Shown here: piece by piece, positions 1 through 64,000 of the stretch
Layout: each line of letters opens with the position of its first letter
Position numbering within the stretch: the first letter of the stretch is position 1
Virus record (IMG/VR): IMGVR_UViG_3300027749_002876
Location: 460,566 to 524,565 of that record
Direction: 5' to 3' (one strand)
DNA from: a virus
DNA length: 64,000 nt
Notes under the pieces: generated by a model
The model's database searches: none
Seen by the model: the letters and a program-made list of their open reading frames with translations, nothing else
What the model was told of the DNA's origin: nothing
Made by a program: the position numbers and the translations under genes

Positions 1-484
1 CATGTTCATCGTTGCGAATAACACGATAATCATTCATCATGCCATTCAATGTCAATATGGTTAATCTATCGTTTCTATTACAGTCAGTCCATAGTGTAGC
101 ACCAATAAAGGACACTTCATTGATAACCTTGATATCACGTTCTAAAAAGTAAATATTTGGATATCTGTCACATTCAGTGCGTAGATGGTCTAAACTTTGG
201 TTCCATCTGCCGTGATAGAATTCATGGTTACCCGCAACATAAACAACATGAGGAAACTCGTTACTTACTCTATTTAAAAAAGCACGGAACTTTTGTGCGG
301 TTTTTTGTCGTTTACTCAATTCAGCATATGGAGCATACGGATTTGTTACAGTAGGAGGATGACTATGTAAATCTGCCGCCAACATAATATCACCCGATAA
401 TATAAGGACCTCAGCACCTTCTGTATTTTTGAGGTTAATATCTTCAAATTCTAAATGCAGGTCACTACATAATGCTATTTTCAT
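1..484 (-). CDS. Calcineurin-like metallophosphoesterase, 3' end beyond window
   Basis: The reading frame starts at the ATG at 484 and runs off the left edge, so only the N-terminal ~161 residues are visible. The metallophosphoesterase motifs are intact: SDLHLEF near residue 8, SGDI near residue 30 and GNHEFYHG near residue 85, which supply metal-binding Asp, His, Asp, Asn and His. The family hydrolyses phosphodiesters or phosphomonoesters, and the substrate here is unknown. The gene follows the 80-aa gene by 5 bases and has no promoter of its own, so it is probably the distal gene of an operon. It is a useful contrast with the degenerate relative at 7745-8446. Confidence 0.85.
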   Translation of the reverse strand, partial: MKIALCSDLHLEFEDINLKNTEGAEVLILSGDIMLAADLHSHPPTVTNPYAPYAELSKRQKTAQKFRAFLNRVSNEFPHVVYVAGNHEFYHGRWNQSLDHLRTECDRYPNIYFLERDIKVINEVSFIGATLWTDCNRNDRLTILTLNGMMNDYRVIRNDEH

Positions 485-489
485 TTTAT

Positions 490-732
490 TTAACTATGTT
501 TCAAAACAAAGAATACCTCATCTGTATTGATTTGTATTCTACTCAAAGAACCTTTTTTATCCAATATATATTCAATATCGTAATTGTATTTGTTCTTTAG
601 TAAATTTTTTACTAGGGGTCTAAACTCTCCCTGAATATACCTAGTATCTTTTGTTGCTTCTCCAATTAAATTACAAACAGCAATTGCAACATTTCCGTGT
701 TTCCAAGGATCAGTCATGTCAATGTCAATCAT
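490..732 (-). CDS. Hypothetical protein, 80 aa
   Basis: I do not recognise this protein. The ATG at 732 overlaps the stop of the SWIM-domain gene (ATGA), which suggests translational coupling. A second in-frame ATG five codons later (MTDPWKHG) could also serve. No membrane segment or metal motif is visible. Confidence 0.6.
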   Translation of the reverse strand: MIDIDMTDPWKHGNVAIAVCNLIGEATKDTRYIQGEFRPLVKNLLKNKYNYDIEYILDKKGSLSRIQINTDEVFFVLKHS

Positions 733-1058
733 ACTAACTCCGCAATATGTTTACATGTACCACGATACATGTAGCCGGGGCATGTACATGTTTTGTCTTC
801 GGTATCGATGGAATAGACATTACCTTTACTACCGGACACTTTAACGATTGTACTCTTTTCCTTAACTGCCTTGAAAGGATTGGGTTTTACTGTAGTAAAC
901 TTACGACCACGCTTGTCAATTGTGATCGGGGTTTTGAAATAGACAGGAGTAGTAGAACCAACCTTGATGTATGCAACCATTTTGGTTCCATCAAGTAAGT
1001 ATGTGTGATTAGCAAGGTTGCTATCATTCCAAACAGTTGTTTCTACTACTGCTTCCAT
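729..1058 (-). CDS. SWIM zinc-finger protein
   Basis: This 109-aa protein ends in CTCPGYMYRGTCKHIAELV, which fits the SWIM consensus CxC-Xn-CxH. The family binds zinc and mediates DNA or protein contacts. The N-terminal ~60 residues are a small unassigned region with many Thr, Val and Lys. It lies between two small unknown genes in a tightly packed operon (ATGA overlap downstream, 1 base upstream). The role in the phage is unknown; DNA-binding or regulatory is an inference from the domain. Confidence 0.75.
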   Translation of the reverse strand: MEAVVETTVWNDSNLANHTYLLDGTKMVAYIKVGSTTPVYFKTPITIDKRGRKFTTVKPNPFKAVKEKSTIVKVSGSKGNVYSIDTEDKTCTCPGYMYRGTCKHIAELV

Positions 1059-1059
1059 A

Positions 1060-1530
1060 TTAAGCTACCTCTAATTCTGCTTCTTTGGCAATTGCCTCTG
1101 TCAACAACTTAAAGTCTCCACCATGATCGGATACGAACCAAGTAGCAACACCATCGATGTTTCGCAAAAGATAATCGTATTCTTCTTCTTGACCATCAAC
1201 TAAAAAATGTAGATAATCGTTATAGTATGTTGCATCGGATTGGCCTTCACCACGATCACGACCATAGAATGTACACATGTCACGATACAGGTTAACGTAT
1301 TCATCCTGTGTCATGTTTGCTTCAAACATACTGAAGGGATGTTTTGTACCAATTGTTGGGTGCAAGCTAGACAAGCTACCGAGGTCGATCAAATCACGCA
1401 AGATAAAGGGATTAGAATAATACTCTTGCAACATTTTACCGTTGTGAGACAAGTAACCATCCCAGTGACAATACACTTGACCGATAGTACCATCTGCAAA
1501 TTCGAGAGCGATTGTTGAACGTGTAGCCAT
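1060..1530 (-). CDS. Conserved phage protein (MATRSTIALE family), 156 aa
   Basis: The start MATRSTIALEFADGTIGQVY followed by HWDGYLSHNG resembles a family of uncharacterised proteins often seen in phage accessory regions. It is acidic, soluble and has no catalytic motif that I can name. It is flanked by other small accessory genes and separated by one base from the SWIM gene. Confidence 0.65.
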   Translation of the reverse strand: MATRSTIALEFADGTIGQVYCHWDGYLSHNGKMLQEYYSNPFILRDLIDLGSLSSLHPTIGTKHPFSMFEANMTQDEYVNLYRDMCTFYGRDRGEGQSDATYYNDYLHFLVDGQEEEYDYLLRNIDGVATWFVSDHGGDFKLLTEAIAKEAELEVA

Positions 1531-1545
1531 TTTGTTTATCCTATA

Positions 1546-1791
1546 TTAGAAAAAAATTACTTCTGTGGTAACAACAACTGTTAAGTCTGTTCTGGAAGTT
1601 TGATATGATGACATATGCCCGGGGGTACCGTATACGTTCATGTATGAAGATTGGTGCTTTGCACGATTTTCTGTTGACAGTGATTTGACAATCTCAGGTA
1701 CCTGAGATTTAATGTCAACACCATCAACCCATTTGTAAACTTCCCAACGATTGTCAGTCTTGCTAAGACCATAAGTGAAAAAATTGCTCAT
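1546..1791 (-). CDS. Hypothetical protein, 81 aa
   Basis: Unrecognised. It starts at the ATG at 1791 after a strong ribosome-binding site (CAGGAGAAATAAATG) and a consensus sigma70-type promoter. It is the first gene of the leftmost transcription unit. It is rich in Ser, Thr, Tyr and Val. Confidence 0.6.
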   Translation of the reverse strand: MSNFFTYGLSKTDNRWEVYKWVDGVDIKSQVPEIVKSLSTENRAKHQSSYMNVYGTPGHMSSYQTSRTDLTVVVTTEVIFF

Positions 1792-1825
1792 TTATTTCTC
1801 CTGTTGTTTAACTGTTTAAGATTCT

Positions 1826-1854
1826 ATTATATACTCAAATCCATTTATTGTCAA
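1826..1854 (-). promoter_or_regulatory. Sigma70-type promoter, conserved repeat family
   Basis: On the minus strand, -35 TTGACA (1849-1854) is 17 bases from -10 TATAAT (1826-1831). The bases around it (ATAAATGG after -35, AGAATCTTA after -10) are shared with the promoters at 2162, 2637, 2962, 3318 and 22402. Confidence 0.9.
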
Positions 1855-1857
1855 ATT

Positions 1858-2130
1858 TTACACCAAGTCAACTTGGACTTGTTTACCACGGATTGTATGA
1901 CCTAGGCCTGTAGGAACTTCCTCATTTTTACGTTTTGCTTCATAACGCAAATAAGACAATTTAATTAGTGCATCCCAGCAAGTAGCACGGGCGTTTACCG
2001 TAGCAAACATTTCCGTCATTTGCTGGACCGTCATATACATACCGATATCGTTTTCGGATCCGTCACCCTTGAAAATTACACGGAATTTTTGTGAGTTATT
2101 AAATCCGTCAATGATAGTTTTTGTACGCAT
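1858..2130 (-). CDS. Hypothetical protein, 90 aa
   Basis: Unrecognised, basic at the C-terminus. The leader has AAAGGACTAGAAAATG and the promoter at 2162-2190. One of several single-gene units in this strip. Confidence 0.6.
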   Translation of the reverse strand: MRTKTIIDGFNNSQKFRVIFKGDGSENDIGMYMTVQQMTEMFATVNARATCWDALIKLSYLRYEAKRKNEEVPTGLGHTIRGKQVQVDLV

Positions 2131-2146
2131 TTTCTAGTCCTTTTCT

Positions 2147-2368
2147 TTATTGTCTAGATTCTATTGTAACAGAAACACCATTTATTGTCAAGTTTTGGTC
2201 AAGTTTAAAGTCCTCAAAATCTATCTCATTTTCCACATCGGAGATAACATTGCTAAGGTTGATGGACATGTCAAAAGCCTCGTCCGCATCACCAAATATT
2301 TCCTCAATGAGATCCTGAGCCTCGTTGAGCAAACTCAACAATTCCTGGAGGTTTTCAAATTTAGTCAT
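2147..2368 (-). CDS. Hypothetical acidic protein, 73 aa
   Basis: Very acidic; residues 8-40 are Leu, Asp and Glu rich and probably helical. The last ~14 codons run straight through the promoter of the next gene: TTGACA, the spacer and the -10 are read as Leu-Thr-Ile-Asn-Gly and onward. The C-terminal tail is therefore encoded by promoter DNA. Function unknown. Confidence 0.55.
   Translation of the reverse strand: MTKFENLQELLSLLNEAQDLIEEIFGDADEAFDMSINLSNVISDVENEIDFEDFKLDQNLTINGVSVTIESRQ
2162..2190 (-). promoter_or_regulatory. Sigma70-type promoter inside 3' end of preceding CDS
   Basis: -35 TTGACA (2185-2190), 17-base spacer, -10 TACAAT (2162-2167). Same family as 1826-1854, but the spacer differs after ATAAATGG. 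Confidence 0.8.
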
Positions 2369-2381
2369 TTAGTATTACCTT

Positions 2382-2603
2382 TTAGATATAGAATTCAGTA
2401 TCAAAATTCAAAGCGGTATAGACACATTCACGGACTTCTGTATCCATTGCTTCACCGAACAATTCATAGTCGCTGTCGGCCAAGTCACGCAAATTTTGAT
2501 AGACAACGGGCCAAGTGCTTTTCTGCATTTTGTGGAATTCAATAATATCGGCAATTTGTTTGTTACCGTTTTCGCTAAACATTCCGTATGATACTGTAGT
2601 CAT
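2382..2603 (-). CDS. Hypothetical protein, 73 aa
   Basis: Unrecognised. Begins MTTVSYGMFSENGNKQIADI, acidic overall. Preceded by AAAAGGACTTAGAAATG and the promoter at 2637-2665. Confidence 0.6.
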   Translation of the reverse strand: MTTVSYGMFSENGNKQIADIIEFHKMQKSTWPVVYQNLRDLADSDYELFGEAMDTEVRECVYTALNFDTEFYI

Positions 2604-2636
2604 TTCTAAGTCCTTTTCTTTACTGTCTAAGATTCT

Positions 2637-2665
2637 ATTATATACCCAAACCCATTTATTGTCAA
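2637..2665 (-). promoter_or_regulatory. Sigma70-type promoter, conserved repeat family
   Basis: -35 TTGACA (2660-2665), 17-base spacer, -10 TATAAT (2637-2642). Spacer and downstream bases match the other family copies. Confidence 0.9.
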
Positions 2666-2669
2666 ATTT

Positions 2670-2930
2670 TTACATTGACCAATAAGTCTCTGTTGCAGGA
2701 TTACAACAGTGTGGGGTGTCGGCATCAATTTCTATTTCCTTACCGGACATGAGATTTTTAACTGTTTTCTTGGGGAAAACGAATCCAGGGTTAAGAACCT
2801 TGAAAGCTTCCAAAGTCTTAGCAGTTTGTGCTAACGGGTTAGTTTCAATGAATTTAATCATTGACAGAAAAGTCATACCCAAAAATTCTGCGTCTTTTTG
2901 AATAACTTTGATTGCTGTAACTTGTTTCAT
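2670..2930 (-). CDS. Hypothetical protein, 86 aa
   Basis: Unrecognised. A helical N-terminal half is followed by a tail with adjacent cysteines (PHCCNPATET) near residue 75. It has its own promoter at 2962-2990. Confidence 0.6.
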   Translation of the reverse strand: MKQVTAIKVIQKDAEFLGMTFLSMIKFIETNPLAQTAKTLEAFKVLNPGFVFPKKTVKNLMSGKEIEIDADTPHCCNPATETYWSM

Positions 2931-2961
2931 TTGTGTCCTTTAGTTGACTGTCTAAGATTCT

Positions 2962-2990
2962 ATTATATACCCAAAACCATTTATTGTCAA
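2962..2990 (-). promoter_or_regulatory. Sigma70-type promoter, conserved repeat family
   Basis: -35 TTGACA (2985-2990), 17-base spacer, -10 TATAAT (2962-2967). Confidence 0.9.
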
Positions 2991-2994
2991 CCTT

Positions 2995-3285
2995 TTATCG
3001 TTTGTCGCAATACTCAAAAAGTATCCATTTTGCACGATTGAGGGCTTGACGGGCATCTTCGGCTCGCATATAGTCAATTTCACCATATTCGGTGTTAATC
3101 ATCTCTTGGGCATCACTCATCAAACTAGCGGCCATCATTGCAGGACCCGAATGACGAAAAGTAATACTTTGTTCTACAGCCTCACGCATTTGGGCTTCTG
3201 TGCAACCATACATGCGGATCTCACGTTTTTCTTGCATATCACGGTTAACAGCATTGACGATAGAAGAACGAAAATCAACTGTCAT
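2995..3285 (-). CDS. Hypothetical protein, 96 aa
   Basis: Unrecognised, mostly helical by composition (many Ala, Glu, Arg, Met). Start at 3285 after AAAGGAGTTTTTATG. It is driven by the promoter at 3318-3346, just downstream of the clpP terminator. Confidence 0.6.
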   Translation of the reverse strand: MTVDFRSSIVNAVNRDMQEKREIRMYGCTEAQMREAVEQSITFRHSGPAMMAASLMSDAQEMINTEYGEIDYMRAEDARQALNRAKWILFEYCDKR

Positions 3286-3317
3286 AAAAACTCCTTTAAT
3301 TAACTTACTAAGACTCT

Positions 3318-3346
3318 ATTATATACCCAAAACTATTTATTGTCAA
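3318..3346 (-). promoter_or_regulatory. Sigma70-type promoter, conserved repeat family
   Basis: -35 TTGACA (3341-3346), 17-base spacer, -10 TATAAT (3318-3323). It lies between the clpP terminator and the 96-aa gene. Confidence 0.9.
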
Positions 3347-3359
3347 ATTTTGGTAACCG

Positions 3360-3383
3360 TAAAAAAGCCCCGTTTCCAGGGCA
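3360..3383 (-). terminator. Rho-independent terminator after clpP
   Basis: On the minus strand the RNA reads GCCC, a loop, GGGGC and then six Ts, starting 15 bases past the clpP stop. It separates the clpP unit from the accessory strip. Confidence 0.8.
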
Positions 3384-3397
3384 AAACGTAATATTTT

Positions 3398-3985
3398 TTA
3401 TTCTCGTTTTTCGATAATTTTATCAATCAATCCATAGTCTAATGCTTGTTTGGCTGACATAAAGTTATCACGTTCCATATCAAGTGTAAGTTGTTCAAAC
3501 GTTTTACCTGCACTGTTATGTTTGACATATATTTCAGTAAGGTTCTTTTTCATTGCTAGAATTTCTTCTACTTGAATCAACATATCAGTTGCCTGACCAC
3601 GTGCGCCACCACTAGGTTGATGAATCATATGTCGTGCATTTGGCAACATAAAACGTTTGTCTTTGGCACCTGCTGTTGCCAATAGACTGCCCATACTACA
3701 AGCCTGACCCATAACGATTGTTTGCACATCAGGTTTGATGAATTGCATACAATCATAGATGGCCATACCAGCAGTTACGCTACCACCTGGACTATTGATA
3801 TACATTGAGATATCTTTCTCACCCTCTGATTCTAAAAATAATAGCTGGGCAACGATTAGATTTGCCATTTGGTCGTGTACTTCACCTTCAAGCAAAATAA
3901 CACGGTCACGCAATAGACGGCTGTAGATATCGTAACTACGCTCGCCTTTAGCGGTTTGTTCAATAACGATTGGGACTAGACTCAT
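3398..3985 (-). CDS. clpP: ATP-dependent Clp protease proteolytic subunit ClpP
   Basis: 195 aa, close to the length of mature bacterial ClpP. The serine-protease triad is visible as Ser97 in GQACSMGS, His122 in HMIHQPSGG and Asp173 in MERDNFMSA. Conserved strands [17 protein letters not shown] (62-78) and the LDYGLID tail (182-188) are present. ClpP forms a tetradecameric chamber fed by an AAA+ unfoldase, and the matching ClpX is encoded at 11542-12744. It has its own strong promoter (4014-4042) and a terminator, so it is a monocistronic unit. No propeptide is apparent. Confidence 0.97.
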
Positions 3986-4013
3986 AAACTTCCTTTATAA
4001 AAATATTTCTATT

Positions 4014-4042
4014 ATTATAACAAGAGTTTATGCTGTTGTCAA
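4014..4042 (-). promoter_or_regulatory. Sigma70-type promoter of clpP
   Basis: -35 TTGACA (4037-4042), 17-base spacer, -10 TATAAT (4014-4019); ribosome-binding site AAAGGAAGTTTATG. The spacer sequence differs from the repeat family. Confidence 0.88.
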
Positions 4043-4055
4043 ATGTTTTTGGTAA

Positions 4056-5624
4056 TTAACGTGTCTTACGTTTTTTACGACCTGCACCACCCGTATCAGT
4101 ATCAACGGGTTCAATTGTTCTAGGTTCTTTCCTACGTTTTGGATCAACAATATCAGCCGCCGCAACAGTTACGTCATCGCCGTATTCATCAGATTGAACT
4201 ACATCACCTGTAGCACCATCTGGACCTGGATCTTCATAGTCTTGTGCATTTCTACCCAATTTGAAACTGAACCCTGCACTACTTGGTTGTTTTGCACTAG
4301 ATTTGTTTTCTAATGTAACAACACCTTCTAGCTTAGATGGCCATTGGGTTGCAAAGGTCAATTCACCGTTAGCATGATAATCAGTGTATTGTTGAATGAA
4401 GTTCATTTCCAAAACTTGTAAGATAGTATCAGCAAACTCAGGTATTGCATTATCTTCATTCACCGCACGTGATATTGTTTTCTTAATTAGATATACTAAT
4501 TTACCACCTTCTGTAGCAACCTCACTATTAACAGTTGCAAGTAAAGGTTGATATGATGCTGGTAATCTAGAGCCATTGTTTATACTATCAATACTTTGTT
4601 GTAATACTTTAGGTGATGTGGTTTCAAATGGTAAAAACTTATGCCATACTTTAGGAATGCTATTCGGATTTACTTTGAATAAAAAATCCATAATCTTAAA
4701 TGCTTGAACGATAGTACTTGGCCCGGTTTCGTCTTTTCCTGCCTGACACAACTCAATAAGTTTAACTGCGTTTTTTAGTTTACCATTACGCTTGATATCA
4801 TCACTAACCTTTAAGCCTGATACAGCAGGAGCCGCTCCTCCTCCGGTGCCTTTACTTGAAATGTTTAAGCTATGACTTGTTCCTGGATTAGTAATAGTAG
4901 CATAACTATCAGCAATATTATTGTTAGCCGCACTCGGAAAGTTTAATACTAGTGAACCCATATCACCGCCTAGCCATTCTAGGAATTGACGTTTTCTAGG
5001 GAAGCGAGTACGGTCATATAATAATGCTAGTACACCTAAGTATTCACCGGCATAATCAACAATGGCCTTACGTTCTTTTTCTTTTTCTTTTGTTACGTAG
5101 TTTTCAGGTAGTTGAACATATTCACCTGACACAATATAAGTAGCAAGTTGTTGTACTACTTGTCCGTAATCTGTACTAGCTAATACTTGATTGTTCTCAA
5201 TAGTATCGTATAAGTCTGATGCTGGGATATTTCTATCTGTGATTTTAATCAATGATGGTTTTAATAAAACAGATTCTTTTGTACTACCACCAAATTCTTC
5301 ATTCTTAGCTAACTGTGCCATTGGGATTTCTCTACCATCTTTGGTTATAATAGTAATCTTTTCACCGATAAAATCACCTGAATCTTTAAGTTGAGTTAAC
5401 CGATTTACTTCGCTAGCTTTGATATAAATATCTTCACCGGTATAGTTATCAACAAATGGTTTATTAGTTTTTATTTTATTGATTAACAAATTCCATCTTT
5501 CAGGTTTTTTATTAATCTGTGTTGGAGTTAAACCGTTAGCAAACAAAGTAGAAGGAGCGTTAGGATCCTTCTTTTTAGCTTCATCCATAGCTAAGTTTTC
5601 AAGTAATGTTAATAAATCACGCAT
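4056..5624 (-). CDS. Putative virion cargo/structural protein, 522 aa
   Basis: The function is not recognised. The N-terminus MRDLLTLLENLAMDEAKKK weakly resembles the capsid-targeting peptides of T4-like internal proteins (hydrophobic helix ending in L-L-E). A block near residue 245 (SSKGTGGGAAPAVSGLKV) is Gly/Ala rich. The C-terminal ~45 residues are acidic, then strongly basic (GRKKRKTR). The ATG sits 6 bases after a late-promoter octamer with no Shine-Dalgarno sequence. This is the same arrangement as at 6825 and 53121, which links it to the late cargo genes. Confidence 0.6.
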   Translation of the reverse strand: MRDLLTLLENLAMDEAKKKDPNAPSTLFANGLTPTQINKKPERWNLLINKIKTNKPFVDNYTGEDIYIKASEVNRLTQLKDSGDFIGEKITIITKDGREIPMAQLAKNEEFGGSTKESVLLKPSLIKITDRNIPASDLYDTIENNQVLASTDYGQVVQQLATYIVSGEYVQLPENYVTKEKEKERKAIVDYAGEYLGVLALLYDRTRFPRKRQFLEWLGGDMGSLVLNFPSAANNNIADSYATITNPGTSHSLNISSKGTGGGAAPAVSGLKVSDDIKRNGKLKNAVKLIELCQAGKDETGPSTIVQAFKIMDFLFKVNPNSIPKVWHKFLPFETTSPKVLQQSIDSINNGSRLPASYQPLLATVNSEVATEGGKLVYLIKKTISRAVNEDNAIPEFADTILQVLEMNFIQQYTDYHANGELTFATQWPSKLEGVVTLENKSSAKQPSSAGFSFKLGRNAQDYEDPGPDGATGDVVQSDEYGDDVTVAAADIVDPKRRKEPRTIEPVDTDTGGAGRKKRKTR

Positions 5625-5630
5625 AATGAG

Positions 5631-5638
5631 TATTTATG
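5631..5638 (-). promoter_or_regulatory. T4-type late promoter octamer CATAAATA
   Basis: CATAAATA on the minus strand ends 6 bases before the ATG at 5624, so the predicted transcript start falls at or next to the start codon. Confidence 0.65.
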
Positions 5639-5673
5639 CTTTTAAACAGATTTTGATATTTAAACCATTGCCT
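5638..5673 (-). pseudogene. Remnant of an SprT-like C-terminus upstream of late gene
   Basis: Read on the minus strand, these 36 bases encode RQWFKYQNLFKS. This matches the end of the SprT-like protein at 6834 (RKWFKHQDLFKA) residue for residue apart from conservative changes. In both places it runs directly into a late-promoter octamer and a new start codon. It looks like a duplicated gene-end-plus-promoter cassette. Confidence 0.6.
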
Positions 5674-5685
5674 AATAGGCAAGTG

Positions 5686-6825
5686 TTAACTCAACATGAG
5701 GTTAGCCTCACGGCTAACATAATTGTCATAGTCTTTTGCAAGTAATAACACCGTATCATGTGGTGTGTTAATATTCCTTGCTACACGGGCTCTAACATAC
5801 TTGCTTACATTTTTTGCAAGTAACATCAATGTTTCAGGTGGAGTGCTTCGATTTGATGCTACATTCATTTGAACATCTACGACTGGGTCTTTTGCAAGTA
5901 ACATCAATGTTTTAGGTGGGGTGCTTGGATTTGATGCTACTAACTCTCTAACATCTATATCCTTATCTTTTGCTAGCAACATCAATTGTTCGGATGGAAC
6001 TTCTTCCCGATCGGCAATTAATTTTTTTGTTTTTAATGGCATTTTAGATACATCAATTTTAGAGAAGTCGTAATGTGCTCTAATAGCTGATTGTGTATCC
6101 AAATAACTGCTACTACGTAGACGATAGTTGCCTTCAGGACTATTAGAATTTGCAAACTTACAAAATTTATCAACTACTTCTCTAAAGCCAGCTACATTAG
6201 TTCCGTACGCATTATCTGGAAAAAGTACCATATGATTTTTGTAATAATATGGCTTTATCAATATTCGAGCCAATGGGTTATCAATATTTTTATCATTTTC
6301 TCTAATCAAGTATGCAATGATTGCTCCGTTTTTAATGTCTGCTGGTATATATTTATTATTAACAGTCGGACCGTCATCTAAATCCATACATGAAACCCAA
6401 CCACGGTCTGTACTCATACCTGCAATATCAATCGGATCTCTTGAAAACACCACCTCAAGTGGAGAAGCCTGCCGTGTCGCGGCCCTAATTGGGTCATTTG
6501 CAAATTTATTTAATAACTTTTTATCCTTGATTAATTTTCCAATTTTTATTTTTTTACTTGGATCACTAGATTTTTTTGCCAATCCATGCTTATAGTCATC
6601 AATTTCATACCCAAGATTAGAAATTGCATTTTGTAGTTCTTTTTGAGTGGATGAAATTTCTTTACCTGAATCGGAAGATTGTACTTCTAGAGGTGCATAA
6701 ATCCGAGATTTTCCATTAAACACATTATCGTGTATATTAGCATCGTACTCTGACCCTAAATCTTTGTATAATTTTGCAATTTGTTCAGGTGTTAGTGCTT
6801 CAATTAAAAATTCTGTGGCTCTCAT
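5686..6825 (-). CDS. Putative capsid-targeted protein with C-terminal HEAT/LRV-like repeats
   Basis: 379 aa. It starts MRATEFLIEALTPEQ: a short amphipathic peptide ending in L-I-E-A that resembles the T4 capsid-targeting sequence and prohead-protease site. Residues ~20-260 are an unassigned domain (SRDPIDIAGMSTDRGWVSCM near 128). Residues ~275-375 hold four ~26-residue repeats built on TPPETLMLLAKD...VR..VASN, like HEAT or leucine-rich variant repeats; the DNA of the repeats is also nearly identical. The start codon lies 5 bases after a late octamer with no ribosome-binding site. A role as an injected, protein-binding factor is inferred. Confidence 0.7.
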   Translation of the reverse strand: MRATEFLIEALTPEQIAKLYKDLGSEYDANIHDNVFNGKSRIYAPLEVQSSDSGKEISSTQKELQNAISNLGYEIDDYKHGLAKKSSDPSKKIKIGKLIKDKKLLNKFANDPIRAATRQASPLEVVFSRDPIDIAGMSTDRGWVSCMDLDDGPTVNNKYIPADIKNGAIIAYLIRENDKNIDNPLARILIKPYYYKNHMVLFPDNAYGTNVAGFREVVDKFCKFANSNSPEGNYRLRSSSYLDTQSAIRAHYDFSKIDVSKMPLKTKKLIADREEVPSEQLMLLAKDKDIDVRELVASNPSTPPKTLMLLAKDPVVDVQMNVASNRSTPPETLMLLAKNVSKYVRARVARNINTPHDTVLLLAKDYDNYVSREANLMLS

Positions 6826-6830
6826 ATTAG

Positions 6831-6838
6831 TACTTATG
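6831..6838 (-). promoter_or_regulatory. Late promoter octamer CATAAGTA
   Basis: The minus strand reads GCATAAGTACTAATATG. The octamer overlaps the stop of the SprT-like gene and ends 5 bases before the ATG at 6825. Confidence 0.6.
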
Positions 6839-7325
6839 CTTTAAACAAATCCTGGTGCTTAAACCACTTGCGCTTACTGTGAGCACCTTTTAATGAAATT
6901 CTATGTTTCTTTAATTTATCTCGGAATACAAAGAAGCTAGGACCATGACTCATTAGAGGTTGTTTACCTCGTTGAAGTCTTTCCATTCCTTGAATATCCC
7001 ATTGATATTGATGGCACATTTCGTGTGCTAATACTGTGATAAGCCACTGCTTACAGTACCACTTGTCCATCACTCTTATTTTACAGTAGCTCTTAGTCCT
7101 ACTAGGCATTTCTAATGAACCGTAACACATGCCCCAATATTTTCTACAACGTGGCATAACTTCAATCTCAGGCATTATTAGCTTGTTATTAAATATTGTT
7201 TTATTCAGCATCCTATAAAGTGATATAACTTCATCACGGTTGGTTCTATAACAAAGACGTTTTTGATATGTGATTGGTGGCAATTCCTCACGCATAAGGT
7301 CGATAATAGAAGTTTTTTTGAACAT
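6834..7325 (-). CDS. SprT-like zinc metalloprotease
   Basis: 163 aa. The catalytic HExxH motif is at residues ~99-103 (VLAHEMCHQYQWD), and a likely third zinc ligand lies in MSHGPSFFVF near residue 126. Flanking residues (YWGMCYG, basic tail) fit the SprT/Spartan family, which in cells cleaves DNA-bound proteins. It is probably expressed late: octamer CATAAATA ends 4 bases upstream of the ATG. It could clear host proteins from DNA, but that is inference. Confidence 0.8.
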   Translation of the reverse strand: MFKKTSIIDLMREELPPITYQKRLCYRTNRDEVISLYRMLNKTIFNNKLIMPEIEVMPRCRKYWGMCYGSLEMPSRTKSYCKIRVMDKWYCKQWLITVLAHEMCHQYQWDIQGMERLQRGKQPLMSHGPSFFVFRDKLKKHRISLKGAHSKRKWFKHQDLFKA

Positions 7326-7329
7326 AATG

Positions 7330-7337
7330 TATTTATG
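7330..7337 (-). promoter_or_regulatory. Late promoter octamer CATAAATA
   Basis: The minus strand reads CATAAATACATTATG; only 4 bases separate the octamer from the ATG at 7325. Confidence 0.65.
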
Positions 7338-7424
7338 ATACTATTTAAATACGAATAATACACATATTACGGAAAAAATATATAACTTCTCTATCCGATT
7401 AAATATATGTTTAGGAGAAATCAA

Positions 7425-7745
7425 ATGGAAATTATTATAGGATTGGTCATTTTGGCCGGAGTAGCTTGGTTCTTTTTCATGCGTAATGATAAGAAATCAG
7501 ATGAGGTAGTCACATCTGCTACAGATAACGTCACTGCCCCGTACAAAGTACCAGAACCATCCGCTACTACACCAATACCGTTGGTCGCAGAAGTTATCCC
7601 AGCTGGTACGGAAGCTACAATGGCTGCACCAACTAAAGCTAAAGCACCAGCAAAGCCAAAGGCGCCGGCTAAGCCAAAAGCAACAACTGCTAAAGTTTCG
7701 GCAAAAGCTAAAGCACCTGCAAAGCCAAAAGCACCAAAAGCTTAA
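7425..7745 (+). CDS. Single-span membrane protein with Lys-Ala-Pro repeat tail
   Basis: One of four plus-strand genes or gene pairs. Start chosen at 7425 (MEIIIGLVILAGVAWFFFM) because TAGGAGAAATCAAATG precedes it; an upstream in-frame ATG at 7407 lacks this site. Residues 3-19 form one membrane segment. The C-terminal ~45 residues repeat KAPAKPK, a histone H1-like basic low-complexity tail. The stop overlaps the ATG of the phosphoesterase-like gene, so the two are probably translated together. Membrane anchoring with a nucleic-acid-binding tail is an inference from composition. Confidence 0.7.
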   Translation: MEIIIGLVILAGVAWFFFMRNDKKSDEVVTSATDNVTAPYKVPEPSATTPIPLVAEVIPAGTEATMAAPTKAKAPAKPKAPAKPKATTAKVSAKAKAPAKPKAPKA

Positions 7746-8446
7746 TGAATATAGGGTTTGATGTTATTAGCGACCTTAATCTGGCCGCTGAAGATAGCTT
7801 TGATTGGGAAGATAAGGCAACAAGCCTATACCTAATTATAGCAGGAAATATAAGCAATGATTTGCGAGTAATACATCAAACACTGGTTCATCTATCAAAA
7901 TTTTATCAGGGTATCTTTTATATGCCCGGATCGTTAGAACACGATTCAATGCACCTTATAAAAAACAGATACAGAGAAATAGTAGAACTCTGTAGACCAT
8001 TGAAAAAAGTAGCATGTCTATATAGATATGTAGTTATCATCAATGGTGTTGCCGTTCTAGGAGCAAATGGATGGTACGGTAATAAAAATGATTTGACCGA
8101 CTCTTTAGAGAAGCTACATCTACATTCACAGCAAGTAGAAGATGTAACTTATCTGGGTGCTAGTTTAGAAAGACTTCAACTACATCTGGACGTTAAGAAA
8201 ATAATTGTAGTTACACATAGTTCCCCTAGTCCCGAGTTGTTCTTTAAAGAAAATCCACCCGATCTTGATGTTCAAATTCCAATGATGCAAGTATTAGGAA
8301 ATGATTCAGAAAATAAAGTAGTTACTTGGGTTTATGGTAGCTACAACAAAAATGTTGAAACTACTATCAATAACATAAATTATGTAAACAATTCATGTTA
8401 TGATAAAAATCCTTATTGGCCTAAAAGAATTGATGTAGAAGTTTAA
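7745..8446 (+). CDS. Degenerate metallophosphoesterase-like protein
   Basis: 233 aa. The fold-defining spacing of calcineurin-like phosphoesterases is visible, but metal-binding residues are replaced. The usual SDLH is SDLN (residues 9-12), GD is GN (AGNISND), GNHE is GSLEHD, GHxH-type loops are THSSPSPE and YGSYNKN. The first gene of the window keeps the canonical residues, so the loss is specific to this copy. It probably has no hydrolase activity and may serve as a structural or binding protein. It is coupled to the membrane protein before it. Confidence 0.65.
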   Translation: MNIGFDVISDLNLAAEDSFDWEDKATSLYLIIAGNISNDLRVIHQTLVHLSKFYQGIFYMPGSLEHDSMHLIKNRYREIVELCRPLKKVACLYRYVVIINGVAVLGANGWYGNKNDLTDSLEKLHLHSQQVEDVTYLGASLERLQLHLDVKKIIVVTHSSPSPELFFKENPPDLDVQIPMMQVLGNDSENKVVTWVYGSYNKNVETTINNINYVNNSCYDKNPYWPKRIDVEV

Positions 8447-8751
8447 TTAACATCAGCTTCAACTTTAACCTGTAGAGGGAATCCCTGACTACGTGCATCA
8501 AGTGTAACTTCAATCCCGCGCTGTTCTGCAATCTCATATGGTAATACAGCAACTATAGCACTACCCTGTTGATGAATATTTTCAGTTAGTGATGTAGCAG
8601 TATCTTGATTATAATTAAAATACCCGATTAAACTGTTAACCACAAAATTCATACTGGTAACTTCATCGTTCATATAAATGACTCTATAGAGTGGTGGTTC
8701 AGCAAGATTTATGTTTGGGCTGATTTTAATTTTAATATCTGTTTTGGACAT
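8443..8751 (-). CDS. clpS: ClpS-like protease adaptor
   Basis: 102 aa, the usual ClpS size. An unstructured N-terminus is followed by PPLYRVIYMNDEVTSMNFVV (19-38), then ENIHQQGSAIVAVLPYEIAE (58-77). Residues corresponding to the N-degron pocket are present (Asn28, Asp29, His60). ClpS delivers N-end-rule substrates, normally to ClpA. The only Clp unfoldase in this window is ClpX, so the partner is uncertain. The stop overlaps the convergent plus-strand gene by 4 bases. No clear ribosome-binding site precedes the ATG. Confidence 0.9.
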   Translation of the reverse strand: MSKTDIKIKISPNINLAEPPLYRVIYMNDEVTSMNFVVNSLIGYFNYNQDTATSLTENIHQQGSAIVAVLPYEIAEQRGIEVTLDARSQGFPLQVKVEADVN

Positions 8752-8770
8752 AGTGTTAAGTTAGTTATAT

Positions 8771-8801
8771 GTGCGAGTGTTACCCCGCACATTTATTTAT
8801 A
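8771..8801 (-). promoter_or_regulatory. Late promoter octamer TATAAATA and leader hairpin before clpS
   Basis: The octamer TATAAATA lies at 8794-8801 on the minus strand. Between it and clpS is a small hairpin, GTGCG (8786-8790) pairing with CGCAC (8771-8775). Confidence 0.6.
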
Positions 8802-8815
8802 TAAAATTTATTATA

Positions 8816-9265
8816 TTACTTAGTGTAATTTATTGCAATAGATTTCGGCTTCTTTTCTTCAGGAACTTTACGTTCTAAAAAGATAGAAAGAATTCCATTC
8901 TTTACTTCAGCATGTATAACCTCCACATGTTCAGCTAATGGGAATGTCTGTGTGAAATCTCTACTGCTTAGTCCTCGATGTAAATATTCATAATTAATTA
9001 CTTCTTCACGTACCCTAGATCCAGATACAATTAGTGCATTGTTATCTAATTTAACATCTAATTCATCTTCACCAAACCCGGCTACTGCAATTTCAATGGT
9101 TACAGTTTCCTCACCTGTTTTAATTACATTGTGTGGTGGATAATTAGTATTAGTTTGTCCAGCTGTTAAACGCATTAGTTCGTCTAACATAGAATCAAAT
9201 CCGATTCCAAATTTGTGTATAGATGGAATATCTATAGCACGAAGGGTTAAAGTTTTTGTTGTCAT
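8816..9265 (-). CDS. Small heat-shock protein (Hsp20/alpha-crystallin family)
   Basis: 149 aa. An N-terminal arm (FGIGFDSMLDELMRL) is followed by the alpha-crystallin domain from ~40 to ~135: YPPHNVIKTGEETVTIEIAV, VAGFGEDELDVKLDNNALIV, and the hallmark VKNGILSIFLER near 122. It is an IbpA-like ATP-independent holdase. It sits directly downstream of dnaK, and its leader carries a stem-loop and a ROSE-like element. Common in large T4-like phages, where it is proposed to help virion assembly. Confidence 0.95.
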   Translation of the reverse strand: MTTKTLTLRAIDIPSIHKFGIGFDSMLDELMRLTAGQTNTNYPPHNVIKTGEETVTIEIAVAGFGEDELDVKLDNNALIVSGSRVREEVINYEYLHRGLSSRDFTQTFPLAEHVEVIHAEVKNGILSIFLERKVPEEKKPKSIAINYTK

Positions 9266-9335
9266 GTTTTTCTCCTATTAAGCAAGTTTATGACTATCGG
9301 GCCCGCAGAATGCGGCACCCGATTTTTTATCTAAT
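9266..9335 (-). promoter_or_regulatory. Structured leader of hsp20, ROSE-like RNA thermometer candidate
   Basis: On the minus strand the dnaK stop is followed by a strong stem (ATCGGG / CCGCA ... TGCGG / CCCGAT, 9296-9323). Then comes CTTGCTTAATAGGAG. TTGCT (9281-9285) can pair with AGGAG (9272-9276) around a 4-base loop with a central G-G mismatch, as in ROSE elements that mask the ribosome-binding site of small heat-shock genes. Read on the plus strand the same stem is followed by six Ts, but no plus-strand gene ends here. Confidence 0.55.
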
Positions 9336-11231
9336 TTAATTAGATTCTTTTACTTCCGCATCAACTACATTGTCATTAGCATTCTTTGCTTCTGTAGCTT
9401 CTTTGGCTTTTTGTTCCTCATCATATTTGATTTTTGTGATGGGACTAATTGCTTCGTATAAGTCTTTGATTTTGTTTTCAATTTCTTCTACGTCTGTTCC
9501 AGCTAATGCAACTTCCAATGCATCAATGCTATTAGATGCTTTTTCTTTTTCTTCTGCTGTAACACTATCTCCGTGCTTCTCGTAGTCTTTACGGAAACTG
9601 TTCAATGTTGATTCGCCGTTATTTTTTGCTTGAATAAATTTAACTTGTTTGGCATCAGATTCAGCATTTGCTTCAGCATCATTAACCATTTGTTGAATTT
9701 CTCTTTCAGTTAGTCCTGAATCAGATTTGATAGTAATCTTATTCTCTTTGCCTGTACCTTTATCTTTGGCACTTACATTAAGAATACCATTTGCATCAAT
9801 ATCTAACGTGACTTCAATTTGAGGAACACCACGCATTGATGGAGGAATGCCCTCTAAATTAAATTCACCTAATATCTTATTGTATGTAAACAAATCACGT
9901 TCACCTTGTGCAACCTTAATAGTTACTGCAGGTTGATTGTCTTCCGCTGTACTAAACACTTGACTATGCTTAGTTGGGATAGTTGTATTCTTCTTAATCA
10001 ATTTAGTGAATACACCGCCACTTGTTTCAATACCCAAACTCAGTGGTGTCACATCCAATAACAATACGTCAGTGCGTTCACCGGCTAATACACTACCTTG
10101 AAGTGCCGCACCTGCCGCCACTGCTTCATCAGGATTAACATCTTTGCGTGGTGCCTGACCAAACAACTTCTCAACTGTTTCTTGTACTTTGGGCATACGT
10201 GTCATACCACCAACAAGAATAACCTCATCAATGTCAGCAATTTTAACACCGGCATCTTGTATAGCTTGTTGACATGGTTTGATACTACGTTGAATCAATT
10301 CATCAACTAACAATTCTAATTTAGCACGACTTAATTTAACATTTAAGTGTTTAGGTCCACTAACATCGGCTGTGATATATGGCAAGTTAACATCTGTTTG
10401 AGCACTACTACTTAACTCAATCTTTGCTTTCTCAGCCGCATCTTTCATCCGTTGCAATGCCAATACATCTTTGGTTAAGTCAATACCGTTGTCTTTCTTA
10501 AACTCATCAACTAAGAAGTCCATGATACGTTGGTCAAAGTCTTCGCCACCTAAGAACGTATCACCATTTGTTGATAATACTTCAATTTGTGTTTCACCAT
10601 CAACATCTGCTAATTCAATAATACTTACATCAAATGTACCACCACCTAAGTCATAAACAGCAATCTTACGGTCCGTTTTATCTTTTTTATCTACACCATA
10701 TGCTAGTGCAGCCGCAGTAGGTTCGTTGATAATACGCAATACTTCTAGTCCTGCAATACGTCCTGCGTCTTTAGTTGCTTGACGTTGGCTATCATTGAAG
10801 TAAGCTGGAACTGTAATAACTGCTTGAGTAACTGTTGTACCCAAATAGTCTTCAGCAGTCTTTTTCATCTTACGTAATACTTCAGCACTGATTTGCGGTG
10901 GTGCTAATTTTTGCCCATTAGACTCAACCCATGCATCGCCATTGTCTGCCTTAATGATTTTGTATGGCATCAAGTCAATATCTTTTTGAACCGCTTGTTC
11001 TGTGAACTTACGACCAATCAATCGCTTGGCAGCATAGATTGTATTCTTTGGGTTTGTAACTGATTGACGTTTGGCACTTGCACCTACTAATATCTCATCA
11101 TTGGCATAGGCAACGATTGAGGGTGTAGTTCTTGCACCTTCACTGTTTTCAATTATTTTGGGGATTCCGTTTTCAATAACGGCTACGCAGGAATTTGTGG
11201 TTCCGAGGTCTATTCCAATTACTTTGCTCAT
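9336..11231 (-). CDS. dnaK: Molecular chaperone DnaK (Hsp70)
   Basis: 631 aa from the ATG at 11231, chosen because AAAGGAGAAAAAATG precedes it and [15 protein letters not shown] is the canonical Hsp70 start. The nucleotide-binding domain contains [10 protein letters not shown] and the VGGMTRMP loop. The substrate domain has [13 protein letters not shown], and a helical lid follows. E. coli DnaK is 638 aa, so this is essentially full length, ending in a polar Asn/Val/Glu tail instead of the EEVKDKK motif. I see no DnaJ or GrpE gene in the window, so it may use host co-chaperones. Confidence 0.97.
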
Positions 11232-11299
11232 TTTTTCTCCTTTATAAAGCAAGATTCTAATTTCAGACCCGATAATCGGCATCTGAGTACATATTTATC
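11232..11299 (-). promoter_or_regulatory. Late octamer and ROSE-like leader of dnaK
   Basis: The octamer GATAAATA lies at 11292-11299. The ~60-base leader has a small CCGATTATCGG stem. It ends CTTGCTTTATAAAGGAG, where TTGCT (11248-11252) can pair with AGGAG (11237-11241). The last 25 bases closely resemble the hsp20 leader. Confidence 0.5.
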
Positions 11300-11329
11300 A
11301 TATTGATAATACGTAAAAAATTCTATTAT

Positions 11330-11545
11330 TTAAAAGTCTTTCTTAGGAAGACTTTGGTCTCTTAAAAATTTCTGCCACCTACGTTTAGCTTGACTTTTTG
11401 CTAGTTTACGTTTGATAGTAGGTTTTACGAATTCTTGACGGTCACGTACCTCTTGTAAGGTGCCGTAGTCTGCGATAACTTTTTTAAATTTCCGCAATGC
11501 TTTGTCTACGTTTCCATCCTGAACTAAAACTTTCCTACCTCTCAT
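11330..11545 (-). CDS. rpsU: Ribosomal protein bS21
   Basis: 71 aa, the normal size. It carries the bS21 pattern: NVDKALRKFKKV (13-24), then a basic helix with FVKPTIKRKLAKSQAKRR (39-56). bS21 binds the small subunit near the mRNA Shine-Dalgarno helix, and phage copies are thought to bias initiation toward phage messages. The ATG overlaps the clpX stop (ATGA), so it is co-translated with ClpX. Confidence 0.92.
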   Translation of the reverse strand: MRGRKVLVQDGNVDKALRKFKKVIADYGTLQEVRDRQEFVKPTIKRKLAKSQAKRRWQKFLRDQSLPKKDF

Positions 11546-12744
11546 ACTATAACTGTTGGCTCCAAAATTTGTTTTCTATCTATATTTATGTTTAGTACAT
11601 TATTATCACGGTACTTTTTAGTGTAGAACATGTGAGGCATCAATACACGCTCAATTTCAGTATGCAATCCACGTGCCCCTGTCTTAAGTGACAATGTATT
11701 CTCTGCTAATTGGTCTAGTGCATCTACCGTAAAGCTTAAATCAATGTTGTCCAAGCTTAACAAGTACTTGTATTGGTCAATATAGTTATTTTTGATTCCG
11801 GTCAATACTGTGATTAACTCATCTTTTGTCAAATCTTCCACATTGACTGTTGTAGTAAAACGACCAATGAACTCGGGAATCATACCAAATTTAACTAAGT
11901 CATCTGGACTAACATTACTTAAATTACCATCAGTGTTGGCGTTTTTAATTTGAGCGCCAAATCCAATACTTGTACCGTTTTCACGATTGCTAACAATACC
12001 CTTTAATCCAACAAATGCACCGCCAGCAATGAATAAGATATTCTTAGTATTGATTTCAATCATATCTCCACCGGGATGTTTACGTCCACCACCAGCTGGA
12101 ATACGACAAACAGTACCTTCAACCAGTTTAAGTAATGCTTGTTGAACACCTTCACCTGACACATCACGTGTGATATTAGCACTTTCACCTTTACGGGCAA
12201 TCTTGTCAATCTCGTCAATGAATACAATGCCACGCTCGGCTAGTTTAACGTCACCACCTGCGGCATTGAGTAGCATACTAATCATTGATTCAACATCATC
12301 ACCTACATAACCTGCTTCTGTAATACTTGTTGCATCTGCTACGATGAAGGGCACTTTAAGATATTTTGCTACTGTTTTAGCAAGTAAGGTTTTACCTGAA
12401 CCAGTTGGTCCTACTAGTAATACATTACCTTTAGAAATCTCTAAGTCTTTAGGTGGTTTGTTGATACGTTTATAGTGATTAGCAATAGCCACACTTAATA
12501 CTTTTTTAGCATTGTGTTGACCAACTACATGAGTATCAAGGAAATCTTTAATAGACTCTGGATCATATGATACTGCATCTTCTATTACAAATTCGTTCTT
12601 GGATTCATCGTCTACCATTAATGTATTGCATAATTCTACGCAATCACTACAGATAGCTACTTCTTCACTTACAATCAATTTTTTTACATTGTCTTTGTGG
12701 TTATCACAAAAGGAACAACGGTTGAGTTTATTTTCTGTTGACAT
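11542..12744 (-). CDS. clpX: ClpX unfoldase subunit
   Basis: 400 aa. N-terminal zinc-binding domain with cysteines 10, 13, 32 and 35. AAA+ domain with Walker A GPTGSGKT (112-119), pore loop GYVG (145-148) and Walker B IVFIDEID (173-180). RKH in GGGRKHPGG is present, and IGF in [10 protein letters not shown] is the loop that docks ClpX on ClpP. All functional loops are kept, so it should partner the ClpP encoded at 3398. The ATG follows octamer GATAAGTA by 5 bases without a Shine-Dalgarno sequence. Confidence 0.97.
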
Positions 12745-12749
12745 ATTAA

Positions 12750-12757
12750 TACTTATC
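12750..12757 (-). promoter_or_regulatory. Late promoter octamer GATAAGTA before clpX
   Basis: The minus strand reads AGATAAGTATTAATATG; the gap to the ATG is 5 bases. Confidence 0.5.
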
Positions 12758-12781
12758 TACAATTTATTGTTTAAATGATTT

Positions 12782-13750
12782 TTATGGACAACTACTGTCA
12801 TCTACTACTGACAACTCAATATTGTGAATATATTTTATTGCCTCTTCCATATTGGTTAGTCTTAATTCTATTAAGTTTTTTTCTGTTTGATTTCCGTATA
12901 CTACTAGTGTAGAACCCAAATCATAAAAAGCTGGCTTCTTACCTACAACAGAATCTGGCACATAACATTGCTTAAACGTTATAGTATTCTTAAAATCTTT
13001 AATAGTTAACAAAATGTTAGGTTTATTTCTTTGCATTTTATCTCTAATAGTCGATGTAATAATCATATCGTTAAACTTATATTGATTTTTACTACCAATA
13101 ACCCAATCTTTAGGATCCTTTGCCATTACAGTAACATTGCTCGGGCTGGGTGTTAACAATCCATTACTGCCATCCTCTAATATCTTCAATGCTTCATTAA
13201 ATGAAACAATGTAGTTATAGTTCCATTTCAATTCTAATGGAATTTCAATGATACCATTGCGATAGCTATCCACTTTAAATTGATGAACCCCTTGAGTAAC
13301 AGTAAATGCTTTTTTGGGATAGTCATTTAATACTTGGTTTAACAATCTATCTGCGTTAGCTTTTACTTGTAGAAATGTTTTATATTGGTTAGAGTGTTTA
13401 TCAGTATCAAAGTTTTTAACTTCTTTACCCACTCCTAATATTCTATCGGATAACTTACTACTGGCTACTTGAACATCAACAATAACTTGAATATGATTTC
13501 CCAATTTAAATGTGTTAATGATTTTGTAATCAGTTACATAACCGGCACTATAAACTAAAATTTCATCTTTAACTAGTTTATAGTTGACAGATTCACGTTC
13601 TGTGGTTACGACTGAGCCAGCAACAATCTCAATCGCTGTTCTAAAAGCATTTAGTTTAGCTTCCTCGAACGTAGATCCTTGACCACTAACCTGCAATGCG
13701 TTAGCAAAAGGTGCTACCAGACATAATAACACTAATAATAGTCTTTTCAT
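12782..13750 (-). CDS. Secreted periplasmic protein, LPP20/FlgT-like N-terminus
   Basis: 322 aa with a signal peptide (MKRLLLVLLCLVAPFANA, cleavage near 18). The following ~80 residues (GQGSTFEEAKLNAFRTAIEI, then AGYVTDYKI) look like the N-terminal domain of FlgT/LPP20-type envelope proteins. The rest is unassigned beta-rich sequence with two cysteines. The ATG overlaps the lipoprotein stop by one base (TAATG). It probably acts in the periplasm with the lipoprotein and the membrane protein upstream; the role is unknown. Confidence 0.65.
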   Translation of the reverse strand: MKRLLLVLLCLVAPFANALQVSGQGSTFEEAKLNAFRTAIEIVAGSVVTTERESVNYKLVKDEILVYSAGYVTDYKIINTFKLGNHIQVIVDVQVASSKLSDRILGVGKEVKNFDTDKHSNQYKTFLQVKANADRLLNQVLNDYPKKAFTVTQGVHQFKVDSYRNGIIEIPLELKWNYNYIVSFNEALKILEDGSNGLLTPSPSNVTVMAKDPKDWVIGSKNQYKFNDMIITSTIRDKMQRNKPNILLTIKDFKNTITFKQCYVPDSVVGKKPAFYDLGSTLVVYGNQTEKNLIELRLTNMEEAIKYIHNIELSVVDDSSCP

Positions 13751-14418
13751 TATTGACCAAAGCGTTTACGCATATACATTGCGGCACGTTCAGTATCATG
13801 GTCCCAACGAATAACTGCCTTAACAGTTTGTCTATCTACGATTTCAGCATCTTTAAGTAATGCACCACGTAGTTTACCTTCAGCATTGTTACGAATGCTT
13901 TCACTCAGTGTACGAACAACCTCGTTATTGTTTTCACGTACAGCAAAGTTTGTGTCTTTGCTTGCATCTTGGTCACTCATTTCAACTGCTTCATCGGCAC
14001 TGATACGATTTTTAATACGATCCTGAGCCTTCTCTACATTCTTTGTAACAGTATTAGAAAAGTTGTTTGAACTAACACCCTCATTCATAAAACGAATTAG
14101 TCTTGCCTTCGCATCCATCTCTGCGGCAATAAATGCACGTTCACGTAATGCTTCACTATTGCCAAAACTATTTGCATAGCCGGTAACTTCAATAGATTGG
14201 ATTTCACCCTTGACACACAATGCATCAGTAACACCAAACATACCTGTGCCAAATGCACAAGACCATTCAATCTTGATACCCTGTCGTTTAAAACTAGAGG
14301 TAAGTTTTTGTGTATTAATTGCAGTAATGGGCGCAGATTCTACACTTGCTTTTTTACTGGTTGACGAACATCCAGCTAGCACCAATGCTACTGAAATTGC
14401 TACTAGTTTGAGTTTCAT
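13750..14418 (-). CDS. Outer-membrane-type lipoprotein, LPP20-like
   Basis: 222 aa from the ATG at 14418, preferred over an upstream ATG because GGAGTATATATG precedes it and the lipobox LVLAGC (Cys17) is then in the right place. Residues 18-19 are Ser-Ser, not Asp, so outer-membrane sorting is likely. The mature part contains SIEVTGYANSFGNSEALRER, then a helical segment, resembling LPP20-type proteins. It has its own consensus promoter within the upstream gene's 3' end. Confidence 0.75.
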   Translation of the reverse strand: MKLKLVAISVALVLAGCSSTSKKASVESAPITAINTQKLTSSFKRQGIKIEWSCAFGTGMFGVTDALCVKGEIQSIEVTGYANSFGNSEALRERAFIAAEMDAKARLIRFMNEGVSSNNFSNTVTKNVEKAQDRIKNRISADEAVEMSDQDASKDTNFAVRENNNEVVRTLSESIRNNAEGKLRGALLKDAEIVDRQTVKAVIRWDHDTERAAMYMRKRFGQ

Positions 14419-14448
14419 ATATACTCCGATTTTGTTAAAGATGTGTTT

Positions 14449-14477
14449 ATTATACACTACTTTTAACTAAACGTCAA
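14449..14477 (-). promoter_or_regulatory. Sigma70-type promoter of the lipoprotein gene
   Basis: -35 TTGACG (14472-14477), 17-base spacer, -10 TATAAT (14449-14454). Confidence 0.85.
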
Positions 14478-16009
14478 CTATTTTGGTTACCCTTTTGAAT
14501 TTTAATGTAATCTTCAATTTGGTAACGCTCATTGTCTGACAACAATTCTGGGTCATACTCGCCCTTTGCAATCATATCAATAAGGTAATCAATGTATTTG
14601 GTATTGTACAAGTATGTATTGCTAGAAGTTTTGGCAATTTCAATCCAATTTTGTCCATCAAATTTGTAAACTTTATTGGGTAATACATCTACACGGGTGA
14701 ACACATCACCTTTATCCGAGGAATCAGGAAACTTTGGTCCAAACCCACTGGTAATCTGTTTACCCGAATCTACTGAGATTTTTAAGAATTCCGGATGCAT
14801 ACTGAATAATGCTTCTTTTTGCATATGTTTACCTTCGTATGCAACATATCCGCCTGGTAATTCTTTAAACGGTAAATCCTGTTTTACCAACATAGTGTGA
14901 TCCTCATCTGCTGTGAGTTCAACATCAGGTTCTTTTGTAGCAACCATTGGCTTAGTATCAAAATGAACGAATGGTTTATTCAAATATGGATGTTGTTTTA
15001 GTATTGATTCTTCTTCAAAAGGACCATCACTAACGTCACATAATTTATTTGGGCAAAATAGACCGATGCCAGTAGCATTTATCAATTCAGTACCACACAT
15101 ATAACAGTTGATTGGTTCATTAACCGATTCTTTAATCTGTACAATTTGGCCATCTGTTAATGGCCCATCATCAGGTTCATATGCTGGTTCTGTGACAGTG
15201 GGAGTTGATACTGGTTCAGTCCCTAGAGGGCTGTCACCCTCCTCATCCCATTCTTTACTTGCATTGGCAGCTAATACTAAAGCAATAGCTAAAGGATCAA
15301 ATACAATAACAAGTAAAATAATAACCCAACGCACTGATGCCTCTAACATATTGGTATCAGCGTTGTCACCATATATCAACGCGGCAATGTATTTTATCGG
15401 ACCGACTTCTGCCTCAACCTTGCGTACCTCGGAAGCAATAGGGGCTCGTTCTTCATTAAGTATTGTAATTTTTTTCTGTTCGGCTTCAATCTCAGCAAGG
15501 AGACGCCCACGTTCCTTTTGTTGACCCCTACGTACAGCCACGGCCTTATCTGCACCCGTTTCTGTTGTACTTCGACCCATAATTTGGTCCACTGCCTCAT
15601 CCATTTGTTTGAGAGCTTTGCGATTAACATCTATATTTTCCTTTGATATTTTAATCTTCTCATCGTATAATGCAATCTTAGATTGTACATCACCTGAGGT
15701 AACACCTTGTTCCATGTGTGCTTTGCTTAAGAAGCCAAAGATACCCATGCTTGTTAATAGTGCAAGTGCAATAACAGCAGGTACAAGATATAGTTTAAGT
15801 AAGAAGCCGGCACGATTCCAATACTTACGTAGCCAAACAGTTGTGGTAATCTTACCTATTTCAAGGATACCGCCCATGATGATAACAGGAACAACCGCAC
15901 CTGCAAAGATGGCGGTTAATCCAATGATACTATACCAGGCTGCGACTGAGCTAAGTGCAAGAGCAACCAATAGTGTAAGATTTGAGAATGATAGAAATTT
16001 TAAGCGCAT
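14474..16009 (-). CDS. Multi-span membrane protein with periplasmic/cytoplasmic coil and zinc-ribbon-like tail
   Basis: 511 aa. Hydrophobic spans near residues 10-28, 30-50, 71-92 and 225-250. A coiled coil lies at ~108-200 (long Lys/Glu/Ile heptads). The C-terminal half is soluble, with CYMCGTELINATGIGLFCPN near 308 (Cys-x2-Cys ... Cys), like a zinc ribbon. Not assignable to a named family. Its position upstream of the lipoprotein and periplasmic genes suggests an envelope-spanning set. Confidence 0.7.
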   Translation of the reverse strand: MRLKFLSFSNLTLLVALALSSVAAWYSIIGLTAIFAGAVVPVIIMGGILEIGKITTTVWLRKYWNRAGFLLKLYLVPAVIALALLTSMGIFGFLSKAHMEQGVTSGDVQSKIALYDEKIKISKENIDVNRKALKQMDEAVDQIMGRSTTETGADKAVAVRRGQQKERGRLLAEIEAEQKKITILNEERAPIASEVRKVEAEVGPIKYIAALIYGDNADTNMLEASVRWVIILLVIVFDPLAIALVLAANASKEWDEEGDSPLGTEPVSTPTVTEPAYEPDDGPLTDGQIVQIKESVNEPINCYMCGTELINATGIGLFCPNKLCDVSDGPFEEESILKQHPYLNKPFVHFDTKPMVATKEPDVELTADEDHTMLVKQDLPFKELPGGYVAYEGKHMQKEALFSMHPEFLKISVDSGKQITSGFGPKFPDSSDKGDVFTRVDVLPNKVYKFDGQNWIEIAKTSSNTYLYNTKYIDYLIDMIAKGEYDPELLSDNERYQIEDYIKIQKGNQNS

Positions 16010-16016
16010 CTAATAT

Positions 16017-16223
16017 TTAGTCTTTAAATAGGTAGCCATAAGTGTTGATAAATTCCTCTACTCCCATTACATATCTGACAGGTATACCAGGTCCTGTTTT
16101 AGTCATATAAGTGACCCAGTATATCCCTTCATCACGTAATTTAATTTGTGTGACAGTGATTGTAGCACCATCTTCAAATACAAAAGATTTACCAACTAGC
16201 TTTTCTAGTTCTGGTGGAATCAT
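16017..16223 (-). CDS. Hypothetical protein, 68 aa
   Basis: Unrecognised small beta-rich protein (MIPPELEKLVGKSFVFEDG...). Start overlaps the stop of the 441-aa gene by 4 bases (ATGA). Confidence 0.6.
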   Translation of the reverse strand: MIPPELEKLVGKSFVFEDGATITVTQIKLRDEGIYWVTYMTKTGPGIPVRYVMGVEEFINTYGYLFKD

Positions 16224-17545
16224 TTTGCATTATGATACACATCAAACTGTGACCACTGACCTCGCCAGTTTTCATGTTCACTATCCATACCTTCATCACC
16301 AAGTTCTTCACCATCATATACTAATCGTGTGACTACGCTTGTGCCTTGAATATCCCAGTTGAATACTTTCAGTTTCTTAGGTTCAAATGCACCTTCAATA
16401 CTTGTTTGAATACAACTGCCCTTACCACCTTGTGTCCACATCAACCAGTAACCTTTACCTAGATGTTCTGGATAGAGTTCTTCTACTTCTTCTGATGCTT
16501 CCCAACGGCTATCTTCTTCTCCGTGTGCGTCACTAAAGAATGATTCAATGTCGCCGTCATAGATTGTCTCGCCTGCACTATTTTCAATGGTCATACGGGT
16601 ATCGTCTTGGTCAAAGCCCCAGAATGAATGTTTACCTTGATACTCATAATAAGGCAAATCAAATCGTGCCGCCTTAGGAGTTTTGTTCTCATCGTAGTCA
16701 TAATTCTCGTTAAGTGCATCACTCAAGTCATCTTCGTGATCCTCATTACTCCAGTAATCATATTGTTGTTTCTTAATCTTATGTACGCCAATCTCACGTG
16801 TACGACCCCAGATACGAATTGTATATGTATCTTCAGGATAAATTTCTTTTAATGAATCATCATCCTCAACTACAATATTTTCAAAGGGCCATTCAGCAGT
16901 TTCTACGAAATTACTATCTGGAGTGGGCCATTGTGTAGTAGGAGTATCCACTATTAATTTTTCAAACTCCAGTTTGAGTTCTTCTAATCCTGCTTCTAAC
17001 TCAGCAGTATCTACATGTTCTTCTTCCTCTTCATCAAGGGCTTCTTTAGCCCAACGTGCTTCACGTTCTGCTTTTTCTTGTTCTTCTTTAACACCGGCTT
17101 CTGTTAATACGAGATTGCTATCACACATTGGACAAATCTTAACAGCCTCATCTAATTGTTTGCCACCTTTATATACCCAAGACATTTCAGCATCATAACT
17201 TTGACCAACCCATTTACAATTACTACATTTGTGCGTGGGTTTTGGTGGCTCGGGTTCAACATGCCAACTAGATTTGTCACCTAATTCATATGTAACTTCG
17301 TAACCACCTTTGCGGTCAGTCCAACAGTCATCATATTGAAATTCCCATTCAATGTCAACATCATTTTCGTTGGCATCGTCAAGCACTTCTTCATAATCAA
17401 TTTCACCTGCCTCGAGGTCTGCGAGTTTTTGTGCAATCTCATCTTCATCTAAGTCAGGATAGATTTCACTTAATAGTGCTTCATCAATTTCAATAGCATA
17501 TTGTCTATCGTGTTGATGCCATTCATGTTTTACGACTGTTACCAT
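16220..17545 (-). CDS. Large acidic zinc-ribbon-containing protein, 441 aa
   Basis: Very acidic. A zinc-ribbon pair CSNCKWVG (~102) and CPMCDSNL (~138) is followed by an acidic coiled coil (~150-200). A Trp/Tyr/Asp-rich C-terminal half follows (GKHSFWGFDQDD, GKGYWLMWTQGGKGSC). It starts after an excellent GCTAAGGAGGCACAAAATG. Function unknown. Its Trp-rich, acidic style resembles the 161-aa protein at 19441, and both contain a WPF motif. Confidence 0.65.
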   Translation of the reverse strand: MVTVVKHEWHQHDRQYAIEIDEALLSEIYPDLDEDEIAQKLADLEAGEIDYEEVLDDANENDVDIEWEFQYDDCWTDRKGGYEVTYELGDKSSWHVEPEPPKPTHKCSNCKWVGQSYDAEMSWVYKGGKQLDEAVKICPMCDSNLVLTEAGVKEEQEKAEREARWAKEALDEEEEEHVDTAELEAGLEELKLEFEKLIVDTPTTQWPTPDSNFVETAEWPFENIVVEDDDSLKEIYPEDTYTIRIWGRTREIGVHKIKKQQYDYWSNEDHEDDLSDALNENYDYDENKTPKAARFDLPYYEYQGKHSFWGFDQDDTRMTIENSAGETIYDGDIESFFSDAHGEEDSRWEASEEVEELYPEHLGKGYWLMWTQGGKGSCIQTSIEGAFEPKKLKVFNWDIQGTSVVTRLVYDGEELGDEGMDSEHENWRGQWSQFDVYHNAK

Positions 17546-17660
17546 TTTGTGCCTCCTTAGCGTTCTGGTAAATTTTCTTTAATATATCTACTATTGGACG
17601 AACTATCCATCCACCCCAAACTATACCACAAATAAAATAAATCCATTCATTGAAAGTCAT
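17523..17660 (-). CDS. Small membrane protein, 45 aa
   Basis: Reads MTFNEWIYFICGIVWGGWIV and then a basic stretch; residues 6-24 form one membrane span. It fills the gap between ligase and the 441-aa gene, and its stop lies inside the latter's start. It is short with only a weak upstream AAGTGA, so moderate confidence. Confidence 0.5.
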   Translation of the reverse strand: MTFNEWIYFICGIVWGGWIVRPIVDILKKIYQNAKEAQNGNSRKT

Positions 17661-17672
17661 AATGTCATTGTA

Positions 17673-19007
17673 TCACTTATCGTCACGGAAACGAACAAAT
17701 CTGGGGAAACGCAAACTATATGTACCATCTTGGTTCTGTGTAATTACATCACATAAGACTTCACAAGTGCGACCAATGACCAAATTACGGTTAGTGTAAT
17801 AATCATCTCTATCAACATCACTAAAGCCACTACCCACATTGACTGTAATTTCTTTCCCGTCGTCAACTCCATGACAAACCAGTGCTCCAAGTCTTCCCAA
17901 GTTTCTACCAGTACCTTCTTCAACACCTACGACCTCCAAATCTACAGTTAATGTTGGCTTCCATTTCATCCAATCAGTGCTACGTTTACAGATATATGGA
18001 GCTTCTAATTCTTTAATCATAATGCCTTCAAACCCTGCATTGACATTGTCCTTAGCATAACGCATCAATTGATCCTTACCTGCGGCTGTATCTAAGTCAA
18101 CCATGATGTGTGGTAATAGTTCAACATTGGGCATAGTGTCAACCACGTGCCGAATGTGTTCAAGGATATCGATACGTTTACGCAGTTGACTATTCCAATG
18201 TCCTTCACGGAAATCACTCAATGGAATAATATCAAAGATATTAAACACACTGTCATCAGCCTGCACGTTGTCTTTTCTACGTGCTTGTCGCATCAGTTCT
18301 TGGAATGTATTACCGATCACTTCACCGTCTAATACGAACCCGTTAATCAATGCGTTCTGATGTCCTCTAGCAATTTTAATCCAGTTCTCACGCACCTGTT
18401 CTTCAATGTGACCAAAGTTGTCAAACTGTTTGCCGTTACGACTGAAACAGATAGTAGTCACATCACCAAAGTCACTTGGGATAACCATTAGTAACACACG
18501 AACACCATCAAGCTTTGGCTCAAGACGTTTAACACCTTTCATCTCAGGACGACCCTCGCTATTAGTTGCTAGTTGACAACCAAAGATTGGGATCTCGTAA
18601 TCAGTTTTTTTACAGATTTTATTAACTGTCTTATCGCTGATACCTGCACGTAAGTCTCTACGCAATACAGGTGCTAAGAATGTATTCCATTCACTACTAT
18701 CAAAACGCTCTGCCATTTCCTGAATAGCATCACGTGCGGCATGACCTGTCAATCTACGTTGGCTAAGTTGTAACATCAATTCATTAAACTCTTCCCAGGG
18801 ATTTTCTGCATCACTAATACCTACTGTGTCTGGTACTTGGCGAACACCAAACGTAACGTAAGGATTGTAACACGCTTTTACAAAAGACAAGAAATTGATA
18901 GCGTTTGTACTACCTAGGACACTTGCCTCTAATGCTTGTTTGATAACGTCTTCCTTGTGTAGGCGACTATCTGATTCGTTTAGTTTATTAATCCAACTTG
19001 CACTCAT
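17673..19007 (-). CDS. ATP-dependent DNA ligase (T4-like)
   Basis: 444 aa, near T4 gp30 length (487). The nucleotidyl motif I is EPKLDGVRVL near residue 163, with Lys164 as the adenylated residue. FVLDGEV (motif III) and EGIMIKELEAP (motif IV) follow, then WMKWKP (motif V). The N-terminal ~130 residues are the helical DNA-binding domain with LRRDLRAGIS. It seals nicks in phage replication and repair. It overlaps the small gene at 19004 by 4 bases. Confidence 0.93.
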   Translation of the reverse strand: MSASWINKLNESDSRLHKEDVIKQALEASVLGSTNAINFLSFVKACYNPYVTFGVRQVPDTVGISDAENPWEEFNELMLQLSQRRLTGHAARDAIQEMAERFDSSEWNTFLAPVLRRDLRAGISDKTVNKICKKTDYEIPIFGCQLATNSEGRPEMKGVKRLEPKLDGVRVLLMVIPSDFGDVTTICFSRNGKQFDNFGHIEEQVRENWIKIARGHQNALINGFVLDGEVIGNTFQELMRQARRKDNVQADDSVFNIFDIIPLSDFREGHWNSQLRKRIDILEHIRHVVDTMPNVELLPHIMVDLDTAAGKDQLMRYAKDNVNAGFEGIMIKELEAPYICKRSTDWMKWKPTLTVDLEVVGVEEGTGRNLGRLGALVCHGVDDGKEITVNVGSGFSDVDRDDYYTNRNLVIGRTCEVLCDVITQNQDGTYSLRFPRFVRFRDDK

Positions 19008-19153
19008 TTTTCACTCCATTCACAGGTACAGTATTGAAACTCATGTCGGGTTTCATCTATAGGTAGATAATCAAACTCAGGGCAATAGTGTGCCTTCTCA
19101 CCAGTCAATATCTTACCGTGTATTTGTAAGCAATCTTTTTCAAACTCGGTCAT
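19004..19153 (-). CDS. Small hypothetical protein, 49 aa
   Basis: Begins MTEFEKDCLQIHGKILTGEK and contains four cysteines, including CTCEW near the end. Both ends are ATGA overlaps with neighbours, which supports a real, coupled gene. Function unknown. Confidence 0.55.
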   Translation of the reverse strand: MTEFEKDCLQIHGKILTGEKAHYCPEFDYLPIDETRHEFQYCTCEWSEK

Positions 19154-19437
19154 TCTGTAACTCCAAAATGTTGTTTAATCAAATTCGAAGCAAGGAATGG
19201 TTCCGCAGTATCAGCAATCTCGGCGCATTTAAGAACAATCAACTCAGCGAACTTTTCATATACTGTGTCGTCGGGCATTGTTACATATTTTACGCCCGCC
19301 TGTTCAAGTAGTTCTCTAATTCGTTCGTTCTTTTTAAGTTTTAGTTTAGGAGCATACGGACCTCTACTACAAACGTGTGCAACATCAAAGTCTGGGTAAG
19401 TGCCTGCACAATGCTGGCAAACAAATCGCTTATTCAT
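19150..19437 (-). CDS. KFAELIV-family small protein with zinc-finger-like start
   Basis: 95 aa. Begins MNKRFVCQHCAGTYPDFDVA (CxxC plus a later HVC, zinc-finger-like). It ends with the family block EKFAELIVLKCAEIADTAEP and LIKQHFGV. Related paralogues are at 20933, 21156, 27411 and 38181. Function unknown. Confidence 0.65.
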   Translation of the reverse strand: MNKRFVCQHCAGTYPDFDVAHVCSRGPYAPKLKLKKNERIRELLEQAGVKYVTMPDDTVYEKFAELIVLKCAEIADTAEPFLASNLIKQHFGVTE

Positions 19438-19440
19438 ATA

Positions 19441-19926
19441 TTATCCTGAGAATGGCCACGCTGTCGTTGCGACAAAAGGTGGACGGGGTTTAAGTTCTAT
19501 TGTTTCAATAGTCTCATTATACACGTCCTCGTCAATTTTGTCAACAGTAAACGGACCCAAAATAGTAATAGTATCCTCTTCAACTTCCCAATTATGTTCA
19601 CCATCATAGAGCCAACCTGCACCACCGTCTGCCCAAAGTTGTTCAATTTCTTCTTTTTCTTCTTCGGTGAAACTGTCATCAAACTCAAAATCTACTGCAC
19701 AAAGGTCCTCAAGTTCACAGCCCCAACCAATAGTAGGATCGACACAATGGTATCTGTCATCACTAAAGGGTAGTTCATCTTCATCTTCTACAAATCCTTG
19801 ACCCCAACGATATAGTTCAGTAACACTCCAACCACGGATATTACCTTGTTCATCTTTGCTGTAAACATCATAGTATGCCTCAACGGATTTTTTATCTTGT
19901 GGTTTAATTCTGTATAGTATATTCAT
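19441..19926 (-). CDS. Acidic hypothetical protein, 161 aa
   Basis: Start set at 19926 (MNILYRIKPQDKKSV) because AAGGAGAATATAATG precedes it. Acidic and Trp/Tyr rich, with WAFGSG-free but WPFSG end; no catalytic motif seen. It overlaps the end of the cyclotransferase-like gene by 23 bases. Confidence 0.6.
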   Translation of the reverse strand: MNILYRIKPQDKKSVEAYYDVYSKDEQGNIRGWSVTELYRWGQGFVEDEDELPFSDDRYHCVDPTIGWGCELEDLCAVDFEFDDSFTEEEKEEIEQLWADGGAGWLYDGEHNWEVEEDTITILGPFTVDKIDEDVYNETIETIELKPRPPFVATTAWPFSG

Positions 19927-20344
19927 TATATTCTCCTTGTAAAAGCATATCAATATGCGCTGTTAAATTATCTACATCCAAACCATGTGCCAGATAACCT
20001 TCATATAAACAGTTATCATAACCCACACTTGGTGCAATTTCTGGACCTTTACTATTCATAATATAAGCCATAGCAACTGAACCATCAAGTAATACTACAT
20101 CAATCTTATTATAATAATAAGGATAACCTTCTAATCTATCTAATGATTTTTCACACTCAGGTGTAATCTCCCACAATACACCTTCCATTGCACTACCGGG
20201 AACAAGGTCAATATCGGCGTGGTGTCTAAACTTTAACTCAAAGTTAGGCAATACACAACGACCGAGACTAACCGCTTTTGGACAACGATTATTCATCTCG
20301 GCAATATTTGTATTCATACCATATGCAAAATAATATCTGTTCAT
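19904..20344 (-). CDS. Gamma-glutamylcyclotransferase-like (GGCT/AIG2) protein
   Basis: 146 aa. YYFAYGMNTN at residues 4-13 is the substrate-binding loop of the family, and LDRLEGYPYYYNK near 68-80 carries the catalytic Glu. Family enzymes release 5-oxoproline from gamma-glutamyl amines. Phage homologues are common, but their substrates are not established. Coupled to its neighbour: ATG and the upstream stop overlap. Confidence 0.8.
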   Translation of the reverse strand: MNRYYFAYGMNTNIAEMNNRCPKAVSLGRCVLPNFELKFRHHADIDLVPGSAMEGVLWEITPECEKSLDRLEGYPYYYNKIDVVLLDGSVAMAYIMNSKGPEIAPSVGYDNCLYEGYLAHGLDVDNLTAHIDMLLQGEYNEYTIQN

Positions 20345-20772
20345 TACCAGCTACTGTTATAAAATACTTTCAATCCTAAGAACACTTCTGCCTTAGCGTT
20401 ATTTACAAACTCAAGGTCTTGTTCATAGTAATGACTGTCAGCGGGATTACCAAAGAAGAAACCTTGTGTATCTGGAAGTTGACTATGCCGAATCGCTCGT
20501 TCAAGTTCATCCAAATCATCCCAAGTTAGTTCAAGTTCAATGCCATTGAATGTAGCATCACTATTACCTGTACCGGGCATACCCTTGCTTCGCCAAAGAC
20601 GTTCCATCCAACCATGCAAGTTAGGATGTTTACGCCAATAAGCAATTTCGTATGGCTTAGTAACAGTTGTACTTACAAATTCATTAACTGTTTTATCAAA
20701 CTCGGCAGTTTCATAATAATCATTGTATTGCCCTTTCTTGTTGGCAACATATGCATACATATCTAGTCCCAT
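20344..20772 (-). CDS. Conserved phage protein (MGLDMYAY family), 142 aa
   Basis: Start set at 20772 because GGTGGAGGAGATTATG precedes MGLDMYAYVANKKGQ. Contains AYWRKHPNLHGWMERLW and LPDTQGFFFG, a pattern I associate with a widespread uncharacterised phage family. Function unknown. Confidence 0.7.
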   Translation of the reverse strand: MGLDMYAYVANKKGQYNDYYETAEFDKTVNEFVSTTVTKPYEIAYWRKHPNLHGWMERLWRSKGMPGTGNSDATFNGIELELTWDDLDELERAIRHSQLPDTQGFFFGNPADSHYYEQDLEFVNNAKAEVFLGLKVFYNSSW

Positions 20773-20801
20773 AATCTCCTCCACCTTTTTACGTTTATAT
20801 T

Positions 20802-20930
20802 TCACTTTGTTTGTTCAATAGTCACTTCTTTAACCTTGTCTATGCTTTTATCAGCCATCTTAGCAATACCACTAAAGCCAACTGTTGAGACAACGATACC
20901 AAGAACAAAGCCTACTAATAAATTTATCAT
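20802..20930 (-). CDS. Small membrane protein, 42 aa
   Basis: MINLLVGFVLGIVVSTVGFS gives one membrane span, followed by a charged tail. The start is supported by CGGAGATTTGAAAATG. Function unknown. Confidence 0.6.
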   Translation of the reverse strand: MINLLVGFVLGIVVSTVGFSGIAKMADKSIDKVKEVTIEQTK

Positions 20931-20932
20931 TT

Positions 20933-21166
20933 TCAAATCTCCGGAAATTCTAATTTTTGCCAATCTTCGGCATACTCTGTTTTTAACACAGTTGCCGCAT
21001 CTGTATAGCCATGATTGACTAATGTTTGAATACACTTTTCTACAATCAAACTAGCAAAAGCATCAGGATCAAAATCATATGTATATGTAGAACGATTACC
21101 TTCACCGTCTACTTCAACATAACCTTTGGCTTCTTTAAAAAGTTTTTCGATATCTTTATTCATCAT
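20933..21166 (-). CDS. KFAELIV-family small protein, 77 aa
   Basis: Diverged family member: PDAFASLIVEKCIQTLVNHG replaces the EKFAELIV block. Start at ATGATG overlapping the stop of the preceding gene by 11 bases. Confidence 0.6.
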   Translation of the reverse strand: MMNKDIEKLFKEAKGYVEVDGEGNRSTYTYDFDPDAFASLIVEKCIQTLVNHGYTDAATVLKTEYAEDWQKLEFPEI

Positions 21167-21362
21167 TCAACTCCACCATTCCAAAATGTATAAGTAAATC
21201 TCTACCCAATAACGGACCATGTTCCCATGCACTACATGCATAACGATTACATTCCTGAACAATCAACTCGGCAAACTTTTCCATATTATTCGGCAATCCA
21301 ATTTCCAAAAAGTCTTTTGAGTAACCAGCCTGTTCAGCAAATTCTTTAAATAGAATGTTCAT
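21156..21362 (-). CDS. KFAELIV-family small protein, 68 aa
   Basis: Contains MEKFAELIVQECNRYACSAW and LLIHFGMVEL, like the genes at 19150 and 27411. ATGA overlap with the 246-aa gene. Confidence 0.65.
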   Translation of the reverse strand: MNILFKEFAEQAGYSKDFLEIGLPNNMEKFAELIVQECNRYACSAWEHGPLLGRDLLIHFGMVELNDE

Positions 21363-22099
21363 ACAATAACCTTCACACGATTAAGTTGGGTACTATTGTC
21401 TCTATAACCTTTAACAGTACCATAAATGTCATACATCTTTCCTACGTCTAATTCACTCTTGTAAGCAAAGAATACAACTTGGTCATCACTAGTGATACCA
21501 GTAATAAAATTTACATTGTAAGTTTGCGAATATGCCGATCTTAATACTTCAACACTCGTTGATATTTTATTACCAACTTGACCAATAAAACCACCAGTAG
21601 AAAAGTTAATACGCTGGTCTACTGTTTGACGTTTTACACCACGCTCATAGCAACTTGGCAAACTTGCAATTACTGCCAAATCATAAGTACCAGTGATAAC
21701 CTCACGATTGGCAATCAACATAGCATTGTTATCAAACTCACTTAGTTGTTTACCTTGTAGTATTTTGAAAGTAAATGCCTGATAGAAAGCACGAACCTTT
21801 TTACCCTGTTCACGGTCTTCGTCAGTAATCAATGTAGTATCAACCAACAAACTTTCAACAATCTGACGATTGGATAGTTTGTTTTGGCTCTTGTCGTCCT
21901 CGGTCAATACACTCAGTTTAACATACGCACCATTTGTACGTTGTGCCTGACAGGCCGCGGCCCATACATCATCGGCATTAAGATTCAACACAACTTTTTT
22001 AGTGTTAGACCTTGCACGATATGGAGTAGTGTCATCAGCATGACCCATGCGTTGGATCTGACGACTAGTCATATTTGATACGTTAGCAAATCCGTACAT
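21359..22099 (-). CDS. Hypothetical protein, 246 aa
   Basis: Unrecognised soluble protein. Starts after AAGGAGACAATTATG. The N-terminus is basic and polar; the C-terminal half is beta-rich, ending LDVGKMYDIYGTVKGYRDN and resembling a small barrel. A nucleic-acid-binding role is possible but not supported by a motif. Confidence 0.6.
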   Translation of the reverse strand: MYGFANVSNMTSRQIQRMGHADDTTPYRARSNTKKVVLNLNADDVWAAACQAQRTNGAYVKLSVLTEDDKSQNKLSNRQIVESLLVDTTLITDEDREQGKKVRAFYQAFTFKILQGKQLSEFDNNAMLIANREVITGTYDLAVIASLPSCYERGVKRQTVDQRINFSTGGFIGQVGNKISTSVEVLRSAYSQTYNVNFITGITSDDQVVFFAYKSELDVGKMYDIYGTVKGYRDNSTQLNRVKVIV

Positions 22100-22109
22100 A
22101 ATTGTCTCC

Positions 22110-22367
22110 TTAAACGAATTCGTAAAACTTAACAGATGGGTCTAACTTTTGCAATTCTTTAGCCGCCATTGTCAATTCCTTGTAGCGTTTCTGAACCAGA
22201 CTACGGGGCAGTTCACCATCACAAGTCAAATTCTCGGGACTCAAATCACTATCGATTGAATCGGCAATCTTTTGACGGTCAGTAGCATTGTCTAATGTAA
22301 GTTCTTTGGCACCAAAGATTGTAGCGTAAGCGTTCTTGCGAACCAGATATGTTTTTAATGCTGACAT
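22110..22367 (-). CDS. Hypothetical protein, 85 aa
   Basis: Unrecognised helical protein starting after CAGGAGTTAAAAATG. It is first in a unit driven by the family promoter at 22402-22430. Confidence 0.6.
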   Translation of the reverse strand: MSALKTYLVRKNAYATIFGAKELTLDNATDRQKIADSIDSDLSPENLTCDGELPRSLVQKRYKELTMAAKELQKLDPSVKFYEFV

Positions 22368-22401
22368 TTTTAACTCCTGTTGTTTAACTGTTTAAGATTC
22401 T

Positions 22402-22430
22402 ATTATATACCCAAAACCATTTATTGTCAA
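22402..22430 (-). promoter_or_regulatory. Sigma70-type promoter, conserved repeat family
   Basis: -35 TTGACA (22425-22430), 17-base spacer, -10 TATAAT (22402-22407). It is essentially identical over 40 bases to the copies at 1826-3346, about 20 kb away. Confidence 0.9.
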
Positions 22431-22434
22431 CCTT

Positions 22435-22659
22435 TTAGCCACGAATTTCAAATGCAAATTCAGTGCCGGATCTAGTGACATAAATCTTACGGCCATAGAC
22501 CGTGATATAACCCCACTCACCGTCTTGGTAAATGTCGTGCGGGTCCTTTTCAATAGTGACATTACGGACTATTTCACAGAAACCATTGCGCCATGTAGGC
22601 AGTTTCTGCTTAAAATACTTATCGTTGTCACGTTGAACAATGAAGATTTTTGATTTCAT
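22435..22659 (-). CDS. Hypothetical protein, 74 aa, predicted leaderless
   Basis: Start set at the ATG at 22659 (MKSKIFIVQRDNDKY). The consensus promoter's -10 ends 6 bases before this ATG, so the transcript should begin at the start codon. A longer frame back to 22749 would start inside the upstream gene. Function unknown; slightly basic, beta-rich. Confidence 0.6.
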   Translation of the reverse strand: MKSKIFIVQRDNDKYFKQKLPTWRNGFCEIVRNVTIEKDPHDIYQDGEWGYITVYGRKIYVTRSGTEFAFEIRG

Positions 22660-22665
22660 AAATGT

Positions 22666-22694
22666 ATTATACACCCAAATCCATTTATTGTCAA
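22666..22694 (-). promoter_or_regulatory. Sigma70-type promoter abutting a start codon
   Basis: -35 TTGACA (22689-22694), 17-base spacer, -10 TATAAT (22666-22671). The predicted +1 is ~22659, the A of the ATG. Confidence 0.85.
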
Positions 22695-22957
22695 ATTTTG
22701 TATGAGCAATAACCACGGATTTTGCTTTGCTTATTGGTAAAACTCTCATTGAATTTTACTTCATAACCCTTGGATTTAAGAGCCGTCATCAGTGTTGACA
22801 GGTCACAGTCTTCCTCAAGGAAAGCATTAGTACCATTTTGGTAACTGTAAGGGGTGATTTTATCAGCGATACCAAGACTGACCAACTTAGCTTTGGGGAA
22901 GCGAGCCCAGGCGTGTCCGGGGTCACCAAATACTTTGATAGAGATTTTCTTTGTCAT
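22691..22957 (-). CDS. Hypothetical protein, 88 aa
   Basis: Unrecognised. Begins MTKKISIKVFGDPGHAWARF. Starts after AAAGGACTATGAAATG, with the promoter at 22991-23019. Its last codons overlap the -35 of the next promoter. Confidence 0.6.
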   Translation of the reverse strand: MTKKISIKVFGDPGHAWARFPKAKLVSLGIADKITPYSYQNGTNAFLEEDCDLSTLMTALKSKGYEVKFNESFTNKQSKIRGYCSYKI

Positions 22958-22990
22958 TTCATAGTCCTTTATTTAACTGTCTAAGACTCT

Positions 22991-23019
22991 ATTATAGCAC
23001 AGTGTCCATTTAATGTCAA
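22991..23019 (-). promoter_or_regulatory. Sigma70-type promoter
   Basis: -35 TTGACA (23014-23019), 17-base spacer, -10 TATAAT (22991-22996). Related to the repeat family but diverged in the spacer. Confidence 0.88.
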
Positions 23020-23032
23020 ATTTTAGGTAAAA

Positions 23033-23057
23033 AAAGCCCCAAAAACAGGGGCATTTT
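23033..23057 (-). terminator. Rho-independent terminator
   Basis: On the minus strand GCCCC, loop, GGGGC is followed by seven Ts, just after the stop of the 89-aa gene. It separates that unit from the promoter at 22991. Confidence 0.8.
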
Positions 23058-23072
23058 TATGAACTAAAAGTA

Positions 23073-23342
23073 TTACTTTTTAGTAGTACCTTGGTTTACA
23101 AAACCGTACATCTTTTCAGCAGTTTCAAGGATCTTGTCTAGACCAGGAAACTCTGGCATGTTTACTTTGTTAACAATTTGTCCGGTCTTCTCATCACGTT
23201 CGGCACTGACTTCCCAGCCCATGTATTTGGCATGATACTCTTGACCTACTAAGTCTTTAGCCATTGATAAAATATCGGTACGAATTTCGTAGCCATTTTT
23301 ATTGAATTTAACTTCTGGTAGTTTTGGTGTAAAGTCTGTCAT
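23073..23342 (-). CDS. Hypothetical protein, 89 aa
   Basis: Unrecognised. Monocistronic between the promoter at 23369 and the terminator at 23033. Starts after AAGGAAATAAAATG. Contains YHAKYMGWEVSAERDEKTG. Confidence 0.6.
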   Translation of the reverse strand: MTDFTPKLPEVKFNKNGYEIRTDILSMAKDLVGQEYHAKYMGWEVSAERDEKTGQIVNKVNMPEFPGLDKILETAEKMYGFVNQGTTKK

Positions 23343-23365
23343 TTTATTTCCTTAAAAAGTGTGTG

Positions 23366-23467
23366 TTAATTGTAGTTTGTTTTGACTGGAATGTCAACGG
23401 GTTTTGGTAATGTACCATGATTAACCCACTCCCAGTCTTCGTCAGTCATAGGTTGCCATTGATTCAT
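23366..23467 (-). CDS. Very small ORF, 33 aa, reading into a promoter
   Basis: MNQWQPMTDEDWEWVNHGTL, then a tail encoded by the next promoter. Starts at an ATGA overlap with the ORF before it. Plausible but too short to be sure. Confidence 0.4.
   Translation of the reverse strand: MNQWQPMTDEDWEWVNHGTLPKPVDIPVKTNYN
23369..23397 (-). promoter_or_regulatory. Sigma70-type promoter
   Basis: -35 TTGACA (23392-23397), 17-base spacer, -10 TACAAT (23369-23374), upstream of the 89-aa gene. Confidence 0.8.
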
Positions 23468-23562
23468 ATCCAACCTTTAAATTCATTGTCAATGATTGGA
23501 TGTACTTCCCAACCTTCATTAGCCCATTTGAATAGCATGATTAGGTCGTTGATACATCTCAT
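23464..23562 (-). CDS. Very small ORF, 32 aa
   Basis: MRCINDLIMLFKWANEGWEV and onward. It is joined by ATGA overlaps at both ends to its neighbours, the usual pattern for real genes here. Function unknown. Confidence 0.4.
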   Translation of the reverse strand: MRCINDLIMLFKWANEGWEVHPIIDNEFKGWI

Positions 23563-23642
23563 TTTACTTTGCCCGCTTTGTATACTTTAAAGTCTCGGAC
23601 TGTTTGTACTATTGATAATAGTAGTTGTTTGATTTTGTTCAT
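23559..23642 (-). CDS. Very small ORF, 27 aa
   Basis: MNKIKQLLLSIVQTVRDFKV plus a short basic tail; amphipathic helix-like. ATGA overlaps on both sides. Confidence 0.4.
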   Translation of the reverse strand: MNKIKQLLLSIVQTVRDFKVYKAGKVK

Positions 23643-23833
23643 AGATACCTCTGTTGTGATTTTCTTTCAAATTCATTAGTCAACCGTTCAATATCACCAA
23701 TATCCTTGGGATTTTTACTATTGATATATTGCTCCAATTGACTACCATATGATTGGTTAGATAGCAATCCCAATAAAGGAATTGCTATGCCAATCACAGT
23801 CATTGTAATGATTGTGAGTAATACTGATATCAT
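23639..23833 (-). CDS. Small membrane protein, 64 aa
   Basis: Start set at 23833 (MISVLLTIITMTVIGIAIPL), just after the stop of the phasin-like gene. One N-terminal membrane span, followed by a polar tail. An earlier in-frame ATG would overlap the upstream gene deeply. Confidence 0.55.
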   Translation of the reverse strand: MISVLLTIITMTVIGIAIPLLGLLSNQSYGSQLEQYINSKNPKDIGDIERLTNEFERKSQQRYL

Positions 23834-23834
23834 A

Positions 23835-24104
23835 TTACTTAGATTTTTTTGTATTGAAAGCAGGAACCATTGCTTTGAATTGGTCACTCATTTCTGTGTA
23901 GAAATCTTTGCTTGTGAAAATCATACCCAAAGCCATCATAGATTGCATTCCTGCATCTGCGGCTTGTTTTGTATATTTTGATTGTGCATCAACAAATGTA
24001 ATCATTGCTGATTTGATGCCGTCGTGTTGAACTGTTTGTTCTACGAATTTCTTTTTAAAGTCTGAAACGCCGTCAATAAAGGCGTAAGTTGCTGTGTTAA
24101 ACAT
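23835..24104 (-). CDS. Phasin-like protein
   Basis: 89 aa, all helical and amphipathic. FVDAQSKYTKQAADAGMQSM and the following MALGMIFTSKDFYTE resemble phasin-family proteins that coat polyhydroxyalkanoate granules. Starts after TAGGAGATATAAAATG and is driven by a late octamer 60 bases upstream. If correct, it suggests a host that stores polyesters. The match is by pattern only and the short length leaves doubt. Confidence 0.5.
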   Translation of the reverse strand: MFNTATYAFIDGVSDFKKKFVEQTVQHDGIKSAMITFVDAQSKYTKQAADAGMQSMMALGMIFTSKDFYTEMSDQFKAMVPAFNTKKSK

Positions 24105-24166
24105 TTTATATCTCCTATGTGTGTGTTTAAAATTGAGTTTTTATGAAGAACTCGTAACTTCATATA

Positions 24167-24174
24167 TATTTATG
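24167..24174 (-). promoter_or_regulatory. Late promoter octamer CATAAATA
   Basis: The minus strand reads GGCATAAATATATATG; a ~60-base leader with AGGAG leads to the phasin-like gene. Confidence 0.55.
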
Positions 24175-24175
24175 C

Positions 24176-24373
24176 CTAGTCATATATTTCTCTATATTTC
24201 GACATAGCCATTTCTCTAGCCAGAAACAATCTTAATTGTACATAATCACTTAATTCCTCATCGTCATGTAAAGACGTTTCAATCTTTAATATGATACGAC
24301 GGGAATTAACTAATATGTCCTCATCATCAATTAGAACCTGATTTGGATCAAGTCCCCAAGTCCTAATTGCTAT
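24176..24373 (-). CDS. Conserved-looking ORF without a normal start codon
   Basis: After the stop of the Ala-rich gene, the +1 frame encodes RLIAIRTWGLDPNQVLIDDE and continues to ...LFLAREMAMSKYREIYD. This looks like genuine protein. The frame has no ATG, GTG or TTG between the upstream stop and this block. Either an ATA/ATT start is used, ribosomes shift frame from the preceding gene (the two overlap at CCTAAGAAGTAATCC), or it is a remnant. The left boundary of translation is therefore uncertain. Confidence 0.4.
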   Translation of the reverse strand: MAIRTWGLDPNQVLIDDEDILVNSRRIILKIETSLHDDEELSDYVQLRLFLAREMAMSKYREIYD

Positions 24374-24386
24374 GAGTCTATATGGA

Positions 24387-24656
24387 TTACTTCTTAGGAG
24401 CTTCGGCTTTTTTATCTTCGGCTTTTGCTGGGGCTGGACTAGCAGGCTTTGCGTCACTTTTAGTGTCTGCCTTGGGAGCATCCTTTTTCTTAGCTAATTT
24501 CATTTCAGCTTTTGGAGCTTCTGTTTTAGCAGGTGCAGCCGGTGCTACTGCTGCCGGAGTAGTAGTTGCTGGGGCTGTAGTTGCTTTTGCTGGCTCAGCG
24601 GCAAAAGCTGTTGCTACTGATAATGTTGTGATTAGGGCGATTGCTAATGTTTTCAT
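24387..24656 (-). CDS. Secreted Ala/Lys/Pro-rich low-complexity protein
   Basis: 89 aa with a clear signal peptide (MKTLAIALITTLSVATAFA, cleavage before AEP). The mature part is Ala, Pro, Thr and Lys repeats ending KKAEAPKK. The composition is like the tail of the membrane protein at 7425. Starts after AAAGGAAACTTAAAATG. Predicted periplasmic; role unknown. Confidence 0.65.
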   Translation of the reverse strand: MKTLAIALITTLSVATAFAAEPAKATTAPATTTPAAVAPAAPAKTEAPKAEMKLAKKKDAPKADTKSDAKPASPAPAKAEDKKAEAPKK

Positions 24657-24733
24657 TTTAAGTTTCCTTTAAGTTAATGAAGTAGATTTATGTGTCTACA
24701 TATATATAACGCAGTAGCTATTGATTCCGTTGA

Positions 24734-24741
24734 CATAAATA
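24734..24741 (+). promoter_or_regulatory. Late promoter octamer CATAAATA
   Basis: GACATAAATACATATTATG: 6 bases between octamer and ATG, no Shine-Dalgarno sequence. Confidence 0.65.
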
Positions 24742-24747
24742 CATATT

Positions 24748-25239
24748 ATGTTATATATATCTTATCAAGGAATCTACGATGGCCAAGACTATGAAAGTGC
24801 CAATACTCCCAAACAAATAAACAAAGCATTGGGTAAAGGCTATAGTTGTTTAATAGACGTTTGGAGAGTAGACAACAAATTGTATGTAGGAAATGGTCAA
24901 CCGTTAATTGAAGTAACCGAGAAATATATACAGGGTAATAGATTTTGGATTAATGCTGTAAACACTGATATGCAAGATTGGATAGCTACACAATCAAGTA
25001 CATTGTATCCAAACTACTTTAATTTTGCGGCAAGTACCCCGCCCCCACCATATGCTACTGCTAGTAATGGGAAACTGATTACTCCCGGAACTGTACCTAT
25101 CAATAGTAATAGTGTTATGTTTTTACCAGAGATAAACGACCGTAGCTTATATACTATGGTTAAGGTAAAAAGCTACGGAATATGTAGCGGATTTTTAACC
25201 CTTATTAAACGTATGCGTAATGAAGGTGTTTGGTATTAA
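24748..25239 (+). CDS. Degenerate phosphodiesterase-like (GDPD-type) protein
   Basis: 163 aa. NTPKQINKALGKGYSCLIDV near 21-40, followed by LYVGNGQPLIE, parallels a GDPD-like family in which this region reads N-P-E-Y-I ... IDVW ... LGHD-P. Here the GHD His/Asp become Asn/Gly (GNG), and a later HAKN-type block is NAVN. The fold may be kept without catalysis. Single plus-strand gene, predicted leaderless from a late octamer. The family assignment is by eye and uncertain. Confidence 0.45.
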   Translation: MLYISYQGIYDGQDYESANTPKQINKALGKGYSCLIDVWRVDNKLYVGNGQPLIEVTEKYIQGNRFWINAVNTDMQDWIATQSSTLYPNYFNFAASTPPPPYATASNGKLITPGTVPINSNSVMFLPEINDRSLYTMVKVKSYGICSGFLTLIKRMRNEGVWY

Positions 25240-25400
25240 CCACCACGCCCAGTACGTCTAACTACGCTAGCACCACCAAATCCTTTGCTAGGTTTGGGTG
25301 ATTTTTGTTCTGTTTTCTTTCCATTAATCATTGGTGCATTTTTCTTTTTAGCTTCATTGGCTAAATTAATGAATGGATTTGGGTTTTTCTTTTCTGTCAT
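25236..25400 (-). CDS. Small basic protein, 54 aa
   Basis: MTEKKNPNPFINLANEAKKK, ending SVVRRTGRGG. Starts with an ATGA overlap to the 134-aa gene and ends tail-to-tail with the plus-strand gene (shared TTAA). Function unknown. Confidence 0.6.
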   Translation of the reverse strand: MTEKKNPNPFINLANEAKKKNAPMINGKKTEQKSPKPSKGFGGASVVRRTGRGG

Positions 25401-25801
25401 TTTCTTACCTTTATTGAATCTAAGTAACTTACTATATCACCATATAGTTCAATCATCATAGCAATTTTGCTATCATATAATCTTATGTATGGTTTCTTTT
25501 TCTTACCTTCAATCTTATTTACACCCAAGTAGAAGGGGCATTTGATTTTTTTATTAATCTCCATAACATAAGCATGTTCACTAGTTCCCTCTCTAAGTTT
25601 AAAATCAGATTGATAATATTCAATCTCTGCCATTCTAAAAATGAAATCTCCATATTCTGTTAGTCGTAATCCATCTTGTCTACCACTGATCCATATACGC
25701 ATCATTAAATTATCCGCAGTGGAATCAATGCTTTTATTAGCAGGTAGTTCGGCCAATACGGCTTCGGTTATAATTTGTTTGATTGACTTACGATTAGTCA
25801 T
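25397..25801 (-). CDS. Hypothetical protein, 134 aa
   Basis: Not recognised. LMMRIWISGRQDGLRLTEYG (32-51) and the basic stretch NKIEGKKKKPYIRLYDSK look conserved and compact. The N-terminus (IKQIITEAVLAE) contains an I-T-E-A sequence, but it lacks the MRATEF pattern. Overlaps its neighbour by 8 bases. Confidence 0.6.
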   Translation of the reverse strand: MTNRKSIKQIITEAVLAELPANKSIDSTADNLMMRIWISGRQDGLRLTEYGDFIFRMAEIEYYQSDFKLREGTSEHAYVMEINKKIKCPFYLGVNKIEGKKKKPYIRLYDSKIAMMIELYGDIVSYLDSIKVRK

Positions 25802-26087
25802 CTGGATAAACTTTTTGGCCGTTGTTCATAAAAACGACACTAAATTTATCAGTTTTGAATTGTGCGTTTAATTTACGACACAGGTTCCTAGCGTGACCAG
25901 GATTGCTGAAGCTAGTTTTTTTATATTTTGGAGTTGCATCCGGATCTTGATAATGTTGGCTTTTTAAATTGATAGGTTGGTTATCATAGAAGACAGCCCA
26001 AATTCCTGCAGCCTCAACAATTTGATCGCACTTGTATGTATTCTTATCTACGATTTCTAACAAAATCTTTGGTTGTGTCCTAGACAT
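25794..26087 (-). CDS. Hypothetical protein, 97 aa
   Basis: Unrecognised. Contains IWAVFYDNQPINLKS and FSNPGHARNLCRKLNAQFKT, suggesting a small alpha/beta fold. Overlaps the upstream gene stop by one base. Confidence 0.6.
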   Translation of the reverse strand: MSRTQPKILLEIVDKNTYKCDQIVEAAGIWAVFYDNQPINLKSQHYQDPDATPKYKKTSFSNPGHARNLCRKLNAQFKTDKFSVVFMNNGQKVYPDD

Positions 26088-26281
26088 TAAAATCTACCGC
26101 CGTTAATTTCTAGTTGAATAACATTATCATCGGTTGCTTTTTTGGTATTAAGTAACTCATAATTTTCTGCTATTAACTTAGCTATCTCATCACGCAATGT
26201 TCTAGCCTCATCTATGGGCAAAACTAAATTAGTCCCCTTAGTGGCTGAAACCTTGTCAATGAAACGCTTTATAATAATCAT
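26087..26281 (-). CDS. Hypothetical protein, 64 aa
   Basis: Unrecognised. A helical middle (LPIDEARTLRDEIAKLIAEN) is followed by a short strand. ATGA overlap upstream. Confidence 0.6.
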   Translation of the reverse strand: MIIIKRFIDKVSATKGTNLVLPIDEARTLRDEIAKLIAENYELLNTKKATDDNVIQLEINGGRF

Positions 26282-26745
26282 ACATTATTTATCAAGGCCT
26301 CAGCTTCTTCTTCAGTTTTAAACGGACCTTGATACTGATAACGCTGGATAAAGATGTATTTAGGGCAAAAAATTGATTTTTCTTCACTACCTTGCTTAAA
26401 TGTGTACCATCCTGCGGCATGATAGCACTTACTTTTGGGAGTTTTAGTAAACAAATGTAATTTGCGTTTGATATCTAATACTGAATTATATACCTTATTT
26501 GTTGTGGGATATTCATTGAATGGTACTTCTTTCTTATCACTACTAAATTTACTGAAGGTTAGAAATTCAATATTTGCTATTTTTTTAATAGTTTTTGTAT
26601 TTTTGTAATGTGTTTTATTTCCGTTAAGTTTTACCTCAAATCCAGATCCATCAGCAAGTACATTGCCGACTTTCTCTGTACCATCAGTAACAATCCAGAA
26701 TTGATTTTTAACTACAGGTTTTGCAATTAATGTTTTATTAGTCAT
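26278..26745 (-). CDS. Hypothetical protein, 155 aa
   Basis: Unrecognised basic protein. The end (KCYHAAGWYTFKQG, then FCPKYIFIQRYQYQGPFKTE) looks conserved and carries two cysteines. ATGA overlaps both sides. Confidence 0.6.
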   Translation of the reverse strand: MTNKTLIAKPVVKNQFWIVTDGTEKVGNVLADGSGFEVKLNGNKTHYKNTKTIKKIANIEFLTFSKFSSDKKEVPFNEYPTTNKVYNSVLDIKRKLHLFTKTPKSKCYHAAGWYTFKQGSEEKSIFCPKYIFIQRYQYQGPFKTEEEAEALINNV

Positions 26746-27020
26746 TTTTTTCTTTTCTTTGTTTCAGGTTCATCGTCAAAATTTGTTAATCGTGTGACAC
26801 CCTTATGCGTACATATTAACACATTTGTATATCTATTGTCAACCTTTAAAGGTAAATCTAAATGAATATGTAATTCAGGACCTCGAACTTCACTAATTAC
26901 AGTATCATTGCCCACACTACCTATCCAACGTATTTTACCATACATCCCGGTCACTCTAGCCATAAATTCATATTTAGGCTTATATCTATGTTGTTCGAAA
27001 TATTCAGCTAGACTTGCCAT
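26742..27020 (-). CDS. Hypothetical protein, 92 aa
   Basis: Unrecognised. MASLAEYFEQHRYKPKYEF, then beta-rich sequence and a basic ETKKRKK end. It overlaps its upstream neighbour by 17 bases. Confidence 0.6.
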   Translation of the reverse strand: MASLAEYFEQHRYKPKYEFMARVTGMYGKIRWIGSVGNDTVISEVRGPELHIHLDLPLKVDNRYTNVLICTHKGVTRLTNFDDEPETKKRKK

Positions 27021-27204
27021 TTTTTAATTCCATAACAGGTGCAATATTATTATCAAAAATCTGAGCCATTGTCTTATACAATCCTTTACGCTCGTCCGGC
27101 GTCATTCCTGCTACCCAGGGAGGACCATTTGGATCTTTATCTAATCCATAATCATGTCGATATGTATAACACATATCAGTAATGACTTCTTCCCGTGATT
27201 TCAT
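27004..27204 (-). CDS. Hypothetical protein, 66 aa
   Basis: Unrecognised. Contains YGLDKDPNGPPWVAGMTPDE. One-base stop/start overlap upstream. Confidence 0.55.
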   Translation of the reverse strand: MKSREEVITDMCYTYRHDYGLDKDPNGPPWVAGMTPDERKGLYKTMAQIFDNNIAPVMELKNGKSS

Positions 27205-27401
27205 TATAGTTGAAACTTTTTCAAGTACTCTTTAGCCAAATTATAATCTTCTACAACTGGCTCATCTAACATTTTTCTGTATTCAATAATGATTTCCATA
27301 GCATAGGCCTGATCCTCATCTTCTAATGAGTACCACCACTCTTGTAATTCTTCCGGTGTTTTGTTTAAAATATATTGTAAGTTGTTGTAATCTCTACTCA
27401 T
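27204..27401 (-). CDS. Hypothetical acidic protein, 65 aa
   Basis: Unrecognised helical, acidic protein (TPEELQEWWYSLEDEDQAYA). Preceded by TAGGAGAATAATATG. Confidence 0.55.
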   Translation of the reverse strand: MSRDYNNLQYILNKTPEELQEWWYSLEDEDQAYAMEIIIEYRKMLDEPVVEDYNLAKEYLKKFQL

Positions 27402-27410
27402 ATTATTCTC

Positions 27411-27605
27411 CTAGTTTTCCCAAGTTTCAAATCCAAAATGTTTTTTAATCAAATCATTAGCCTTGTACGGTTCTGCATTATCAGCAATATCAGCACATTC
27501 CTTGACAATTAACTCGGCTAACTTTCCTACATTGTCAACATTCATCCATTTGCCACTAACGTCGGTTCCCACTTGTGTAATCAATTCTTTAATTCGTTCA
27601 CTCAT
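27411..27605 (-). CDS. KFAELIV-family small protein, 64 aa
   Basis: VGKLAELIVKECADIADNAE plus LIKKHFGFETW, closely matching the C-terminal part of the 19150 protein. ATGA overlap with the nuclease gene. Confidence 0.65.
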   Translation of the reverse strand: MSERIKELITQVGTDVSGKWMNVDNVGKLAELIVKECADIADNAEPYKANDLIKKHFGFETWEN

Positions 27606-28603
27606 ACTAAACTTCCCTTATATGGACTGTTCAACCATTTCGAATATATTTCCGCTTGTGCGCTAATTTTTTGTAAATCATACTTGCCACAGAATTTTAG
27701 AAAGTGTAGACCCACTTGAGGAATAGTCTCAACTCGGACACTTTCACGAATACGTTGATCCACAGCATCTTTAATTTCTTGGGGCTGTGCAGTCAAGTCA
27801 ATGAGGGTTTTGTTGCGCTCAAATGCATCTTTAACTCGCACCTCAACATTATTGTGATCGACAAAACGTTGCAACATAAAATTATTATAATTAAAGCCCA
27901 TTTTATTTCGATCCTCAAATGCTTCACGAATACCAACTTTATTCTTAGTGCCTTTTTCTCTGGCCCCGGGGTACGCCGCAAATACGTTGTCGCTTGAATC
28001 ACCTCTGACCAATTTTTTAAATAATCCGTACTCGGGATCTTCTAAGAGTTTTGGTTCTTTAGTTTTCTTATCAATGACTGGTTTACCATTTTCTTTGAGA
28101 TATCCATTAGTAGTTACAAGTTCATTGCCTACGCCATTATATCTAGAAACTTTGTCTGTAATGAGTTGGTCGTAATCCGTGTCTGTGGAAATTATGTAGT
28201 GCCGATCTGATGGATGCAATGCGATGAAGCGGGCAATCATGTCATCTGCCTCAGCACGTTCGTGTCGCAGGACACTTACGTTGGTCTTGGATTGAATGTA
28301 TTCTGTAAATTTTGAATACGTGTCCCAAAACATTTTTGATTCTTCAGCCTCTTCCTCAGTAATAGACATAGCATCTACTACACGATTTTTTTTATATGGA
28401 GCATATAAATCTTTGCGAAAGCTACGGCCTTCGAGACAGAAAACGCAGTGGTCAATTCCAAAACGTTTTACTGCTTGATTCACACTTGCTAGTGTAAGGT
28501 GCAAGGCCATGCCTATCTTCTCTTCCAAGGTACTAGAACGTGATGCCACGTGTCTAGCACGGAAGAAAGTATTTGCAGTATCGATGAGAGCGTATTTTGT
28601 CAT
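27602..28603 (-). CDS. 5'-3' exonuclease / RNase H-like (FEN family)
   Basis: 333 aa, similar to T4 RNase H (305 aa). Acidic metal-site motifs: DTANTFFRARH (8-18), AEADDMIARF (~119-128), STDTDYDQL (~140-148) and RGDSSDNV (~199-206). These fit the FEN/PIN-like nucleases that remove RNA primers during lagging-strand synthesis. The ATG at 28603 lies 6 bases after the -10 of a consensus promoter, so the mRNA should be leaderless; no Shine-Dalgarno sequence exists. Confidence 0.9.
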   Translation of the reverse strand: MTKYALIDTANTFFRARHVASRSSTLEEKIGMALHLTLASVNQAVKRFGIDHCVFCLEGRSFRKDLYAPYKKNRVVDAMSITEEEAEESKMFWDTYSKFTEYIQSKTNVSVLRHERAEADDMIARFIALHPSDRHYIISTDTDYDQLITDKVSRYNGVGNELVTTNGYLKENGKPVIDKKTKEPKLLEDPEYGLFKKLVRGDSSDNVFAAYPGAREKGTKNKVGIREAFEDRNKMGFNYNNFMLQRFVDHNNVEVRVKDAFERNKTLIDLTAQPQEIKDAVDQRIRESVRVETIPQVGLHFLKFCGKYDLQKISAQAEIYSKWLNSPYKGSLV

Positions 28604-28609
28604 GTGTCT

Positions 28610-28638
28610 ATTATATACTACTATTTAGATGTTGTCAA
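28610..28638 (-). promoter_or_regulatory. Sigma70-type promoter abutting the nuclease start codon
   Basis: -35 TTGACA (28633-28638), 17-base spacer, -10 TATAAT (28610-28615). Predicted +1 at ~28603. Confidence 0.88.
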
Positions 28639-28641
28639 GAT

Positions 28642-29073
28642 TTAAAACCCTTCAAGATACTTTTCTGGGTGCTTTAATGCGGTCTTCATAAAATCTTTAA
28701 GATTTGGTGTCTCTCTGGTTAATGGTAAATGTTTCTTTTTAACAATGAAGATACCAGGAATACGTGCGATTTTAGAACGATAATATTCTTCTAAAATATC
28801 CACTGTAATTCCAGTGTCCTTTATGCTAATGTATTCTGTGCGGTTGTAACCATTGAATTTAGAAAAGTGTTTTTTGAAGTAAGCTTTTCCATCTTCTTCT
28901 AGAGTACGAATCTTACCCTCAAGCCCGGGCCGTGCGATACATGCAAAGTGAATGATAACTTGATTACCTCCTTTTGAATATCCACCGATACGAGAACCAA
29001 AATCCTCTGTAATCCCGGGCTTTGAGTACAATTCTTTACCCTGCACTTCAGCAATGTAAAGTCCCTGTGTCAT
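28642..29073 (-). CDS. GIY-YIG/T5orf172-like protein
   Basis: 143 aa. GLYIAEVQGKELYSKPGITE near the N-terminus, followed by FGSRIGGYSKGG, resembles the two strands and helix of GIY-YIG-type nucleases of the T5orf172 class. The later YNRTEYISI and a C-terminal basic region fit. The canonical Tyr pair is partly replaced, so the activity is unsure. One-base overlap with the ParB-like gene. Confidence 0.5.
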   Translation of the reverse strand: MTQGLYIAEVQGKELYSKPGITEDFGSRIGGYSKGGNQVIIHFACIARPGLEGKIRTLEEDGKAYFKKHFSKFNGYNRTEYISIKDTGITVDILEEYYRSKIARIPGIFIVKKKHLPLTRETPNLKDFMKTALKHPEKYLEGF

Positions 29074-30374
29074 TATCCCACCAAATCTTGTGTTTCTTGG
29101 GGTAATGCATCAAACAATGTATAATCATTATCATCGTAGTCTTCCAAGAATGTCCTAGATATATTCTTAAATGTACCACCGTGTTTGTAATATATTTGCA
29201 ATAACAGTGCTAAAGATGCATCAGCAGGTGTACTTGGTATCTTCTCATCTGGATTAGATTCCTTGTGCCAAGTTCTGAACGTGCCTTCAGCAAGTCGACG
29301 GAACTCTGCCGGAGAACCTGAAATGTTACGAATGATATTACCTAATGACATTACAAATTCTTTAATATCTTTTGATTTCAAAGACTTGTTACCTTTGATT
29401 TTATTACGCAAGTTAATCATAGGAATAACTTCAATAGAGTCAACACTCCGATAGTCCCAATTCCACTGATGAATTTGACACCACCAGTGTACTTCTTCGT
29501 CTGTCAAGTCTTTTAACAAGTCAACACGAACAAACGCACCCGGCAAATCTTTATTGTCATCATCTTCTTCATGTACCGGGACAATGCCATATGATTCCAT
29601 GATAATCTGTTTAGCAAATGCTTCTTCGTATAATTCCTTAGTAACAGTATTTGGATTGTCTTGTCGCTTACACAAAACATAGTTCTTCCATTTATCAAAG
29701 TAAACCAGTCTACGCTTGTCCTCGCCGTTAATACCCAAGAAGTGTTCACGTGCAAAAGTAAAATTGTGAAACTCAATCACTTGACATTTGATTTCAACAT
29801 CAAGCCAATTGTCAGCAGAAATACCATCATCAGCAAAGTGACCCCATTTAGACAATACACCATATGATACTGCGGTATGTTGACCGTCAATGATGTAGTA
29901 ATGATATTTGTTTTTAACTTTGATTTTAAGAATGTTAACGTATTGCACTTTCTTGGGATCAAAGTTCTCTACGATTTTCTTAATGTGACCATGAATTAAT
30001 GGACGTTGAACAGCAAGTGCGCTCAACAACTCACGCAATGGTATTGCTTCATAGTACGGTAAATTCTTGTAAGAAACTACCTTCTTACTTGTATTACGTT
30101 TTGCAATACCTGAAAGTTTATCATTCATAAATCCTTCAACCAATGCTTCAACAGTTTTAGCATCATGTTCATTGGGCTTCTTATCTAAAACGTTTACAGC
30201 ACGTTCAGATGGGCTAATTGTATGGATATCTGCATCATCAAATGCAAACAAATCAATCGGTGTAGTGAGAATAGCCTTCATAAGTGCCTTTTTTACTTTC
30301 TTTGCGCTAGGTTTTCTTACTGGATCTTCTTTCGAAAGTTTTGCAGATTGTGTTTTTTTAGCTATAGTTACCAT
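29073..30374 (-). CDS. ParB/DGQHR-domain protein
   Basis: 433 aa with a basic N-terminal ~35 residues. The central YYIIDGQHTAVSYG (~170-183) is the DGQ/H core of ParB-like and DndB-like (DGQHR) domains. FAREHFLGINGEDKRRL follows. Proteins of this kind bind DNA or act as nucleotide-dependent regulators. It has its own promoter at 30409-30437. The precise function is not assignable. Confidence 0.65.
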   Translation of the reverse strand: MVTIAKKTQSAKLSKEDPVRKPSAKKVKKALMKAILTTPIDLFAFDDADIHTISPSERAVNVLDKKPNEHDAKTVEALVEGFMNDKLSGIAKRNTSKKVVSYKNLPYYEAIPLRELLSALAVQRPLIHGHIKKIVENFDPKKVQYVNILKIKVKNKYHYYIIDGQHTAVSYGVLSKWGHFADDGISADNWLDVEIKCQVIEFHNFTFAREHFLGINGEDKRRLVYFDKWKNYVLCKRQDNPNTVTKELYEEAFAKQIIMESYGIVPVHEEDDDNKDLPGAFVRVDLLKDLTDEEVHWWCQIHQWNWDYRSVDSIEVIPMINLRNKIKGNKSLKSKDIKEFVMSLGNIIRNISGSPAEFRRLAEGTFRTWHKESNPDEKIPSTPADASLALLLQIYYKHGGTFKNISRTFLEDYDDNDYTLFDALPQETQDLVG

Positions 30375-30408
30375 GAAAAATTCCTATGAGTCAAGTTGAT
30401 AAGTCTCT

Positions 30409-30437
30409 ATTATAGACCCAAACGGATTAATTGTCAA
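30409..30437 (-). promoter_or_regulatory. Sigma70-type promoter
   Basis: -35 TTGACA (30432-30437), 17-base spacer, -10 TATAAT (30409-30414). Shares TTTGGGT in the spacer with the repeat family. Confidence 0.88.
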
Positions 30438-31495
30438 GTTTTATCTAATTTGTATCCGGTTACAATAAGCCCATATTGTGAAAATTCACGGTAAAATGCA
30501 TCGATATCATTACCATAATATAGGAAACATTGTCCTCGGGTATTTACACTACTTTTTTTACCATCTACTGCAATAAAACTAATTCTATGGTCAGTGAAGC
30601 AAAGAGCATTAGCTGTATCTGCTAGTTTTTTAAACCAACCTGTGTCGGTTGAATTGTTACACAAAATGATAGCTTGTTCAAAATTAGATTTTTCTAGCTC
30701 GGTCAAAAACTTATTTACTGCTACTTTCATAAGAGGACCATATGGTGGATTTAACCATACTGATTTGGCATTCCAATCCTTTGAACACCCATCATCTTTT
30801 TCTGTGAATATTCTTGAGGCTTTTACAGTTTCGTTTGCTTTGACACTACTAAACGGGTCCAAATCAATAGTTCCACCAAATACGTTACGTGCAGAATTTG
30901 TGTATTTTTCAGGTGTGTACCAGCTATCGCTGTCTCTATCTTTAGTATATGCTACGGGTGAAGAACCTACATATGCAATATTAACTTTTTTAGTGACCTT
31001 TTTCATTTGATTATTTATCACTTGGTCAATTTTAGTACAAGTACCTTCATAATCAAGCGCAACAAATTTGTTGTTTTTTATGCGAGAGGCTTCTAAATTT
31101 ATTGCTTCTATAATAAGTTTCCCTCGCTTTTCTTTCCAATGCTTACCCATAGTTGCACACAAGTATTCTTGAAATATGCTTTTATTAGCATGAAATAATA
31201 CACCAAGCATTTTTTCATCAACACTACCCGGTACCTCTTGTGTTTTCACTTCAATCCCTAATAAGGGAACAGTACCTTTAAACAAACCAAAATCGATTCT
31301 TCCAGGAGCACCAAACCAATTAGTATATGGATATTGTTTAACTGCAACGATTTTATCTTTTGGAATTATAGAATTTTGAAATGCACTATATGATTCATAA
31401 ATTGTAATTCCGCTTTTTATTAAATGAGCGGCAACTAATGAATCCCCTGCTTTACCTGAATCCTGTGCCAATGTGCCCTGACTGTGTTTAATCAT
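30434..31495 (-). CDS. Fusion: PD-(D/E)XK-like nuclease domain + N6-adenine DNA methyltransferase
   Basis: 353 aa. The N-terminal half has GAPGRIDFGLFKG followed by LLGIEVKTQ: Asp68 and Glu82-x-Lys84 fit a PD-(D/E)XK nuclease core. The C-terminal half is a phage Dam-type methyltransferase: SWYTPEKYTN (~191-200), TIDLDPFSS (209-217), and catalytic NPPY at 249-252. Together they form a single-chain restriction-modification-like protein, or a methyltransferase with an accessory nuclease fold. It could modify phage DNA and attack host DNA; this is inferred. Confidence 0.75.
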   Translation of the reverse strand: MIKHSQGTLAQDSGKAGDSLVAAHLIKSGITIYESYSAFQNSIIPKDKIVAVKQYPYTNWFGAPGRIDFGLFKGTVPLLGIEVKTQEVPGSVDEKMLGVLFHANKSIFQEYLCATMGKHWKEKRGKLIIEAINLEASRIKNNKFVALDYEGTCTKIDQVINNQMKKVTKKVNIAYVGSSPVAYTKDRDSDSWYTPEKYTNSARNVFGGTIDLDPFSSVKANETVKASRIFTEKDDGCSKDWNAKSVWLNPPYGPLMKVAVNKFLTELEKSNFEQAIILCNNSTDTGWFKKLADTANALCFTDHRISFIAVDGKKSSVNTRGQCFLYYGNDIDAFYREFSQYGLIVTGYKLDKT

Positions 31496-31525
31496 TACTT
31501 GTGTCCTATAATATTTTTGAATAAA

Positions 31526-31945
31526 TTAACTAACCTCAGTACGGCCTTCGCCTAAGTTTTTAGTGCGTACCATTCGTAAGTCACGGTTCGTTGGATCGGC
31601 CTGTTGTTGTTCATAGACCTCGAGTGCAATATTTCTACAAATTGTTTGAAACCAACGATCTACTAACACGTTATCTGTATCAGTATCTTTTTGTTTATAA
31701 CCTGCACGAATTAAATTTACAATAAACTTCTCATTCCAGTCAAGTTCAAATGCACCATTGTTAACATCATTGGGGTCAAGCTCCAAACTTAGAATGTTAA
31801 TATACGGCTCACCTGCTGCCGTTGCTTTTTCTTTAGCAGTAAGTTCAGGTACTACTGGTGCAATTTTCTTTTCCTTAACTTTTTTAGGTTCGGGTTCAGA
31901 TTTAACTTCTGGCTTTTTAAATAAATTCTTTATTTTTTCAAACAT
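31526..31945 (-). CDS. Hypothetical protein, 139 aa
   Basis: Unrecognised. Basic Lys/Pro/Glu-rich linker (residues 5-35), then a compact domain with FELDWNEKFIVNLIRAGYKQ. The style matches conserved small proteins of T4-like phages. Overlaps the uvsE stop by 16 bases. Confidence 0.6.
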   Translation of the reverse strand: MFEKIKNLFKKPEVKSEPEPKKVKEKKIAPVVPELTAKEKATAAGEPYINILSLELDPNDVNNGAFELDWNEKFIVNLIRAGYKQKDTDTDNVLVDRWFQTICRNIALEVYEQQQADPTNRDLRMVRTKNLGEGRTEVS

Positions 31946-32955
31946 TTGTATCTCTCTAGTAATTTAAAGCTGGCTAAGTTTTTAGCTTTGCTTTCGCACA
32001 TCATATCAAAATTATCAATGAATGTCAATGCCCAATCGTTCACCGCTTCGTTCCAATAGTAATCACTATGTGCCCTAAGCTTCTGTTTACTGTATCCCGC
32101 TTCAATCAACGCACCATGAGAGGGTAATTGTGATCCGGAATGTCCGACAAGTACATCTTCACGGCTGACGGAGTAATGTAGAGTAGGCCTAACACCACGC
32201 CAGCTATCAATAACCATTTTAACACGGTCGTCAGTAGGTTGAATATATTCACCTTCCCTAATCCAATTATGGTGAATGTCCATGACCGTAGGTACGAGGT
32301 CAGATAATGATAAGCAGTCTGTAAGTCCATGTGTGTATTCCTCATTTTCTAGTGTTAGTGTGTTTCTTGCTTCGGGGCTGAGTCTTCCGTAGACTTCTCT
32401 GATTCCTTGGGGACCTCTTCGTCCTGAGATGTGGACGTTGGTTTTAAAGTCCTGAAACTGTTTGCCGAAACCCATCCATCGAACCATGTCTGCATGATAC
32501 TCAAACTCCTCTATACTCTTATTTACTACCTCATCACGGTCACTTGCTAAAACTACAAACTGATCCGGATGAAATGATAACCGAACATCATTAGCTCTAG
32601 CTGTTTCACCGATAGGTGCAAACCATCGTTGTAAACTATTTTGTACATCGGTTGATTGCCAAAATTCTTTGTAGCCATCCATAGTATAAAAACTAAGCAT
32701 ATCACTAGTAAGACGAACCATACGCAATTCGGGTTCTAATGTGGCAACACGCTTAACAAGTGCGTGAGTATTCATAATATTGCGTTTAGCAACATCCATA
32801 ATCTTTTCTTCTACTACATTACGGTTATTACGCTTTGCCCACGCTTGTGTAGTACCACCTGTGTTAAGACCCTCGGCTGAAACAAGCTCACCTTTGTGAT
32901 TGATTTCCGCCCATTTACAAGCAAAGCCGATGCGTTTGATAGATTGATTTGTCAA
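31930..32955 (-). CDS. uvsE: UV-damage endonuclease UvsE (UVDE)
   Basis: 341 aa, the usual length. IKRIGFACKWAEIN at the N-terminus, LSFHPDQFVVLAS (~155), NVHISGRRG (~193), LENEEYTHG (~217) and MDIHHNWIREG (~241) are metal-binding TIM-barrel motifs of UVDE. The enzyme nicks 5' of UV photoproducts. No ATG is available; TTG at 32955 is the best start. A promoter (32989-33017) lies upstream. Confidence 0.93.
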   Translation of the reverse strand: MTNQSIKRIGFACKWAEINHKGELVSAEGLNTGGTTQAWAKRNNRNVVEEKIMDVAKRNIMNTHALVKRVATLEPELRMVRLTSDMLSFYTMDGYKEFWQSTDVQNSLQRWFAPIGETARANDVRLSFHPDQFVVLASDRDEVVNKSIEEFEYHADMVRWMGFGKQFQDFKTNVHISGRRGPQGIREVYGRLSPEARNTLTLENEEYTHGLTDCLSLSDLVPTVMDIHHNWIREGEYIQPTDDRVKMVIDSWRGVRPTLHYSVSREDVLVGHSGSQLPSHGALIEAGYSKQKLRAHSDYYWNEAVNDWALTFIDNFDMMCESKAKNLASFKLLERYKCLKK

Positions 32956-32971
32956 AGTAATAGTCCAAAGT

Positions 32972-32979
32972 GATAAATA
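32972..32979 (+). promoter_or_regulatory. Late promoter octamer GATAAATA
   Basis: Plus strand, 56 bases upstream of the MRINEFITES gene, which has a weak GGAT before its ATG. Confidence 0.5.
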
Positions 32980-32988
32980 ATAAGATAC

Positions 32989-33017
32989 AGTGTAACATAT
33001 TTACGCAATAAAGTCAA
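32989..33017 (-). promoter_or_regulatory. Sigma70-type promoter of uvsE
   Basis: -35 TTGACT (33012-33017), 17-base spacer, -10 TACACT (32989-32994). Divergent from the plus-strand cargo gene. Confidence 0.7.
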
Positions 33018-33035
33018 CTATTTACGGATACCACT

Positions 33036-33911
33036 ATGAGAATTAACGAATTTATAACAGAGTCTAGTAAGATTTGCCCACAATGTGGAATGAGAGGTTG
33101 CACGTGCAAACCTGGAAAATGTAATTGCAAACCAAAGCCTGGTTATCCAAAACAGGTTGATGAAGCCGCTAATCCAGCACAACAAGCCGCTATAGCTATT
33201 GCTATGAAAAAAGCTGGTAAAAAGCCAAAAAATATGCATGAAGAAGATGAGGGTATGTTTGGTAGATCCAAAAACGATAAACGATATTTAGATAAATTTG
33301 ATCCAACTGAAGTTATGAATATCAGTGATGATCCTAGTAAGGCACATAAAACAACGGGCAAGGGTTCATTAAGAACATCTAAGAAAGATTTAGAATTTGC
33401 ATTTGGACCACCCGGAGAAGATGATACATGGGTTTTAGAATTTAAGAATGGTTTAATTGCCACTATATACCCACAATCTAACAGTGGTGGCATGGATTGG
33501 ATCATAGGTGGTAATCATACAAACACTGAAGATTTTGTACATATGGCTTATTCAGCCGCACTTGATGAAAAACTTGAAGAGGATTGGAACAAGGTCAACC
33601 AGAAAGACAAAACATCTGGTATGAGCCGTAAGGCAGTAAAAGCATATCGTAGAGAAAATCCAGGTAGCAAATTACAAACAGCAGTTACTACTAAACCTAG
33701 TAAATTAAAGCCTGGATCAAAAGCTGCCAAACGCCGTAAGAGTTTTTGTGCTAGAATGAGTGGTAACAAAGGTCCTATGAAAAAGCCTAATGGTAAACCT
33801 ACTCCCAAAGCATTAGCACTACGTAGATGGAATTGTGAGAGTGTAGAGCAAATGGAAGAATTGGTAATGTTAGCAGAACAATTTATCCGCAATCACAAGA
33901 CTAAACTTTAA
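33036..33911 (+). CDS. Putative capsid-targeted protein, Cys-rich N-terminus and basic C-terminal domain
   Basis: 291 aa. Starts MRINEFITES, a capsid-targeting-like peptide (F-I-T-E-S). Residues 13-32 hold Cys pairs (CPQCGMRGCTCKPGKCNC), a likely zinc module. The C-terminal domain has the block KLKPGSKAAKRRKSFCARMS and ALALRRWNCE, which I recall as a recurrent uncharacterised domain of T4-like phage proteins. Highly basic, so probably DNA-associated. It is one of the few plus-strand genes and follows a late octamer. Confidence 0.65.
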   Translation: MRINEFITESSKICPQCGMRGCTCKPGKCNCKPKPGYPKQVDEAANPAQQAAIAIAMKKAGKKPKNMHEEDEGMFGRSKNDKRYLDKFDPTEVMNISDDPSKAHKTTGKGSLRTSKKDLEFAFGPPGEDDTWVLEFKNGLIATIYPQSNSGGMDWIIGGNHTNTEDFVHMAYSAALDEKLEEDWNKVNQKDKTSGMSRKAVKAYRRENPGSKLQTAVTTKPSKLKPGSKAAKRRKSFCARMSGNKGPMKKPNGKPTPKALALRRWNCESVEQMEELVMLAEQFIRNHKTKL

Positions 33912-34728
33912 GTAGTTCTTCTAAAGTATATAAGTTCTTCATATAGGGTGATACATTTTCTAGTACACTACTAGCAATGTCGCCCTTCCTTCTTGGGCCG
34001 TATTTCACGTTGAAGCTAACATCATTGACTTTTTGAAACTCATCAACAATCTCACTAACAGTATATCCTACTCCGTGACCTAAACATTCTACACTATTGC
34101 TAGGTTTCTCAATAGCTTGTTTTAATGAATCACATATCTCATTTACGTGTACATAGTCACGTACACAAGTACCATCAGGTGATACATCATAATCATTACC
34201 AAAAATTGTAAACTCTTTTGATTGCATGGCCATTATTAAATTATACATTAATCCATCGGGGTTAGTGGGAGCAAAGCCTTCGCTTCCAATAACATTATAA
34301 AATCTAAAGATTGTATATGGGGTTGCTCGATGGGTTGTACAATATTCTCTTACCACATCTTCTGCCGCACGTTTGCTGATACCATAAGCACTACAACAAT
34401 CTTGTGCGGCACCGGTGCTTGCAAAGATAAAGTTCTTTGTCTTAATCTTATTCAATACATTCATTGTACCATTCAAGTTAGTTATATAATATTGAATAGG
34501 TTTCTGCTCACTTTCACCCACATTAACTAACGCGGCCAAATGAATAACACAATCAAACTCATCTTCTAAACTAAAAGGTCGATTGATATCACAATGATAG
34601 AATGTATGCGGCGACTCTTGTGGTTCTACTTTATCTAAACCATACACTTGATATTCACCCTTCAATATCTTAGTAAGATGTGAACCAATGTAACCGCTAT
34701 TACCTGTTATTAAAACTTTTTTTACCAC
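33901..34728 (-). CDS. NAD-dependent sugar epimerase/dehydratase
   Basis: 275 aa, extended SDR fold. Nucleotide-binding loop TGNSGYIGSHL (8-18); catalytic Tyr-x3-Lys as YGISKRA (~114-120). The active-site Ser/Thr lies in FASTGA (~102). It resembles UDP-glucose/galactose 4-epimerases, although shorter than the ~330-aa norm. Overlaps the glycosyltransferase gene by 7 bases, suggesting a joint role in making or attaching a sugar. Convergent with the plus-strand gene at its 3' end. Confidence 0.85.
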   Translation of the reverse strand: MVKKVLITGNSGYIGSHLTKILKGEYQVYGLDKVEPQESPHTFYHCDINRPFSLEDEFDCVIHLAALVNVGESEQKPIQYYITNLNGTMNVLNKIKTKNFIFASTGAAQDCCSAYGISKRAAEDVVREYCTTHRATPYTIFRFYNVIGSEGFAPTNPDGLMYNLIMAMQSKEFTIFGNDYDVSPDGTCVRDYVHVNEICDSLKQAIEKPSNSVECLGHGVGYTVSEIVDEFQKVNDVSFNVKYGPRRKGDIASSVLENVSPYMKNLYTLEELLKV

Positions 34729-36053
34729 TGAAATAATTCCTCACTAGTTTCTAATGCTGGTTCAAAGATCGGATCTTTGGTTAAATATGTGTCATTGTCT
34801 GTATAGATAACTCTAAATTTATGTTTGTTAGTCAACACACTGCGAACATCATCAATACAAATTACATTACGTCCTAAATTCTTAATGAAGTCAGTATGTG
34901 TAATAGTTGTTTCATTGCAAATTTTGGCTGTATTAGTGTTAGATTTTTTACTATCAAACTCATTAAAACAATTATTCCACTTATGAAACACAGTAGCTTC
35001 TTGTTCTTGTGCATGTTGTAATGATCCTAAGTTATACCATCTTTCTGCTTTTTCAAAAATATCATATAACTCTTTTGCTTTACTTGCCATGTCTTTCTTT
35101 GTGCATTTGTAAAAGAAATTATCATTGAAGTTTTTAGTCCAGCGTTGATTTTCTAATACCAGTGTGGGCAATTGAATATGTTGTTCATAGAAAGCCATAC
35201 CATAACTCTCAACAACACTAGGATTAAACGCAATACGACTAGACTTAATAAAATCTACTTTCTCTTGTCCAACAATACTAGCACGAACATCATACATGAC
35301 TCCTAGTTTAGACAATCTATCTTCAAACTTCTTTACACCATTAGGACTAGTCATAACCTTAACCGGTAGTTTAGTCTGCTCAATCAATTCAATAAACAAC
35401 TCAGGATTCTTACCTTCTTCCCATCGACCAACAAACAGTATCCCCTCACGTTCACCTGTGTACACAGTTAATAAGTCTGGTTCAGTAATAGGTATAGGAA
35501 GATGATAGGATGATTCATTTAAATGTAGTTGATTGAATTTACTTTGAGTTCCTATATCAATGTTTGTTGTGCTTAATTGTTGGCGCATCATCACATTGGT
35601 GTTGTGTAAGAATGGATTCTTAGTGTCTTTGAATATCTGGCTTTCTAAGTGAGTGTAGGCAATGATTTGAATACAATCCTCAAGACCCATAGTACTAGCT
35701 ACTTGCACAGTTTCATATGTATTACATACAAACGCATCGTATAAGTTATTCTCTAACGCTTTGATAATACTATTACGGAAATTAGCCATGCGTTCATAAC
35801 AGAATGTATCACCATACATAAAGATGTTGCTATGCTCAGTATAACGTAATGAATCAGCAGGCGATATGATATTAGCCGGAATAGATTTGATAAACTCATT
35901 ATCTTGCGGTTCTTTGTCAGTAATGATATCAACTTTAACATTATGACTATCCATTAACTCACAAAAACTTTTTGTAAATTGTCCTATGCCACCATGTGGT
36001 ATTAATGTTTGATAGCTTACTAAAAAGCCAATTCGTTTATCGTATGTTCTCAT
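34722..36053 (-). CDS. Glycosyltransferase (GT4-like)
   Basis: 443 aa. N-terminal GHGGIGQF-type loop (PHGGIGQFTKS, 19-29). C-terminal nucleotide-sugar domain with ILFVGRWEEGKNPELFIELI (~205-224) and NPSVVESYGMAFYEQ (~273-287), the E-x7-E-like site of retaining GT4 enzymes. Acceptor unknown: phage DNA, capsid or host glycan are options. Coupled by ATGA to the 57-aa gene upstream. Confidence 0.85.
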   Translation of the reverse strand: MRTYDKRIGFLVSYQTLIPHGGIGQFTKSFCELMDSHNVKVDIITDKEPQDNEFIKSIPANIISPADSLRYTEHSNIFMYGDTFCYERMANFRNSIIKALENNLYDAFVCNTYETVQVASTMGLEDCIQIIAYTHLESQIFKDTKNPFLHNTNVMMRQQLSTTNIDIGTQSKFNQLHLNESSYHLPIPITEPDLLTVYTGEREGILFVGRWEEGKNPELFIELIEQTKLPVKVMTSPNGVKKFEDRLSKLGVMYDVRASIVGQEKVDFIKSSRIAFNPSVVESYGMAFYEQHIQLPTLVLENQRWTKNFNDNFFYKCTKKDMASKAKELYDIFEKAERWYNLGSLQHAQEQEATVFHKWNNCFNEFDSKKSNTNTAKICNETTITHTDFIKNLGRNVICIDDVRSVLTNKHKFRVIYTDNDTYLTKDPIFEPALETSEELFQW

Positions 36054-36223
36054 TTATCTTCTATAGTAGGTACATCTTGCCATTCAGTATATTCACGCTT
36101 TTTAGTAAAACTACCTTGAATAGTAGTTGTACTATAATCAGTTACTTCAATTTGTGTTCTATATTGTAACACTTTTTCAGGTCCGTCCCAACCGCTTCGG
36201 ACAAGATATCTTAATTCATACAT
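36050..36223 (-). CDS. Hypothetical protein, 57 aa
   Basis: MYELRYLVRSGWDGPEKVLQ and onward, beta-rich. Starts after AAAAAGGTAAATATATG and ends ATGA into the glycosyltransferase start. Unrecognised. Confidence 0.55.
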   Translation of the reverse strand: MYELRYLVRSGWDGPEKVLQYRTQIEVTDYSTTTIQGSFTKKREYTEWQDVPTIEDK

Positions 36224-36227
36224 ATAT

Positions 36228-36452
36228 TTACCTTTTTAACAACCACATAATATGGGCATTTTTATCGTGCCAACTGTGTTCTAAACTAATTTCACTTGGT
36301 CCAGCATAGATACTGGTTAGTCTATAAGCCCACTTTAACCAAATACATTTACCTGACAAATCACAAGTTTCAGGCAACCATGCAAACTTTAAATCTGCAC
36401 CCAAGTATTTGTTACGATAGGAGTCATTGATACCCATACTATCTAGTGGCAT
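36228..36452 (-). CDS. Hypothetical protein, 74 aa
   Basis: Start set at 36452 because GGAGATAGTTATG precedes MPLDSMGINDSYRNK. Contains LSGKCIWLKWAYRLTSIYAG. Unrecognised. Confidence 0.55.
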   Translation of the reverse strand: MPLDSMGINDSYRNKYLGADLKFAWLPETCDLSGKCIWLKWAYRLTSIYAGPSEISLEHSWHDKNAHIMWLLKR

Positions 36453-36454
36453 AA

Positions 36455-36697
36455 CTATCTCCATCGTAACATAAAATGAATATAATCTTTCTCATCTGTG
36501 AATTTGAACGTAGTTTCAAATCCATCATCTTGTGTATCTTTATATTCATACGTCCACCTAGATTTTGTTCTACCAGGACCAAAAGTATCAACACACCAAT
36601 CTAATGGATTATTTTTATCTCTTATAGAACCGTCTGGTCCCATATAGTGTTTCCAATAATCCCAAGATAATAAAGCAATGTGTTGATATTTTTTCAT
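36455..36697 (-). CDS. Hypothetical protein, 80 aa
   Basis: Start set at ATG 36697, overlapping the queE stop (ATGA). Trp/Tyr rich (LLSWDYWKHYMGPDGSIRDK). Possibly related in style to the next gene; unrecognised. Confidence 0.55.
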   Translation of the reverse strand: MKKYQHIALLSWDYWKHYMGPDGSIRDKNNPLDWCVDTFGPGRTKSRWTYEYKDTQDDGFETTFKFTDEKDYIHFMLRWR

Positions 36698-37542
36698 GTG
36701 CCCCACTCGTTTTTGAAAAGAGGTACTTGAAGTCTATCACTGTACCGATAACCACGATTCATTGCTTCAATAGCAACATTCTTAGCATTTAAGTTATACA
36801 ATGATTCTACACCACCGCAAGGCATGAAGTATACAGGGCCTCTGAATCCACCATTACGAAATTCTAGTACAGCTTTGTCTGCTTCAATTGCATCTTCACT
36901 AGTAGCAATAACAAACTTAAGATACACAAAGCCAATACTTTCATATTGACGAATGATGTTAGGACAAATTGCTTCACTCCACTTCTCGCCACTGATACTT
37001 AGTTTAGGACTAACACTAAATGTTAATGCATTCTTTTCTCTGTTAATCTTCCATTGTTGTAGATAGATTGATAGGTCTTGACTTAGTTCTTGTGTACCAT
37101 TAGTTTCAAAAGTAATCTCTTTGAGACCTCTCATTTTTTCGTTTGAAAGTAATTCTGGATATGCTCTTTGCCATCCAAGAAGAGGTTCACCACCAGTGAT
37201 AACAAGGTGCTCATCCATCCAGCGACCGTGAGGAAGGATAGTAAGAATAGAGTCAACAATAGAAACGGTACTGAGCATAGGACTAAGATGCTTAAATCTA
37301 GAGTCCCACGAGGCGTAGGAATCGCAACCTGTACTGACAAGCGGTAAGGATTTATAATCTGTATAATCTTGTGCTTTAATCGCAATAACATCTCTTTCAC
37401 TACTCAATTCTCCTTTATTCATGCCGAAGCCACCACACGTAAAATTGCATCCATATGTTCTAAGGAAAATACTTGGTACTCCGATATATCGGCCTTCTCC
37501 TTGTATACTATAAAAAAGTTCACTTACTTTTATGCTTGTCAT
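36694..37542 (-). CDS. queE: 7-carboxy-7-deazaguanine synthase QueE
   Basis: 282 aa radical-SAM enzyme making CDG from 6-carboxytetrahydropterin. SELFYSIQGEGRYIGVPSIF (7-26) is the typical start, and VITGGEPLLGW (~123) binds SAM. The cluster cysteines are unusual: Cys32-x3-Cys36 is followed by GGFG, with no CxxC, and the next Cys is 73 in STGCDSYASWD. The start region overlaps the 3' end of the HNH gene by 23 bases, and a second copy of its first 17 codons lies beyond that gene (38131-38184). Confidence 0.88.
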   Translation of the reverse strand: MTSIKVSELFYSIQGEGRYIGVPSIFLRTYGCNFTCGGFGMNKGELSSERDVIAIKAQDYTDYKSLPLVSTGCDSYASWDSRFKHLSPMLSTVSIVDSILTILPHGRWMDEHLVITGGEPLLGWQRAYPELLSNEKMRGLKEITFETNGTQELSQDLSIYLQQWKINREKNALTFSVSPKLSISGEKWSEAICPNIIRQYESIGFVYLKFVIATSEDAIEADKAVLEFRNGGFRGPVYFMPCGGVESLYNLNAKNVAIEAMNRGYRYSDRLQVPLFKNEWGT

Positions 37543-38083
37543 TAATATGTTCTTTCAAATCATTCATTGATATATAGAGTTTTTCACAAATGAAGCCCTC
37601 TTTCTTTCGTTTACTATCGGATAAGCACCATCCCCTAATAGTTGTCTCATGTACATCGTAATATTTAGCCGCATGCCCCATTGAAGGGAATATACCATCA
37701 GGCGTAGTCACCATCATTTTCCAATTAGGTCTATCATTGTGAATTATACGTTCAATTGAATCTAAAACTGCAGGTACCTTATAGTCTCTTTTTAAGTATT
37801 CTACTGCATTTAACAGATTTTGTAAATCATCTTGGAACTTCCCGAGAGCCATATTACAGTTGGTGCAAAGTAAACCTCTTACTTTTTTTGTAACATGACA
37901 ATGATCCACTGCTAAATCCCTATTACATATATCAAGTTTATTACAAATCGCACAGCCATGATTTTGTTCTACCAACATTGCTTCGTACTGGTCGGCATTA
38001 ATTCCAAAATCTTTCATCAAATCTGACCTTTTTCGGCGTTTGTTAGTTCGTTCTTTACTATTGAGTGTTTTTTGCTTAATCAT
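37520..38083 (-). CDS. HNH endonuclease (Endonuclease VII-like) inserted in queE
   Basis: 187 aa. Basic N-terminus, then CAICNKLDICNRDLAVDHCH (~44-63) and RGLLCTNCNMALGKFQDD (~69-86). This is a zinc-stabilised HNH of the recombination endonuclease VII type. The C-terminal ~60 residues (HAAKYYDVHETTIRGWCLSD) look like a DNA-binding NUMOD/helix-turn-helix. It sits between a 17-codon fragment and the full copy of queE, has its own late octamer and AAGGAG, and ends inside queE. A free-standing homing endonuclease is likely. Confidence 0.85.
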   Translation of the reverse strand: MIKQKTLNSKERTNKRRKRSDLMKDFGINADQYEAMLVEQNHGCAICNKLDICNRDLAVDHCHVTKKVRGLLCTNCNMALGKFQDDLQNLLNAVEYLKRDYKVPAVLDSIERIIHNDRPNWKMMVTTPDGIFPSMGHAAKYYDVHETTIRGWCLSDSKRKKEGFICEKLYISMNDLKEHINDKHKSK

Positions 38084-38100
38084 TATTATCTCCTTATATG

Positions 38101-38108
38101 TATTTATA
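38101..38108 (-). promoter_or_regulatory. Late promoter octamer TATAAATA of the HNH gene
   Basis: The minus strand reads TATAAATACATATAAGGAG, then ATAATAATG. Full T4 consensus octamer with a Shine-Dalgarno sequence in a short leader. Confidence 0.65.
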
Positions 38109-38130
38109 CAAGGTGACGGTAGAGTAAGAT

Positions 38131-38184
38131 TTAACCCTCTCCTTGGATGCTATAAAATAATTCTGATACTTTTAAATGATTCAT
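38131..38184 (-). pseudogene. queE: Severed 5' end of queE (17 codons)
   Basis: Encodes MNHLKVSELFYSIQGEG and then TAA. Residues 4-17 are identical in protein to residues 4-17 of the intact QueE, with different codons. The ATG overlaps the stop of the 72-aa gene (ATGA), as expected for the original queE start. The insertion point is right after QGEG. Confidence 0.85.
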
Positions 38185-38399
38185 TTGATTTTTAAATTGT
38201 AATTTTTTAAAATAACTTCAGCGTATGTACCGCCACCTTGTTTATAAACACCATTAACTTGCTTTGCACAATCCCTGATTAATAGTTCAGCAAACTTTTC
38301 AATACTTTCTTCATCATCAGTTTGACCTGCGACAGATGCTCGTTTGAGCGCCCAGTCAAAACCTGCTTCTTTTGCCAGGTCTTCTATTTTTTTATTCAT
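38181..38399 (-). CDS. KFAELIV-family small protein, 72 aa
   Basis: Contains IEKFAELLIRDCAKQVNGVY and AEVILKNYNLKIK. Fifth member of the paralogue family. Originally coupled to queE; the coupling is now broken by the HNH insertion. Confidence 0.65.
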   Translation of the reverse strand: MNKKIEDLAKEAGFDWALKRASVAGQTDDEESIEKFAELLIRDCAKQVNGVYKQGGGTYAEVILKNYNLKIK

Positions 38400-38402
38400 A
38401 TA

Positions 38403-38594
38403 TTACCAATGATGTAAAGTGTTTGCTATGATGAAACAACATGTTATCACATGTAGCACCACCCAGAAAGTTTTTAGGAACAATGCGATTTTTGCTTCAC
38501 CTAATGTAAGAATAGGTACATCAGGCCTGTCATCATCGGTATTACCCATTAGATGACCGGTTGCTCTTGCCCATATTTTTTCTAAGCTATTCAT
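38403..38594 (-). CDS. Small membrane protein, 63 aa
   Basis: Polar N-terminal ~32 residues, then one membrane span (ALFLKTFWVVLHVITCCFII). Overlaps the PsiE-like stop by one base. Unrecognised. Confidence 0.55.
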   Translation of the reverse strand: MNSLEKIWARATGHLMGNTDDDRPDVPILTLGEAKIALFLKTFWVVLHVITCCFIIANTLHHW

Positions 38595-39010
38595 TAAGCT
38601 ACCTCGTCTTTATTGTTGTTAGGATATTTTGCACTAGTATATCTAATAACTAATACGCTTATTGCGATAACAAATGTAGAGCCGGCTACAGCTAACATTT
38701 CAATAACATTGATTGGCTGATGACTCATTATATCTACCATATGCCGTGTCAGTGCTGTTATTGCAATGTATAGCAGGAACCTGACAGGCATATGATTGGT
38801 CTTGAAATAAATGCCCACCATTGCACCTATTTCCAAATAGATAAACATTAATAACAAGTCACCGACTGTTGCGTGATGTTTTTGAAACATTTCAGCGAAG
38901 GTCCAACCGGCAGCCCATACTGTTGCGGCACCGATACCAAACAATGCAAGCCTATGAAATATGTCTACTAAGGTATGTCCTACCTTATCTACCATTTCTG
39001 TTTTCAACAT
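38594..39010 (-). CDS. psiE: PsiE-like membrane protein
   Basis: 138 aa with four predicted membrane spans. LLLMFIYLEIGAMVGIYFKT (~52-71) and HMPVRFLLYIAITALTRHMV (~73-92) match the phosphate-starvation-inducible PsiE family. The family function is poorly known. Its presence suggests adaptation to phosphate-limited hosts, which is inference. Confidence 0.8.
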   Translation of the reverse strand: MLKTEMVDKVGHTLVDIFHRLALFGIGAATVWAAGWTFAEMFQKHHATVGDLLLMFIYLEIGAMVGIYFKTNHMPVRFLLYIAITALTRHMVDIMSHQPINVIEMLAVAGSTFVIAISVLVIRYTSAKYPNNNKDEVA

Positions 39011-39492
39011 TATTCAAACTCTCTATCTTCACGATGACCGCCACGTCCTGCCATGTTGCTATCAGTCTCACGTACCTCTACTCTACAGCACCATACACGT
39101 TTAGCTTCTTCGCTACCACAGTTGGGTAAGAAGATTGTGTTGATGTATTCATATAAAAAGTCAGCAATACCTTCACAACCAGTGCGTTCTACTTCTGTGA
39201 TCTTTGCTAGTTTCAATCTACCTAGTTCTAATAGATGTTCACGCATTGGGTCATCTTGTGCGACTAATAATGTATGGTCAAACCATTCTTCTAGTTTATC
39301 TTTGAGTGGGCGTAGTCCACCAAAATCAGTTACCCAGTTACGGGCATCCAATGTATCAGCTTCAAACTCAAAGTGAAAACTCATAGCATAGCCATGAATT
39401 AAATTACAATGACTGTCAGCACGCCATTGACGATATGCGACAGGACCTATTTGTCTGTATGTCTTTGTTGAAAAGAATTTTTTGTTTGCCAT
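39010..39492 (-). CDS. queD: 6-carboxy-tetrahydropterin synthase QueD
   Basis: 160 aa, T-fold. SHCNLIHGYAMSFHFEFE (~27-44) holds the Cys and a zinc-site His; the usual HGH is HGY here. FDHTLLV (~71) and VEVRETDSNMA (~138-148) complete the active site. Converts 7,8-dihydroneopterin triphosphate to carboxytetrahydropterin, feeding QueE. Driven by the promoter at 39510-39538. Next to psiE and the queE cluster. Confidence 0.88.
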   Translation of the reverse strand: MANKKFFSTKTYRQIGPVAYRQWRADSHCNLIHGYAMSFHFEFEADTLDARNWVTDFGGLRPLKDKLEEWFDHTLLVAQDDPMREHLLELGRLKLAKITEVERTGCEGIADFLYEYINTIFLPNCGSEEAKRVWCCRVEVRETDSNMAGRGGHREDREFE

Positions 39493-39509
39493 GTTTTCTC
39501 CTATGTTGT

Positions 39510-39538
39510 ATTATAGCATAGGCGGCAGAGTTTGTAAA
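39510..39538 (-). promoter_or_regulatory. Sigma70-type promoter of queD
   Basis: -35 TTTACA (39533-39538), 17-base spacer, -10 TATAAT (39510-39515); AGGAG before the ATG. Confidence 0.75.
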
Positions 39539-40272
39539 GCGGGAGTGACGCCAAGACCGCTACTTTTATTTAACAAAAAACCCATAACCTCTTCTTTATT
39601 AAGAATTAAATTAAATGGATCAGTTTTAATAGATTTTTCTCCTAAATATTTGAATTTTGTATTGTAGATTTTTTCCATGTCTGAATAGATAGATTCATAT
39701 TTTACTTTTTTATATTCAATATTGTGTAATATTATAGACAAATTCTTTTCCCATAATAGGTGACTATTATAAATTTCAGTTAATCCATTATTCAGACGAT
39801 TAATATCAATTGTTGCAGGTTCATTGATTTCACTATTGATTCCAAATACGTTTTTTAGGTTGTTAGCATATGAGCGGGCAATCATAAAACTTAACAATTG
39901 TTCTTTAATATCTCTTGTCAATGTGATAAATTCAAAACCTATATTTTTTAACTCTATTATTATTTTAGATAATGTTTCCTTATCATAATGATCCATCAAA
40001 AAAATTCTTACAGTTAATGATTGGTTTATATTTGTATTTTTTAATAAATTAAGTCGTTCTTCAAATCCTTCAAATATTTTAAAGTTTGAAGGAATGCTAG
40101 CAAAATTCTTTAATCTTATATTATTGTCATCATCAGTCACATATTCACTGCGATTCCAATTTTCAAAATACTCGCCCAATTGAAAGCTTGATTTTATTTC
40201 TCCGGATAATTTTTCACACAATTGACTACCTGTTCTGGGTAAACAAATAATACATGTTCTGTTGCCGTTCAT
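39511..40272 (-). CDS. Sulfotransferase-like P-loop protein
   Basis: 253 aa. CIICLPRTGSQLCEKLSGEI (7-26) resembles the PAPS-binding P-loop (PRTGS) of sulfotransferases, and FITLTRDIKEQLLSFMIARS (~115-134) resembles the 3'-phosphate loop. The middle is AT-rich, Asn/Ile/Lys-heavy sequence unlike its neighbours. The stop lies in the queD promoter. The substrate is unknown and the assignment tentative. Confidence 0.5.
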   Translation of the reverse strand: MNGNRTCIICLPRTGSQLCEKLSGEIKSSFQLGEYFENWNRSEYVTDDDNNIRLKNFASIPSNFKIFEGFEERLNLLKNTNINQSLTVRIFLMDHYDKETLSKIIIELKNIGFEFITLTRDIKEQLLSFMIARSYANNLKNVFGINSEINEPATIDINRLNNGLTEIYNSHLLWEKNLSIILHNIEYKKVKYESIYSDMEKIYNTKFKYLGEKSIKTDPFNLILNKEEVMGFLLNKSSGLGVTPALQTLPPML

Positions 40273-41063
40273 TTTAATCCTAAATTTTTCCTAATTTTAG
40301 TTGCACTGATATTATGTGTAGCATCATCAAATATTTCTTGCTCAATCTTATAACCAACATCACGACCGTATGTAATATTCACAATGTTTGGTACAATTTG
40401 AATTTCGTATTGACCTTGATATAACATATCTAAGTCACGTTTAATAAAACTTTTAACTTGTTCGATGGCAAATGGATTACTTCCTTGCCAACCTTGACAG
40501 TCACGTATTTGTATAACTACTTGCCCAGTCTTAGCAATAGCCCGTTCAAACAACTTACGATGTCCTTCATGCCATGGTTGCCAACGACCTAGCATCTGTA
40601 CTGTTTCTTTCTGCCAATCAAACACTGGTCTGCGTCTATTATCTAATATGTGTGCGGCAATAAACTCACCCCACTTTTCACCTTTTTGTTCAGTAATTCT
40701 AAAGTCATATACTTCTGGTGGGATAAATGCTTTGTTAGTATCGTCAAATCTACCTTTATCAATAGTATCAACCCATACAGTCCAATCTGCTTTAAAGTTA
40801 TTACGCATTTCAACTAATGGTGCAACAAAGTCACATATAACATAATCACATTCAATCATATTATCTGCTAGTTCACGCATACGTAAACTTTGACGAACAC
40901 GACCTTCTGTGCTAAAGTCCCAATCGTTATACTTTTTTCGTACATCGTCAGCATTTAGCCAACCTACTTTTTTCTTATCCGCTTGTAGGTGCTCTACAAT
41001 ATGTTGTGCTATATAAGTTTTACCTGCGCCAGGCAGGCCCATTACTAATATTCTTTTAGGCAT
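40269..41063 (-). CDS. Fusion: adenylylsulfate-kinase-like domain + nucleotidyltransferase
   Basis: 264 aa. N-terminal kinase with Walker A GLPGAGKT (9-16), GWLNADDVRKKYNDWDFS (~34-51) and CDFVAPL, like CysC-type kinases. C-terminal cytidylyl/adenylyltransferase fold with GRWQPWHEGHRKLF (HxGH, ~168-181) and ISATKIRK (~254). It could activate a phosphorylated small molecule. Lies among sugar-nucleotide genes and overlaps both neighbours. Confidence 0.8.
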   Translation of the reverse strand: MPKRILVMGLPGAGKTYIAQHIVEHLQADKKKVGWLNADDVRKKYNDWDFSTEGRVRQSLRMRELADNMIECDYVICDFVAPLVEMRNNFKADWTVWVDTIDKGRFDDTNKAFIPPEVYDFRITEQKGEKWGEFIAAHILDNRRRPVFDWQKETVQMLGRWQPWHEGHRKLFERAIAKTGQVVIQIRDCQGWQGSNPFAIEQVKSFIKRDLDMLYQGQYEIQIVPNIVNITYGRDVGYKIEQEIFDDATHNISATKIRKNLGLK

Positions 41064-41523
41064 TTTTGTTTTTCTCCGCTTCTGCTACACGTTTGCGTAG
41101 ACTTGAACTGCTAAAACTATGGTCACGTTTGTTAAATATAACCTGTACACCACGGCCTGCACCCTCATTACGTCCGGTAAAATTCTTATCCTCATACTCT
41201 GTACCCAAAATACGAACATCTAACGGTAGAATCAATAACAAGTCAATTAAGTCTTGTTCAGTTTGATATACCACTACTTCATCAACATAGCGACAAGCCG
41301 CAAGTTGAATCTGTCGTTCTACAATACTTTGAATAGGTTTATTCTTAGTATCAGGTCTATCAATGGTTGGATCGGTTTGTAGCCCACAAATCAAGTAATC
41401 ACAATGATTTTTTGCTTCACTTAACATAGCAACGTGACCTGCATGAAGCATATCAAATGTGCTAAAAGTAATACCAATCTTTTTACCCTGTGCTTTTAAT
41501 TCTTTAATATGATTGAAAATCAT
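41056..41523 (-). CDS. Cytidylyltransferase-like nucleotidyltransferase
   Basis: 155 aa from ATG 41523, which overlaps the upstream stop (ATGA); an in-frame GTG at 41541 is an alternative. GITFSTFDMLHAGHVAML carries the HxGH site and RILGTEYEDKNFTGR the partner loop; the end SFSSSSLRKRV is the ISSTxxR-type motif. Resembles glycerol-3-phosphate cytidylyltransferase. Confidence 0.82.
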   Translation of the reverse strand: MIFNHIKELKAQGKKIGITFSTFDMLHAGHVAMLSEAKNHCDYLICGLQTDPTIDRPDTKNKPIQSIVERQIQLAACRYVDEVVVYQTEQDLIDLLLILPLDVRILGTEYEDKNFTGRNEGAGRGVQVIFNKRDHSFSSSSLRKRVAEAEKNKNA

Positions 41524-41756
41524 TTTGAAAGTGTTCTCCACATTTTAGTTTGTTCATGTTCTTTTAAGAATTCATCCTCACCCGTAAATGTAGGTGCATC
41601 ATTCATAATCTCATCCAATAACCATTTCAATTTATGTAAATCTTTTTTGATTTCAAATGTAGTAAATCCATCGTTATACGGACTGTGAAGTTCTACACCT
41701 GCAATGTAGATTTGATGATGTACACTATTATAATCCATTGGTTTTTTAAATCCCAT
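41520..41756 (-). CDS. Hypothetical protein, 78 aa
   Basis: Start at ATG 41756, sharing a base with the folE stop (TAATG). Contains IYIAGVELHSPYNDGFTTFE and a helical C-terminus. Unrecognised. Confidence 0.6.
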   Translation of the reverse strand: MGFKKPMDYNSVHHQIYIAGVELHSPYNDGFTTFEIKKDLHKLKWLLDEIMNDAPTFTGEDEFLKEHEQTKMWRTLSK

Positions 41757-42436
41757 TATTTGCAACCTTTATTTGCAATCTGCAAAAACTCTTGTCTTGC
41801 GGCTGGATCTGTTTTGAATCCACCACCTAGACGGCAGGTAGTTGTACTTGAACCAGTATCTTCTACACCTCGGGCCGCAACACAATAATGCCTGGCATCA
41901 ATCATTACAGCTACATCTTCTGTTTCTAGTATATAACATAGTGAATGAAAAATTTGTTCAGTTAATCGTTCTTGTATTTGCGGGCGCTTACTGAAATATT
42001 CTACTATACGGTTGATTTTACTAAGGCCTAGTACCTTATCCTTTGGTACATAAGCAACGGTAGCCAAACCCGCAATAGTAATAAAATGATGTTCACATGA
42101 ACTTTGTACATTGACATTGCGTTCAACAACCATTTCATTATATTTCATTTTATTTTCTACAGTAGTACATTTTGGAAATGCTTCATAATCTAGTCCGTAG
42201 AAAATTTCATTTACATACATCTTAGCAACACGCTTGGGTGTCTCAATTAGACTATCATCAGATAAATCTAAACCAAGATATTGCATAATAATAGTGAAGT
42301 GTTCTTCAATACGATCAATCTTATCTTTTCTGTCTAAGTTGTTTGGCAATGTAGGAGTCTCAACTCCCATTTTGACTAAGTGCTGATGCACTTGTTGACC
42401 CAACTCTGGATCTGTTTTTGTTTTATTATAACTCAT
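41756..42436 (-). CDS. folE: GTP cyclohydrolase I FolE
   Basis: 226 aa from the ATG at 42436, which follows AAAGGAAGGTTATCTATG; longer readings begin at a GTG inside an inverted repeat. [12 protein letters not shown] (~111-122) binds zinc, and [20 protein letters not shown] and ERLTEQI are the family core. It converts GTP to dihydroneopterin triphosphate, the first step toward 7-deazaguanines, feeding QueD (39010) and QueE (36694). Confidence 0.95.
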
Positions 42437-42473
42437 AGATAACCTTCCTTTGTGATGGTTTTGTTTTGATATT

Positions 42474-42504
42474 GTGTTACCATTGTGTAACACAAGTATT
42501 TATC
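42474..42504 (-). promoter_or_regulatory. folE leader: late octamer and perfect inverted repeat
   Basis: GATAAATA at 42497-42504 (minus strand) is followed by GTGTTAC (42487-42493), 6 bases, GTAACAC (42474-42480). The 7-bp repeat could be an operator or an mRNA hairpin ~40 bases before the start codon. Confidence 0.5.
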
Positions 42505-42715
42505 ACTTTGTTTTAGCAACTGATTTTTTTGATTTAGCCTTAACTGCAGGCTTCATATTAGCTAATTCTACACTAGCACAAGCTTCACGCACCTCATTAA
42601 CTAATGCGTCCCAATCCCATTTTAATTCAGTACGACCATCAGGAAAAGTAGTCACAGTTAAGTGACTACCTTTAACTACTGTTGGTTCTGCAAGTTGAAT
42701 TTTCTTGCGAGCCAT
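42503..42715 (-). CDS. Small basic-tailed protein, 70 aa
   Basis: MARKKIQLAEPTVVKGSHLT, a short amphipathic helix (WDALVNEVREACAS), then a Lys/Ala/Ser tail (KAKSKKSVAKTK). Unrecognised; possibly nucleic-acid-associated. Confidence 0.6.
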   Translation of the reverse strand: MARKKIQLAEPTVVKGSHLTVTTFPDGRTELKWDWDALVNEVREACASVELANMKPAVKAKSKKSVAKTK

Positions 42716-42717
42716 GG

Positions 42718-42912
42718 TTAAGCCTTAGCTTTTGCTTCTGCTCTTGCGGCTTTTTCTGCTGTAATTTCATTACGGCGAGCCTTAACTGCTTTAGCTAGTT
42801 CTGCTAATGCTTTACGTGCCCTAGTACCGGCGGCTGCATTACCCTTGTTAAATTTATCGTTCTCAGCATTGTATGCTTCTAAACTATTTTCAATATCATT
42901 TTGTGCGCTCAT
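42718..42912 (-). CDS. Helical Ala/Lys/Arg-rich small protein, 64 aa
   Basis: Start at 42912 (MSAQNDIENSLEAYNAENDK) after AAGGAGAAAATTATG. ARKALAELAKAVKARRNEIT and a KAARAEAKAKA end give a histone-like basic helix. Unrecognised; a DNA-binding role is inferred from composition. Confidence 0.6.
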   Translation of the reverse strand: MSAQNDIENSLEAYNAENDKFNKGNAAAGTRARKALAELAKAVKARRNEITAEKAARAEAKAKA

Positions 42913-42922
42913 AATTTTCTCC

Positions 42923-44122
42923 TTAATATTTTGCTTCACGGGTGTGTTTGCGATAATCACTATCCATACGCAACCATTGTTGTCCGTTACCTTCTAGGAT
43001 ATCACAAATTCTATCGATTGTACTGTCAGTCCAATCACTAATCTTTCCTTGATTTACATGCGGTTGATGTAACATATTATATAACTTAATTGTTGCATCT
43101 TCAACACTCCAGGGCGTATACAGTCTTGTATAGTCATTCGCAAATGTTTCTGGGAAACTGCGATATGCCGGATACAATACATTGCAACCCAAACTATCTG
43201 CTTCACTGACTGTGTTACTCACCCAGTCTTGTAATGCACAATTAAACAATACTCTTGTATCATTTAATAACTCATAGTATGCGTTCTTATCTAGGTCTTG
43301 ATATACTTTTAATAGTCCACGATTTTGCATATCTTGTGTACGTTTCATGTAACTATCGTTATTGCTTTTTAGTTTACTACCGCTGAACACACAGAATTCT
43401 ACACCACGATATACACCATGACGATCCTTCTCACCGTACCGGTTATAGAATTCTTCAATCACATCCATGTAGAAGTCAGGTTGCTTTTCTTGATCCCATC
43501 TAGCACTAAATGCAATACGCATTGTACGTTCATTGAATGGCTTGATGACATTATTTACACGGCTACGAACTTCTTCTTTGCCAAATGCTAAGCCTGAGAT
43601 ATTGTAGATCGGTGCCTTCCAACCCGCAATCTTCATATGCATTACCATTTCTTCATTACTAGCAAGTACACCATCAACGAATGAATCAACCATCTTTTCA
43701 TAGTGACCCATGAACTCACTCATGCCCCATACATGTACGAAATCATCCGGATCGATTGACTGAGCAAGACAACGGACAAATATACGAGGACGGAGATTAA
43801 TAGGAACTTGCTTAAGTATATAAGGAAGACTTTCAATGCCCGGCTGAAACATATCTTCAAAGTATACAATATCTTCATAACTACACTCACCTTTTTTCAT
43901 CATCTTTACTAGATTCATTAATTGACTCATACCAAAGTATGTACGTCCATGAGCATCTAATACTTGTCCGGTAACAATAGCTTGGTCATCACTTAATGTT
44001 TCGCCGGGAACGATAACATAGTTAATGCCTCTACGTTTGAATACACGTTCATTCCAGTCTTGTAACTGTAGTGTGTATCTTGCTTTGTAAGGCTCTAGGC
44101 CCATATAAAATAACTTATGCAT
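42923..44122 (-). CDS. Glycosyltransferase-like protein (GT4-type), 399 aa
   Basis: Two Rossmann-like halves: MRIAFSARWDQEKQPDFYMD (~220-239) and a C-terminal site DWVSNTVSEADSLGCNVLYP (~306-325) as in GT-B enzymes. The order (nucleotidyltransferase-cupin, then glycosyltransferase) suggests a surface or DNA sugar pathway. Overlaps the upstream gene by 8 bases. Confidence 0.75.
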   Translation of the reverse strand: MHKLFYMGLEPYKARYTLQLQDWNERVFKRRGINYVIVPGETLSDDQAIVTGQVLDAHGRTYFGMSQLMNLVKMMKKGECSYEDIVYFEDMFQPGIESLPYILKQVPINLRPRIFVRCLAQSIDPDDFVHVWGMSEFMGHYEKMVDSFVDGVLASNEEMVMHMKIAGWKAPIYNISGLAFGKEEVRSRVNNVIKPFNERTMRIAFSARWDQEKQPDFYMDVIEEFYNRYGEKDRHGVYRGVEFCVFSGSKLKSNNDSYMKRTQDMQNRGLLKVYQDLDKNAYYELLNDTRVLFNCALQDWVSNTVSEADSLGCNVLYPAYRSFPETFANDYTRLYTPWSVEDATIKLYNMLHQPHVNQGKISDWTDSTIDRICDILEGNGQQWLRMDSDYRKHTREAKY

Positions 44123-44873
44123 TTTCTCTTTCTATATCTAGTTCATCACATTCTTCACCATACTGTATTTCTACAATACGACATGGTGTATCATATGGAT
44201 TACTTAGTTGATGCCAATCACCTTGTGAAATTTTTACTTGACCAAACGTTGACAATTCAATTGGAAGTAAACTGTAACCACTTGACAATTTTGTATATAG
44301 TATACACTTACCTTCTGTAACATGCCAAAATTCACTTCGTTTAAAATGCCGTTGCATACTTAAACTTTGACCCGGCTCTACTGTTAGTTCTTTTACTTTA
44401 CATCCACTTACATCATGTAGTATACGATAGTATCCCCACTGACGCAATGTTTTAGGTTGTTTCCATTCACGTAGTATCCAACTACTACTGTTCTTTTTGT
44501 CATCCCCACCCACACCAAATACAAATTCTACATCATCAAATATCATTTCGGGAATGTTATCTTTAGTTCTATCTCCCCCATTAGCAAATATAATATTTGT
44601 TTTTGGGTACATTTCTTTGACTTTGCGAATGGCATCAATGGCGGTATCATCACTATCATCAAACTCTATTACTTTATGCACTTGATGTAAATTTTCAATG
44701 ATTATTTTACGTTCTTGAATAGGCATAAAAGGTTGACCTTTTTTACGGGTCAACCATGCGTCACTATTAACTCCTACTATCAGTAAGAAACCTAAATGCT
44801 TAGCGGAATTGAAATATTCAATATGGCCACTATGCAAGGGGTCAAAGCCCCCAGTGACTAACACTATCTTCAT
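44115..44873 (-). CDS. Fusion: RfaE-type nucleotidyltransferase + cupin
   Basis: 252 aa from ATG 44873 (MKIVLVTGGFDPLHSGHIEY); an upstream in-frame start is less likely because the 68-aa gene's stop overlaps here. HSGH is the nucleotide-binding motif, and IFANGGDRTKDN the family loop. The C-terminal ~90 residues (VKELTVEPGQSLSMQRHFKR, then FWHVTEGKC) form a cupin as in type II mannose-phosphate isomerases. Probably makes an activated sugar. Confidence 0.82.
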   Translation of the reverse strand: MKIVLVTGGFDPLHSGHIEYFNSAKHLGFLLIVGVNSDAWLTRKKGQPFMPIQERKIIIENLHQVHKVIEFDDSDDTAIDAIRKVKEMYPKTNIIFANGGDRTKDNIPEMIFDDVEFVFGVGGDDKKNSSSWILREWKQPKTLRQWGYYRILHDVSGCKVKELTVEPGQSLSMQRHFKRSEFWHVTEGKCILYTKLSSGYSLLPIELSTFGQVKISQGDWHQLSNPYDTPCRIVEIQYGEECDELDIERENA

Positions 44874-45076
44874 GGACGCATATCCTCTTGCCATTGATCC
44901 TTAGCCCATTTGCCGGCAATTTGTTTTTGATGTTGACGGTATGCGAAACTCCGCATGTCATACAATGATGTTTCATCAAACTTGTACCCAAAGTCCTGAC
45001 AGAATTCAAGGTACTTTTCAAGATCCTCAAAAATCTGATTGATACGTGGGTTAGGTTGATATTGTTGTTTTGCCAT
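44870..45076 (-). CDS. Hypothetical protein, 68 aa
   Basis: MAKQQYQPNPRINQIFEDLE, helical and polar. Start after AAAGGAATTAAAAATG; ATGA overlap downstream. Unrecognised. Confidence 0.6.
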   Translation of the reverse strand: MAKQQYQPNPRINQIFEDLEKYLEFCQDFGYKFDETSLYDMRSFAYRQHQKQIAGKWAKDQWQEDMRP

Positions 45077-45087
45077 TTTTAATTCCT

Positions 45088-45543
45088 TTAAATAGCGAGT
45101 TGTTGATAAGGTTTGTTTGTGTTATAGACAATAGTAGCCCCGTTCTCATTATCTTCTGATACTTGAATAGCAATATTACGATCTGGATATCGAGTTGCAA
45201 TGACTTCATAGAGGTCATCACTAATCATTTCACAACTTTTGTAATCCAACGCAAGAATGCCTTGAGAATATTGATTCTCTAACCATCTTTTAAACTGAAT
45301 AAACTCAATATCACGGTCGTTGTGAAATACTTCAATAGACACTTCAAAGTGAAAGATGTGTCTATGTGGAGTAGCTAAAAAGCTAACATCATACTCATCA
45401 CCTGTTGCCAAGTTAGGGTCTGTTGCCGCCGCTGGGTATTTATGAATACCTTCTTTTTGAAAACGCACAAAAATTGTACGTAATGCATGTTGTTTGATAC
45501 GTACACGTTTCTCGGTCAATGCCTGTATATGTTGTTCTTGCAT
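45088..45543 (-). CDS. QueD-like T-fold protein
   Basis: 151 aa. FLATPHRHIFHFEVSIEVFH (~55-74) resembles the zinc-site strand of QueD/PTPS, followed by FIQFKRWLEN as in DFGDLK-type helices. The C-terminal IAIQVSEDNENGATIVY resembles V-x-E-T. Directly upstream is the DpdA-like gene, one base away, so a role in deazaguanine DNA modification is likely. The Cys of true QueD is not evident. Confidence 0.6.
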   Translation of the reverse strand: MQEQHIQALTEKRVRIKQHALRTIFVRFQKEGIHKYPAAATDPNLATGDEYDVSFLATPHRHIFHFEVSIEVFHNDRDIEFIQFKRWLENQYSQGILALDYKSCEMISDDLYEVIATRYPDRNIAIQVSEDNENGATIVYNTNKPYQQLAI

Positions 45544-45544
45544 A

Positions 45545-47098
45545 TTATTCTCCTAGTACTTTTGAAATTTCATCATCACTATCTTCAATAGCTTCTTCAA
45601 CTTCCGGTTCACTATCAGTTACGTCAAACAATTGGTCAAACATTGTCATAGCATTCATTGCTTTCTTGCCACTTAAACCCTGACTACCTGACTTCATCTG
45701 CATCCAGAAGCTACTATGTGATTCTATCATATCTAGGCTCTTTTGTCTATCTTTTTGTGCAAATATCTTATCAACAATTTCACCAAAATGCTCATCATCA
45801 AACTTGCTCATAACCATTTTAGGCATGATGCCCTTATCATACTGGCGATTAGCTTCTTGTACAGCAGTCATATGCATATAAACATTATGACTCTGTAGTA
45901 ATGTATAACTCAATGTATCCCAACTTGTTTTAGTTTCTTTACCATGTTGACCAATAAAGCCTTGACCACGATAACAAAGGTCCTTCATCAACATAAGGTC
46001 CGTTACTGGACTATCTGTAAACTTGTCATGGATATTATCTTGTAGTACAGCATCACTATACTTACGATTATCATTAGCATAACTTTTCTTCTCGGCAGTC
46101 TTTTCCATACTGTATGCCCACTTCTTATCGTGTTCAATACTATTGTTAAAGTATGCTAGACCTTTAGCCGCACTAAAGAATGGACTTGCACAGTCAAATG
46201 TAATCTGTAGTTTAGGGTTGTGATACTTACGAATAGCTTTTTGAATGTCACTGAACAATACAGCATATTCCATAATGCTTACACCCAAGCAATGAATCAA
46301 ATCATGTTTACCCTCTACCAGTAAACCATCATGTATGATATCAACTAATCTACGCAACATCAAATGAACATCAATCTTGTTCTGTCCACCGAATGCCCAA
46401 CCATTAAAGTGATTATCTGGATAGACATTTGGATCACAATACTTCTTCATTTCTTCATACCAATCGTCTGATTGTTTATGATTGCGACCCTGCAATACAT
46501 TTAAGAACTTACATTTACCATTACGGTTCTTAATGAAGTATTCGTTATTGATGTGAGTAGCAGTAATAGCTTCTTCAATCGTACTGATACCATGTGCTGA
46601 CTTACCAGTCTTTGGGTCTTTGATATTGAATGTAGTAAGACTTTGTGATGGGATATCTAAACACATACCATAGTCCATGTATGTGTCCATCCAGTTCAAT
46701 ACAGCTTTACGTTTAATCATAGCACGTGGGCAGTTAGGATCTTTCCAGTCTGCTGGCCACTGACATTTAAGAATCTGAAAACCACCACTATCACCTAACA
46801 TGAACGTACCCTCTTCACGTTCTCTAATAATACTTTCACTAGGATCGTCTTTAGTAGTATCTAAGTTAGCATGACCAGCACTGTATAAGCCCCACTTATA
46901 ATAGTATAGGCCTTCTTTACTGTTTAAGAAGTTAAGTTTTTCAACATCACCATTAAAGCCGGCCGGGATACGTGCTTTAGGGAAGTAATCTTCACCTTTG
47001 CGTTGTTTACCTAAGCCAGCAATATAGAAACTACTGACTGCAGGTAAGAACAATGCCCAATCGGGCTTGTGCTGTGCTGATAGATTAACTTGTTCCAT
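45545..47098 (-). CDS. dpdA: DpdA-like tRNA-guanine transglycosylase family protein
   Basis: 517 aa. LGDSGGFQIL (101-110) carries the catalytic Asp and the GGFQ base-binding loop of transglycosylases. FLNVLQGRN (198-206) corresponds to the QG loop, and FNGWAFGGQN (231-240) to the GGLAVGE loop. FDCASPFF may give the nucleophile region. Phage DpdA enzymes swap guanine in DNA for a 7-deazaguanine. The acidic C-terminal ~40 residues are extra. With FolE, QueD and QueE in the window, DNA modification is the best reading. Confidence 0.82.
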   Translation of the reverse strand: MEQVNLSAQHKPDWALFLPAVSSFYIAGLGKQRKGEDYFPKARIPAGFNGDVEKLNFLNSKEGLYYYKWGLYSAGHANLDTTKDDPSESIIREREEGTFMLGDSGGFQILKCQWPADWKDPNCPRAMIKRKAVLNWMDTYMDYGMCLDIPSQSLTTFNIKDPKTGKSAHGISTIEEAITATHINNEYFIKNRNGKCKFLNVLQGRNHKQSDDWYEEMKKYCDPNVYPDNHFNGWAFGGQNKIDVHLMLRRLVDIIHDGLLVEGKHDLIHCLGVSIMEYAVLFSDIQKAIRKYHNPKLQITFDCASPFFSAAKGLAYFNNSIEHDKKWAYSMEKTAEKKSYANDNRKYSDAVLQDNIHDKFTDSPVTDLMLMKDLCYRGQGFIGQHGKETKTSWDTLSYTLLQSHNVYMHMTAVQEANRQYDKGIMPKMVMSKFDDEHFGEIVDKIFAQKDRQKSLDMIESHSSFWMQMKSGSQGLSGKKAMNAMTMFDQLFDVTDSEPEVEEAIEDSDDEISKVLGE

Positions 47099-47101
47099 TA
47101 A

Positions 47102-47833
47102 TTACTTTGCGTTAGCTGGCAATAGATATGTGTAAGTAGCAAGACCACTGTCAACTATAATCTCAGTCGCACCTGCATCAGCAATACGAACTTTCTTATC
47201 ACCTGGCAAATCCATGATAGCTAAGAATACTTTAACAGGCCAGTTCCATACTTTAGTCAATGAACCAGTTACACTGTGTTGAAATACAAAGTTACCACTG
47301 TGAGTTGATGGGTCACCAAAGTTAATCTTCAAGTCACCATTAACTGTAGTGAATGTAAAATGTTCTTCTTCACTATTAGCACTTGCTTGTTTCTTTAGTC
47401 GTTGAATGCCTGCGATAGTTGGCTCAAACTCAACATTCCAAGTAGTACCTTTAAAAGTAACAGTTTTAACTTTTTCTTCTACGATTGATTTAGTCATCAA
47501 ACGATAGTCGTTAACAAATGTACCGTCTTTTGTTTCAAAGTGAATAGTACTAGGTACATCAACACCATCACGTGTAGTACGTAACACAGAGATTTTAGCG
47601 TGTTCATCATAGTCATCGAAACCAAGAACAGTTTTTAGTTTAGTTAAGTTAGGCATACCAAATACACCAATGAAGTCACTGATTGGACCATTCAATACTC
47701 CTGATACAATAACAGTTTTCTTTTCTGATATTGCATTAATATGTGTTTCAGTATCTGTACCGGATACTTTAATTAAGTCTACGTCCCCTAGACCGTTTGT
47801 GTGTGTAATTAAATCTTGTAAATAATCTTTCAT
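47102..47833 (-). CDS. Sliding clamp (T4 gp45-like)
   Basis: 243 aa, close to T4 gp45 (228). SDFIGVFGMPNLTKLKTVLG (~51-70) and INFGDPSTHSGNFVFQHSV (~170-188) are typical of T4-type clamps. It tethers the polymerase and in T4 also activates late transcription. It lies just upstream of dpdA and downstream of polymerase, with its own promoter (47875-47903). Confidence 0.92.
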   Translation of the reverse strand: MKDYLQDLITHTNGLGDVDLIKVSGTDTETHINAISEKKTVIVSGVLNGPISDFIGVFGMPNLTKLKTVLGFDDYDEHAKISVLRTTRDGVDVPSTIHFETKDGTFVNDYRLMTKSIVEEKVKTVTFKGTTWNVEFEPTIAGIQRLKKQASANSEEEHFTFTTVNGDLKINFGDPSTHSGNFVFQHSVTGSLTKVWNWPVKVFLAIMDLPGDKKVRIADAGATEIIVDSGLATYTYLLPANAK

Positions 47834-47874
47834 GTTTTTCCTTTGTATACCTATTTAGGCAGTTTATGTTATCT

Positions 47875-47903
47875 ATTATAGTGGATTTTATTGCGTAAAG
47901 CAA
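47875..47903 (-). promoter_or_regulatory. Promoter of the clamp gene
   Basis: -35 TTGCTT (47898-47903), 17-base spacer, -10 TATAAT (47875-47880), in the gap after the polymerase stop. Confidence 0.65.
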
Positions 47904-47910
47904 TAGCAGT

Positions 47911-50628
47911 TTACCCGAAGCTGAACAAATCATCAAATGTACTATTAGTATCTGTACTACTACGAATATCCCAACCAAGTACGCCCAGTAAGTTATCAAT
48001 CTTCTCATCAACCAATGTTTGTTCCATTGCTTGGTCATCAAAAGGTAACTCGGTGAACCATTTTGGTAATCGTAATTCGTCAACCGGATATGCAACTGAA
48101 GTGAAGCCTAATGGATTGGGTTTAAGTTTACATACTACTACCTTCATACCATCAATAATCTTTTGACTATAGTTATCGCTATTCACTCTACGCAAGTAGT
48201 TGTAATTCAATGCCGCTCTTACGTGTCCGGGCATATTAGCACGACCTGTACTGCTCTTGGCTTCTAAGTCACCGTACATTGTAAGTTTATTAACACCTTT
48301 GGGTGAGCCTTTAGTCCAACTGTCTTGTGCAGTTAATACACGTTTAAAGTCTTTGATAGCTTCAATGACCTCGTCACGACCTTTACCTTGTTGCAGAACC
48401 ATTTGCAATACATTCATTAAGAATTCTTGTATGTATTTAGGAGTATCAGCACGTTTCAAGTCAAGACCCATAGCTTTGATATCACCAAGCTTACCATCTT
48501 TGTCTTTACGCTTACCTTCTTTGTCAAAGATGTTAATAGCATAACGCTTCTTAACCATAAAGATAGCACGATCACCAATCAGTTCACGACCAGCTTTGAT
48601 AATTTCACCATTCTTTCTTGGAGCGTGAAACGCCTTCTCCATAAATGATGGGAAACTTTCATTAGCTTGGTCTGCGATACTATCGTATAGTCCGATACAG
48701 AGTTCTTTGTCCCATACCAATTCACCTTTATCAATCTGTGGCTTGAGTGTGGGATAAGCTGTGAAGTAACAACTATCAGTATCACCATATACAATTGCAT
48801 TTCCTTCGTGTGAATACGTACCTTCAACTGATTCATTGATAGTACTCATCATATGCCGAACAATCTGACGACCACTTAGTGTAACACTTTGACCTATGCG
48901 CTTATCATAGAATCTGCAATGTTCATTTAACAATGCACCATATGCCGAGTTCAATAAAATCTTACGAACAAGTTGTCGCTTGTCCCAATATTCTCTATCC
49001 TCAGTCGTAGTTGACTCTTTGAGTTTCTTCTGCATTTCTTTACGGTCTGAGTACCAGCGTGTTAGTAGACCAGGAACAATACCTTCTTTTTCATAAGTAA
49101 AGATTGTACCATTAGCACTTAACATCCAAGGCTTGTGACTGTCGAATATCATCTTCCAGACTTCTGCCGCACTCATTTCTTCAGTACGACCATCTTCAAA
49201 GTCAACTATAAGCATAGTACCACGTTCTTGATTCATAACCGCAGTATATTCTAATGCACCAAACAAATTCTCCCATAGTATAGCACCAGTCACATCATCG
49301 TCACCTTCTTTATAGCGTTTCTTCTCACTGGCTAGTCGAAGGCCTTTGTCTTTCATGTACTGGTCTGTGATTGTCTGTCTGATTTGAGCAACGATGGTTT
49401 CACCACCCATGTTGAGGCTACGAATAACCGAGGGATAGAGCGAGTTAATGTCGACGGCTCCGACATATTCATGCATGCCTCTTTTCGGCGTAGCAACAAA
49501 GGCACCTGCTGCCTGCTGGATTTCTTCTTCATTTTCAACCTTTCGTTTTTTATCTGGAACAACTAAGCCACGTTCGTGTGCTTCATTAAAAATTGCCATC
49601 TCAATCATTGCCACTGAACCCATAACTGTTGGAAGCAGTACTGTGTTCTCATGTGCAAGTTGATTAGCTAATTCTAAAAACTTTAGTTTGTTGTGAATCT
49701 TCACCAACAACATTGTATCTTGTCTGTTGTATTCAATGAACTTTTTAAAGTCTTTGTTATACAGTTGGTCAAGCGTGCCTTCATATTGTGTTTTGTTTTC
49801 ACCTACTTCCATCTCACCGATACTATCAAGTTTATAACTATGGCGTGATTCATAGTTATACTTTTTGTACAACTGTAGATAGTCCAAGTGAATACGACCT
49901 ACTAAGTCATAAGTTGTTTCACTCTTACCGAATCGTTCATACTCTCTAGCTTTAGGAAGTTGACCCATCAAGCAAAACTTGCGTGTGTCATCTTTACTCA
50001 TCACCCTAGTAACACGATTGACCATATAGGGAATATCATAGCCCTCTGAGTTCCAACCAGTCAATACATCAGCATCTTCAATAAGTTGAAAAAAAACATC
50101 AAACATTTCCTTTTCTGTTTTGAAAAGCATTGTGTTTTCAAATCCACCAGCGATTTCTAATGCGGTTTCACTAGACATATGTTTGGGAGCAATTACTAAC
50201 GTAATACATTGGTCTAGCCAATCTAAGTAACAACTGATAGCAGTTACAGGATTGAATGGATCACTAGTAGGACTGAAACCTTTATCTGGATCAAAGTCTA
50301 CCTCAATGTCAAAGAAACAAGTATGAAGTTTAGGAGCGTCAACTTTTAAATAGTTTTCACTTAGACAACGGAAGACAACATTGATATCACTTTCAAATAA
50401 TTTCTTACCTGAATGAATGCGTCTTTCTTTTTCAAACTCTTGTCGTTTGCGTGTACTGAAACGACTGACTGGGTCACCATAGATACTACGATGCTTACCT
50501 TTATTATTAGGATAATATAATACATAGTTAGTAGGATACTCTTTATACTCTCGTTTACCTTGAGGTGACCGTTCTACTACATAGATGCGATCCTCATCTT
50601 TACTGTGAATGGCATCCACATAACTCAA
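47911..50628 (-). CDS. Family B DNA polymerase (T4 gp43-like)
   Basis: 905 aa (T4 gp43 is 898). Exonuclease motif I FFDIEVD (105-111), GWNSEGYDIPY (exo II), polymerase motif A DINSLYPSVIRSLNMG, motif B KILLNSAYGAL and motif C YGDTDSCYF are intact. The C-terminus ends TFDDLFSFG, matching the clamp-binding tip of T4-type polymerases. No intein or intron is seen. Its start overlaps the DsbA-like stop. Confidence 0.97.
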   Translation of the reverse strand: MSYVDAIHSKDEDRIYVVERSPQGKREYKEYPTNYVLYYPNNKGKHRSIYGDPVSRFSTRKRQEFEKERRIHSGKKLFESDINVVFRCLSENYLKVDAPKLHTCFFDIEVDFDPDKGFSPTSDPFNPVTAISCYLDWLDQCITLVIAPKHMSSETALEIAGGFENTMLFKTEKEMFDVFFQLIEDADVLTGWNSEGYDIPYMVNRVTRVMSKDDTRKFCLMGQLPKAREYERFGKSETTYDLVGRIHLDYLQLYKKYNYESRHSYKLDSIGEMEVGENKTQYEGTLDQLYNKDFKKFIEYNRQDTMLLVKIHNKLKFLELANQLAHENTVLLPTVMGSVAMIEMAIFNEAHERGLVVPDKKRKVENEEEIQQAAGAFVATPKRGMHEYVGAVDINSLYPSVIRSLNMGGETIVAQIRQTITDQYMKDKGLRLASEKKRYKEGDDDVTGAILWENLFGALEYTAVMNQERGTMLIVDFEDGRTEEMSAAEVWKMIFDSHKPWMLSANGTIFTYEKEGIVPGLLTRWYSDRKEMQKKLKESTTTEDREYWDKRQLVRKILLNSAYGALLNEHCRFYDKRIGQSVTLSGRQIVRHMMSTINESVEGTYSHEGNAIVYGDTDSCYFTAYPTLKPQIDKGELVWDKELCIGLYDSIADQANESFPSFMEKAFHAPRKNGEIIKAGRELIGDRAIFMVKKRYAINIFDKEGKRKDKDGKLGDIKAMGLDLKRADTPKYIQEFLMNVLQMVLQQGKGRDEVIEAIKDFKRVLTAQDSWTKGSPKGVNKLTMYGDLEAKSSTGRANMPGHVRAALNYNYLRRVNSDNYSQKIIDGMKVVVCKLKPNPLGFTSVAYPVDELRLPKWFTELPFDDQAMEQTLVDEKIDNLLGVLGWDIRSSTDTNSTFDDLFSFG

Positions 50629-50891
50629 AGTGTTTTCCCTACAGTTTCTAGGATCGTATTGAGTTCATCATGGTCTTTGTTAGTCTGACCGAGACTTGCT
50701 TTGTGAGCAATTTTAATTGCTTTTTTTAATGTACTAGCTTTGATTTCAAGTTCCTCGGCAACCGCTTTTACTGTATCCGAAAGTCCACCATTCAATGTAT
50801 CAATCTCATGTAGGACTGTCATACCTTCATTAATTAATTGTGTAAGTTTAATCTTAGCTTCACCATTAAACGTTCTATTATAATCTGACAT
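50625..50891 (-). CDS. DsbA-like dsDNA-binding protein
   Basis: 88 aa, the size of T4 DsbA (89). KLTQLINEGMTVLHEIDTLN, AVAEELEIKASTLKKAIKIA and the acidic end match proteins annotated as DsbA in T4-like phages, where it binds late-promoter DNA. It shares the promoter at 50915 and precedes polymerase. Confidence 0.75.
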   Translation of the reverse strand: MSDYNRTFNGEAKIKLTQLINEGMTVLHEIDTLNGGLSDTVKAVAEELEIKASTLKKAIKIAHKASLGQTNKDHDELNTILETVGKTL

Positions 50892-50914
50892 AGTTTCTCC
50901 TTAAATAATTAGTT

Positions 50915-50943
50915 AGTATACTTGAGTTGCGTAGAGAAGTCAA
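50915..50943 (-). promoter_or_regulatory. Sigma70-type promoter of the DsbA-polymerase unit
   Basis: -35 TTGACT (50938-50943), 17-base spacer, -10 TATACT (50915-50920). AAGGAGAAACTATG follows. Confidence 0.82.
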
Positions 50944-51536
50944 GTATTTTGTTTACCTTGTACAATCTTCTTGACCAAAGTATGTAGTCCTGGATTGACA
51001 TGTAATGCATGTGGCATCAATTCATTACGAACATAGTTACGCATATAGCGTGAGTTTTTGTTTGATTCATCTTCAAGCCAGGGTACGTTATGACTCTCAC
51101 ACCAATAGATAAACTCCTGTTTGCGTGTAGTTAAGAATGGTCTGATTACATTGTTGCGTGTTAATGGAATAACTTTGGGTGTACCATGTAAGCTTGACCA
51201 AATATATGTTTCAACACAATCATCTAAGTGATGACAAGTGATGACTGGCCCAAGACCACTTAAAAAATCATAACGTTCTCTACGCCAGTATTCTTCTTGA
51301 CTTTCTTTACTACCCTTTTGACTTCGTGGTGATCCATATAGCATTGGGATATTATTATCACTGCAATATCTGGAAACAAATTGTGAGGCTTTTTCACCGT
51401 TTTGTGTTCTGTGATTAAAATGGGCAATCGTTACTTCGTGCTTGCGACTTAAAAAGTCAACTACTGCCATGCTATCTACACCACCGCTACAAGCGACTGT
51501 GATACTTTTGGGTAATGGAACTGTTAGCTTAATCAT
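50940..51536 (-). CDS. tilS: tRNA(Ile)-lysidine synthase TilS, N-terminal domain only
   Basis: 198 aa. PP-loop ACSGGVDSM (15-23), HFNH (39-42), CHHLDDCVET (~101-110), VIRPFL (~133) and DESNKN...RNYVRNELMP (~158-174) are the N-type ATPase motifs. Bacterial TilS is ~430 aa, so the C-terminal tRNA domains are absent. It converts AUG-reading tRNA to Ile AUA-reading; the AT-rich phage may use AUA heavily. The ATG follows the -10 by 6 bases (leaderless). Confidence 0.88.
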   Translation of the reverse strand: MIKLTVPLPKSITVACSGGVDSMAVVDFLSRKHEVTIAHFNHRTQNGEKASQFVSRYCSDNNIPMLYGSPRSQKGSKESQEEYWRRERYDFLSGLGPVITCHHLDDCVETYIWSSLHGTPKVIPLTRNNVIRPFLTTRKQEFIYWCESHNVPWLEDESNKNSRYMRNYVRNELMPHALHVNPGLHTLVKKIVQGKQNT

Positions 51537-51542
51537 CTATAC

Positions 51543-51571
51543 ATTATAGCATATAATGATTTGTTTAGCAA
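51543..51571 (-). promoter_or_regulatory. Promoter abutting the tilS start codon
   Basis: -35 TTGCTA (51566-51571), 17-base spacer, -10 TATAAT (51543-51548). Predicted +1 at ~51536, the A of the ATG. Confidence 0.7.
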
Positions 51572-51588
51572 CGATTATGGATAGTTGG

Positions 51589-52542
51589 TTAACCGTAGGC
51601 TGCGGCTGCTAATTGGGTTCTAGCAGTACCTACACCAGTAGTGTCACTAGCAACTACACCTGTATTACTTACTAGATTGGTTGTTGATACTGCAACAGTT
51701 GTAGTACCATAACCAAATATAGCGTTATCAGTACCATAACCAGCGGCAGCTAGGTTATACCTAGCTGTACCTACACCAGTGGTGTCAGTGGCCACTACGC
51801 CTGTATTACTTACTAGATTAGTTATGGCTGTTCTACCAGCACCTCCGCTGGTAGTACCAAATCCAAATATAGCTTTATCTGTGCCGTATCCGGCAGCCGC
51901 CAAGGCATTTCTAGCAGTACCTACACCTGTGGTGTCTGTGGCTACAACACCGGCGTTACTTACTAGGTTAGTCACGGCTGTGGATGCACTATTGTCAAGT
52001 CCGTAACCAAATACAGCTTTGTCAGTGCTGTACCTTGCGGCTGCCAGGTTAACTCTGGCAGTACCTACACCTGTGGTATCTGTGGCCACTACTCCTGTAT
52101 TACTTACTAGATTAGTCATTGATACTCTGGCAAAAGAAGAATTATCTCCATACCCAAATATAGCTTTATCTGTACCATAACCAGCAGCCGCCAACGAATA
52201 TCTAGCAGTACCAACACCTGTGGTGTCAGTGGCTACAACACCAGCGTTACTTACTAGATTAGTCATGGATACAACGGTGCTGCCATCAGTAGTCCCGTAA
52301 CCAAATATAGCTTTATCTGTGCCATAGCCTGCGGCTGCTGGTCCGAATCTAGCAGTACCTACTCCTGCAGTATCAGTTGCTACTACACCTGTGTTTGATA
52401 CTAAATTGGTCATTGACACACCGGCAAAAGTAGGATTACCTACATATCCATAACCAAATATAGCTTTATTACCACTCGGTCCGGGAGAAACAGTACATCC
52501 AGCACCAGTAAATGTTATACCACCTGTTATTGTAATTGACAT
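51589..52542 (-). CDS. Fibre-like protein with six Kelch/propeller-like repeats
   Basis: 317 aa. N-terminal MSITITGGITFTGAG is shared with the proteins at 57616 and 59451 and is a likely virion attachment segment. Then come six ~48-residue repeats of DKAIFGYG - variable loop - TNLVSNTGVVATDTTGVGTA - R..LAAAGYG. Constant parts are nearly identical; the 6-12 residues after FGYG differ each time. Starts after AAAGGAATAACATG. Probably a receptor-binding propeller; inferred. Confidence 0.72.
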   Translation of the reverse strand: MSITITGGITFTGAGCTVSPGPSGNKAIFGYGYVGNPTFAGVSMTNLVSNTGVVATDTAGVGTARFGPAAAGYGTDKAIFGYGTTDGSTVVSMTNLVSNAGVVATDTTGVGTARYSLAAAGYGTDKAIFGYGDNSSFARVSMTNLVSNTGVVATDTTGVGTARVNLAAARYSTDKAVFGYGLDNSASTAVTNLVSNAGVVATDTTGVGTARNALAAAGYGTDKAIFGFGTTSGGAGRTAITNLVSNTGVVATDTTGVGTARYNLAAAGYGTDNAIFGYGTTTVAVSTTNLVSNTGVVASDTTGVGTARTQLAAAAYG

Positions 52543-52551
52543 GTTATTCCT

Positions 52552-53121
52552 TTATTGAAAGATATGATGATTCTGTTCCCCGTATATCTTAATATATTTA
52601 CCAGCAAGCATATCTGCCATTGCTTCTATTGGACTACCTGGATAACTATCACCCGGATCAATCATATCTAATTCACCTTGACGGACATGTACCAATTCGT
52701 GGAATACTGTGCGTAGTATATCTACTAGGTTACGATTTTTAGCATATACCCAAATACTATCATCACCCATTTTATGTCCTCCAGTATGATGATTATTTTG
52801 TGCTTCATCAGTATCCATACTGAGTTCAATACGTGGTTTGTTTTTTAGATGTAATCGTTTACATGCCCAATCACAGAACTTATCAACTTCTTGTTGTAGT
52901 TCACTACTATCACCCTCGTCTAGTTTATTCTTAATCCAACTATCCGGACTACGATGGAATTTCTTTACGAACAAGTCATGTAGTGCTTTACCAGTGATAC
53001 TATGTTTGCTAGCAATTCTTCGCATCAATTTATCAATGGTATTATAATCGTGCTTTTCCAAACTAGGCAATTTTCTTGCTAGTTCTTTTGCGGCTGATTC
53101 GTATAGTTCTATTGATTTCAT
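52552..53121 (-). CDS. HExxH zinc metalloprotease-like, putative capsid-targeted
   Basis: 189 aa from the ATG at 53121 (MKSIELYESAAKELA), where a late octamer precedes by 5 bases; a GTG start upstream is unlikely. The N-terminus ends L-Y-E-S-A, resembling a capsid-targeting/cleavage peptide. The catalytic motif is VFHELVHVRQGELD (~145-158), followed by EAMADMLAGKY with a likely third ligand. No family assigned. Confidence 0.7.
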   Translation of the reverse strand: MKSIELYESAAKELARKLPSLEKHDYNTIDKLMRRIASKHSITGKALHDLFVKKFHRSPDSWIKNKLDEGDSSELQQEVDKFCDWACKRLHLKNKPRIELSMDTDEAQNNHHTGGHKMGDDSIWVYAKNRNLVDILRTVFHELVHVRQGELDMIDPGDSYPGSPIEAMADMLAGKYIKIYGEQNHHIFQ

Positions 53122-53122
53122 A

Positions 53123-53203
53123 TTAGTATTTATGCTCACTTTTGATTTCACAGTAGCGAATTGTTACATCAGGCCAGCAGCCGGCCCACACTTTATAACG
53201 CAA
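53123..53203 (-). CDS. Possible 26-aa ORF from TTG
   Basis: In the gap between the nuclease and metalloprotease genes, a frame from TTG 53203 (after TTAGGACC) reads RYKVWAGCWPDVTIRYCEIK. It ends at the late octamer. The composition looks protein-like, but it is too short to confirm. Confidence 0.3.
   Translation of the reverse strand: MRYKVWAGCWPDVTIRYCEIKSEHKY
53127..53134 (-). promoter_or_regulatory. Late promoter octamer CATAAATA
   Basis: The minus strand reads GCATAAATACTAATATG; 5 bases to the ATG at 53121. The 17-mer matches that before 6825 with one change. Confidence 0.65.
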
Positions 53204-53224
53204 AGGTCCTAAGGTAGTGTGTTC

Positions 53225-54037
53225 TTAATCATTCGTTTTACATTTAGCACGTTTACTATTAGTTAATAGACCGTAATCTACTGGCCATTCTTTACCAGGC
53301 TGTAATTCTTTAGCATTAGCAGGGAAATGATACTTTACACCTGCATATTCTTGTATCTGTGCTAATGGTGCACGAAATTGTGTTAAATCATTACCCAAGT
53401 TAACATATGGTTTCTTATGTGGGAATTGCCATCCAGCAACTTCTTTTGTAGTATTATTAATTACAATCTTGTAGTACCCATGAGGCACAACTACTCCGTT
53501 ACCAATCTTCTCATTGCTAGGTCCATAGTATGCACCTACATAGATAGTAAACGGTTGCTTTAATTGTACTGCCCAGCCACGAATACTTGTTTCTAATAGT
53601 TTCCATATACCACGATTTAAACTACCATGTTGCGGATACATATTAGTCATTAAGAAACTTTCGTATTCTACAATTTGACTATAACTTAAATCACCATCTG
53701 GTGCGGCATGACCTTTGTCATAACCTGTAGCTACATAATCATCAGGCTTTGCACCATCTTTAATACTAGCATCAGCAACAAAAGCGTTTGTACGTGGGAA
53801 ACATCCTAATGCGTTTTCTGGTTTTAATGTATATGCTACATAGACTGGAATCTTAGCAGGAGCATCATATGCTACAAGATATGCTTCACGGCATATAGGT
53901 TGTGATGGTCTTTGTGTTTGTGCGAATCCATATGGACTATGTACTTGACATTGTTGTGGTGGTAATGGTATACGTTGATCCCAAGCAAAGGCATTTATTG
54001 ATAGCATTACTGCTAGTATTGTTAATAGTTTTTTCAT
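53225..54037 (-). CDS. Secreted DNA/RNA non-specific endonuclease
   Basis: 270 aa with a signal peptide (MKKLLTILAVMLSINAFA). The beta-beta-alpha-metal core is visible: Asp107-Lys-Gly-His110 (DRGH-type), Asn132 in TNMYPQ and Asn141 in NRGIWKLLE, which together bind Mg and water. The NUC1 family degrades DNA and RNA. It is coupled (4-base overlap) to the GH19 gene. Export to the periplasm suggests attack on incoming foreign DNA or nucleotide salvage. Confidence 0.9.
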   Translation of the reverse strand: MKKLLTILAVMLSINAFAWDQRIPLPPQQCQVHSPYGFAQTQRPSQPICREAYLVAYDAPAKIPVYVAYTLKPENALGCFPRTNAFVADASIKDGAKPDDYVATGYDKGHAAPDGDLSYSQIVEYESFLMTNMYPQHGSLNRGIWKLLETSIRGWAVQLKQPFTIYVGAYYGPSNEKIGNGVVVPHGYYKIVINNTTKEVAGWQFPHKKPYVNLGNDLTQFRAPLAQIQEYAGVKYHFPANAKELQPGKEWPVDYGLLTNSKRAKCKTND

Positions 54038-55230
54038 AATAATATATTTTTGTAATCAACGAAATTTGCATGTCTATCTTCTAGACCTTTGCCGGCAGGG
54101 TTAATTTTTTGTGTTACTGCTTTTGTATCGTTGAAGTTATTTATACTAGGTTTGACACGTGTTTGCCAATACCATACAGCAATTTTGGCTGCAACGTCTG
54201 GTCGTTCTGCTAATTCAGGTTGTTGTAGTAGAGGAATATTTAATGCTGTTTGTGCCATGCGATAATTATCACGACCAGTCAATTGAATGAATCCACGACC
54301 ATGGTATTTTTCACCATCTCCGGGTTGTTTGTTACCTAGTATTTTAGCAGTACGTGGTGCAAACTTAGGATCATATTTTTTAGCAAAATAGTTTGGACCC
54401 ATGCTTTTTTCTTTTAACCTACTGAAGTTCCAAGATTCATGTTTAGTTTGACCCATAAGTTGTGCCAATTCAGTGCCAACAATGCCGGCTTGTCTAGCAG
54501 TTTTTTGCATCATTGTTTCTTCTTGTGGATTATTACTTAGTGTGGTTATATTGTTTGCTACAGCTTTAGGTTCAGGTTGTGCCGGTTCATCTTGTTTATT
54601 TTGTGAATTATAATTACCTATCATACTACCCACTGTAGCGGCACCTAAACTACCTAGTGCAAATCCCCTGCGAGATATATCGTCAGCTATTATGTTACGA
54701 TTCTTTACTTTGCTAATCTCAATACTGATTGGTGTATTGGTAGTCATTGCCCTAAAGATTTTTTCAGTTTCACCCTGACCTGGTTTAAGTTTTGCTGATA
54801 TTATGTTGAATCGTAACCTATTCTTTTTAACACCAATGAACTCTCCTATTAATACTTCATAGTTAGGATAGTTAGGTGACAAATCCACTTTGGGATTTTC
54901 TTGTTCTTCTAAATAAAATACATCTTCATCCGGTGATGTTTGTAATGTTGGATGTGCTGTTAATACAATATATGCATTTTCACCATGATTATCTTTTTGC
55001 TTAGACATTGCTACTCCTAAATCAGGAGTTCTAACTACAAAAGTAATATATGGCATTTTTATTAGTTCATGTCCACGTTTAGTTTCTAATTTATGTAATA
55101 CTCGAAGGACTTTTTCTATAGGAATATTACGTTTTGAACCGTCACTTCTATCATTAATGAAGTGTTTGCTCACAACTAAATATCCGTCTGCAAAGGGTAT
55201 TTCTTTATTAATAAATTCTGTTGCTCTCAT
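54034..55230 (-). CDS. Putative capsid-targeted GH19 lysozyme/chitinase-like protein with internal Tat-like motif
   Basis: 398 aa. N-terminal MRATEFINKE is capsid-targeting-like. Residues ~11-180 form an unassigned domain. SRRGFALGSLGAATVGSMIG (186-205) is a twin-arginine-like signal followed by a hydrophobic stretch. The C-terminal GH19 domain has QTKHESWNFS (catalytic Glu265), YHGRGFIQLTGRDNY (309-323) and VWYWQTRV. Such enzymes cut peptidoglycan or chitin. The middle export signal could act after cleavage or ejection. Starts 1 base past the upstream stop, without a Shine-Dalgarno sequence. Confidence 0.8.
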   Translation of the reverse strand: MRATEFINKEIPFADGYLVVSKHFINDRSDGSKRNIPIEKVLRVLHKLETKRGHELIKMPYITFVVRTPDLGVAMSKQKDNHGENAYIVLTAHPTLQTSPDEDVFYLEEQENPKVDLSPNYPNYEVLIGEFIGVKKNRLRFNIISAKLKPGQGETEKIFRAMTTNTPISIEISKVKNRNIIADDISRRGFALGSLGAATVGSMIGNYNSQNKQDEPAQPEPKAVANNITTLSNNPQEETMMQKTARQAGIVGTELAQLMGQTKHESWNFSRLKEKSMGPNYFAKKYDPKFAPRTAKILGNKQPGDGEKYHGRGFIQLTGRDNYRMAQTALNIPLLQQPELAERPDVAAKIAVWYWQTRVKPSINNFNDTKAVTQKINPAGKGLEDRHANFVDYKNILL

Positions 55231-55231
55231 A

Positions 55232-57595
55232 TTAGCTCATTATAGGTAATACTTCAATGTCCGTACCTTGATCGTACCCATTGTCTCTTAGCCATTGAAT
55301 AGCTACACGATTAGCATCACGTTGAACATTGCCTATGCCACTAAAACGATGTACTTCACGTCCGTCTGCCATTACTTTCCAAGCACCGGTGAATGAACCA
55401 GGTATTTGTCTTTGTTGTTGAATAGCATTAGTGCTATCTGGGGCGGGTGCAGGTTGATCCATACGTGATAGACCATACCCTCGTCTATCAATACCCTGAT
55501 CCAATAACCAAGCTTGAGCTTTTTCTCTCGCATCTTCAACTGATGTAGCTTGGAATGTATAAACTATACTTTGGTCTGCTGTTCTGTATAGTTTGTAATC
55601 TTGTGTTTCGCCACTTGGTTCATTAGTAGCACGAATTGGTTGTGCTAGTATAGGTTCACTATCACCAACACGTCTTATACCAAATATGTCTCTAGCTTGT
55701 CTTGCTGGAAATCTGTGTGGACCGTGTTCAAGATAATCATTTAGTCGAATCAATGCTTCTCTATCATTAGTAATGCCTTCAGCATCCTCTACCTTTCTAT
55801 TAGTATCCAAATTAAATATTTCATATTTTGGTTTATCATCTTTAGGTTCTTCAAACTTACGAACTGGATAAACAGCGGCAGCAGTTAATGCACCTAAACG
55901 AATGTTCCATTCATCTGATGCTTTTTGTAGTGCTTCTTCTTTACTTGTAGCAACAACTTCAATACTTGCACCACTACGGCCACGACCTTCTTTATCAACA
56001 CGATACCAATACTTTTTGCCAACTTCATTGTCAGCCTTTACTTTACGTTCTATCTGTGCTTGTTTAACAAAGCTACGTAATGCAGCCTTTGGTAACTCAC
56101 CTGCGGCATACTTAGCAAAGTATTGAATCGTATCTGTATTATCTTTACTTGGCTCTAATAACTTATAAAGTTTTTTTAGATATTCTTTTCTATACTTCTG
56201 TGGGTCAACTGCGGCATCCAGTGCTACAACAAATCGTAACAGTGTGTTCTCAATCTTAGGTATATCAGTATCCAACCAATCACCTCCCGGGCTACGAAAC
56301 TCAATGTAACCATCTTTAGTATTGATACTTGTATATTTGGCTGTTGAACCACTATGAACTAGTTTGCTAGCAATATCACTTAGTCCACTTTTCATTCCAT
56401 CTAACAACTTTTTAGCGTTTGCTGGATTTTCTCTAATGTTATCTTTAACTTGTTTCAACGCACTCTTGCAAAAAGTGTTACCTTCACGGTCGAACTCTTT
56501 CAATATATATTCGTCACCTAATAGTAATGCTAGTTTAACATAGTCAAGCTTTTCTCTACTGAAGTCAGGAACACTTACGTTGATATGTAAGCCGGTACTA
56601 TCATTCGTATAGCAACCTGTTTTCTTAGCCCAAGCAACAACTTTGTTGAAGTCAGTTATCATTTCATCTATTGGCATTGGTGGACTTACAAACTCTAATC
56701 CAGCAGAACTGTAATCATCTGGCTCTAAGCTACCATCAGGTTCAACTACATAGTGACCTGCTTCTCTACGAGCACCGTGATAACGTTCGCTTGTATTGAC
56801 TGGCTTACCAATCATTCTACTGAACTCATCACCAACATCATCAACGCTTAAGTCACCACCATTGTCGGGATAAAACCAATGTGGCCAAGTAATATCATAG
56901 TTACTTTCAACGTCTTGCATTGTATAAAGACCTTCACTTTCTAACCAATCATTTTCGTCTGGCCAATCAGTTTCATCCATCCACTTTTCACGTGCATTGT
57001 CATACAATCTAGATTGTTCATCCCATTCTTCTTCAACAAACTGGTCGAACTTTTCACTTGCTAAATCGTGTGCTTCTTTCCAGTGTTTCCAAGCTTCATT
57101 GCCTTCTGTTTCACTGCGTTTAGATATCTTACCTGCTTTGTTCGCCGCTTCCTTTTGTTCATCTGTTAAGCCTAATTGGTCATACGCTTCATCAAGTGCG
57201 GCATCTTCATCAAACTCACCTTCACTTTCAATGTATTCACGTAGATAATCTTTACCTTCACTATCCCATTGTTCGCTACGTCTTTCATCTGCCCATTCGT
57301 GATAACCTTCAGTTAGCTCATCAACTAAACTATCTACTTCTCTAAGACCATTGTAGTTACGGTCATAGAAAAAGTTGCGTATGTTTTGAATACTACCAGC
57401 ACTTTCATCACTATCATAGTCAGCTTCTGGATCTCCGTCACCTTCTTCTCGTTTAACGTTTGGAACAATCATCTCAAATTCCATACCAGCCTGAGCACCA
57501 GTCTTAGCAGCCTCTTGCTTTAACCGTGTAGGATTCATTGCTACTTCGTCAAGTATCTCTGTATCTTCTAATATTATAAAGTCTGTTGCTCTCAT
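55232..57595 (-). CDS. Putative capsid-targeted amidoligase-like protein
   Basis: 787 aa. Begins MRATDFIILED. GMEFEMIV (37-44), DGSLEPDDY and AGLEFVSPPM (~290-315), STGLHINVSV (~340-350) and a later DGYIEFRSPGGDW match the spaced motifs of putative amidoligases (glutamine-synthetase-like ATP-dependent ligases). A long acidic helical insert lies at ~50-230. The C-terminal ~250 residues contain three SIEVVATSKEEALQKA-like repeats. It may modify a host protein or wall peptide after ejection; inference. Confidence 0.65.
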   Translation of the reverse strand: MRATDFIILEDTEILDEVAMNPTRLKQEAAKTGAQAGMEFEMIVPNVKREEGDGDPEADYDSDESAGSIQNIRNFFYDRNYNGLREVDSLVDELTEGYHEWADERRSEQWDSEGKDYLREYIESEGEFDEDAALDEAYDQLGLTDEQKEAANKAGKISKRSETEGNEAWKHWKEAHDLASEKFDQFVEEEWDEQSRLYDNAREKWMDETDWPDENDWLESEGLYTMQDVESNYDITWPHWFYPDNGGDLSVDDVGDEFSRMIGKPVNTSERYHGARREAGHYVVEPDGSLEPDDYSSAGLEFVSPPMPIDEMITDFNKVVAWAKKTGCYTNDSTGLHINVSVPDFSREKLDYVKLALLLGDEYILKEFDREGNTFCKSALKQVKDNIRENPANAKKLLDGMKSGLSDIASKLVHSGSTAKYTSINTKDGYIEFRSPGGDWLDTDIPKIENTLLRFVVALDAAVDPQKYRKEYLKKLYKLLEPSKDNTDTIQYFAKYAAGELPKAALRSFVKQAQIERKVKADNEVGKKYWYRVDKEGRGRSGASIEVVATSKEEALQKASDEWNIRLGALTAAAVYPVRKFEEPKDDKPKYEIFNLDTNRKVEDAEGITNDREALIRLNDYLEHGPHRFPARQARDIFGIRRVGDSEPILAQPIRATNEPSGETQDYKLYRTADQSIVYTFQATSVEDAREKAQAWLLDQGIDRRGYGLSRMDQPAPAPDSTNAIQQQRQIPGSFTGAWKVMADGREVHRFSGIGNVQRDANRVAIQWLRDNGYDQGTDIEVLPIMS

Positions 57596-57615
57596 TTTTA
57601 TTTCATCTTTTTTGT

Positions 57616-58566
57616 TTAACCGTAGGCTGCGGCTGCTAAACTATCCCTAGCAGTACCTACACCTGTAGTATCAGTAGCAACAACGCCTGTGTTTGATACT
57701 AAATTGGTTATTGCAGTTACTGAGCCACTATTACCATATCCAAATATAGCTTTATCAGCTCCATACCCGGCTGCTGAAAGAGCATACCTAGTAGTACCTA
57801 CACCTGTAGTATTTGTAGCAACAACACCGGTGTTACTTACTAAGTTGGTTGTTGCGGAAGGACCTACACTTGTGACATTTCCATACCCAAATATTGCTTT
57901 ATCAGTACCATACCCTGCGGCTGCTAGATAATATCTAGCAAGACCAACTCCTGTTGTATCTGTAGCAACTACTCCTGCATTACTTACTAAATTAGTCATT
58001 GACACTCCGCTACCGACAAGACCATATCCAAATATAGCTTTGTCAGTACCATAACCTGCAGCCGCAAGGGCAAACCTAGCAGTACCAACACCAGTGGTAT
58101 CTATGGCAACTACACCAGTGTTTGATACTAGATTGGTCATTGACAATCCGGTAAAACTTATGTTAGCACCATATCCAAATATAGCTTTATCGGTGCCATA
58201 TCCAGCGGCTGCAAGATAACCTCGCACTGTACCTACACCCGTTGTATCGGTAGCTATTACGCCTGTGTTTGATACTAAGTTAGTTAGTGAATATGCAACG
58301 GTATAACTAGCATTAAACCCATATCCAAATATAGCTTTGTCAGTACCATAACCTGCTGCCGCAAGGCCTTCTCTAGCAGTACCCACACCTGTAACATCAT
58401 TACCAACTACACCCGTGTTAGATACTAGATTAGTTATTGCTGTAACTGTACCGGTAGTTCCATATCCAAAGATAGCCTTTTGAGTGCCACCACCTCCACC
58501 CCCGCCACCAGGTGTAAACGTCCATCCGCCACTAAATGTTAATCCACCTGTTATTGTTACTGTCAT
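57616..58566 (-). CDS. Fibre-like protein with six Kelch/propeller-like repeats (paralogue)
   Basis: 316 aa, paralogue of the protein at 51589. MTVTITGGLTFSGGWTF is the shared anchor, then a Gly8 linker, then six repeats of DKAIFGYG - loop - TNLVSNTGVVATDTTGVGTA. Loops after FGYG (TTGTV, FNASYTVAY, ANISFTG, LVGSG, NVTSVGP, NSGSV) differ from those of the other copy. Starts after AAAAGGCAACATAATATG. Confidence 0.72.
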   Translation of the reverse strand: MTVTITGGLTFSGGWTFTPGGGGGGGGTQKAIFGYGTTGTVTAITNLVSNTGVVGNDVTGVGTAREGLAAAGYGTDKAIFGYGFNASYTVAYSLTNLVSNTGVIATDTTGVGTVRGYLAAAGYGTDKAIFGYGANISFTGLSMTNLVSNTGVVAIDTTGVGTARFALAAAGYGTDKAIFGYGLVGSGVSMTNLVSNAGVVATDTTGVGLARYYLAAAGYGTDKAIFGYGNVTSVGPSATTNLVSNTGVVATNTTGVGTTRYALSAAGYGADKAIFGYGNSGSVTAITNLVSNTGVVATDTTGVGTARDSLAAAAYG

Positions 58567-58567
58567 A

Positions 58568-59443
58568 TTATGTTGCCTTTTTCAACTTATTCCATTTATC
58601 ATATATATAGTTTTTCAACTCTATTGTATTTTTAATTTCATTGTCGTTCATGTATTTAATCAACTTCACAGCACTAGCTCTATCTCCTGCATCTGGCTTA
58701 CGTGCGTTACTTAAATCAACACCTATGTTATGATCGCCTGTAGTATCGTGATACCATAACAGGTTCTTTAGTTGTCTCTTTGCTCTATCGCTTAGATATT
58801 CCTCTTTGTCTTTTTCAATCAACTCAATCCAAGGCTTAACAAAGTCAGTTGGCTTACGAGTAGCACCTCTAGTTGGTTGACCCTTCAATACATCTTTGGC
58901 TTGACTTGGCTGAACACTCTTACGTGTATCTAATAATCTCCAAGCACTCTCATTTGTATAAAGATATGCTGGTATATCTTTTTGTTTAGCTGTTATCATT
59001 ATTTGCCGTGTTTGTGGGCTACGATATTCATTTTGTTCTTTTAATAAGATATGTATCTCTGTAACAGGTGTCATTGGTATACTTGGCTCTTTGCTGAACA
59101 CTCTATCTTCTGATTCACGTGTTCTAGTACCATCACTTTTTAACCAAGCACTATTCCAATAGTCTATTGGCTTAACAATGTATCTACTGTTGAACCAATC
59201 ACCGTTCATTTTAAACATTACACCACCCGTACCAACATATCTATGATAGTCACCAGTCGGTGTTCTTGTTAAACTTAAGAAGTATGGATAACCTTTTGGT
59301 GCATAATCTTCTTCGCTACTATTACCTGTTACACTTGCTAGTTCAAAGTTACCTGATTGTAGAATCTTTAATGCGGCATTGGTACTAGTGTAATGAAATA
59401 CTACGCTGGTTGCACGTTCTATTAAAAACTCGTTTGCTCTCAT
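58568..59443 (-). CDS. Putative capsid-targeted ADP-ribosyltransferase-like protein
   Basis: 291 aa. MRANEFLIERA is a capsid-targeting-like peptide. VVFHYTSTNAALKILQSGNF (14-33) with His17-Tyr18, PYFLSLTRTPTGDY (53-66) and SEDRVFSKEPSIPMTPV (111-127) with a candidate catalytic Glu112 follow the H-Y-[EQ] order of ADP-ribosyltransferase folds (compare DarT-like and T4 Alt). The C-terminal ~120 residues are helical and basic. No Shine-Dalgarno sequence. Function by fold inference only. Confidence 0.6.
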   Translation of the reverse strand: MRANEFLIERATSVVFHYTSTNAALKILQSGNFELASVTGNSSEEDYAPKGYPYFLSLTRTPTGDYHRYVGTGGVMFKMNGDWFNSRYIVKPIDYWNSAWLKSDGTRTRESEDRVFSKEPSIPMTPVTEIHILLKEQNEYRSPQTRQIMITAKQKDIPAYLYTNESAWRLLDTRKSVQPSQAKDVLKGQPTRGATRKPTDFVKPWIELIEKDKEEYLSDRAKRQLKNLLWYHDTTGDHNIGVDLSNARKPDAGDRASAVKLIKYMNDNEIKNTIELKNYIYDKWNKLKKAT

Positions 59444-59450
59444 TATGTTA

Positions 59451-61457
59451 TTAATATGTTGGTAATGCCGCTGTGGGTGGCGTGAATGTGGTGGTGTATC
59501 TGGCCAAGCCTTTTGTGATGCGGAGATCGTCTATATAACCATTTAAATCATATACGTTATCTATAGTTTTACCTACTCTCAATGGACCTGTTGGCATCAT
59601 ACTGGTTGAGTTTGCACCGCTATAGCCCTGTACTCCATCATTGAATATTCGTAATGTTCCACTTGCTCTACAAATTGCAATATGAGTCCACGTGGCCGAA
59701 GCAACAGCAATTGAGCTGGCAATATCGCTTGCAATTAAAATATAAGGTTGATTGCTGGAATTTAACAGCACTGCCCAAGGCGATGCAGTTCCTGAACTTC
59801 TTGTGTCAAGTATTGTTTGATATGCTGATCCACCGGCTCTATAAAGCCAAAATTCTATTGTAAAATCTCCAGTACCAAATTGATTGGCCACAGAGAAAGG
59901 TGCAGTTAGATAATCACCTGTACCATCGAACGCCATACTTGATCCGCCAAATTTTGATTGTGCAGTAGAGATTTTGGCATCACCCACTGTTTCCAAGTTG
60001 TTCATCATTGCATTGTCAATGATACCAGCGTTGGTGTAGTTGAGTAGTAGGCTTGTGTTTGTGATTGCTGTTAGTGGTGATGTGGGTACGGTTACAGTGG
60101 TAACACCCGAACCTTTAACTATGCGAAGGTCTTCTATGTATGCTTTTGCATAAACAGGAGCACCGTCATTTGATGCACCAATCAACAAGGTGCCACTTGT
60201 ATCGATATTTGCAGTAACAGAAGTTGGTGTCATTGCTGATACACCATTGATAAATTGATACAATGTTCCGCTAACTCGGCTAGTAACTACATGAGTCCAG
60301 GTATTCAATGGAAAAGTTGAAGTGGTAATATAATTTGTGCCGGTATAAAAATTAAGTTTTCCGGCAGTATCCGTGTACCAAACCCAGGGAGCAACAGATC
60401 CAGTAGTAGTTCGTTTATCAAGTATTCCACTATTACCAGAAAAACTAGTTATATAAATCCACGCTTCTATTGTAAAATCACCAGTACCTAAATTTAGGGC
60501 AGCATTATTGGCCACACTCAAATAATCCCCTGAGCCGTCAAAGTATCCTGACCCACCGATTGTGCTGGCACTGTATGCGGCTGTGGGTTCGAATGGTGAG
60601 AATCGTTGTACAGTTGGTGAACCTGTTAGTGTAATGGCAAAAGTGTTTGCGGAGTTGTCAATGAATCTATTGCTTTGACAGGTTAATAATCTTGTACCCG
60701 ATATAGCAGTCAATGGAGTTGTGCTTGGAGTAAATGCTGATGAATAAACAACTGTATTTGTCAACCGGTAATTAGAAATGTAGCCAGAAAAATATGTTGG
60801 TTGATTGCCTTCAACACCAATATTGTCATTTTGGTTAAGACCAGCGGCTGCTACACCAGTATAAGTTGCAGAAGTTGTACTTAATACCCCGTTGACATAA
60901 ATTTTAATTGTAGTGCCATTAATTGTAGCCGCAATATGAGTCCATGTATTAAGTGGAACATCACTTGTAGACGCAGAATCTACATTTTTATATCCCCCGT
61001 CATACCAGTAAAATCTAACAGCTCCATTACGAATACCAAAATTAAAGTATGTTGCACCTTTAGCCTGAACGGGAGAAAACATCCAAGCAGATGCACCTGT
61101 GTTATATGCTGTTGGATACACCCATGCTTCAAATGTGGCAGTTATACCAGTAGCTGAACCTGTACAAAGAAAGTTTGATGCAGTTGTTCCTGCGGTTAAA
61201 TAACTGCTACCTGTAAAGAAATTACTCCAATTACTTCCATAAGGACTAAACGTGCCTTGTGTTGTATTACCGTTGCGAGTTATTGCAAAGTTGTTTGTAC
61301 TACCATCTAAAAATGTATTGTTCTGTGCAAGATTTGTACCATTCCCTGGTAACAACAATGAGTTGTACATAAAGTATGGGTCGTTTGCGGCAGCTCCCGA
61401 AGGTGCAAACGTCAATCCACCACTAAATGTTATACCTCCGGTTACTGTTACTGTCAT
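59451..61457 (-). CDS. Fibre/adhesin-like protein with three LamG-type domains
   Basis: 668 aa. Same anchor (MTVTVTGGITFSGGLTFAPS) as the two propeller-like proteins. Three concanavalin/LamG units follow, each with a TFEAWVYP or FTIEAWIY strand, TWTHIA and IKIYVNG-like strands, at ~118-235, ~325-440 and ~525-660. Linkers share the block FSPFEPTAAYS or FSPYGSNWS. LamG domains bind glycans or proteins, which fits a receptor-binding role. Starts after AAAGGAATATTATG. Confidence 0.75.
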   Translation of the reverse strand: MTVTVTGGITFSGGLTFAPSGAAANDPYFMYNSLLLPGNGTNLAQNNTFLDGSTNNFAITRNGNTTQGTFSPYGSNWSNFFTGSSYLTAGTTASNFLCTGSATGITATFEAWVYPTAYNTGASAWMFSPVQAKGATYFNFGIRNGAVRFYWYDGGYKNVDSASTSDVPLNTWTHIAATINGTTIKIYVNGVLSTTSATYTGVAAAGLNQNDNIGVEGNQPTYFSGYISNYRLTNTVVYSSAFTPSTTPLTAISGTRLLTCQSNRFIDNSANTFAITLTGSPTVQRFSPFEPTAAYSASTIGGSGYFDGSGDYLSVANNAALNLGTGDFTIEAWIYITSFSGNSGILDKRTTTGSVAPWVWYTDTAGKLNFYTGTNYITTSTFPLNTWTHVVTSRVSGTLYQFINGVSAMTPTSVTANIDTSGTLLIGASNDGAPVYAKAYIEDLRIVKGSGVTTVTVPTSPLTAITNTSLLLNYTNAGIIDNAMMNNLETVGDAKISTAQSKFGGSSMAFDGTGDYLTAPFSVANQFGTGDFTIEFWLYRAGGSAYQTILDTRSSGTASPWAVLLNSSNQPYILIASDIASSIAVASATWTHIAICRASGTLRIFNDGVQGYSGANSTSMMPTGPLRVGKTIDNVYDLNGYIDDLRITKGLARYTTTFTPPTAALPTY

Positions 61458-61466
61458 AATATTCCT

Positions 61467-61904
61467 TTATTCACGGTTCTTTAATATACTACGCAACATC
61501 CAACTATGTTTTTCGTGTGCGTCTAGTCGTTCAGCAATGAAGTTTGCGATACCTTGTTTGTTCTCATCTTCAGCAGAAACAAAACAACCATTTAGTAAAT
61601 CAATCATCTTTTCATTATCAGATAATAACTCAGCAAACATTAAGTGTGGACGAGGAACTTTAAGTTGGTCCTCAATGATAGTTAGTTCTGCATAACGTGA
61701 CAAACTACCCGGTGCATAGCTATCTAGTGTGCGAATATACTCTCCAATCGGGTCAATGGAATTATACACCTCAGCATAAAAATCACCTAAAAACTTGTGG
61801 TATTGCGGGAAGTTATCACCCTCTATATTAAAATGAAAACCATGTATTTTTACATAAAATGCAAAAGTACTACCTAACAATACCTTAAGATTATCTACTA
61901 ACAT
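61467..61904 (-). CDS. Dps-like ferritin
   Basis: 145 aa, four-helix-bundle length. HGFHFNIEGDNFPQYHKFLG (~20-39), then SIDPIGEYIRTLDSYAP (~49-65) match the Dps ferroxidase region, and EKHSWMLRSILK ends as in Dps. Dps proteins bind and oxidise iron and protect DNA. Late-type octamer GATAAATA and AAGGAATTTCAAATG precede it. N-terminal DNA-binding arm absent. Confidence 0.85.
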   Translation of the reverse strand: MLVDNLKVLLGSTFAFYVKIHGFHFNIEGDNFPQYHKFLGDFYAEVYNSIDPIGEYIRTLDSYAPGSLSRYAELTIIEDQLKVPRPHLMFAELLSDNEKMIDLLNGCFVSAEDENKQGIANFIAERLDAHEKHSWMLRSILKNRE

Positions 61905-61925
61905 TTGAAATTCCTTATATAACTA

Positions 61926-61949
61926 TATTTATCTATTTTAGCATAAATA
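61926..61949. promoter_or_regulatory. Divergent pair of late promoter octamers
   Basis: GATAAATA (61926-61933, minus strand, toward dps) and CATAAATA (61942-61949, plus strand, toward the HNH gene) lie 8 bases apart back to back. Confidence 0.55.
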
Positions 61950-62011
61950 AAAGTGAGGATCGCGGTACTGGAAATACCCACCCTCTCTAATGCTAAAAAG
62001 GAGCAATCAGC

Positions 62012-62608
62012 TTGACTATTTATTCAACTTCGGACCATCGTAAGATTTACGAAACACACATTGGTCCAATTCCAAAAGACATAGAAGGTCGTAGTTATGA
62101 AATTCATCATATTGACGGAAATCACAATAACAATGAATTGTCAAATTTATTGTGTGTTTCTATTAGAGAACACTATGAAATACATAAATCTCAGGGAGAC
62201 CTTAAGGCTTGTTTAATTATGTCTCAAAGAATGGGTGTTTCCCCTGAAGAAAAATCACACCTAGCAAAATTATCAAATACAGGAAAAAATAATCCAATGT
62301 ATGGTACTATTTGGATTAACGACGGAATTATTAATAAGAAAATTCGCGGAGATATACCCGAAGGCTGGGCACGAGGCAGATTAATATCACACGAACACGC
62401 TTCAAAATTTACAAAACGATCCAAAGTTGGTACTAATAACACTAGATTTAATAAGACAATTTATTGTTTTGAGAATATTAAAACACTAGAACAAATTCAT
62501 AGTACATCATATGAGTTTGCTATTAAGTATGGAGTTAGCACTGTTGGAATAAGAGGTCTCATTCAAAAAAACAAGACCTCTTATAAGGGTTGGCGAATGG
62601 TTTTTTGA
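62012..62608 (+). CDS. HNH homing endonuclease
   Basis: 198 aa from a TTG start at 62012, supported by AAAAAGGAGCAATCAGC just before it. YEIHHIDGNHNNNELSNLLC (~28-47) and HYEIH form the HNH core. NTGKNNPMYGTIWIND (~89-104) is a NUMOD3-like DNA-binding repeat. The end (ENIKTLEQIHSTSYEFAIKY) resembles an intron-encoded-nuclease helix-turn-helix. Plus-strand island in minus-strand genes. Unlike the queE case I see no split gene around it. Confidence 0.88.
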   Translation: MTIYSTSDHRKIYETHIGPIPKDIEGRSYEIHHIDGNHNNNELSNLLCVSIREHYEIHKSQGDLKACLIMSQRMGVSPEEKSHLAKLSNTGKNNPMYGTIWINDGIINKKIRGDIPEGWARGRLISHEHASKFTKRSKVGTNNTRFNKTIYCFENIKTLEQIHSTSYEFAIKYGVSTVGIRGLIQKNKTSYKGWRMVF

Positions 62609-64000
62609 TTATTCATTTCTAGGCAATACGAATACTCTACCGCCTGCTAAAATAGCCATATAGTTTCCTATGCCACGCTCACCCATTACAGCTTGGGGGA
62701 TAACAATTTGTTGCCCGCCGCGTGGTCTGATGCCACCAGGTTCTAACATAATCATTTTATATTCTTGTCCATCAACTGTAACAGTACCTGCTTGTCTATC
62801 AGCACGTTCTGCACGAACTAATCCTTGACCGGGTATAGTTGCAGTAGATGGTGTTGCCGCCGGAGCTGGATCAGTTGCTTGTTGTGTAGCAGTGGGTTTC
62901 ATTCCACCTACTTGATTACCGTCAGCATCATATGTTACACGACCGTGTGCGGCACCTGTACCTAATGCCATTGCACCAGTCAATGCGGCGGCACCTAATT
63001 TTTGTTTCCAACCTTCGTCTACATTTTCATTAGACTTTTTCTTTGTATCAACATTGATAGCTTTACCACTACGATCTGGATTAGGATCTTCTCTACGCTT
63101 ACGTTGAGCGGCACTTGCACGACCCTTCTTACCTAAACTATGCGCTTTACTTTGAGGCAAGCATTTTGGTTTACCTTCTCCTGGTTCTCTAGCACACGGA
63201 CCTTTAATCTTTCCTTTAGTATCCATGCGAACCCATTTTTCTTTGTTGAACCAATCGTGCAAACTTTCATCTGCTTGTTCAATACCTTCTAGTATAGAAC
63301 TTTCATTCTTCTTTCCACCGTTGCCCCAGTTACTTGCACCTTTTTTACGACATTTAACTAATGCCCCAGACGCATAAGCACTTGGCCATACTTTATAACG
63401 ACTCTTTACTTTATAGTAGCAAGCATCTTTCTTTTCGTTCATTAGTTCTTCGCTAACCATTTCACCACCACAGTGTGGGCAACTATGTTGTGCTTCCGCC
63501 ACACCTTGCTGACCCGGCACTGTATCAACAATGTTTATCATTTTATCAGGAACTATTTGTACAGGAACATTGCCGTTGTATCCGGCGGCTTGGTATGCGA
63601 TAAATCTATGATTCCCATCTATTACAAAAAGTTTACCTTTGTTATTCCAAACAACTAACGGACCTAATTTCCCATTTTGTTTTAGTTGTGGTAAAAGATT
63701 GTTATTGACCCATTGAGCAACCTTTGGATCCTTCATTGACTTACCATTTTCCCACATTTGTAATTTATTAAAAGGTGCTTCAGTTACTGGCAAACTTTTC
63801 TTTATCCTGTCATCAACAGTAGCACCTTTATAAGCAGGATTTGTGTAGATAGTTACTAGTTGCTGTTCCAAGGCTTCCGCCACACCTTGCTGTCCTAGTA
63901 ATGATTGCACCCAAGGAATGAACGTGTTAATGATCCAGTCATTGTGCTGTTTGCTTTTGTCCAGTGTGCTGGAATCTGCCACACGACCGTTTATGGTCAC
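62609..64000 (-). CDS. Multi-domain late protein with repeated cleavage-like linkers, 5' end beyond window
   Basis: At least 463 aa; the true start lies to the right. A ParB/sulfiredoxin-like block (LFVIDGNHRFIAYQAAG, ~124-140) is flanked by two GQQGVAEA segments (36-43, 163-170). A zinc pair CPHCGGEM follows. The block YKVWPSAYASGALVKCRKKG (~202-221) and GPCAREPGEGKPKCLPQSKA (~267-286) resemble recurrent domains of T4-like phage proteins. A hydrophobic stretch (~334-353) and a Pro/Thr linker precede a small C-terminal beta domain. VAE-A fits T4-type prohead-protease sites, so it may be a cleaved polyprotein. Confidence 0.6.
   Translation of the reverse strand: MTINGRVADSSTLDKSKQHNDWIINTFIPWVQSLLGQQGVAEALEQQLVTIYTNPAYKGATVDDRIKKSLPVTEAPFNKLQMWENGKSMKDPKVAQWVNNNLLPQLKQNGKLGPLVVWNNKGKLFVIDGNHRFIAYQAAGYNGNVPVQIVPDKMINIVDTVPGQQGVAEAQHSCPHCGGEMVSEELMNEKKDACYYKVKSRYKVWPSAYASGALVKCRKKGASNWGNGGKKNESSILEGIEQADESLHDWFNKEKWVRMDTKGKIKGPCAREPGEGKPKCLPQSKAHSLGKKGRASAAQRKRREDPNPDRSGKAINVDTKKKSNENVDEGWKQKLGAAALTGAMALGTGAAHGRVTYDADGNQVGGMKPTATQQATDPAPAATPSTATIPGQGLVRAERADRQAGTVTVDGQEYKMIMLEPGGIRPRGGQQIVIPQAVMGERGIGNYMAILAGGRVFVLPRNE
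63492..63511 (-). repeat. 20-bp direct repeat, copy 1
   Basis: gcttccgccacaccttgctg, identical to 63873-63892; on the minus strand it encodes QQGVAEA. Confidence 0.9.
63873..63892 (-). repeat. 20-bp direct repeat, copy 2
   Basis: Perfect copy of 63492-63511, 381 bases apart (127 codons, in frame). It brackets the ParB-like module. Confidence 0.9.

Follow-up and report, generated by a model that had tools for sequence, protein, structure and literature searches.

Leaderless translation is a known mechanism, described for lambda cI, mycobacteriophages, and Actinobacteria, and in phages it is usually cited from lambda cI or from hosts in which it is common. PMC3160421 cites lambda as the first case of a leaderless mRNA in bacteria and describes a class of "TA-led" leaderless bacterial genes, in which TANNNT lies some 12 bp ahead of the start. 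In Cluster O mycobacteriophages, the promoters PL1, PR2, and PL2 are predicted to yield leaderless mRNAs (PMC4351075). Work in other systems has established that 70S particles bind leaderless mRNAs at the 5' AUG (reviewed in PMC9031893). In the limited set of literature that we searched, we found no account of leaderless genes in jumbo phages; the word "leaderless" is absent from a jumbo-phage review, and the AR9 paper gives 5' untranslated regions of 26 to 491 nt.

Here we analyze the final 64 kb (positions 460566 to 524565) of a 524,565-base viral record; this whole stretch is referred to as the window, and feature coordinates are numbered within it. A protein search of GTDB genomes for the host returned a single contig, in a MAG labelled Akkermansia, and was not informative.

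Three promoters six bases from a start codon

Transcription from a sigma70 promoter normally begins on the seventh base beyond the -10 hexamer. On the minus strand of the window, exactly six bases separate the -10 from the ATG at 22659, 28603, and 51536, as the initial annotation had reported, and each promoter has a 17-base spacer between -35 and -10. The expected +1 is thus the A of the ATG, and a Shine-Dalgarno (SD) sequence cannot fit; none of the three genes has one, in agreement with the earlier claim.

The first promoter (22666..22694, minus strand; -35 TTGACA at 22694-22689, -10 TATAAT at 22671-22666) reads TTGACA ATAAATGGATTTGGGTG TATAAT ACATTT ATG, with both hexamers perfect. It precedes a 74-aa open reading frame (22435..22659, minus strand), predicted to be leaderless with its ATG as the expected first transcribed triplet; the frame has no in-frame start further downstream, and a Pfam search gave no match. 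The second (28610..28638, minus strand), also perfect in both hexamers, reads TTGACA ACATCTAAATAGTAGTA TATAAT AGACAC ATG and precedes the predicted leaderless gene (27602..28603, minus strand) for a 333-aa 5'-3' exonuclease/flap endonuclease-like replicative 5' nuclease. The third (51543..51571, minus strand) reads TTGCTA AACAAATCATTATATGC TATAAT GTATAG ATG, pairing a weak -35 with an extended -10 (TGC-TATAAT, in TGCTATAAT), and lies before tilS (50940..51536, minus strand), which is predicted to be leaderless and to encode 198 aa with a TilS-like PP-loop tRNA(Ile)-lysidine synthase domain. An imperfect dyad surrounds the -10 in tilS relatives. Both gene names proposed in the initial annotation are borne out by Pfam: the nuclease contains 5_3_exonuc_N (E=9e-17, residues 4-161), and ATP_bind_3 (E=2.5e-33) is the only domain that Pfam detects in the TilS protein, in which the SGGxDS motif is present as SGGVDS.

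In a screen of the window that tolerated up to two promoter mismatches and a distance of up to 40 nt from promoter to start ATG, 17 genes were recovered. The offset, counted as the bases between -10 and ATG, is 6 in only these three, all of which lack an SD, and 17 to 34 in 12 others, all 12 of which have one; the remaining two are weak matches at 27401 (offset 0) and 53025 (offset 15). A promoter of the SD-led class lies just beyond the 74-aa frame (22402..22430, minus strand), where the same cassette is followed by the leader AGAATCTTAAACAGTTAAACAACAGGAGTTAAAA and an ATG at 22367 (offset 34).

Conservation of the six-base register

To compare this spacing with chance, we scanned 254 kb of the record for promoters with at most one mismatch (n=93) and for ATGs opening a reading frame of at least 40 aa. 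Offset 6 holds eight such ATGs, whereas the other offsets from 0 to 25 average 0.36 (P about 4e-9, with promoters treated as independent), and a broad second peak at offsets 27 to 35 corresponds to the SD-led class, which uses the same promoter cassette. Some of the offset-6 ATGs are homologous copies, so the independent number is about five families, at which the excess stays clear. Pattern matches at offset 6 without a protein gene were dropped, such as that at 425231 of the record, whose "ATG" coincides with the edge of a tRNA-like sequence. Perfect promoters with an ATG at most 16 bases downstream (n=41), taken from 15 other viral contigs, place it at offset exactly 6 in 21 cases and never at 3, 4, 5, 7, 10, or 14, although these contigs are related to one another and counts across them are not independent events. 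Eighteen different hexamers separate -10 and ATG in these 21 cases, and the base preceding the ATG is T or C in 16, matching the expectation for a Y(-1)A(+1) initiator.

Three loci alone would be thin evidence; the interpretation is supported because the register is conserved at hundreds of loci in at least six unrelated families. The comparison of upstream spacing across relatives that the initial annotation had proposed shows that six gene families mostly keep 5 or 6 bases, in every such case before an ATG: the 5' nuclease, TilS, the 74-aa frame, a GIY-YIG protein, DnaJ, and a metallophosphoesterase. Among 80 viral-contig relatives of the 5' nuclease plus two copies from this record, 51 loci (42 distinct upstream sequences) have offset 6, and all 51 start with ATG. 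Between this ATG and the conserved Y of YALIDT lie 2 to 5 codons, indicating that coding indels happen, yet the register is unchanged. For TilS, the -10 stands at offset 6 in 41 of 41 distinct upstreams, including one (L130) whose -10 reads TACAAT and whose -35 is weak. The 74-aa frame has 19 distinct upstreams at offset 6 and one at 7; six more are leadered at 31 to 32, most with an SD, and the remainder have no recognizable promoter. Diverged second copies in the same record lie at 6 for the 5' nuclease and the 74-aa frame and at 7 for tilS.

The other three families were first met as offset-6 matches and then served as predictions. Offset 6 is found in 43 of 43 GIY-YIG upstreams, in 12 of 23 for DnaJ (a further 9 are at offset 5), and, by a strict cut, in 34 of 59 for the metallophosphoesterase, where most of those outside the cut pair a weak -35 with a TATAAT-like box that is likewise at 6. 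We looked for an SD in the offset 5-6 cases of these three families and found none, and all start with ATG. The register is thus conserved despite varied -10-to-ATG hexamers, -35 elements, spacers, and numbers of N-terminal codons. Together with the offset-6 excess, this conservation over hundreds of loci leads us to reject chance as the explanation of the spacing, as the earlier annotation had argued from the three genes. We also considered whether an unstructured 5' end is a general signature of the leaderless messages; it is not, the DnaJ message being no less structured than usual at its 5' end.

Some relatives lie at offset 5 or 7 rather than 6. A near-leaderless variant of the same explanation would have very short leaders of 1 to 3 nt, or variable starts; sigma70 start sites do shift by several bases, and DnaJ and a few others stand at 5 or 7. 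Precise positioning is suggested instead by the strong bias to an offset of exactly 6, which puts A at +1, and by the pyrimidine that mostly occupies -1, and we regard this variant as unlikely, if worth keeping in view.

The spacing might also have been inherited without functional meaning, through copying of a promoter-plus-ATG cassette within genomes. Consistent with this, TTGACAATAAATGG...TATAATNCATYT is found at many early promoters and also at those of the 74-aa frame and the GIY-YIG gene. The promoters of TilS, the 5' nuclease, DnaJ, and the metallophosphoesterase, however, are unrelated in -35, spacer, and hexamer and still hold the identical offset, which is retained as the remaining sequence diverges. 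Pure cassette copying is therefore rejected as a full explanation, and copying without functional meaning is very unlikely.

Nor is it easy to place the real start codons elsewhere, upstream or downstream with an SD. In the 74-aa and GIY-YIG genes, the upstream frame is often open, with a GTG, TTG, or ATG in or just upstream of the -10; this nearest alternative codon usually lies in or beside the -10 itself and so would be usable solely on a read-through transcript. Against such starts, the 5' nuclease has no alternative in-frame start upstream before a stop in 48 of 51 leaderless loci, and an in-frame stop lies at most 15 codons upstream in 36 of 39 TilS upstreams and in 23 of 23 for DnaJ. 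The motifs LIDTAN (5' nuclease) and SGGVDS (TilS) and those of the J domain all begin within a few residues of the offset-6 ATG, so downstream starts would remove them. Downstream SD-led starts, which the initial annotation had named as the contrary outcome, are thus ruled out for the 5' nuclease, TilS, and DnaJ, and the 74-aa frame has no later start to use. We reject alternative start codons for most families and consider them extremely improbable as an explanation of the pattern.

Switching of initiation class and possible insulation from upstream transcripts

Relatives of the 5' nuclease fall into three types: leaderless, SD-led, and leadered without an SD. Seven are clearly SD-led, four of them with GTG, a start codon that occurs among these relatives only in leadered ones. 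Another 21 have leaders of about 22 to 35 nt that lack an SD, so the absence of an SD alone is no proof of a leaderless message. Fitting the leaderless label to a maximum-likelihood tree of 70 5' nuclease proteins takes 15 changes, of which starred branches force at least 12. One leaderless locus (L031) has a close protein relative (L032) that reads ATA rather than ATG at +1 and begins translation 27 nt farther downstream. Another (L084) stands beside one relative with an SD-less leader (L077) and one that is SD-led (L080), the proteins being very close. The +1 ATG state has thus been repeatedly gained or lost, and it occupies the same base whenever present. In the named jumbo phages GAP32, XbC2, RCIP0023, JP4, and PA5oct, the 5' nuclease or tilS is leadered, indicating that the leaderless trait is lineage-specific.

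The TTGACAATAAATGG cassette of the 74-aa frame is also common to SD-led early promoters. It serves both classes, so the class is decided within the 40 bp around the start.

The genes may also be carried on upstream read-through mRNAs. If proteins came mainly from such longer messages, through SD-independent initiation or coupling, the promoters would be real and the leaderless message minor. The layout of the window is compatible with this, since one strand carries all but 7 of the 93 predicted genes, tightly packed, and the preceding genes stop 31 to 52 bases ahead of the ATGs at 22659, 28603, and 51536. Read-through does not, however, account for a -10-to-ATG distance that stays at exactly 6 as the sequences vary. 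In the metallophosphoesterase family, moreover, a hairpin sits after the stop codon of the upstream gene and before the -10, overlapping the -35, and would part the gene from upstream transcripts. The hairpin is paired in 91.7% of cells, and its covariation is 0.614 compared to 0.256 in shuffles, none of 500 of which reached as high a value. It often carries a short T run and resembles an intrinsic terminator, which it may be, and it fills the space from stop to -10 so that there is no room for another leader. If it terminates upstream transcripts, the metallophosphoesterase gene would rely on its own leaderless message. We therefore give read-through as the main source of protein little credence.

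Probable leaderless initiation and its relation to known systems

Very probably, these genes are expressed from true leaderless mRNAs made by a host sigma70-type RNA polymerase and translated by 70S ribosomes that start on the 5' AUG. Host RNA polymerase with a sigma70-type factor would bind the -35/-10 pair and begin transcription at a purine seven bases beyond the last -10 base, that is, at the A of the ATG. The resulting mRNA would open with 5'-AUG and have neither leader nor SD, and an intact 70S ribosome with initiator tRNA (fMet-tRNA) would most likely bind this terminal AUG. The leaderless mode would serve some of the genes, chiefly enzymatic or small ones, while in most promoter-proximal genes the same cassette precedes a 26- to 34-nt leader that has an SD. 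Whereas the promoters and their register are seen in the sequence, the transcription start at the A, initiation by 70S ribosomes, and any advantage are inferred. One plausible advantage is that promoter and start together form a compact, autonomous unit of about 38 bp, suited to tightly packed operons; expression would probably be modest and SD-independent. The initial annotation had spoken of deliberate use of leaderless translation: the leaderless reading is supported, and "deliberate" is better replaced by "maintained by selection."

The two classes might also form a control channel, in which a stage-specific alteration of host initiation favors 5'-AUG messages and genes switch class by exchanging the 5' cassette. 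Altered factor levels, ribosome modification, or fMet-tRNA supply are possible examples that could favor the 5' nuclease, TilS, and DnaJ. We consider this idea distinctly unlikely.

A widespread lineage of jumbo phages (giant freshwater phages) thus appears to use leaderless translation in a number of unrelated genes, holding the register exact to the base under strong sequence turnover. The same gene may be leaderless, SD-led, or leadered without an SD while the proteins are nearly identical, providing a natural experiment on switching of initiation mode, and the six-base spacing kept across many relatives makes this a good system for testing how leaderless messages are translated. Caution is also needed in annotation, where starts of this kind can be misplaced or missed by start-codon calls and by SD-based gene finding.

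Like the phage genes described here, lambda cI mRNA from PRM combines a sigma70 promoter with an AUG-initial transcript that has no SD, but in that temperate phage one gene, a repressor, is concerned, whereas many enzymatic genes of a jumbo-phage lineage are involved here. The Cluster O mycobacteriophages are likewise phages with a SigA-like promoter, from which transcription is predicted to begin on the start codon's first base; they differ in having an actinobacterial host rich in leaderless genes, few such promoters, and a register untested across relatives. "TA-led" genes share a -10 placed so that transcription start and start codon coincide, but they belong to cellular genomes, whereas the phage genes also have a strong consensus -35 and flip between leaderless and SD-led in close relatives. 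In Cronobacter phage GAP32 and Xanthomonas phage XbC2, the homologous 5' nuclease genes have a TATAAT box upstream, as here, but a leader of about 30 nt carrying an SD (AATGGAG) comes after it. Relative to these systems, what is new is the number of unrelated leaderless genes, the depth of their conservation, and the repeated switching within a jumbo-phage lineage.

Dyads and hairpins at the promoters

Upstream of tilS, which is predicted to be leaderless, the -10 lies between two arms (window positions 51537 to 51554). In the tilS relatives (loci L102 to L181 on other viral contigs) these arms are complementary, CTATGC-TATAAT-GCATAG, with modest covariation at two of the six pairs. This dyad could be an operator. 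A covarying hairpin lies within the 50 bases preceding the metallophosphoesterase start in loci L285 to L364 (record positions 342118 to 342148 in this phage), where it overlaps the -35 of the leaderless promoter and is perhaps an intrinsic terminator.

Near-perfect long palindromes, such as AGTAGTCGTATAATTATTATACGACTACT, are also frequent in leadered relatives, where they have the -10 at their center or overlap it; examples precede the 5' nuclease gene (L080, L096, L059, L089, and L069) and dnaJ (L281 and L282). They may act as operators or form hairpins in read-through transcripts.

Leaders, short ORFs, and a third initiation type

Several leadered 5' nuclease genes, including those of L030, L032, L039, L041, L067, and L068, have leaders of ~22 to 35 nt without a Shine-Dalgarno sequence and constitute a third initiation type within one gene family. 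A 58%-identical 5' nuclease is encoded by a contig in a metagenome-assembled genome labeled Akkermansia muciniphila (L445; CAMBZO010000065.1); the contig is therefore probably of phage origin and mis-binned.

In two phages (L240 and L252), perfect promoters with the -10 six bases before the ATG open onto a conserved eight-codon ORF, MRYKFRRT or MRYKIRRT, which could encode a leader peptide; alternatively, the transcript could be non-coding. Near-identical early promoter-leader cassettes (TTGACAATAAATGGNTTTGGGTATATAATAGAATCTTA...AAAGGA) form a large family, with dozens of copies preceding small ORFs (window positions 1798 to 3355, 22370 to 22430, and 22958 to 23025, plus other sites in the record).

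Architecture of the 524-kb record

Self-comparison of the record (G000) reveals that its second half is an inverted near-copy of the first, at ~70 to 90% nucleotide identity, with window positions 357 to 63507 pairing with record positions 76456 to 13610. The mirror center falls at ~270 kb, close to collagen-like repeat genes at 269.7 to 272.6 kb. The record is probably not a true 524-kb genome but a chimeric assembly in which two related jumbo phages of ~260 kb have been joined.

Follow-up and report, generated by a model that had tools for sequence, protein, structure and literature searches.

A homing nuclease ordinarily relies on an intron, an intein or a safe gap close by so that the gene that it cuts is not harmed. 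The EndoVII/DHHRN homing family is defined by its D, H, H, R and N residues together with zinc cysteines, and it includes F-CphI of cyanophage S-PM2, which cuts psbA (PMC6083498). There are also free-standing homing endonuclease genes (HEGs) in T4-like phages, such as SegF, SegG and MobE, and the mobE gene of Aeh1 in nrdA (PMC2988022). Homing is classically marked by short donor tracts that flank the inserted endonuclease gene, both for T4 td and for free-standing HEGs, and T4 I-TevI is associated with a late promoter, a ribosome-site hairpin and a target-like operator (PMC2988022). In fungal mitochondria, mobile endonuclease ORFs (mORFs) are found at atp6 of Allomyces and at atp6, atp9, cox2 and nad3 of Glomus (PMC3630166). 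Lastly, the engineered HomeR drive uses a re-coded terminal target segment of 22-27 amino acids to rescue the gene that it cuts (PMC7968924).

The window analysed here is a stretch of 64,000 nucleotides with which the 524,565-base record of a giant bacterial virus ends. Its minus strand carries, in this order, a 72-amino-acid gene of unknown function (38181 to 38399), a 17-codon ORF (38131 to 38184), an HNH gene for 187 amino acids (37520 to 38083) and an intact queE for 282 amino acids (36694 to 37542). The queE product matches phrog_2076 (E=1.6e-51 over residues 3-281) and is predicted to be a 7-carboxy-7-deazaguanine synthase-like radical SAM protein. As the initial annotation had noticed, the ATG of the short ORF at 38184 overlaps the TGA of the 72-amino-acid gene (38399 to 38181), and the ORF repeats the QueE N-terminus in other codons. 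It encodes MNHLKVSELFYSIQGEG followed by a stop codon, and the intact QueE begins with MTSIKVSELFYSIQGEG, such that the two 51-nucleotide starts are identical at only 36 positions and encode nearly identical protein. The same annotation correctly described 23 bases that are read in two frames (37542 to 37520), wherein the HNH gene ends with NDKHKSK and a stop codon while queE begins with MTSIKVSE. An identical arrangement is present in two contigs from other metagenomes (L002 and L003), and thus it is not an assembly artefact.

Several other features of the window are worth recording. A set of 7-deazaguanine genes, comprising a GTP cyclohydrolase, a QueD-like protein, QueE and a tRNA-guanine-transglycosylase-like protein, is located on the minus strand at 39010-47098, where all names except QueE come from reading the sequence; this set suggests that the phage DNA is modified. 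A second putative homing endonuclease, HNH/NUMOD-like and likewise named only from its letters, lies on the plus strand at 62012-62608. Neither a group I intron nor a tRNA association of the element was found in the window. Within the 72-amino-acid gene, the minus-strand sequence TAAACAAGGTGGCGGT (38229-38244, the KQGGGT codons) resembles the queE target, with three mismatches to it. This resemblance is probably due to chance, but it could mark a secondary site.

We consider it highly probable that the locus contains a mobile homing element composed of a regulatory leader, an EndoVII-type HNH gene and a recoded queE 5' end fused to that gene by overlap. An empty site, the identity of the stump, a mosaic breakpoint, recurrence and purifying selection on the nuclease have been observed, while cutting, self-resistance by recoding and regulation by the leader are inferred. 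The nuclease would most likely cut an HNH-free queE at its SIQGEG codons (about codons 15-17), and repair from the donor phage would copy in both the nuclease gene and the donor queE start. Recombination would stop a few dozen bases further inside the resident queE. The first 15-17 codons of the resident would stay upstream as a dead stump, and the imported start would read directly into the resident body, leaving queE functional.

The empty site was sought in a scan of IMG/VR, which yielded 60 queE loci. There are many HNH-free relatives (L007-L009, L013-L016, L018 and L057) in which an uninterrupted queE sits directly behind the same upstream gene and begins at an ATG of the 38184 type, which is the outcome that the initial annotation had proposed as a check. 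These resident genes begin with ATG-A(G/A)T-CATTTAAAAGTATCAGA, and the 72-amino-acid gene plus the stump (326 nucleotides) aligns without a break with the uninterrupted loci L014-L016 at 84% identity. The stump is identical to the HNH-free residents at 45-48 of 51 nucleotides. The intact queE start matches those residents at only 34-37 of 51 positions and the HNH-linked alleles L029 and L048 at 47-49 of 51. Since the matches are split in this way between two allele groups, it is the stump that represents the resident start, and the working one has been imported.

The same division is evident along the body of queE, where the window resembles HNH-linked alleles up to about nucleotide 75-90 and HNH-free alleles beyond. 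Of the sites that separate the two groups, 16 of 17 to the left of the break are donor-type in the window, and 37 of 39 to the right are resident-type. The imported, recoded 5' end therefore occupies at least 73 nucleotides (37470 to 37542, minus strand), and its right edge is placed between queE nucleotides 73 and 89 (37454 to 37470; MaxChi 43.0, permutation p<=5e-5). Similar mosaics with other queE bodies are found in L029 (p=0.001) and L048 (p=0.0008). The origin of the working 5' end in another queE allele, which had first been suggested from synonymous differences in this one locus, is borne out by the mosaic in the window and by its replication in these two loci. The short donor tract is thus one of co-conversion, the signature of homing. 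With a polymorphic presence or absence at a fixed site and co-converted flanks (in the window, L029 and L048), the locus has the defining trait of a homing element. The exact donor of the imported queE start was not found.

GGA serves as codon 15 of the working gene in 14 of 16 HNH-positive queE alleles, as against 17 of 106 HNH-free ones (Fisher test, 2.7e-8), although this test ignores the shared ancestry of the loci. The pattern fits a model wherein recoding shields the carried start from its own nuclease, which is inferred in the absence of cleavage data. However, the stumps of the window and of L069 also carry GGA at codon 15. Thus, GGA alone cannot determine resistance, and other positions must matter. 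There are also three HNH-free loci (L033, L038 and L050) that have recoded codons 11-25 in common with HNH-positive alleles; at queE nucleotides 30-90 they carry the recoded segment, but they do not share the first 30 nucleotides. It is possible that these are resistant alleles or remnants of lost elements.

The HNH protein matches Endonuclease_7 (PF02945, E=6.6e-22), and residues D60, H61, H63, R69, N77, C44, C47, C73 and C76 are invariant in alignments of five and six relatives. The residue criterion for the EndoVII/DHHRN family, namely the catalytic D, H, H, R and N plus two zinc CxxC pairs, is therefore satisfied. Comparison of the window with L029, L048 and L065 gives a dN/dS of 0.07-0.09, which indicates that the HNH gene is kept as a protein. 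Judged by its residues and its genomic behaviour, the element is a predicted EndoVII-type homing element, with cutting remaining an inference. Cleavage of queE near QGEG is deduced from the junctions and from the stump ends at codons 15-17; there are no cleavage data. An AlphaFold model of the protein (pLDDT 48) is too poor for a fold search or for locating a DNA-binding part. No relatives were confirmed in bacterial genome contigs.

There are 16 distinct loci in which such an HNH gene accompanies queE. Profile searches yielded further full-length relatives that are about 59-89% identical (L029, L048, L065, L066, L068-L072 and L078-L082), and there are more distant ones as well (L083-L085). 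Every one of these relatives is located directly 5' of queE, and the full-length ones found in IMG/VR all overlap the queE start. Further upstream, the beginning of queE occurs a second time, as defined by the pattern ELFYSIQG with at most two mismatches, in 8 of the 16 distinct HNH-positive loci and in none of 100 HNH-free loci, and hence the second start is not a chance occurrence. The remaining eight HNH-positive loci lack a stump recognisable by this search, which may have been eroded or deleted, or the arrangement may have been reached differently.

In every readable stump the break falls within codons 15-17, and the stump sequences vary in such a way that each fits its local queE. The stumps of L029 (MSHLKVSELFYSIQGEV), L069 (MAVIKVSELFYSIQGEK, one of the stumps in L068-071), L078 (MSKIKVAELFYSIQGVS), L080 (MSKLKISELFYSIQGVY) and L081/82 (MSKIKIAELFYSIQGVH) all end in a stop codon, and that of L072 begins with MSKIKIAELFYSIQGVIF. 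The L029 stump is 2.2 kb upstream, with a longer segment in between. The stump is eroded in L048 and L079, and it is absent in L065, L066 and L083. In L228, only a C-terminal HNH remnant precedes an intact queE with a recoded GGA start, which from its sequence appears to be the stage of decay that a homing gene is expected to reach. Two parts of the original interpretation of the window need adjustment in light of these loci. Interruption after codon 17 holds for the window but is not the sole position, given the range of breaks from codon 15 to codon 17. Likewise, the regenerated 5' end does double as the HNH 3' end, but it is not an ad hoc repair of one genome; instead, it is a heritable part of the mobile unit that is present in every full-length relative of the window HNH gene.

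Some neighbouring sequences deserve separate mention. In L029, a cluster of small ORFs (1855-3423) lies between the stump and the HNH gene, and several of these are paralogous (MNERIK...LAEQ...FAELIV...EC). An ORF of this type also precedes the HNH gene in L065. In L005 (3724-4014; also in L004 and L006), there is a different, non-nuclease, zinc-ribbon-like ORF of 96 amino acids, whose own first five codons are those of queE (MSHLK) and which shares 14 nucleotides with a regenerated queE start. This ORF raises the possibility that start-replacing insertions have a hotspot at the beginning of queE.

A further refinement of the earlier reading is that the mobile unit has its own conserved leader (38084 to 38130, minus strand), which was recognised as the left end of the element in an alignment of 11 loci. 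A motif, TATAAATA (38108 to 38101), is common to most leaders and rare in the window, and there is no evidence that it acts as a promoter in the window phage. Most leaders can also form folds that bury the ribosome site. In the window, the predicted arms (38113-38106 and 38099-38092) are CCUUGUAU and AUAUAAGG (z = -2.6), with a Shine-Dalgarno sequence, AAGGAG, at 38095-38090, and the fold of L029 has z = -4.8. The pairing registers vary between loci. On the plus strand, the leader carries the queE target in antisense, as TATACAAGGTGACGGT (38105 to 38120), which has one mismatch to TATACAAGGTGAGGGT and overlaps the TATAAATA motif. At three or fewer mismatches, 0.53 matches are expected in 64 kb, and in 11 of 14 loci such copies have p values between 0.0005 and 0.0075. 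It is possible that this copy, which is statistically strong, serves as an operator. Because the antisense copy and the anti-Shine-Dalgarno arm are the same bases, the operator and the hairpin cannot be separated as causes, and either may be a by-product of the other. An RNA hairpin between stump and leader was also considered as a conserved structure and was rejected, with pairing z values from +0.9 to -4.7 across loci and no common occurrence.

Could the arrangement have arisen without homing? One possibility is a one-off accident, in which illegitimate recombination placed the HNH gene in the gap ahead of queE and the second start is a local duplication that has since diverged. This would suit two adjacent starts in the same orientation, as well as the few bases (GGT) that the window junction shares with related leaders. 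It is nevertheless very unlikely, given that the starts fit two allele groups (45-48 and 47-49 of 51) rather than divergence from each other, that the mosaic breakpoint is sharp, and that the layout is seen again at other genes and, with differing stumps, in many lineages. The uniform position of the stump breaks at codons 15-17 is not favoured by ordinary homologous recombination, and so it speaks against the proposal that the HNH gene and queE are old neighbours that spread together by this route, with a nuclease inert at queE and a stump that is merely a generic junction. Shuffling of the region 5' of queE among relatives, and the HNH-positive loci without a stump (L065, L066 and L083), leave some room for this proposal. 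We regard it as unlikely, however, in view of the absence of a stump from all 100 HNH-free loci and of a nuclease that is under purifying selection with its catalytic residues intact.

Two other explanations concern the short ORF itself. Its order relative to the HNH gene and queE resembles exon-intron-exon, as if it were the 5' exon of a queE gene split by a group I intron or an intein. There is practically no chance that this is correct: the stump is closed by a stop codon and followed by a new gene, the downstream queE has its own start and a complete N-terminus, and with no Rfam match in the window the criterion for a group I intron-encoded HEG is not met. Alternatively, the ORF might function as a leader peptide or uORF in the regulation of HNH-queE translation, as it is in frame, begins on the upstream stop codon and stops just before the HNH leader. 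Its length and end differ between loci, though, it is eroded or missing in the five loci named above (L048 and L079; L065, L066 and L083), and its sequence is not that of a conserved leader but tracks the resident queE at each locus, all of which makes such a role extremely unlikely. A homing element that carries a replacement queE start remains our preferred reading.

The same layout was sought at other target genes: for 137 distinct EndoVII-HNH loci that have a gene downstream, the sequence immediately 5' of the HNH gene was searched for a repeat of the downstream gene's start. Mismatched pairs served as background and score no more than 40 (694 pairs). Higher scores are found, apart from queE, for thyX in L129 (score 149), where the stump retains about 44 codons, and for three terL loci (L101, L238 and L089; scores 76-83). 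A pncB locus (L236, score 67) comes from the cultured Leptolyngbya phage Lbo-JY46. A C5-methylase gene in L288 (score 49) and a DNA polymerase gene in L265 (score 47) probably share the layout, on weaker grounds, and these two together with a gene of unknown function in L125 (score 42) are treated as candidates whose scores are modestly above background. In all of the non-queE loci above background, the working gene and the 3' end of the HNH gene overlap. Among seven cultured phages whose EndoVII genes were inspected for a stump, L236 is positive and the six others are negative, and thus the layout is common but not universal.

These observations support the earlier one-locus interpretation and extend it to a recurrent, multi-gene class. 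It is likely, though with less assurance than for queE, that there is a widespread class of phage EndoVII homing endonucleases, each of which carries the recoded 5' end of one target overlapping its own 3' end. At little expense, such elements would enter genes as essential as those for terminase, DNA polymerase and thymidylate synthase, along with queE, and would then decay to a recoded gene start. The model accounts for short truncated gene starts 5' of phage HNH genes and for mosaic gene 5' ends. Since the element recurs across many phages and target genes, resistance by recoding, the cycle of loss and decay, and co-conversion are open to study in nature, and the cultured cyanobacterial phage Lbo-JY46, with its pncB locus, offers a direct experimental route.

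Among openly licensed papers, we recognised no phage homing nuclease that carries a recoded 5' target end, which is weak evidence of novelty. F-CphI belongs to the same catalytic family and is like the window HNH in its CxxC, D-H-x-H, R and CxxC-N residues and in being phage-encoded, free-standing and directed at a metabolic gene. Its EndoVII domain is at the C-terminus, and the sections consulted describe no carried recoded 5' target end (PMC6083498), whereas the window element has one, and its nuclease has a C-terminal third after the domain that is common to the queE-linked relatives. T4-like HEGs have in common with the element intronless homing and flanking co-conversion, and their late promoter and ribosome-site hairpin resemble the TATAAATA motif and the predicted leader folds, but they cut away from their own gene or split their target, and a re-supplied recoded target end is not described for them (PMC2988022). 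The three features of the I-TevI leader have possible counterparts in the window leader; this is a parallel only, and regulation by the window leader is inferred.

The closest likeness in organisation is to the mORFs, wherein an endonuclease ORF also comes with a foreign, synonymously divergent target end, the native end persists as a relic and the gene becomes a hybrid. There, however, the 3' end (the C-terminus) is carried, by LAGLIDADG or GIY-YIG nucleases in mitochondria, in contrast to the 5' end carried by an EndoVII HNH nuclease in phages, and only in the window element does the nuclease stop codon overlap the new start codon. The queE element thus has the foreign terminal copy, the relic and the hybrid gene, and appears to work as a 5' mirror of an mORF, but it fails the mORF definition because the 3' end is not what it carries. 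In sparing its target by bringing a replacement start, the element would be a natural counterpart of the engineered home-and-rescue strategy. HomeR is synthetic, Cas9-based, used in Drosophila and directed at the 3' end, whereas the phage element is natural and acts at the 5' end; even so, the 22-27 amino acids re-coded in HomeR are close to the approximately 25 codons imported in the window queE.
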